Source: Methanomicrobia archaeon | Lineage (GTDB): Archaea; Methanobacteriota_B; Thermococci; Methanofastidiosales; NM3 | Assembly (NCBI GenBank): GCA_030603445.1 | Contig: JAUVXU010000021.1 | Span: 1 to 21,820 of the forward strand | Direction of reading: 5' to 3' | DNA: 21,820 bases | The notes under the pieces: generated by a model | What the model was told of the DNA's origin: nothing | Database searches by the model: none | What the model saw: the letters and a program-made list of their open reading frames with translations, nothing else | Made by a program: the position numbers and the translations under genes | Part shown: positions 1 through 21,820 of the stretch, piece after piece | Layout of the letters: each line of letters begins with the position of its first letter | Position numbering within the stretch: position 1 is the stretch's first letter

Positions 1-315
1 GTCAAGGAAGGCGAAGTTGGCCTTGCTATTGGAAAGAAAGGGGCAAATATCATACGTGTTAGAGAGATGATAAACAAAGGGATTGATATAATAGAGTATT
101 CAGACGACCCAATTGTATTTCTTGAAAATGTACTAAAACCAGCAAAGATAAAAAATATTGTTATCAACGAGAAGCACCCAAATAGGAGGGAGGCTACTGT
201 TGATGTAGATAAAAAAGATCGTGGCATCGCTATCGGAAGATCAGGGAAGACCATAAATCGTGCTAAGATCTTATTAAAAAGACATCATGGCATAGATGAT
301 GTCACTATAATGTAA
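1..315 (+). CDS. nusA: NusA-like KH-domain transcription factor, C-terminal part (5' end outside window)
   Basis: The reading frame is open from base 1 and ends with TAA at 313-315, giving 104 residues of a protein whose start lies to the left. Archaeal NusA-like proteins are short (about 140-150 residues) and consist of two KH RNA-binding domains. Both KH signature loops are visible: GKKG near residue 12 of the visible part (in AIGKKGANIIRV) and GRSG near residue 79 (in AIAIGRSG-type context, read as GIAIGRSGKTINRAK). The protein is thought to bind RNA and influence transcription elongation or termination. Its position just before rpsL matches the common archaeal order (RNA polymerase subunits, L30e-like protein, nusA, rpsL, rpsG, fusA). 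Identification is secure; only the N-terminus is missing. Confidence 0.93.
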   Translation, partial: VKEGEVGLAIGKKGANIIRVREMINKGIDIIEYSDDPIVFLENVLKPAKIKNIVINEKHPNRREATVDVDKKDRGIAIGRSGKTINRAKILLKRHHGIDDVTIM

Positions 316-318
316 ACA

Positions 319-327
319 TTTATAAAT
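319..327 (+). promoter_or_regulatory. TATA-like element before rpsL
   Basis: TTTATAAAT lies just after the nusA stop, about 43-51 nt before the rpsL ATG. Transcription would start near 347-350, leaving a leader of about 20 nt that contains the SD GAGGTGAG (359-366). This suggests rpsL-rpsG-fusA can be transcribed independently of the upstream genes. No BRE was identified with confidence. Confidence 0.5.
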
Positions 328-369
328 CAAATATGTTAAAAACTCATATTCTGATGATGAGGTGAGATT

Positions 370-804
370 ATGGAAAGTCCAAGAGGAGAATTCGCTGCAA
401 GAAATTTACAGAAAAAAAGACATGCGATGAGATGGCAGGACATAGATTACAAGCGACGTGTCCTCAATTTATCAAAAAAATCGGATCCACTCGAAGGTGC
501 GCCAATGGGTAGGGGCATAGTCCTAGAAAAGGTTCCGGTTGAGGCAAAACAACCCAACTCTGCTATCCGAAAGTGTGTGAGGGTACAGTTAATCAAGAAT
601 GGCAGACAGCTTACAGCTTTTTGTCCAGGTGATGGTGCCATAAATTTTATCGATGAGCATGATGAAGTGGTAATCGAGAGAATTGGCGGACGAAAAGGTG
701 GGTCAATGGGTGACATCCCCGGTGTTAAGTTTAAGGTAACAAAGGTAAATAGGGTGTCGTTGAACGAAATGGTACATGGCAGGAAAGAAAAGCCAATAAG
801 GTGA
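370..804 (+). CDS. rpsL: 30S ribosomal protein S12 (uS12)
   Basis: This is a 144-residue protein of normal archaeal S12 length. It contains the invariant decoding-centre segments [19 protein letters not shown] (about residues 60-78) and [14 protein letters not shown] (about 88-101), plus [17 protein letters not shown]12 sits at the A-site interface of the small subunit and contributes to decoding fidelity. The ATG at 370 is set by the SD GAGGTGAG at 359-366. The stop codon TGA (802-804) is part of the AGGTGA ribosome binding site of rpsG, so the two genes are translationally coupled. Confidence 0.98.
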
Positions 805-808
805 TAGT

Positions 809-1426
809 ATGGATGAGCCTTTTGATGCAAAAGTTTTTGGAAAATGGGATTATGATGTTGAGATTCATGATGAGGGGTTAAAGCGCTATATTACGCTTTC
901 TCCGATTCTTATACCTCATTCAGGAGGTCGTCACGAAGCTCATCGCTTCTGGAAAATAAAACAAAATATTGTAGAGCGATTAATCAACAAATCGATGCGT
1001 TCTGGAGCCGTTAAGAGAAAAGTAAGTGGAAGGTTCGTAAGACGAGCTGGTGGCCTTACTGGAAAGAAACATAAGGCATATAACAATGTTAAGGAATCTT
1101 TTGATATTATAAATAAAAAAACAAATAAGAATCCTTTAGAAGTGCTTATTATGGCCATAGAGAATTCTTCCCCAAGAGAAGAGACTACAACAATCGCATA
1201 TGGTGGAGTGAAGTACCATCAAGCTGTGGATATTTCTCCCCAGAGGAGGGTGGATGTTGCACTCAAAAATATTTCTCTTGGTGCAAGCGCACGCGCTTTC
1301 AAGTCTAAGACAAGCTACGCCAAAGCATTGGCAGATGAGATAATGTCTGCGCATGAAAGGGACATAAAGAGTTTTGCTGTAGGAAAGAAAGAGGAAATCG
1401 AGCGCATTGCGAAGTCGGCTAGGTGA
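809..1426 (+). CDS. rpsG: 30S ribosomal protein S7 (uS7)
   Basis: The product has 205 residues, typical of archaeal/eukaryotic-type S7, which is longer than the bacterial form. Recognisable blocks are [24 protein letters not shown] (about 51-73), [42 protein letters not shown] in pieces (about 108-148) and the C-terminal [37 protein letters not shown] region. S7 nucleates assembly of the 3' domain of 16S rRNA. The ATG at 809 follows AGGTGA at 799-804, which overlaps the rpsL stop. The rpsG stop TGA (1424-1426) again lies inside the AGGTGA SD of fusA. Confidence 0.98.
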
Positions 1427-1431
1427 GCGTA

Positions 1432-3627
1432 ATGGGAAGAAAGGAAAAAATGGCACAAGCTGCCCAAGAATTAATGTATTCTCCAGAACAAATTCGTAAT
1501 ATTGGAATAGCAGCGCATATAGACCACGGCAAGACAACGCTCTCTGACAATCTATTGTTTGGTGCAGGGCTTATGGCAGAGGAGTTGGCAGGAAAACAAC
1601 TCGCTCTTGACTTTGACGAACAGGAACAGGCCCGCGGTATAACAATAGATGCAGCAAACATCTCCATGGTACACGAATTTGAGGGTAAAAGCTATCTTAT
1701 AAATCTTATAGACACCCCCGGCCACGTCGACTTTGGAGGTGACGTCACCCGTGCTATGAGGGCAATTGATGGCGCAATCATTGTTGTTTGTGCTGTTGAG
1801 GGGAAGATGCCACAGACTGAAACTGTGGTACGACAGGCACTAAAAGAGCGCGTGAAGCCAGTATTGTTTATCAACAAGGTTGACAGGCTGATAAAGGAGC
1901 TTAAGCTATCTCCCGAAGAGATGCAGAAAAGATTTATGAAAAGCATCACGGAAATTAACAAACTTATCAAACAGATGGCCCCACCTGAGTTCAAAGAAAA
2001 GTGGCAGGTTTCCGTAACTGATGGAAGTGTTGCTTTTGGATCAGCTTATGCCAATTGGGCAATAAACGTGCCTTTTATGAAAGAATGTGGTTTAACATTC
2101 AAAGATATTATAACTTTGACAAATGCAGGGGAGGCAAGAGTACTTGCTCGCAAGGCTCCAATCCATAAAATCATGTTGGATATGGTAATTCATAATTTAC
2201 CCGGCCCATTGGAATCCCAGAAATATAGGATCCCACAATTATGGAAACATGATTTAGAGTCTAAAACAGGCAAAGATATGCTGGAATGCAACAAGGATGG
2301 AAACGTTGCAATGGTGGTCACGAAAATTAACATTGACAAGCATGCTGGTGAAATAGCTACTGGACGAATATTCTCGGGCACTTTAAAATCTGGCCAGGAA
2401 GTCTGGCTGTCTGCTACACGTCAAAAGAAACGTGTCCAACAGTTAGGAATTTATATGGGTCCAGATCGCGAGAGCATGGAATCAGTACCTGCAGGGAATA
2501 TTGTCGCTATCACAGGCCTTAAAGATGCAATTGCCGGAGAAACAATTTCAACAGGATTAGAACCAATTGAATCTTTTGAGAAGATAAAACATTATAGTGA
2601 ACCTGTAGTTACAATGGCTGTTGAACCTGAGAATCCAAAAGATCTTCCAAAACTTATTGAAGTTTTGCGCCAAGTCGCAAAGGAAGATCCGACTTTACAG
2701 GCAAAGATAGATGAGGAGACTGGAGAGTATCTTCTCTCTGGTATGGGTGAACTCCATCTTGAGGTAATTGAGTATAGGATTCGAAAGGGCAAAGGCGTGC
2801 CAATAAAGACATCTGAACCTATTGTGGTGTATCGTGAGTCTATAAACAGAAAATCTCCGCAGGTGGAAGGTAAATCACCAAACAAACATAACAAGTTCTA
2901 TGTTATCGTAGAGCCTATGTCTGAGGAAACATATGCTGCAGTAAAAGATGGTACTTTGCCTGAAGGCAGGGTAAAGGGAAAGGAAATCCAACAATCTCTT
3001 CGAGACCTAGGATTTGATAAACCAATGACAAAGGGTGTTGAAGAGATCTATCACGGAAATATGTATATTAATATGACACGTGGTGTCGTGCATATAGGTG
3101 AGGTCCGTGAACTTGTTATCGAAGCGTTCCACTCTGTTATGGATAAAGGCATAGTTGCTGGTGAACCTACAACAAAGGTAATGGTAAAGCTTATGGATAC
3201 GAAACTTCACGAGGATGCCATTCACCGGGGGCCATCCCAGGTAATACCTGCTATGCGCCACGCACTCTTTGCATCTTTACTGTCTGCTGAACCCGTAATA
3301 TTAGAACCAATGCAAAAGCTGTTTGTCACAGCACCACAAGAGTTCATGGGTTCTATAACAAAGCTTGTCCAGTCGCGCAGGGGTCAGATCCTTGACATGT
3401 CCCAGGAAGGCGAGCTCACTACTGTTGTATCAAAAACCCCAGTTTCCGCGATGTTTGGGTTTACAGGAGATATTCGTGGGGCAACAGAAGGGCGTGCATT
3501 GTGGACTACCGAACAATTGGGCTTTGAAGCCCTTCCAAGGGAACTACAAGAAACTGTTGTTCGAGAGGTAAGGGTTCGCAAAGGAATGAAACCTGAACCA
3601 CCAAAGGCAGTAGACTACTCAAGCTAG
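1432..3627 (+). CDS. fusA: Translation elongation factor 2 (aEF-2)
   Basis: This is a 731-residue translocase GTPase that drives ribosomal translocation. Visible GTPase motifs are [10 protein letters not shown] (G1), RGITID (switch I), [10 protein letters not shown] (G3) and NKVDR (G4). Domain IV contains [15 protein letters not shown]; its histidine, about residue 598, is the site that archaea and eukaryotes convert to diphthamide. A GTG at 1423 would also be in frame, but it lies inside the AGGTGA ribosome binding site (1421-1426) and the rpsG stop. The ATG at 1432 is therefore preferred, and it also gives the family-typical N-terminus MGRKEKM. Unlike many archaeal operons, no tuf (EF-1A) or rpsJ follows; a hairpin and T-tract come directly after. 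Confidence 0.98.
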
Positions 3628-3643
3628 AGGTAATAATTTAATG

Positions 3644-3675
3644 CAGAGTTTACAAAACGAACTCTGTATTTTTTT
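3644..3675 (+). terminator. Hairpin plus T-tract after fusA
   Basis: CAGAGTT (3644-3650) and AACTCTG (3660-3666) form a 7-bp stem with a 9-nt loop, followed by a T-run at 3669-3675 and further T-rich DNA to about 3700. T-runs are the usual archaeal termination signal. The site lies 17 bp past the fusA stop and separates it from the convergent genes on the other strand. No matching T-run follows the hairpin on the minus strand. Confidence 0.65.
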
Positions 3676-3785
3676 CCTGTTTTCTTTTCTATTATTTTTT
3701 ATCTAGAATACTAAAACATTTCTTGTTTATTATTATCAGGATTCAACACATCTTTTGCAATAGTCGCTTTTCTACAAAAACATCG

Positions 3786-4598
3786 TCACATGAGTTTTTT
3801 GCAGCTAGCATTATATTCACATACTTGGGCATACTCGCATCTGTGGCAATGGGGCGTTGTCGGTGCAAATGTTGTGCATTCTTTTATTAGGCCTATATGT
3901 TCCTTAACTATATCCTTATTGTCGGGACTGATTTGAATAGAAAATATCTTTCTGGGTTTAGTATATAGTATCCCTGATAGATGCACTTTTTTTCCAAATC
4001 CCTCGGTTGCAAGAAGAGCATTAATCATTAGAGGCATTATATCTTCTTTTTCTATCCCGTTAGTTGTTGCTGACCCAACCTCAAATTGAATGGGGATGCA
4101 GTAATGGTCCGTGATATGAGCAAGTGGTATCGTGCCTGCTAGCTTGTGCCTGAAGTCCACTATACGCTTCCCAACATGATCTGGCATATAACATGCACGT
4201 ATTGCAAGCTCTTTTCCTGTCATCCCAAAGCACTGCAGGTGCCACTGGCACTTTAGCATTCCTTCATTTAAGTCTCTTGAAAGTTCATTTGCAATGAATT
4301 TTGCGATGTATTCAAAATCTAATTCTGCAATATATTTTGACGTCTTTGATATTGTACCTGCAACTGCCATATCAAGCAGTGATGCATAGACATGATTTAT
4401 GTCACGTTCTTCTTCTATTTTTGCGCACGCATCCTGTTCCTTTGCATAAAACACAATACGTGAGGCATAAGAAAGTTTTTTTAGTATATCTTCTTGTGAG
4501 TAAGATATAGGTTCTTTTCTGATATACTGTAAGTAGTATTTGTAAGGGCAGATTCCAAATATGCGTGCTTGCTGTGCTGTAAGGTACTTGCTACCCAA
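3786..4598 (-). CDS. Cas4-like PD-(D/E)XK superfamily protein, catalytic motifs apparently lost
   Basis: This 270-residue protein has the Cas4/RecB-nuclease layout. An N-terminal cysteine lies in CPYKYYLQY (about residues 17-25) and a C-terminal Cys cluster lies in CHRCEYAQVC (C-x2-C-x5-C, about 251-260), which together would ligate a Fe-S cluster. In Cas4 nucleases the active site is a G-x-[IL]-D strand followed by E-x-K. The corresponding stretches here appear to be GTIPLAH and FEVGS, so the metal-binding Asp and catalytic Lys look absent. The start is TTG at 4598, immediately after the nadC stop TGA (4599-4601) and in the same frame, with GGTGA 4 nt upstream; it is almost surely coupled to nadC. 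No CRISPR array or other cas gene is visible. The fold is fairly secure; loss of activity is inferred from an alignment by eye. Confidence 0.72.
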   Translation of the reverse strand: MGSKYLTAQQARIFGICPYKYYLQYIRKEPISYSQEDILKKLSYASRIVFYAKEQDACAKIEEERDINHVYASLLDMAVAGTISKTSKYIAELDFEYIAKFIANELSRDLNEGMLKCQWHLQCFGMTGKELAIRACYMPDHVGKRIVDFRHKLAGTIPLAHITDHYCIPIQFEVGSATTNGIEKEDIMPLMINALLATEGFGKKVHLSGILYTKPRKIFSIQISPDNKDIVKEHIGLIKECTTFAPTTPHCHRCEYAQVCEYNASCKKLM

Positions 4599-5408
4599 TC
4601 AATCACCGTTTATCTCCAACGACACATCAACTGCTTTTACAGAATGTGTTAGCCATCCCATAGATATAGCATCAACACCGGATGTGGCATATTCTGGTAG
4701 ATTTTCAAAGGTAATACCCCCAGATGCCTCATACATAATTGAAGCATGTCCCATCTTTTTTAAATGAGATATTATTTTTTGTATTTCTTTTGGAGACATA
4801 TTGTCAAACATGATGATATCTGCTTTATTTTCGGCAGCTTCTATGGCTTGATTTTTATTTTCTACCTCTACTTCAATCTTTTTTGTAAATGATATTTTTC
4901 TAGCACGAGCAATATTTTCCTTTATCCCTAATATCTTGATATGATTGTCTTTTATTAGAAACATATCATCCAATCGCCATCTATGTGGATCTCCTCCCCC
5001 GGCAATAATGGCAAGTTTGTCATAGTATCGCATAACAGTCTTGCGTGTGCCTGTGATTCGGACTTTTCCCCCTACGATATCAACACATGCACGTGTGGCG
5101 GTTGTTATTCCCCCCATTCGCTGCAGCAGATTTAGTATTGTGCGTTCTATTGACAGGATTGTTTTTACATTGCCGTTAAGTTGTATAATTATTGTGCCCT
5201 TCTTTATACGGCTCCCGTCTTCTACAAGTTTTTTTGCTTTAATTCCTTGGATAGCACAAATGCCGCAAACAAGGTCTAGACCTGAAATATAAGCGTCCTG
5301 TTTTAGTATTATATTTGCTTTTACGTTTTTGTCTGGCAGAAGTTGTGAGGTGATATCTCCATATCCTATATCCTCTTTTATTTGTTGGATAAGTGGATTT
5401 AGATTCAT
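4599..5408 (-). CDS. nadC: Nicotinate-nucleotide pyrophosphorylase (quinolinate phosphoribosyltransferase, decarboxylating)
   Basis: About 269 residues. The enzyme makes nicotinate mononucleotide from quinolinate and PRPP, the committed step into NAD from the de novo pathway. Diagnostic motifs are GYGDITS near the N-terminus, ITGTRKT, GGGDPHRWRLDDMFLIKDNHI in pieces (the PRPP/quinolinate pocket), IMFDNM, EASGGI and GVDAISMGWLTHS. A TTG at 5417 is also in frame, but ATG at 5408 gives MNLNPLIQQ and lies about 25 nt from a TATA box centred near 5433, so a leaderless transcript from 5408 is likely. nadA and nadB are not in the window. The stop codon abuts the start of the Cas4-like gene, giving a two-gene unit. 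Confidence 0.95.
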   Translation of the reverse strand: MNLNPLIQQIKEDIGYGDITSQLLPDKNVKANIILKQDAYISGLDLVCGICAIQGIKAKKLVEDGSRIKKGTIIIQLNGNVKTILSIERTILNLLQRMGGITTATRACVDIVGGKVRITGTRKTVMRYYDKLAIIAGGGDPHRWRLDDMFLIKDNHIKILGIKENIARARKISFTKKIEVEVENKNQAIEAAENKADIIMFDNMSPKEIQKIISHLKKMGHASIMYEASGGITFENLPEYATSGVDAISMGWLTHSVKAVDVSLEINGD

Positions 5409-5426
5409 ACGTCTCAATAGATTTTT

Positions 5427-5440
5427 TTAAAAATATAATC
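5427..5440 (-). promoter_or_regulatory. TATA box for nadC
   Basis: On the minus strand the sequence reads GATTATATTTTTAA, centred about 25 nt before the nadC ATG at 5408. That spacing is what is expected for a leaderless archaeal transcript. It lies in the short gap between the glycosyltransferase stop (5457) and nadC. Confidence 0.6.
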
Positions 5441-5456
5441 GTTTCGGTGGCACAGT

Positions 5457-7688
5457 TCACTTTACAATGGCCAGTATGTAGACATTATTGTAAGGATTTG
5501 AATGGTCCTCGTATATTACATTAAACTTCGCTGATGAGAAAAACTTGGTCCAATTGATAGGCACTCCAAATGAGCTGTCCTTGTATGAACCAAGCCAACC
5601 TCGTGATGCCATGTTATCTGATATATACACATGCGTTATGCCATAACGATTAGCAAGAGAAAGTGTTAGGTCCATATCCTCTGTTTTATAAAAATCGTAG
5701 ATGTCATCCTGTACCTGAGCAGGAGCTTTTATGTATTCGTTAAAGTCTATATTACGCAAAGGGAACAGGCCCCCAATCAAAGCTCTGCCTGCACAAACAC
5801 CACTAAACATCTGTCCCGTATAATAATCGGCGACTATGAGGTCATTTTGGGTGGAGTTGGCTTTAAACCATACAGCAGCGTTGTAATCTTCGATAAATAC
5901 CCCTGAATTCGTTATCTTAAAATCCATATCATAATCAGGCATGACCGCACCCGATAGGCTAAAGTAACCCAGGCATGCAATAAAGATCATGAAGCCATAT
6001 GCATATGTGGTTTTGTGTTTTCTTATCTCCATTATAAGAATTGCGGCCAGGATCGAGAAAGGTTGTGCAAGAAATATATAAAAGCGGTATCCTTCTAAGG
6101 GGCGAACCGTTGTTTCCCACATAAGGCCATATTCGCGGACAATAGAGAGGATGTTCTCGCTAAACACTTCGTAAAGTAAAAATATGGTCCAAAAAATGAG
6201 GAAAGTCTCGTATCGGTGTTTCAAGATATATTTGCCCACTTTGCCTTTGTATTGGTATATGAAGAGGGTGGGAATGGAGATCAGTGCTGCTATTGCTAAG
6301 ATGTTCTGCCCTGTTAGGTAGGTCCTGATAAGTTCTAATGCCCCCATTGTAGCCGATGTTTTTGTATAAATGTAGACAGACGCCACTAGTATTCCAAATG
6401 AAAATACAATGATAACAGGTGTTAGGTATGGGCTAGTATGCAGTGATTTAGAAAATGCAGCTGCAAGAATGAAGAAAATGAAAATAGTGATGAAAAGCAA
6501 ACCAATGGCTTCCAGGTCACTTGCAAAAGCGCTTTGTATGAATGTGAATGTTTTTGTCCATGCCCCTATATTGCCTGCTTTTGTGGTAAACCAGGTTGCT
6601 ACGCCACTAATTATGATTGCGCATGCTGCAGATACTGCAGTCGCTAAAGCAAACGTTGTCTTTAACCTGAGCAGAGCTATTAAGGAATAGATCAATGCAA
6701 GTATTGCAATAACTGGTATTGTAATGGTCTTGCCCATAAAAATGCCGCATAGTATCGAGAATATCGTTGCTAGGCTTATTATATGCCATGGATTGTAATT
6801 TGAGTGGATGTTGAAGTAGGAAAGCCTATCTACTAACAGGTACCCGAAACCTATAAACCCCATTATCATAAACGGTGCCCCATAAGAGGTAAGATGGGAT
6901 CCGAATGTTTGCAAAAGCGTTGATGTTGTTATTATCCATATCCACCAGTAGAATAGGAAGTTTGGCGCCCACCACCAACTTGAAATGATAAGGCTGATAA
7001 GCACTGCTACCCCAAGGAACTTAAGCTCGTTATGCACTGGCTGCTTGTCGAATTTTCTTGCAATAACATAGAGGGCCATAAGCCCGATTATGATAAAATA
7101 AGATAGGTGCACCATAAAATTTATTCCAAGAAGGATCCCCATCCAAATTGCATTGTTCCGGGAGTAACCATATTTTTGCCGCGATAGATATATCAGAACA
7201 ATTGGGATTACCATGAGCGTGAACACTTGCGGATCCGCAATTGCACTATAAAGTATAAATGATGGGGTTATGGCAAGCATTAACACAGAAAGTCGCGCCA
7301 CGTTGCGGCTGAACCACTCTTTTGCAAGGAAATATAAGGGGATGGGTGTGAATGCCTCGATAAATGGAATTACTCTTGTCATAACGGTCGGCAAGTCTAG
7401 ATTACTAATAGCAGAGATAGCGGCGTAAAACATTGGGGAGAGCGGAGGATACCACAAAGGCACATCACCGTAGGGCAAATACCGGATATCAGGTATTGGC
7501 AATGCATGGTAATCCAAGATGTATTGTGACATACATATCCTATACCATACGTCGCCAAGAAATACTGGAAGGTGGCTATCCATCTCTAATTTTGGCACGA
7601 TGCGAATAAAAACTCCAAACACATAGATTGCAGTTAATAATAAAATGTCGTTGTTTTTTAACAAGGCCACTATTTTATTTGAATTCAT
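5457..7688 (-). CDS. GT-C family membrane glycosyltransferase, STT3/AglB-like
   Basis: This is a 743-residue polytopic protein with roughly 12-13 hydrophobic membrane segments and a soluble C-terminal part from about residue 590. Near the N-terminus, after the first membrane helix, FLGDVWYRICMSQYI (Asp46) and IPDIRYLPYG resemble the first luminal loop of STT3/AglB, where an acidic residue binds metal and the lipid-linked sugar. IADPQVF near residue 151 resembles the later acidic loop motif. The WWDYG motif of true oligosaccharyltransferases is not evident; the equivalent region reads VADYYTGQMFSGVCAGR. The family (lipid-linked-sugar-dependent GT-C) is well supported, but the exact acceptor is unknown. 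The ATG at 7688 has an upstream AAGGGGCG and lies 23 bp after the DUF373-propeller stop, so the two are cotranscribed. Confidence 0.72.
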   Translation of the reverse strand: MNSNKIVALLKNNDILLLTAIYVFGVFIRIVPKLEMDSHLPVFLGDVWYRICMSQYILDYHALPIPDIRYLPYGDVPLWYPPLSPMFYAAISAISNLDLPTVMTRVIPFIEAFTPIPLYFLAKEWFSRNVARLSVLMLAITPSFILYSAIADPQVFTLMVIPIVLIYLSRQKYGYSRNNAIWMGILLGINFMVHLSYFIIIGLMALYVIARKFDKQPVHNELKFLGVAVLISLIISSWWWAPNFLFYWWIWIITTSTLLQTFGSHLTSYGAPFMIMGFIGFGYLLVDRLSYFNIHSNYNPWHIISLATIFSILCGIFMGKTITIPVIAILALIYSLIALLRLKTTFALATAVSAACAIIISGVATWFTTKAGNIGAWTKTFTFIQSAFASDLEAIGLLFITIFIFFILAAAFSKSLHTSPYLTPVIIVFSFGILVASVYIYTKTSATMGALELIRTYLTGQNILAIAALISIPTLFIYQYKGKVGKYILKHRYETFLIFWTIFLLYEVFSENILSIVREYGLMWETTVRPLEGYRFYIFLAQPFSILAAILIMEIRKHKTTYAYGFMIFIACLGYFSLSGAVMPDYDMDFKITNSGVFIEDYNAAVWFKANSTQNDLIVADYYTGQMFSGVCAGRALIGGLFPLRNIDFNEYIKAPAQVQDDIYDFYKTEDMDLTLSLANRYGITHVYISDNMASRGWLGSYKDSSFGVPINWTKFFSSAKFNVIYEDHSNPYNNVYILAIVK

Positions 7689-7711
7689 ATACGCCCCTTC
7701 TTACTGTGCCC

Positions 7712-9856
7712 TTATTCTGTCCAAATATTCTCTATATCTATGCCGTATATGTCAGGATTATCCTCTGCGATGCCAGTATGTATTCCATCAAGGTCATTAC
7801 GCCAGTCCACCCAACAGAGATAAGAACCACATACAAAGGGATTTTCTTGATCTGATATGGCGTCTGTAACTTGGAGCGTGGCACTAGTATCCCTATCGAA
7901 TATATAGATATCTTTGTTGCCATTACGATCGTCTTCCCAGATAACATAATTTTCATATATTACTGGATTTACTTGATTAGAGGGGTCCTTTGTTATTTGA
8001 AGTTCTTCTTTTGTGGACATATCATAAAGGTATATGTCCCAATTTCCATTTCTGTTATCTTCCCATACTATGATATTACCATATATTGAAGGATTGAATT
8101 TGATGGATCTGCCGCTAGTTACTGCATGTTCTATACCTGTCCCGACATTATAACTGAATATATTGAATTCCCCGAATCTATTGTCCAACCATACGATAGT
8201 ATTGCCATATATTTTGGGTGTGGTCTGAAATGGTTGCAGTGCCGGGTCGTCAATTGTTATTCTTTTCTCATCTTTGTTTATTATATTATAGAAGTATATG
8301 TCAGAATTTTCATTCCTCTCGTCTTCCCAAACGATTCTGTTTTCATATATGTCAGGATTGGACTGATTAAATTCGTTATCTGTTACTTGTGTCAAAACGT
8401 TTGTGGACATATCATAAAGATATATATCCCACTCTCCATTTCTATTATCCTGCCAAACGATTTTGTCCCCCCATGTTCTGGGATTTTTCTGATCATTTGT
8501 GTCCTTGGCTATACTTACTTCGTTCCCGCTATCAAGATATTTTAAATATATATCCCAATTTCCATCTCTATTATCCTGCCAAACACAGTATGCTAGTCCG
8601 TCCGAATTGATCCCCATCACAGGATTGAATTGATCTGCAAGATTTTTGGTAATAGAGAACGAGGTCTCTGTATCAGTTACCTCATTCGTACTCTCCATAG
8701 AATATAGCACTATTGATGTAGTTATGAATCCCACTATAAAGAGCGTTATAATGCCCTTCCTGCTAAGTGACACTGCTCTTTTTTTCTTTGATGTGGAGCT
8801 TAATTTAGATTTTTGGATGAAGGCTACACCAATGCCAATTATTGCAAAAAAGGCTATGATAAATACAGAGAATACGGCTTCGTTTCGAGTTATCTCGTTT
8901 TGTGTGTAAGATGTGTATTGGTAGAAGTTTCCAAAAACGGCACAGGCAAGCATGAATATGATAAGGGAGCTCCATATATGCTTGGCCTTGTTTGTGTATG
9001 CACTGACGACATTGCCTGCTAACGCCGCGATTATGCCTAGATATAATAGGGGAAATGAACCATCAAAAAATACTGTAAAAACATACTTTGCAGATTCCCA
9101 GTTAAGGTAAGGGACCATTTCCCACCTTATATTCATAAATCCGTTGTATCCCCCATACGCCGCTATAACTATTGCAATAGAATATGCTATGATTTTCACT
9201 CTTCGCGGCGTCATCTTGTCCCTTAAATAATCATCAACACCAAATCCTTTGGCAAATAAGTAGCTGCCAACGATGGAAAATGTGGCAAACCACCCATATT
9301 TCGTCAGGTCCGGAAAAAGATATGTGAGGGCATAAATGATAATAATGATTCCTGGAAGGCCCAGGAATAAACCAGACACTTTCTTGTCCTCCATCATCCG
9401 TTTTAAATACCTGTGCAAAATGAAGTAAGTATCTTCTAGACTCTCGCTTTGTTGCACTGTTAGTCTGTCGATTGATATAATATTTACTTTGGACTGAAGT
9501 ATGGGCAATACATTTTCATCTTCCTTGCCATCACTTACCAGAATTGCAGAATCAATATTAAAAGTTTCTTTTATGACATCAAATTGTTTGATAAGCTCAA
9601 TATCTGATTTTATTCCAACAGATTGGTCTCCCGTAATACAAGCGACATAAGCATCCTTTCCTTCTTCTTTTAGTGTTTCATAGATTTTTACACATTGGAA
9701 TAAAACGTTTGTGTCAGATTCCGTGGGGTCAACTACCCCTAATTTTAAAGCTGTTTCAAGAAGAAATTCTTTGCCGAGAATAGGTCCCTTGATGCCAGTT
9801 TTTTCTCCTATGTCGTTGTCTCTATCGACTCCAAGAACTAATATTTTTTCTGCCAC
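7712..9856 (-). CDS. DUF373 membrane protein fused to a seven-blade beta-propeller
   Basis: The protein has 714 residues in two parts. Residues 1 to about 370 match the archaeal DUF373 family: a cytosolic start (KILVLGVDRDNDIGEKTGI), an ACITGD / LVSDGKEDE segment, then about seven or eight membrane helices. Another helix (KGIITLFIVGFITTSIVLYS) leads to residues about 405-714, where seven repeats of about 42 residues carry NP-x-IY-x-x-x-IVW-x-D-x-RNGNWDIYLYD, the blade pattern of TolB-like propellers. The topology implied is a propeller on the outside of the cell. DUF373 proteins usually end after the membrane part (from memory, about 370 residues), so the fusion is unusual. The start is GTG at 9856 with SD GGAGATG upstream. 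It is followed by the glycosyltransferase gene in the same unit, suggesting a cell-surface role. Confidence 0.85.
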   Translation of the reverse strand: MAEKILVLGVDRDNDIGEKTGIKGPILGKEFLLETALKLGVVDPTESDTNVLFQCVKIYETLKEEGKDAYVACITGDQSVGIKSDIELIKQFDVIKETFNIDSAILVSDGKEDENVLPILQSKVNIISIDRLTVQQSESLEDTYFILHRYLKRMMEDKKVSGLFLGLPGIIIIIYALTYLFPDLTKYGWFATFSIVGSYLFAKGFGVDDYLRDKMTPRRVKIIAYSIAIVIAAYGGYNGFMNIRWEMVPYLNWESAKYVFTVFFDGSFPLLYLGIIAALAGNVVSAYTNKAKHIWSSLIIFMLACAVFGNFYQYTSYTQNEITRNEAVFSVFIIAFFAIIGIGVAFIQKSKLSSTSKKKRAVSLSRKGIITLFIVGFITTSIVLYSMESTNEVTDTETSFSITKNLADQFNPVMGINSDGLAYCVWQDNRDGNWDIYLKYLDSGNEVSIAKDTNDQKNPRTWGDKIVWQDNRNGEWDIYLYDMSTNVLTQVTDNEFNQSNPDIYENRIVWEDERNENSDIYFYNIINKDEKRITIDDPALQPFQTTPKIYGNTIVWLDNRFGEFNIFSYNVGTGIEHAVTSGRSIKFNPSIYGNIIVWEDNRNGNWDIYLYDMSTKEELQITKDPSNQVNPVIYENYVIWEDDRNGNKDIYIFDRDTSATLQVTDAISDQENPFVCGSYLCWVDWRNDLDGIHTGIAEDNPDIYGIDIENIWTE

Positions 9857-9901
9857 GTAGCATCTCCTACATGTCTAAATTCCAATTTTCTTATTAATAA
9901 C

Positions 9902-9914
9902 ACTATATAAAAAG
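9902..9914 (-). promoter_or_regulatory. TATA box for the DUF373-propeller / glycosyltransferase operon
   Basis: The minus strand reads CTTTTTATATAG around 9903-9914, 47-58 nt before the GTG start at 9856. Transcription would begin near 9880-9884, giving a leader of about 25 nt that carries the SD GGAGATG. Confidence 0.5.
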
Positions 9915-10344
9915 CTTATCTATTCTTCTAGTATTTTATAACGCTTTAAGCAAGAATAATACCTGCATTTTTGATAATAGGGCAAATCGCATCCGTTCTT
10001 ATCTCAATTCTTAGCTTTCGCTAAACACTTCCTAACTGTTTCCTTCAAGAACTACTTAAATTATAAAGTCATTTGGCATTAAGAACACACAAGAATCTCT
10101 ACTATGGAACTGATCAGGCATAGGCGCTAATGCAGCATATTATCACACGCATTAAGCGCACACGATAATGGGCGCATGAAAAAAAAGAAAACAATTCATT
10201 TATCCTCTATCACATAAGAATCATATGTGTTATGGATGAAATGCGCAGCTTATGTAATGTTAGATATTAATAAAAAATGTACAAGAAGCCTTAGGCTCAA
10301 GATTTCTTTTGGCAGTATTAATTCACAAATAGGAAAGAGGGGTA
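9915..10344. other. Intergenic region without a recognisable gene
   Basis: About 430 bp between the DUF373-propeller promoter and the end of the COG1340 gene. All frames are broken by frequent stops and no tRNA-like cloverleaf was seen. The only structures noticed are the palindrome AGCCTTAGGCT near 10288-10298, which may belong to a transcription end for the minus-strand gene at 10345, and A/T runs at 10170-10178 and 10271-10277. It could be decayed coding DNA or hold a small RNA, but nothing supports a specific call. Confidence 0.5.
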
Positions 10345-11235
10345 TTAGAGGAATGTTGATTCTTGCAGTATTTTGAATTCCTCTGTGGACAGCTTCTCAC
10401 CACTAACGAACTTGTCATACAAATCCTTCGCTTGTAGGTTTATCTGGTCCATTACTACTTTGTTCTCTTGTTCTCTTTCCTTTATGCGCTTGGCGTGTTT
10501 CTCAGTTTTTCTCTCTGCGATATTATTTCGGGATATATTAAGACTGTCCCTTACTTCACGCAACTGAGCATAAGTGTTGTTTAGCACTGCTTTTTTTGAA
10601 AGAAATTCTTGATGTGCTTTATCGGCTGATTTTTTTGTTTCAGAAGCTCTTTGCGAGAAGTACGTTACGCGTTCGTGGAATTTTGCAGATTCTTGTGAAA
10701 ATTCAACGACTTTCTCATGAAGTTGGTCTATTTCTTTTCTTATAGATGACATCTTTTCGCGCAAGGACCTGATTTTATCCTTTACTTCTGTTGAAAGTTT
10801 TGTTGCTTCAAGATCTTTTTGTAGTTGGGAAATCTGAACAATGATTTTGTTCTCTTCTTTTATTTGGAGTACTGATGTCTCAAGCTTCCATTCCATCTCA
10901 TCTATCTTTTTTTGTAAATAAAATGGATTAGACGCAGAAGAATCCCCATCGCTACCAAGCTCTTTTTTTATCGCTTTTAGCTCATCTTTTAGCTGGGAGA
11001 GTATTTTTCTCTTATCATCACGTTGTTGTTTGTGTTCTGACACCATTTTATTGGCGTTGTCTCTTTCTTTTTTTGACTCTTTGAGCTGTCCAAGTAGTTC
11101 TTTGAATAAAGCGTTGTTCTCATCTCTTTTTTTGATACTCTCATCTATTTCATTTTTTGTAGATGCACAAGTATCCCTTAGCTCCTGATAGTTCTTTTTT
11201 ATAGTTCCTAGTTCTTTGAATAAGTCGTCTTCCAA
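10345..11235 (-). CDS. COG1340-type archaeal coiled-coil protein
   Basis: About 296 residues, nearly all charged heptad-like coiled coil (runs such as KKRDENNALFKELLGQLKES and REKMSSIRKEIDQLHEKV). It ends in a short conserved tail, AKDLYDKFVSGEKLSTEEF, which is characteristic of a widespread archaeal coiled-coil family of unknown function (COG1340). It has no membrane segment, signal peptide or enzymatic motif. Two TTG starts are possible: TTG at 11241 sits only 1 nt after GGAGG, whereas TTG at 11235 is 7 nt away, so 11235 is preferred. TATA-like sequences lie at 11263-11269 and 11276-11283. It is divergent from the DHH gene. A function in chromosome or RNA handling would be speculation. Confidence 0.85.
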   Translation of the reverse strand: MEDDLFKELGTIKKNYQELRDTCASTKNEIDESIKKRDENNALFKELLGQLKESKKERDNANKMVSEHKQQRDDKRKILSQLKDELKAIKKELGSDGDSSASNPFYLQKKIDEMEWKLETSVLQIKEENKIIVQISQLQKDLEATKLSTEVKDKIRSLREKMSSIRKEIDQLHEKVVEFSQESAKFHERVTYFSQRASETKKSADKAHQEFLSKKAVLNNTYAQLREVRDSLNISRNNIAERKTEKHAKRIKEREQENKVVMDQINLQAKDLYDKFVSGEKLSTEEFKILQESTFL

Positions 11236-11339
11236 ATTCAATCCTCCGTGAATTATTCATACTTTATACCAACCCTTTTTAAATCTTACCTTTTAAAATC
11301 AGTCTCTTGCATATTCATATGCATCTAAAATAGTTAGTT

Positions 11340-11348
11340 TTTTATAAG
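11340..11348 (+). promoter_or_regulatory. TATA box for the TrkA_N-DHH gene
   Basis: TTTTATAAG lies 33-41 nt before the ATG at 11381. With no clear SD near the start, a leaderless or very short-leader transcript is likely. Confidence 0.5.
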
Positions 11349-11380
11349 TTCTCCTTGTATGTTTCGTTGGTGTTTAGTGG

Positions 11381-12784
11381 ATGTATCTCATCTTGGGAAT
11401 AGGTATCGTAGGTCATGCTATAGCTATGAATATAAAAGGACGAGCTGAGGAGCTTGTTCTTGTAGAAAAGGACCCTAAGAAAGTAAAGGGGCTTATAAAG
11501 AATGGATTTACAGCAATTGAGGGAGATTTTCTTCTACCTTCTAAAAAGATACGCCGTTTTATGGAACAGGCAAGCATTATTTTTATCATGACATCAAACA
11601 GTGATGTTAATAAAAAAGTTTTGAAATATGTACATGGACTTAATCCCTATGCTTTTGTCATAATGCGAACTACTAACCCTGCCGATGCCAATAAACTCAA
11701 AGGTAATGGGGTAGGGGCAGTAATAGTTCCACAAGTCGCTATAGTGGAACAGATCATGAATGAATTAGGAACGTTTGAACACATAGATCGCGTGAGAACC
11801 CTTAAGAGGGGATTAAAACAGGGAGAACGCTTGGGCATTATCGTTCATGATAATCCTGATCCGGATGCTATTGCTTCAGCATTGGCGCTCCAGACAATTG
11901 CAGAAAAACAGGGAGTAAGCTCCGATATATTGTATGGGGGAAATATAGGGCATCAACAAAACAAGGTGTTTGTAAACCTTTTAGGAATAAACCTTTTGCG
12001 TATCGATGATTACAATAAATACCTTCTTAGGGGATATGACCGTCTGGCATTTGTTGACTTGGGGTCAGATGCAAATACCAGCATACTGCCTTTAGATACA
12101 ACGCCTGATATTATCATAGATCATCATCCTAAAACCATCGATTATTCACTTTCAGTTGAAGATATACGCAGCCATATTGGGGCCGTATCCACGATGTTAA
12201 CAGAATACCTCATTGATTTTGGGTGTGATGTCACATCGAGAATGGCAACAGCACTTCTCTATGGGATAATGACAGATACGGATAACTTCAGAAGACGCAT
12301 ATCAAGAGAAGACATCGAGGCAGTTGCCTGGCTGCAAGATAAGGCAGATCAGGAGATGTTAAATAAGATAGTTAATCAAACAATTTCCCCCGATGTGCTG
12401 GATGTTATAGGAAAGGCCATACTGGGGCGTGATGTTCTAAATGGATATGTTATATCCAATGTTGGGTATATCTCCAATAGGGACTCTCTTCCTCAGGCAG
12501 CAGATTTCCTTTTGAGTTTAGAGGGTGCTACTACGGTGCTTGTTTTTGGCATGTTAAATGAGTCTCTCTACATATCTGCTCGCACAAAAGACATAAAGCT
12601 CAATCTTGGACAAACGATGGAAAAGGCGTTTGGAACGATTGGTTCTGCAGGCGGCCATGTGTCTTCTGCTGGTGCGAGGATCCCTCTTGGAATATTTGGC
12701 ATGATAGATGATAAGGAGATACTAAAGAATCTTGCCGGAGAGGCAATAAAAAAGATGTTCTTAAAAGCAGTGGATATGTATTAA
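11381..12784 (+). CDS. TrkA_N-DHH-DHHA1 phosphoesterase
   Basis: The 467-residue protein starts with an RCK/TrkA_N-like Rossmann domain (residues 1 to about 130; MYLILGIGIVGHAIA is the nucleotide-binding loop). The middle is a DHH phosphoesterase domain and the end a DHHA1 domain. Metal ligands are visible: HDNPDPDAIAS (about 156-166), VDLGSD, IDHH at about 246-249 and a later TDTDNF. GGHVSSAGAR near residue 426 is the DHHA1 substrate-binding motif. Related NrnA/GdpP enzymes cleave nanoRNA, pAp or c-di-AMP; the RCK-like domain suggests regulation by a nucleotide or link to potassium balance, which is inference. The start is fixed by an in-frame TAG 6 nt upstream of the ATG. Confidence 0.9.
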   Translation: MYLILGIGIVGHAIAMNIKGRAEELVLVEKDPKKVKGLIKNGFTAIEGDFLLPSKKIRRFMEQASIIFIMTSNSDVNKKVLKYVHGLNPYAFVIMRTTNPADANKLKGNGVGAVIVPQVAIVEQIMNELGTFEHIDRVRTLKRGLKQGERLGIIVHDNPDPDAIASALALQTIAEKQGVSSDILYGGNIGHQQNKVFVNLLGINLLRIDDYNKYLLRGYDRLAFVDLGSDANTSILPLDTTPDIIIDHHPKTIDYSLSVEDIRSHIGAVSTMLTEYLIDFGCDVTSRMATALLYGIMTDTDNFRRRISREDIEAVAWLQDKADQEMLNKIVNQTISPDVLDVIGKAILGRDVLNGYVISNVGYISNRDSLPQAADFLLSLEGATTVLVFGMLNESLYISARTKDIKLNLGQTMEKAFGTIGSAGGHVSSAGARIPLGIFGMIDDKEILKNLAGEAIKKMFLKAVDMY

Positions 12785-12785
12785 T

Positions 12786-13499
12786 CTATTCATTTGAAGA
12801 ATTATCGTACTCATTTATGATCTGCACGCTTTTCGAAGATCCTATTCTTGTAGCGCCTGCATCAATCATTTTTTTGGCCTGTTTCCAGTTTGATATGCCG
12901 CCTGCCGCTTTTACGCCCATGTCATTTCCTACAATTCTTCTCATAAGTGCAACATCTTCTGCAGTTGCCCCAGATGGCCCAAATCCTGTAGACGTCTTGA
13001 CAAATTTTGCACCAGCCCTTTTTGAGAGTTGGCATGCAATAATCTTTTCTTCTTGTAACAGATAACACGTTTCTATTATAACTTTTACAGGCACGCCCAA
13101 TGCGACTATTTTTTTTATCTCGTCTTCTATATATCCAAAGCGTTGTGACTTAAGCGCGGCTATATTGATAACCATATCTAGCTCATCTGCCCCGTCGTTT
13201 ATTGCGTCTGCTGCTTCATGAACCTTTATTTCCGTCTTATTCTGTCCAAGGGGAAAACCTACGACACAAACTATTTTGATATTGTTGGGGCCTATCTTTT
13301 CCTTGGCAGTTGCCGCCCAATATGGATTTACACAAACAGCACCAAATCCATAGTTTACTGCCTCATCCACAAGTTGCACGATAGACTCATTCGTTTCATA
13401 TGGGTGCAGCTGGGTATGATCCATCATCTTTGCAAGTTCTTCTCTACAGATATCCATATGTTTTTGGTACCTCGTTATTACTTTATATATTTTATCCAT
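12786..13499 (-). CDS. deoC: Deoxyribose-phosphate aldolase
   Basis: The 237-residue enzyme cleaves 2-deoxyribose 5-phosphate to acetaldehyde and glyceraldehyde 3-phosphate. Class I aldolase residues are visible: ADELDMVINI (acidic relay Asp), FVKTSTGFG (Schiff-base Lys) and MGVKAAGGIS (second active-site Lys); DHTQLHP near the N-terminus is also typical. ATG at 13499 gives the longest form, but ATG at 13457 (MDICREELAKMMDHT, 223 residues) is closer to the family's usual start. A TATATAAAG lies about 26 nt before it, inside the longer ORF, so the shorter form may be the real one. It ends 2 bp from the convergent DHH gene and is divergent from GAPDH, which uses its product. Confidence 0.93.
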   Translation of the reverse strand: MDKIYKVITRYQKHMDICREELAKMMDHTQLHPYETNESIVQLVDEAVNYGFGAVCVNPYWAATAKEKIGPNNIKIVCVVGFPLGQNKTEIKVHEAADAINDGADELDMVINIAALKSQRFGYIEDEIKKIVALGVPVKVIIETCYLLQEEKIIACQLSKRAGAKFVKTSTGFGPSGATAEDVALMRRIVGNDMGVKAAGGISNWKQAKKMIDAGATRIGSSKSVQIINEYDNSSNE

Positions 13500-13504
13500 T
13501 TTTT

Positions 13505-13523
13505 TAACAAAAAGCTTTTAAGC
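13505..13523 (+). promoter_or_regulatory. Shared deoC / GAPDH promoter region
   Basis: The gap between the two divergent genes is only about 50 bp and centres on the palindrome AAAAGCTTTT (13510-13519). CTTTTAAGC (13515-13523) is a reasonable TATA box for GAPDH, about 30 nt before the ATG at 13553. The palindrome could serve both directions or bind a regulator; this is inference. Confidence 0.4.
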
Positions 13524-13552
13524 ATGTTACTGATTTTTAAATGGTAGCTTTT

Positions 13553-14578
13553 ATGGCCATAAAGGTTGGTATTGTTGGATATGGTACAATTGGCAAGCGC
13601 GTTGCTGATATAGTTAAAAATTCCAAAGGCATGGAAATTGCTGGCGTGACAAGCCGTTCTTATTCATGCAGGCTTGATATAGCAAAAGATAGAGGATTTT
13701 CTGTTTTTGTGCCAGAGGACGCAGCTACAGAATTTGATAATCGCGGATTTAAGGTAGGCGGCACTTTTGAGGACCTATGTGAAACTGCAGATATTGTTGT
13801 CGATGCCACCCCTAATAAAATTCCTCCAAAGAACATGCCTTTTTATGACAATCATAATTTGAAGGTAATTGTACAAGGCGGGGAAAGTCACGAACTTACC
13901 GGATTCTCGTTCTCATCCTTGGCTAATTACGAAGAAGCGCTCAACAGGAACAAGTGCAGGGTCGTCTCTTGCAACACCACTGGACTTTCCCGTGTTATAT
14001 CTACACTTGATAGTGCATATGGGGTCGATAATGTTTTTGCTTCATTGATAAGACGCGCTGCTGACCCTAGAGAGTCAAGTAAAGGCCCTATTAATGCTGT
14101 GAAGCCTGTGATGGGAGTCTCGCATCATGGCCCAGATGTAAGGACCGTAATGCCCCATATAGATATCTACTCTATGGCTGTGGCCGTTCCGCATACTTTA
14201 TCGCACGTGCACACTCTTCGTGTTAAACTTAAGAAAGAAACATCAAGAGAGGACGTTGTAGCCCTTTTTGATAAAACGCCTCGCATAGTCATAGGTAAAG
14301 GAAAGGAAGGATTTGGCGATACTTGCCAAGTCGCCGAATACTACAGGGATTTTAGGTTGCGCTATGACATGCCTGAGTTGTTTATTTGGGATGAACCGTT
14401 GGACGTTGTTGGAAAGTATGTATACATCATGGCAAACGTCCATCAAGAATCAATTGTTGTTCCAGAAAATATTGATTGCATCAAGGCAATGTGTGGTCTG
14501 GAGACAGACAAGATGAAAGCGATTTACGAAACGGACAAGGTTGTTGGAATTGCAAAGGCAAGACATTGTTACATTTGA
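13553..14578 (+). CDS. gap: Type II (archaeal) glyceraldehyde-3-phosphate dehydrogenase
   Basis: 341 residues from the ATG at 13553. It oxidises glyceraldehyde 3-phosphate with phosphate and NAD(P), and in many archaea runs mainly in the gluconeogenic direction. The Rossmann loop VGIVGYGTIGKRVAD (about 5-19) and the catalytic cysteine in VSCNTTGLSR (Cys140) are clear, as is the archaeal HHGPDVRTVMPH segment. An upstream in-frame ATG at 13541 adds MVAF. The family norm begins with M-x-IKV-x-x-x-GYG, and GGTAG lies 5 nt before 13553, so the shorter start is chosen. The C-terminus KARHCYI is followed by T-rich DNA. It stands divergent from deoC. Confidence 0.95.
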   Translation: MAIKVGIVGYGTIGKRVADIVKNSKGMEIAGVTSRSYSCRLDIAKDRGFSVFVPEDAATEFDNRGFKVGGTFEDLCETADIVVDATPNKIPPKNMPFYDNHNLKVIVQGGESHELTGFSFSSLANYEEALNRNKCRVVSCNTTGLSRVISTLDSAYGVDNVFASLIRRAADPRESSKGPINAVKPVMGVSHHGPDVRTVMPHIDIYSMAVAVPHTLSHVHTLRVKLKKETSREDVVALFDKTPRIVIGKGKEGFGDTCQVAEYYRDFRLRYDMPELFIWDEPLDVVGKYVYIMANVHQESIVVPENIDCIKAMCGLETDKMKAIYETDKVVGIAKARHCYI

Positions 14579-14585
14579 CATATCC

Positions 14586-14616
14586 CCCATTTTTGTTTTT
14601 AATTATTTTTTTATTC
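14586..14616 (+). terminator. T-rich termination region after GAPDH
   Basis: Directly after the stop codon, the plus strand carries runs of TTTTTG, TTTTTAA and TTTTTTTATT. Such T-runs commonly end archaeal transcripts. No hairpin is needed or obvious. Confidence 0.45.
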
Positions 14617-14636
14617 CCTGTTTTCCCTTCAGAAAA

Positions 14637-14645
14637 CTATAAATT
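14637..14645 (+). promoter_or_regulatory. TATA box for the S16 protease
   Basis: CTATAAATT lies 35-43 nt before the ATG at 14680. Transcription would start near 14667, leaving a short leader with the SD GAGGG. Confidence 0.5.
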
Positions 14646-14679
14646 CATGCCTAGATTAAAGGCAGTCTAGAGGGATCAT

Positions 14680-16533
14680 ATGAACAAGAGAGTTATTATC
14701 ATCTTTTTATTATTGCTAAGTTTATCCTATATGCCTTGTGACGTGGCATCCCAACCTTTTGAGAATACGGTTGTGGTACATGCACCTGCTGTGGCAATGG
14801 AGAATGGGGTGTATGTTGGCGTCATTAGTGAGATGGAAGTTAGCACTTCTCCTGGGGATGGATCTATTTTTGTAGAGACCTGGCCTTTATCAGAGATAGA
14901 CGTACAGGCTTCTGCACGTATTGCTGTGGCTGTGGCATCTGAGTTTACTGGAAAGGATATTAATTTACTAAACTATTATTACTCTATAAAATCAAATGCG
15001 TCTATCATAGGTGGGCCATCAGCTGGCGCAATATTAACAGTTGCAACAGTGTCTAGCATAAATGGATGGGACGTGGATCCAGAAGTAATGATGACTGGCA
15101 TGATAAACCCTGACGGAACTATCGGTCCTGTCGGTGGAATCTACGAGAAGGCCGAGGCAGCAAGTAATTTTGGCATAAAGAAATTTCTTATTCCTGAGGG
15201 GCAGGCCGTAGTGCAGCATGAGGATGAGGAGATCGATCTTCGCATCTATGCGCCAGAGATGTGGGGGATGGAAGTAATAGAGGTCTTTGGCATAGAAGAT
15301 GCCATATTTGAATTTACAGGATATGAATTTGAATATAGTGAATATAGCGGCAATATCGAGATTGATACATCCTTTTGCAAATCATTTGTAGACGAGGAGC
15401 TAACATGCACAGAGCAGATGGGATATGAAGTAAGCGCGCTGCTCTTTGATTCAAATATAGACGCAGATGTTAGTGAGGGGTTAAACGATTACCTTATATC
15501 AGCAAATAAACGTTTGCAGGATGCAAAGGATTCAATAGAGCAGGAACAGTATTACACAGCGCTTTCTTTCTTGTTCCAGACTAGAATATCATTTACTTAT
15601 GTTATGTATTCATTAGAGTATTTGGAGAGTGATACCAGGGAAGAAACACTGTCCATGTTACTTGGAAATGTCCAAAAATACCTTGATGAGGTGTCAGGAG
15701 AGGTTAAGGACATGGCTGGTGAGATCCATGGCTTTTCCATGCTTGAAGCATTTTCCGCTGCACAGGAACGCTCGTTTGAATCCCAAAAATACCTTGATGA
15801 AGCCAGGAAACAGATCGTATGGAACAACCCAGGAAACGCTACCTACAATACTGCATTTGCATACGAACGTGCACGCACAGCGAAATTTTGGTTAAATATG
15901 GCTGAGACGTTCTATGAAGGCGATCTTATTGGGATAGACCAATTGCGCACGGATGCAGAGACTATAATCAATGATGCAAATCTTACTTTGATATATGCTA
16001 GCCAGCTCAATAGTTCTAGTTCATGGCTTAGCGGGGCGCAGGAGCTTTTGGAAAGATCACAATACGAGTATGCAAATGGAGATTACGCAGCTGCCTTGTT
16101 TAATGCCATCGAGAGCAAGACGCGTTCGTCAGTTGCAATTCAACTGTTTTCTTGTGGGGAAGATTGTATTGGGAGTAGTATGGAGCGCGCTCGCGAAAGT
16201 GCAGCTGCAGCTATTGAGCGACAGAAATCATATGGGATAACACCTGTGCTTTCTATAGCTTATTTTGAGTTTGCTTCCACTTTTGAAGAGGTGGAAGGAT
16301 ATGACCAGGCAATAATTTACTATAAATATTCTGAAGGTATAGCAAACGCCTTCAAATATCTCATGGCAGGCCTGGCAAATGATCAATATGCTTCCATAAA
16401 TATTGGCGAGGATAAGGGCATTTTGTATTGGCCGATGTCAGGGTACGTTCTTATTGGAATATTATTTGGATTTGCCATATCCATGCTAGTAACACGTAAT
16501 TTAGAAAAGCGCAAGGTTTATAAAGAAAAATAA
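14680..16533 (+). CDS. Secreted, membrane-anchored S16 (Lon-type) serine protease
   Basis: The 617-residue protein has four parts. A signal peptide (about residues 1-24, VIIIFLLLLSLSYM core) is followed by a Lon-type proteolytic domain (about 30-200). The catalytic serine is in GGPSAGA (Ser114) and the catalytic lysine in GGIYEKAEAA (Lys157), the S16 Ser-Lys dyad. A long helical region (about 220-580) and one C-terminal membrane helix (YVLIGILFGFAISMLV) with a basic tail complete it. There is no AAA ATPase domain, unlike LonA/LonB, so it must act without its own unfoldase, on the outer face of the membrane. It matches the archaeal S16-type family COG1750. The ATG at 14680 has GAGGG 5 nt upstream. 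The tRNA promoter lies in its last codons. Confidence 0.88.
   Translation: MNKRVIIIFLLLLSLSYMPCDVASQPFENTVVVHAPAVAMENGVYVGVISEMEVSTSPGDGSIFVETWPLSEIDVQASARIAVAVASEFTGKDINLLNYYYSIKSNASIIGGPSAGAILTVATVSSINGWDVDPEVMMTGMINPDGTIGPVGGIYEKAEAASNFGIKKFLIPEGQAVVQHEDEEIDLRIYAPEMWGMEVIEVFGIEDAIFEFTGYEFEYSEYSGNIEIDTSFCKSFVDEELTCTEQMGYEVSALLFDSNIDADVSEGLNDYLISANKRLQDAKDSIEQEQYYTALSFLFQTRISFTYVMYSLEYLESDTREETLSMLLGNVQKYLDEVSGEVKDMAGEIHGFSMLEAFSAAQERSFESQKYLDEARKQIVWNNPGNATYNTAFAYERARTAKFWLNMAETFYEGDLIGIDQLRTDAETIINDANLTLIYASQLNSSSSWLSGAQELLERSQYEYANGDYAAALFNAIESKTRSSVAIQLFSCGEDCIGSSMERARESAAAAIERQKSYGITPVLSIAYFEFASTFEEVEGYDQAIIYYKYSEGIANAFKYLMAGLANDQYASINIGEDKGILYWPMSGYVLIGILFGFAISMLVTRNLEKRKVYKEK
16517..16525 (+). 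promoter_or_regulatory. TATA box for tRNA-Val, inside the protease 3' end
   Basis: TTTATAAAG spans the last coding codons of the S16 protease and sits 27-35 nt before the first base of the tRNA, the spacing of a normal archaeal tRNA promoter. Confidence 0.55.
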
Positions 16534-16551
16534 TTTGATATGTGGTGTTAT

Positions 16552-16625
16552 GGGCCCGTGGTCTAGTTGGTTATGACGTCGCCTTTACGAGGCGAAGATC
16601 ATGAGTTCGAATCTCGTCGGGCCCA
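16552..16625 (+). tRNA. tRNA-Val(UAC)
   Basis: A 74-nt cloverleaf can be folded by eye. The acceptor stem GGGCCCG (16552-16558) pairs fully with CGGGCCC (16618-16624) and is followed by discriminator A (16625). The D arm carries AGTTGG. The anticodon stem is TCGCC/GGCGA (16579-16583 and 16591-16595) around loop TTTACGA, with anticodon TAC at 16586-16588, reading GUA valine codons. The T arm is ATGAG-TTCGAAT-CTCGT. CCA is not encoded. A tyrosine recombinase remnant begins 32 bp downstream, so the gene's 3' end is the probable attachment site of a former element. Confidence 0.95.
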
Positions 16626-16656
16626 CTCATTTTTTCTTCAATATTATTTGGGGTAG

Positions 16657-16752
16657 CTAAGGCACCGCGACATCAAGTTGACACTGATTTACCTGCACAT
16701 CACGACTGAGAAGCAGAAGGAGCTGTACGACAGGTTCAGTCCGGAGTTCTGA
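16657..16752 (+). pseudogene. Tyrosine recombinase (phage-type integrase) C-terminal remnant
   Basis: The frame 16657-16752 reads LRHRDIKLTLIYLHITTE then KQKELYDRFSPEF and a TGA stop. This is the C-terminal signature of tyrosine recombinases: the L-G-H-x-x-I-x-T-T box, the nucleophilic tyrosine in the IYLHI context, and a charged tail. The expected Gly of LGH is Arg (AGG for GGG) and the codon just upstream is TAG, so the sequence has decayed. No ATG or further integrase motif is present before the tRNA. Being 32 bp downstream of tRNA-Val and on the same strand points to an old integration event at this tRNA. Confidence 0.75.
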
Positions 16753-16950
16753 TCGTGCCGCCATCATTAATAATTACATGAACAACAAAGAATATGTAAA
16801 AATTATAACAGAGAATTTTGATTAGCCAACAGTTTTATGAGTTAATCAAAAAACTCTAGAAAATATACATAAGGGAAAATGTTTTTATCATTATATTGCG
16901 AAAAAAATACATACGATAATTCTAATATCTTTTTAGGAGGGTGAATTCTT
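16753..16950 (+). other. AT-rich spacer with a 26-bp repeat copy
   Basis: Between the integrase remnant and the next gene there is no ORF with support. It contains the left copy of the 26-bp repeat (16831-16856) and, near the end, the strong SD AGGAGGGTG (16935-16943) that belongs to the GTG start at 16951. Confidence 0.5.
16831..16856 (+). repeat. 26-bp direct repeat, left copy
   Basis: This segment begins AGTTTTATGAGTTA and ends TCAAAAAACTC. It recurs at 17854-17879 with one mismatch (A to G at the 15th base). Inside each copy GAGTT and AACTC can form a 5-bp hairpin. The two copies lie 1023 bp apart and bracket the frameshifted transglutaminase-like gene. Confidence 0.8.
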
Positions 16951-17780
16951 GTGGATAACAAGCACATATGGGTATTTATGGCAGGCGTTGTAGTATTAAT
17001 GATTGGAGTTGCTGGTATTGCACATGCTCTTATGGAGGCTAATTCTAATATTACATCTTTGGAGGATATTATATCAACGATGCAGACAGAAGTAGATGAG
17101 CTACGTCCCCAGATCTCTGCATTGCAGTCTGAACTTGATACCACGAAATCCCGCTTGATTCTGCCAATGAAACGATTGCAAACCTTGAAACTACCTTATC
17201 CAATACGCAGGAGCAGCTAGAAGAAACAGAAGAACAACTAGAAGAAGCACAAGATGTTTTAGATGGATTATATATTACAATACAAAAAACTGCACAATGT
17301 AAAGATGCAATTTTAATTGATTATCTCTCTGCGGTAGATCCTACCTGGGACCAGTTGTTGACATTCCTTGCTAACGATAAAACGGAACTGACTCCTTATC
17401 GCCATTATTTTTCGGGTAGTCCTTATGATTATGACTGTTCGGAATTTTCTAGGGATCTCCACAACAATGCTGAGAAAATGGGAATTCGTGCAGGAGTCGT
17501 GCATATTTATTTTATAGACACCCCCGACATCGGACACGCAATTAATGTGTTTCTAACAACAGACTACGGGCTAGTGTACGTTGACTGCACAGGTACAGAT
17601 TTTGGACCTGCTCCCCCCGATACTATCGCCTATGTGAAAAGGGGAGAAATTTACCGAGCCATAGATATAAATAAAATAAGGGCAGGAAGTATCAGAAACG
17701 ATGATTTTTGGAATTCGATACCACTTAAATCTGCCTGCTACATTCCTCATAAAGTATCAAAAGTTACTATTTTTTTGTAA
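16951..17780 (+). pseudogene. Membrane-anchored coiled-coil protein with transglutaminase-like domain, frameshifted
   Basis: Reading starts at GTG 16951 with SD AGGAGGG. An N-terminal membrane helix (WVFMAGVVVLMIGVAGIAHAL) leads into a coiled coil ending ...SELDTTKSR. The frame then shifts: from about 17150 the coiled coil continues in another frame (DSANETIANLETTLSNTQEQ, then EEAQDVLDGLY) and runs without a stop to 17780. One inserted base near 17153 would give a single protein of about 276 residues. The C-terminal domain has DCSEFSRDLH (Cys), GHAINVF (His) and YVDCTG (Asp), the catalytic triad layout of transglutaminase-like/papain-fold proteins. The shift may be a real mutation, a sequencing error in ATCCCGC, or programmed. 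Substrates are unknown; an extracellular location is inferred from the anchor. Confidence 0.75.
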
Positions 17781-17833
17781 AATAATGCCTTTGTCTATAA
17801 ACTCCTTTTCTTTATAAATAAATAGCTTTTAGA

Positions 17834-17851
17834 GGTGTCAAACTTGACACC
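17834..17851. repeat. Inverted repeat GGTGTCAA-AC-TTGACACC
   Basis: A perfect 8-bp inverted repeat with a 2-nt centre lies in the gap between two convergent genes, 3 bp before the right 26-bp repeat. It could be part of a transcription end or a protein-binding site. A looser TGTCAAC...GTTGACA pair occurs at 18390-18417. Confidence 0.6.
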
Positions 17852-17853
17852 AT

Positions 17854-17879
17854 AGTTTTATGAGTTAGTCAAAAAACTC
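17854..17879 (+). repeat. 26-bp direct repeat, right copy
   Basis: 25 of 26 bases match the copy at 16831-16856, in the same orientation. The sequences after both copies remain loosely similar for about 15 bases and then diverge. Confidence 0.8.
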
Positions 17880-17904
17880 AATAATGAATACATATATCTG
17901 AAAG

Positions 17905-18348
17905 TTATTTAGGTCTTCCACCCATCGCCCATTCTCTCCTACAAAATACACATTTTACAATGTCATCTTTAATTTCAAATTTATTGTTTAACTCTTTTTG
18001 ACCATCAGTTGTTTTTCCCCATGAGTTGTCACAACTTTTGCAGTGAAGATGTACTATTTTGTTATCTTCCCATTTTATTTGAAGGGCCCTTTTTTCCCCT
18101 TCCAATGTTCTTTTTATAGTTCTTTCATCTTTTGTTCCACATAATGTAGTTTTTAGAATAGTTCTCTTTTTCATATCTTTTAAACGAGCCGTTGCTCCAC
18201 ATAAAGATACACCTATTGCAATGCTACTTTTTACTACCCAATCACTATTATGTTTGCCACAAAAAGGACATGCTCCAGAGTGATCCAATTTTAGTTCCTT
18301 TTTACAGTGCCTGCACTTACGTATCATGTAATTGTCCATGAGGAACAT
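17905..18348 (-). CDS. Zinc-ribbon protein of unknown function
   Basis: Up to 147 residues. The N-terminal part has CRHC then CPFC (C-x2-C-x13-C-x2-C), a zinc ribbon. The C-terminal part has CKSC then CVFC, a second four-cysteine site. The region between is basic (RLKDMKKR, RTIKRTLEGEKR), as in nucleic-acid-binding proteins. Starts at ATG 18348, 18339 or 18327 are possible. A TATA box (minus strand AATATATAAAAAT, about 18361-18373) sits nearest the right distance for ATG 18339, so the true protein may be three residues shorter. It is convergent with the transglutaminase-like gene. The family is not recognised. Confidence 0.65.
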   Translation of the reverse strand: MFLMDNYMIRKCRHCKKELKLDHSGACPFCGKHNSDWVVKSSIAIGVSLCGATARLKDMKKRTILKTTLCGTKDERTIKRTLEGEKRALQIKWEDNKIVHLHCKSCDNSWGKTTDGQKELNNKFEIKDDIVKCVFCRREWAMGGRPK

Positions 18349-18637
18349 TATGTAATAAATATTTTTATATATTGTCGGTATATCCCATTTGTCAACTTTT
18401 TCCCTGTAGGGTTGACAGTGTGTAAGTGGGTGTATCTTCTAAATCCCCACCTCATGAAGCTAAATCAAGTAATAGCAAGTTAGGGTAAGTAGGGTAGTTT
18501 CCATATCTCCTGTAGTTTTACTATTACGTTAAGTTGTAGACGATGTGGATGTACCCTAACTTATTACTACTATAATTATACACATATATGTATATTATAG
18601 CATTTCTACTCGACAACATGCATCTCCTCCGGCTTTA
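18349..18637. other. AT-rich gap dense in inverted repeats
   Basis: No supported gene lies here. There are four inverted repeats in about 210 bp: TGTCAAC/GTTGACA (18390-18396, 18411-18417), GTGGG/CCCAC (18426-18430, 18446-18450), AAGTTAGGGTA/TACCCTAACTT (18477-18487, 18552-18562, exact over 11 bases) and CTATAAT/ATTATAG (18570-18576, 18594-18600). TAGGGTA is also repeated in tandem at 18481 and 18490. On the minus strand a GGAGGAG at about 18624-18630 precedes two ATGs that open only very short frames. It could hold a structured RNA, operators or the relic of an origin. Confidence 0.5.
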
Positions 18638-18826
18638 TCATCGTGTATAAATCATCGGTAGACGGCCTTTCCCTGTTTCCACCATCTTCAGGTATCCTGG
18701 GGTTACTTTCTGGTAGACGACCAGCTGGTCGGTGTTGTTTTCAATATGTTTCAATATTCCCTCATACTGGGCCTGGTCGAAAGGGCCGCGCAGCACGAGG
18801 CCAAAAGTCGCTATGACTTGCTTCAT
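18638..18826 (-). CDS. Small protein of unknown function (62 aa)
   Basis: The frame begins with ATG at 18826, 8 nt after a strong SD (AGGGGGA), and ends at TGA 18638. The product (MKQVIATFGLVLRGPFDQAQ at its start) is soluble, with no motif that I recognise. Its G+C content is visibly higher than that of the AT-rich DNA around it. It is divergent from the ribbon-helix-helix gene at 18926, with about 100 bp between them. It may be a small element-borne protein or a relic of a longer gene. Confidence 0.5.
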   Translation of the reverse strand: MKQVIATFGLVLRGPFDQAQYEGILKHIENNTDQLVVYQKVTPGYLKMVETGKGRLPMIYTR

Positions 18827-18925
18827 GGTTTGTTTCCCCCTATCTACCCAATAAGAAGGAAATAAGGGGGATTATAAAAAGATTTTAAAATATATTTATA
18901 TAATACATATGATAAGGAGAAAAAG

Positions 18926-19099
18926 ATGGTAGACCAAACAAAAACATCAATCTCACTGGATAAATTCACTATAGATAAGATTGATAAGCATTGTGGAGAA
19001 GGCAAGGAATTCAGAAGCAGGGCTTCTTTTATTAGGTATGCCACAGAACGTTTTTTGGATTATCTCGAGGGCACGATAATAAAGGATGATAAAGAATGA
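18926..19099 (+). CDS. Ribbon-helix-helix (CopG/Arc-type) DNA-binding protein
   Basis: This 57-residue ORF starts at ATG 18926 with SD AAGGAGA (18914-18920) and ends with TGA at 19097-19099. The N-terminus KTSISLDKFTIDKID fits the beta-strand and first helix of a ribbon-helix-helix fold. FRSRASFIRYATERFLDYLE fits the loop and second helix (the usual S/R-x-S-x-FIR-x-A pattern). Such proteins bind operators as dimers and often act as antitoxins or plasmid/phage regulators. A TATA-like TTTATATAATA lies about 25 nt upstream. Its stop is 2 bp from the stop of the convergent AbiJ-like gene. A toxin partner is not evident. Confidence 0.75.
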   Translation: MVDQTKTSISLDKFTIDKIDKHCGEGKEFRSRASFIRYATERFLDYLEGTIIKDDKE

Positions 19100-19101
19100 T
19101 C

Positions 19102-20007
19102 TTATTGTTTGAAGTGATATTCGCCATCTAATGCTATTAAGTAGTTCACTAGGGCAGAACATATGACCAATATGAACTTTGCATCTGCATATAATAAATC
19201 GGGTGATACCTGTCCTTCATGTCTTATTGCTTCCTCATCTGATGCATAGCCGTATAAATTCCCAATTGCTTGTTTGAATGATTTATGGAGTTTTTTTCCA
19301 TATTTAGTTTGCAAGGTCCCCATAATTGATTTTAAAGCGTCACTTAATTCAGCTTGTTTTGTATCTTTGCCAGTTATTCTTTTGCATATGCCTACAACTG
19401 CATTAATCGATTCATCAATGGATTGCCGATAATTTTCAACAGGGTCACCATTTCGTTTGCTCAATTGTGTAACAGCTGCGGATAAGTGCATTTCTGCTGT
19501 TTGGTATCCTGAGTCGATAGCTGATACTATACTATCAATTTCTTCTTGACTGGTCATTTCTAAAAATTTACCATTTACAAATCCATATATGCTATTTTCT
19601 TCTTTAAGACAGATATTGATATCAGTTGTAAAACACTTCATCTTTTCTTTTAAATTGTTTGATACGTCATATGATAATTCTATAATATCAAATATTTCAT
19701 GCCATTTGCACTTAAAATAGAATCCAACAATGCGTTCAACTTGAAAAGATATATTATACTCTTTTATAGTTTCTTTCATTATTTTATCTATTATAACCGA
19801 TGTTAATTCTGACATATAAGTATTATAATTATAATTTATAGCCAATTTACGATGAGTATTCTGATCAAAAAAATAATTACAATAACAATTCCATAAACGA
19901 TTTCTCAAAGCACTAGATATCCCCTTTTTGAAAGATTTTCCCACTATCTTTAATCCCATTCGTTGAGAAAATAAATTTGTAATAGGTTTATTTGTTAAAT
20001 ATGCCAT
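19102..20007 (-). CDS. AbiJ-like abortive-infection protein
   Basis: About 301 residues from ATG 20007. The N-terminus (ITNLFSQRMGLK..., LRNRLWNCYCNYFFD) matches the FS-x-R-x-G ... LRN-x-LWN pattern of the AbiJ N-terminal domain. The C-terminal third (YRQSIDESINAVVGICKRITGK, FKQAIGNLYGYASDEEAIRHEG, AKFILVICSALVNYLI) matches the associated abortive-infection C-terminal/HEPN-like domain, with the RH pair in AIRHEG. Proteins of this kind are thought to be phage-triggered toxins, possibly RNases. An upstream in-frame ATG at 20049 adds 14 residues, but a TATA box at about 20027-20037 lies 25 nt before 20007, favouring a leaderless shorter form. It lies within the tRNA-Val-linked accessory region, as expected for defence cargo. 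Confidence 0.78.
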   Translation of the reverse strand: MAYLTNKPITNLFSQRMGLKIVGKSFKKGISSALRNRLWNCYCNYFFDQNTHRKLAINYNYNTYMSELTSVIIDKIMKETIKEYNISFQVERIVGFYFKCKWHEIFDIIELSYDVSNNLKEKMKCFTTDINICLKEENSIYGFVNGKFLEMTSQEEIDSIVSAIDSGYQTAEMHLSAAVTQLSKRNGDPVENYRQSIDESINAVVGICKRITGKDTKQAELSDALKSIMGTLQTKYGKKLHKSFKQAIGNLYGYASDEEAIRHEGQVSPDLLYADAKFILVICSALVNYLIALDGEYHFKQ

Positions 20008-20055
20008 GATAAAATTATAACATTGAGATAATATAATTATTATGCCCATAACTAA

Positions 20056-20259
20056 TCATAATCTAACCTCCACAACCAACTCACCCTGATGTTCGAACAC
20101 CCTTATCCCTTTCGCCATCGCGAGGAAGGGACAGCCCCTAATGTTGGCCTTGAGGATTGTGATGATCTCCTCTTCGCCCAGGGCCGCGGCTTCATCATTG
20201 CTAGTATTATTTATCGTATCCCTCAATAGGCACACTGCCGCAACTTTGTTTATTGTCAT
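20056..20259 (-). CDS. Small protein of unknown function (67 aa)
   Basis: ATG at 20259, stop at 20056. The product begins MTINKVAAVCLLRDTINN and ends in a hydrophobic, strand-like stretch (GIRVFEHQGELVVEVRL). No signal peptide or catalytic motif is visible and the SD is weak (ATGAGAAA). Its base composition is richer in G+C than the AbiJ-like gene next to it. It is divergent from the beta-helix lipoprotein. I do not recognise the family. Coding status is plausible but not certain. Confidence 0.45.
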   Translation of the reverse strand: MTINKVAAVCLLRDTINNTSNDEAAALGEEEIITILKANIRGCPFLAMAKGIRVFEHQGELVVEVRL

Positions 20260-20342
20260 GGTTTCTCATGTAGTAAGAGGGAGTATTAAGGCGGTGGTAA
20301 GAGGCGAGGGCAGAGTGGTTGTGAATAGTTCAGGCATAATGT

Positions 20343-20353
20343 TATTATATTAT
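20343..20353 (+). promoter_or_regulatory. TATA-like element before the beta-helix lipoprotein
   Basis: TATTATATTAT lies about 22 nt (centre) before the GTG at 20370. No SD precedes the GTG, so a leaderless transcript is likely. Confidence 0.4.
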
Positions 20354-20369
20354 CCTGCTTATTTGAATT

Positions 20370-21820
20370 GTGAAACGAGTTCTTGTTATTTTGATTATAG
20401 TATTGATGATTGTGCCGTTGTGTGGGTGTATTGGTGGCAGCGATACTACGACGATTCATGTGACACCCACGGGTTCCACCATCGAGGATGCCATCACAGA
20501 CATTGGCAATGGGGGTACAATATACGTCGAACCTGGGACATATTATGTGAATATAGTGATCGACAATCCAGGGAAGTCCTTCTCTCTTATCAGTACGGGT
20601 GGATCTAATGTGACGATTCTTGACGGTTACAATGGAAGTGTCATCCAAATTCTCAACACCGGCGTGCACACTATCACCGTCGAGGGATTCATTATAGAGG
20701 ATGGCTATGCGCATTATGGTAGTGGTATGTGCAACTTCAATTCATCCCCGATTGTGACCGACTGTCTATTTATTAGCAACGATGCTCGCTATTATGGTGG
20801 CATAATGGCCAACTATAATTCCCATCCGATTGTCACCAACTGCATGTTCAGTGGCAATGATGGTAGGGGTATGTACAACGACGAATCATCCCCAACCGTC
20901 ACGAACTGCACGTTCAATAGTAATGATGGCGGTGGAATGTACAACCTCAATTCATCCCCTACTGTCACGAACTGCACGTTCGCCGACAACAATGCGGGTG
21001 ATGGAGGGGGAATGTGCAATATCAATTCATCTTCTATTGTCACGAATTGCACCTTCAGCGGCAACGTGGCCTATACAAGTGGCGGTGGAATGTACAACCT
21101 CAATTCATCCCTAACAATCACCGAATGCATGTTTGATCGCAACTATGCCGAAGAAGATGGCGGAGGTATGTACAACGACGAATCATCCCCTACTGTCACG
21201 AACTGCACGTTCACATATAACAGGGCGGATTTTGGTGGTGGTATATCCAACGAAAATTCCCACCCAATCGTCACCAACTGCACGTTTGAGGAAAACTGTG
21301 CAAGTTGGGATGGTGGCGGAATGTTCAATGAAGAATCATCCCCTACAGTCTCTGACTGCACATTCACTAATAACGCAGCAGAGGGAGAATATGACGGTGG
21401 AGGCATGTGCAATAAAAAATCATCCCCGATAGTCACTGACTGCACGTTTGAGGAAAACTATGCAAACTGGGGTGGGGGGGGCATGACCAACTATGATGAT
21501 TCCTATCCGATAATCACGAATTGCACGTTCACTAGAAATCGAGGGGATTATGGCGGTGGAATGTACAACCTCAATTCATCCCCTACTGTCACGAACTGCA
21601 CGTTTGCCAATAACGATGTGAATGATGATGGTGGCGGAATGTACAACTATCACTCTTCTCCTGCAGTCACCGACTGTATATTTACCGGCAATAATGTTAT
21701 ATCGGGCGGCGGCATGTACAATGAAGAATCCAGTCCAATCGTCACCAACTGCACGTTTGAGGGAAATAAAGTAACACAAGAGGGTGGCGGAATGTATAAC
21801 TATCACTCCTCCTCTGAAGT
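20370..21820 (+). CDS. Lipoprotein with repetitive right-handed parallel beta-helix (3' end outside window)
   Basis: The frame is open from GTG 20370 (an in-frame TGA lies 6 nt upstream) to the right edge, at least 483 residues. It starts MKRVLVILIIVLMIVPLCGC then IGGSD, a signal peptide with a lipobox-like LCGC. A pectate-lyase-like opening follows (TIEDAITDIGNGGTIYVEPG, SLISTGGSNVTILDG). From about residue 116, 14 complete coils of about 22-28 residues and one partial coil repeat GG-x-M-x-N-x-x-SSPTVTNCTF-x-x-N. The GG-[AG]-[IM] and F-x-x-N elements resemble the repeats of chlamydial Pmp adhesins and NosD/PbH1-type beta-helices. One Cys and one N-C-T sequon recur at the same place in most coils. 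A cell-surface binding or adhesion role is inferred; no catalytic site is apparent. Confidence 0.88.
   Translation, partial: MKRVLVILIIVLMIVPLCGCIGGSDTTTIHVTPTGSTIEDAITDIGNGGTIYVEPGTYYVNIVIDNPGKSFSLISTGGSNVTILDGYNGSVIQILNTGVHTITVEGFIIEDGYAHYGSGMCNFNSSPIVTDCLFISNDARYYGGIMANYNSHPIVTNCMFSGNDGRGMYNDESSPTVTNCTFNSNDGGGMYNLNSSPTVTNCTFADNNAGDGGGMCNINSSSIVTNCTFSGNVAYTSGGGMYNLNSSLTITECMFDRNYAEEDGGGMYNDESSPTVTNCTFTYNRADFGGGISNENSHPIVTNCTFEENCASWDGGGMFNEESSPTVSDCTFTNNAAEGEYDGGGMCNKKSSPIVTDCTFEENYANWGGGGMTNYDDSYPIITNCTFTRNRGDYGGGMYNLNSSPTVTNCTFANNDVNDDGGGMYNYHSSPAVTDCIFTGNNVISGGGMYNEESSPIVTNCTFEGNKVTQEGGGMYNYHSSSE
20718..21820 (+). repeat. Tandem coil-encoding repeats of 66-84 bp
   Basis: The DNA repeats with the protein coils, and some copies are nearly identical. 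A 55-bp stretch at 20926-20980 is repeated without change at 21550-21604, about 620 bp away. The unit around 20866-20916 is nearly the same as that at 21166-21216. Such identity beyond the protein level indicates recent duplication or gene conversion. Confidence 0.8.

Follow-up and report, generated by a model that had tools for sequence, protein, structure and literature searches.

A DUF373 membrane protein fused to a seven-blade beta-propeller in a single archaeal family

The window analysed here, a stretch of 21,820 nucleotides, carries on its minus strand (7712..9856) a gene for a protein of 714 amino acids, in which the archaeal membrane domain DUF373 (PF04123) continues through an additional transmembrane helix (TM7, or helix 7) into a seven-blade beta-propeller of the TIGR04275 family. 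It is a new architecture made from two known families, and it is confined to one small family of uncultured archaea related to methanogens, here designated f1, of a Methanofastidiosia-like order. Our preferred reading, to which we give about an even chance on the basis of sequence comparison, is that the propeller acts as a tethered binding or docking ectodomain rather than as a tightly coupled transmembrane sensor.

Organisation of the fused protein

The gene starts with GTG at position 9856, stops at 7712-7714 and forms a single frame of 714 codons. In profile searches, PF04123 matched residues 4-341 (E 1.7e-87, 294.5 bits, with a Pfam gathering score of 28.3 bits) and was covered from profile position 1 to 330 out of 335, i.e. 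as a full domain. TIGR04275 (beta_prop_Msarc) matched in seven stretches from approximately residue 399 to the end (E 4.2e-88, 288.8 bits, above the NCBIfam cut-off of 85 bits). An AlphaFold2 model built on an alignment of 57 relatives (mean pLDDT 83.9) comprises a Rossmann-like N-terminal domain, six helices, helix 7 and seven four-stranded blades; its pTM of 0.51 makes the relative placement of the domains unreliable.

The N-terminal part (residues 1-157; 9386..9856, minus strand, as are all parts of the gene) is a cytosolic alpha/beta domain modelled with a four-stranded Rossmann-like sheet (pLDDT 88.7). Residues D11, D13, D15, D48, D85, D113 and E141 do not vary in any of 57 sequences, the fused copies among them; in alignments of this domain N50 is also invariant, and D109 invariant or nearly so. 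The invariant residues follow the C-terminal ends of strands or start helices, and the acidic ones cluster at one edge of the domain. Rossmannoid enzymes keep their active sites at these same places, at C-terminal strand ends and helix starts, and from the model it is reasonable to regard the DUF373 N-terminal domain as a putative metal-dependent enzyme. No solved structure clearly related to it was detected; the matches were generic Rossmann-like ones (best Z 6.9, Foldseek E of at least 2e-3), and an assignment to a family by fold was rejected as the matches were merely generic.

Six transmembrane helices follow the soluble domain, as in DUF373 members (residues 158-352; 8801..9385), placed by hydropathy, the model and the PF04123 match to residue 341. 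Beyond that match lie a strongly basic loop (residues 353-365; 8762..8800), cytosolic by the positive-inside rule, and then helix 7 (residues ~366-388; 8693..8761), poorly conserved in sequence. The initial annotation had proposed an extra membrane helix between DUF373 and the propeller, and both hydropathy and the model place one here. A short acidic linker (residues 389-398; 8663..8692) leads into the propeller (residues 399-714; 7715..8662). The fused protein thus shares with standalone DUF373 the whole profile, the six helices, the invariant cytosolic residues, the single copy per genome and a DUF7121 gene upstream, whereas standalone members end shortly after helix 6, at ~340-420 aa, and the fused form adds the basic loop, helix 7 and the 316-residue propeller.

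With the N-terminal domain taken as cytosolic, the basic loops are those that follow helices 2, 4 and 6 (5, 2 and 8 K/R, respectively), and those after helices 1, 3, 5 and 7 are neutral or acidic. Residues 348-367, before TM7, hold 8 K/R and 0 D/E, and an acidic linker follows TM7; in the other fused species the character of both the basic stretch and the linker is kept, but not their sequence. This positive-inside pattern, together with the signal-peptide-like N-termini of all the propeller relatives checked, strongly indicates a propeller outside the cell, so that the blades, first annotated as external, are most likely to be so, as far as prediction goes. It has been considered that the propeller might instead be an intracellular docking platform, with helix 7 not spanning the membrane or with an inverted topology. 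Many intracellular propellers match the fold about equally well; nevertheless, the hydrophobicity of helix 7, the charge pattern and the secreted relatives of the propeller make this very improbable.

The seven blades noted initially were recovered in the predicted model as seven four-stranded blades, with block pLDDT values mostly of 85-97 over residues ~399-714 and with solved seven-bladed propellers matching residues 397-714 at Z 22-27 over 270-299 residues. The best structural matches are propellers of S9 peptidases (e.g. 8wt1 and 4hxg) and the trilobed protease of P. furiosus (2gop), at Z 25-27.5 over 270-288 residues. Membership in the S9 prolyl oligopeptidases was rejected, since in a Pfam search the alpha/beta-hydrolase peptidase domain was absent from the fused chain. 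TolB of the Tol-Pal system also appears among the top Foldseek matches, but its sequence match is weak (TIGR02800, 70 bits against an equivalog cut-off of 343), and the propeller is not a periplasmic Tol-Pal protein. The closest known counterparts are the TIGR04275 surface propellers abundant in Methanosarcina, which share the same repeat in seven copies; identity to secreted Methanosarcina proteins is 36-44%. Those checked begin with a signal-peptide-like segment, where the fused protein has a polytopic membrane domain instead. The genome to which the window belongs encodes a second TIGR04275 protein on another contig (C41, L066:6052-8514); it is 820 aa long, has no Pfam match, starts with a signal-peptide-like segment, contains a Thr/Pro-rich linker and is anchored in the membrane at its C-terminus.

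Distribution and origin of the fusion

The fused architecture recurs in three further species of f1 (G001, G002 and G004; public assemblies RXIG01000002 of archaeon NM3, DSAJ01000200 and JAFGGT010000058) with 61-63% identity along the full length. In a fourth (G003, JAHKLV010000043) the gene is split inside the repeats by contig ends: one contig (C219) stops 432 residues into the fused protein, and another (C27) opens with 268 propeller residues followed by the same downstream genes. All five available genomes of the family therefore carry the fused gene, in the same gene order. To judge from the names of relatives (Candidatus Methanofastidiosia, Theionarchaea and Thermococci), the order to which f1 belongs probably goes with the Methanofastidiosales. 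The initial annotation had named an artefact at the junction as a point to be checked, and an assembly or gene-calling error joining two genes, for which one might cite the halves of G003 on different contigs, has a negligible probability: the frame is single and free of stops in four species, whose public assemblies are independent of one another, and the break in G003 lies inside the repeats, with the second contig running on into the same downstream genes. As the full-length architecture recurs in three species and is split in a fourth, the fusion is neither chance nor a junction error.

Each f1 genome has a single copy of DUF373, the fused one, which implies that the fused protein replaces the standalone form and must still do its core job. 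DUF373 itself occurs in ~93-97% of the archaeal genomes searched, usually in one copy. In the phylum of f1 it was found in 110 of 115 genomes and is fused only in the five of f1; once weak partial hits on other membrane proteins are set aside, the remaining genomes have frames of at most 436 aa. Thermoproteota possess it in 122 of 131 genomes, and their full-match frames are all of at most 447 aa, none of them fused. It was detected in 382 of 392 genomes of Halobacteriota and in 368 of 389 of Thermoplasmatota, with no DUF373-propeller fusion among the best ~150 matches in each of these two phyla. Among 80 named loci, 4 are fused and the other 76 end after helix 6. Additional Pfam domains on DUF373 members amounted to single and weak matches only. 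Apparent fusions in eight genomes of Thermoplasmatota and Halobacteriota (G304, G531, G662, G664, G766, G769, G778 and G830) were rejected as upstream read-through of the open frame, as were those in loci L118 and L150; a C-terminal domain is absent from all of them. That DUF373 normally stands alone, as initially stated, was borne out across the matches listed in four phyla and the 76 named loci; among these, DUF373 was joined to a propeller nowhere outside f1.

In a tree inferred from the DUF373 part by maximum likelihood, the fused proteins form one clade (support 100/99) inside the order, sister to family f2, in which DUF373 is standalone. A single fused clade within the order points to one gain followed by vertical descent.

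Conservation, gene neighbourhood and role of the propeller

The propeller is under purifying selection, to judge from a dN/dS of 0.15 between G001 and G002 and of 0.20 between G001 and G004, a pair in which synonymous sites are nearly saturated. Mean pairwise identity is 69% for the N-terminal domain, 67% for helices 1-6 and 77% for blade 4; conservation is lowest in helix 7 and the linker, with 30% pairwise identity and 9% invariant positions. The best-conserved patch of the propeller covers blade 4 and the first part of blade 5 (residues 541-588; 8093..8236, minus strand) with the pattern QPFQT..TI.WLDNRFGEFNIFSY..GRSIKF. Because it both departs from the repeat consensus and is better conserved than any other part of the fused protein, it is a likely candidate for a binding site.

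Genes around the fusion keep a common order throughout f1: S12-S7-EF2, followed on the opposite strand by PDDEXK, NadC, a GT-C-like gene, the fused DUF373 and DUF7121, and then TrkA_N-DHH. The GT-C-like gene (5457..7688, minus strand; PMT_2, E 6.8e-9) encodes a glycosyltransferase-like polytopic membrane protein of 743 aa. Directly upstream of the fused gene lies the gene of the DUF7121 coiled-coil protein (10345..11241, minus strand; Pfam match), and divergent to it that of a TrkA_N-DHH-DHHA1 protein (11381..12784, plus strand; Pfam), which is found beside DUF7121-DUF373 in related families as well. DUF7121 and TrkA_N-DHH flank the standalone DUF373 in families f3 and f4. In Methanofastidiosia relatives, DUF7121 immediately precedes DUF373 and shares its strand; a DUF7121-type gene, recognised by coiled-coil similarity, has this position in L103, L113, L140 (Pyrodictiaceae) and L145 (Methanomicrobiales). 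The TrkA_N-DHH-DHHA1 gene is also kept divergent to the pair in L103.

Other genes of the window include a weakly matching PDDEXK/Cas4-like nuclease directly after NadC (3786-4598), which is 31-33% identical between species, as against 55-85% for its neighbours. A 617-aa protein (14680-16533) with a match to the Lon_C protease domain at residues 105-174 and a weak one to HEPN adjoins a tRNA-Val gene (16552-16626). A protein with AbiJ N-terminal domain 4 (19102-20049; E 4.3e-21), possibly a phage-defence gene, lies in a stretch of 31% G+C, compared with ~40% elsewhere.

According to the scenario that we favour, an ordinary single-copy DUF373 gained helix 7 and a propeller from the secreted TIGR04275 family in the common ancestor of f1. 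The propeller would be tethered outside the cell and would bind or dock through the conserved patch of blades 4 and 5, which may fasten the DUF373 complex to a partner outside the cell, such as a surface protein, a glycan or the neighbouring GT-C-like protein. The core function of DUF373 would stay as in other archaea, with the putative active site intact. We favour a tether because helix 7 and the linker are far less alike between species than blade 4, and better conservation would be expected of a helix that passes a signal.

The principal alternative is a transmembrane sensor, in which the propeller would bind an extracellular ligand and, by way of helix 7, switch the activity of the cytosolic domain of DUF373. 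In its favour, an external part is joined through membrane helices to a cytosolic domain that carries the invariant acidic cluster, all within one chain, and the propeller has one highly conserved patch. Nevertheless, helix 7 with the linker is the least conserved part, the chain has no known signalling domain in Pfam and NCBIfam profiles, and all other archaea seen do without a propeller. We regard a sensor as rather unlikely, though the low conservation of helix 7 in sequence is still compatible with a mechanical transfer of the signal. The initial suggestion of a cytosolic domain linked through membrane helices to an external sensor or scaffold accordingly stands as regards the arrangement, whereas its sensor part is disfavoured by the unconserved helix 7.

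About as unlikely is that the propeller presents or binds a glycan or an acceptor protein for surface glycosylation by the GT-C-like protein. The gene of the latter comes directly after the fused gene in each of the five species, 23 bases downstream in the window and with an overlap in G004, and is adjacent to DUF373 only in f1; the homologues in f2 and f3 are shorter (~530-547 aa, lacking ~200 middle residues) and located elsewhere in the genome, ~115 kb from DUF373 in G006. The adjacency is, however, seen in one family only, in which gene order is conserved in general; the GT-C-like protein has no match in NCBIfam, neither sequence nor profile searches found a relative in the PDB, and no homologue was found in f4. 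Neither a sensor nor a glycosylation partner is mutually exclusive with docking, and both are possible alongside it.

Implications for DUF373

No function of DUF373 was given in the literature found, and searches under PF04123, TIGR04275 or COG2237 returned nothing; two other literature matches were rejected as they concern DUF3733 or DUF3730. In Nitrososphaera viennensis, the DUF373 protein NVIE_017130 co-migrates with ammonia monooxygenase in native gels (PMC10030591).

It had been suggested at the outset that the fusion offers a clue to DUF373. This expectation was not supported, given a single gain in one family and a nearly unconserved helix 7 and linker; the unconserved connection points to an added tethered domain rather than to a sensor coupled to the cytosolic part. 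Better leads to the role of DUF373 are the invariant acidic cluster of the cytosolic domain and the DUF7121 gene upstream in several lineages, and the DUF7121-DUF373 adjacency, seen in two phyla, is more informative on DUF373 than the fusion.

A more far-reaching idea, which we consider quite improbable, is that DUF373 is a nearly universal archaeal membrane enzyme with a cytosolic active site under regulation from outside, and that the propeller of f1 is a fused version of an external partner which works in trans elsewhere. If this were true, f1 would be a Rosetta stone for the role of DUF373 at the cell surface. As a conserved natural variant with an external domain, the fused protein offers a handle on the topology and localisation of DUF373 and for partner fishing, and it shows that the C-terminus of DUF373 tolerates a large and, by prediction, external addition.
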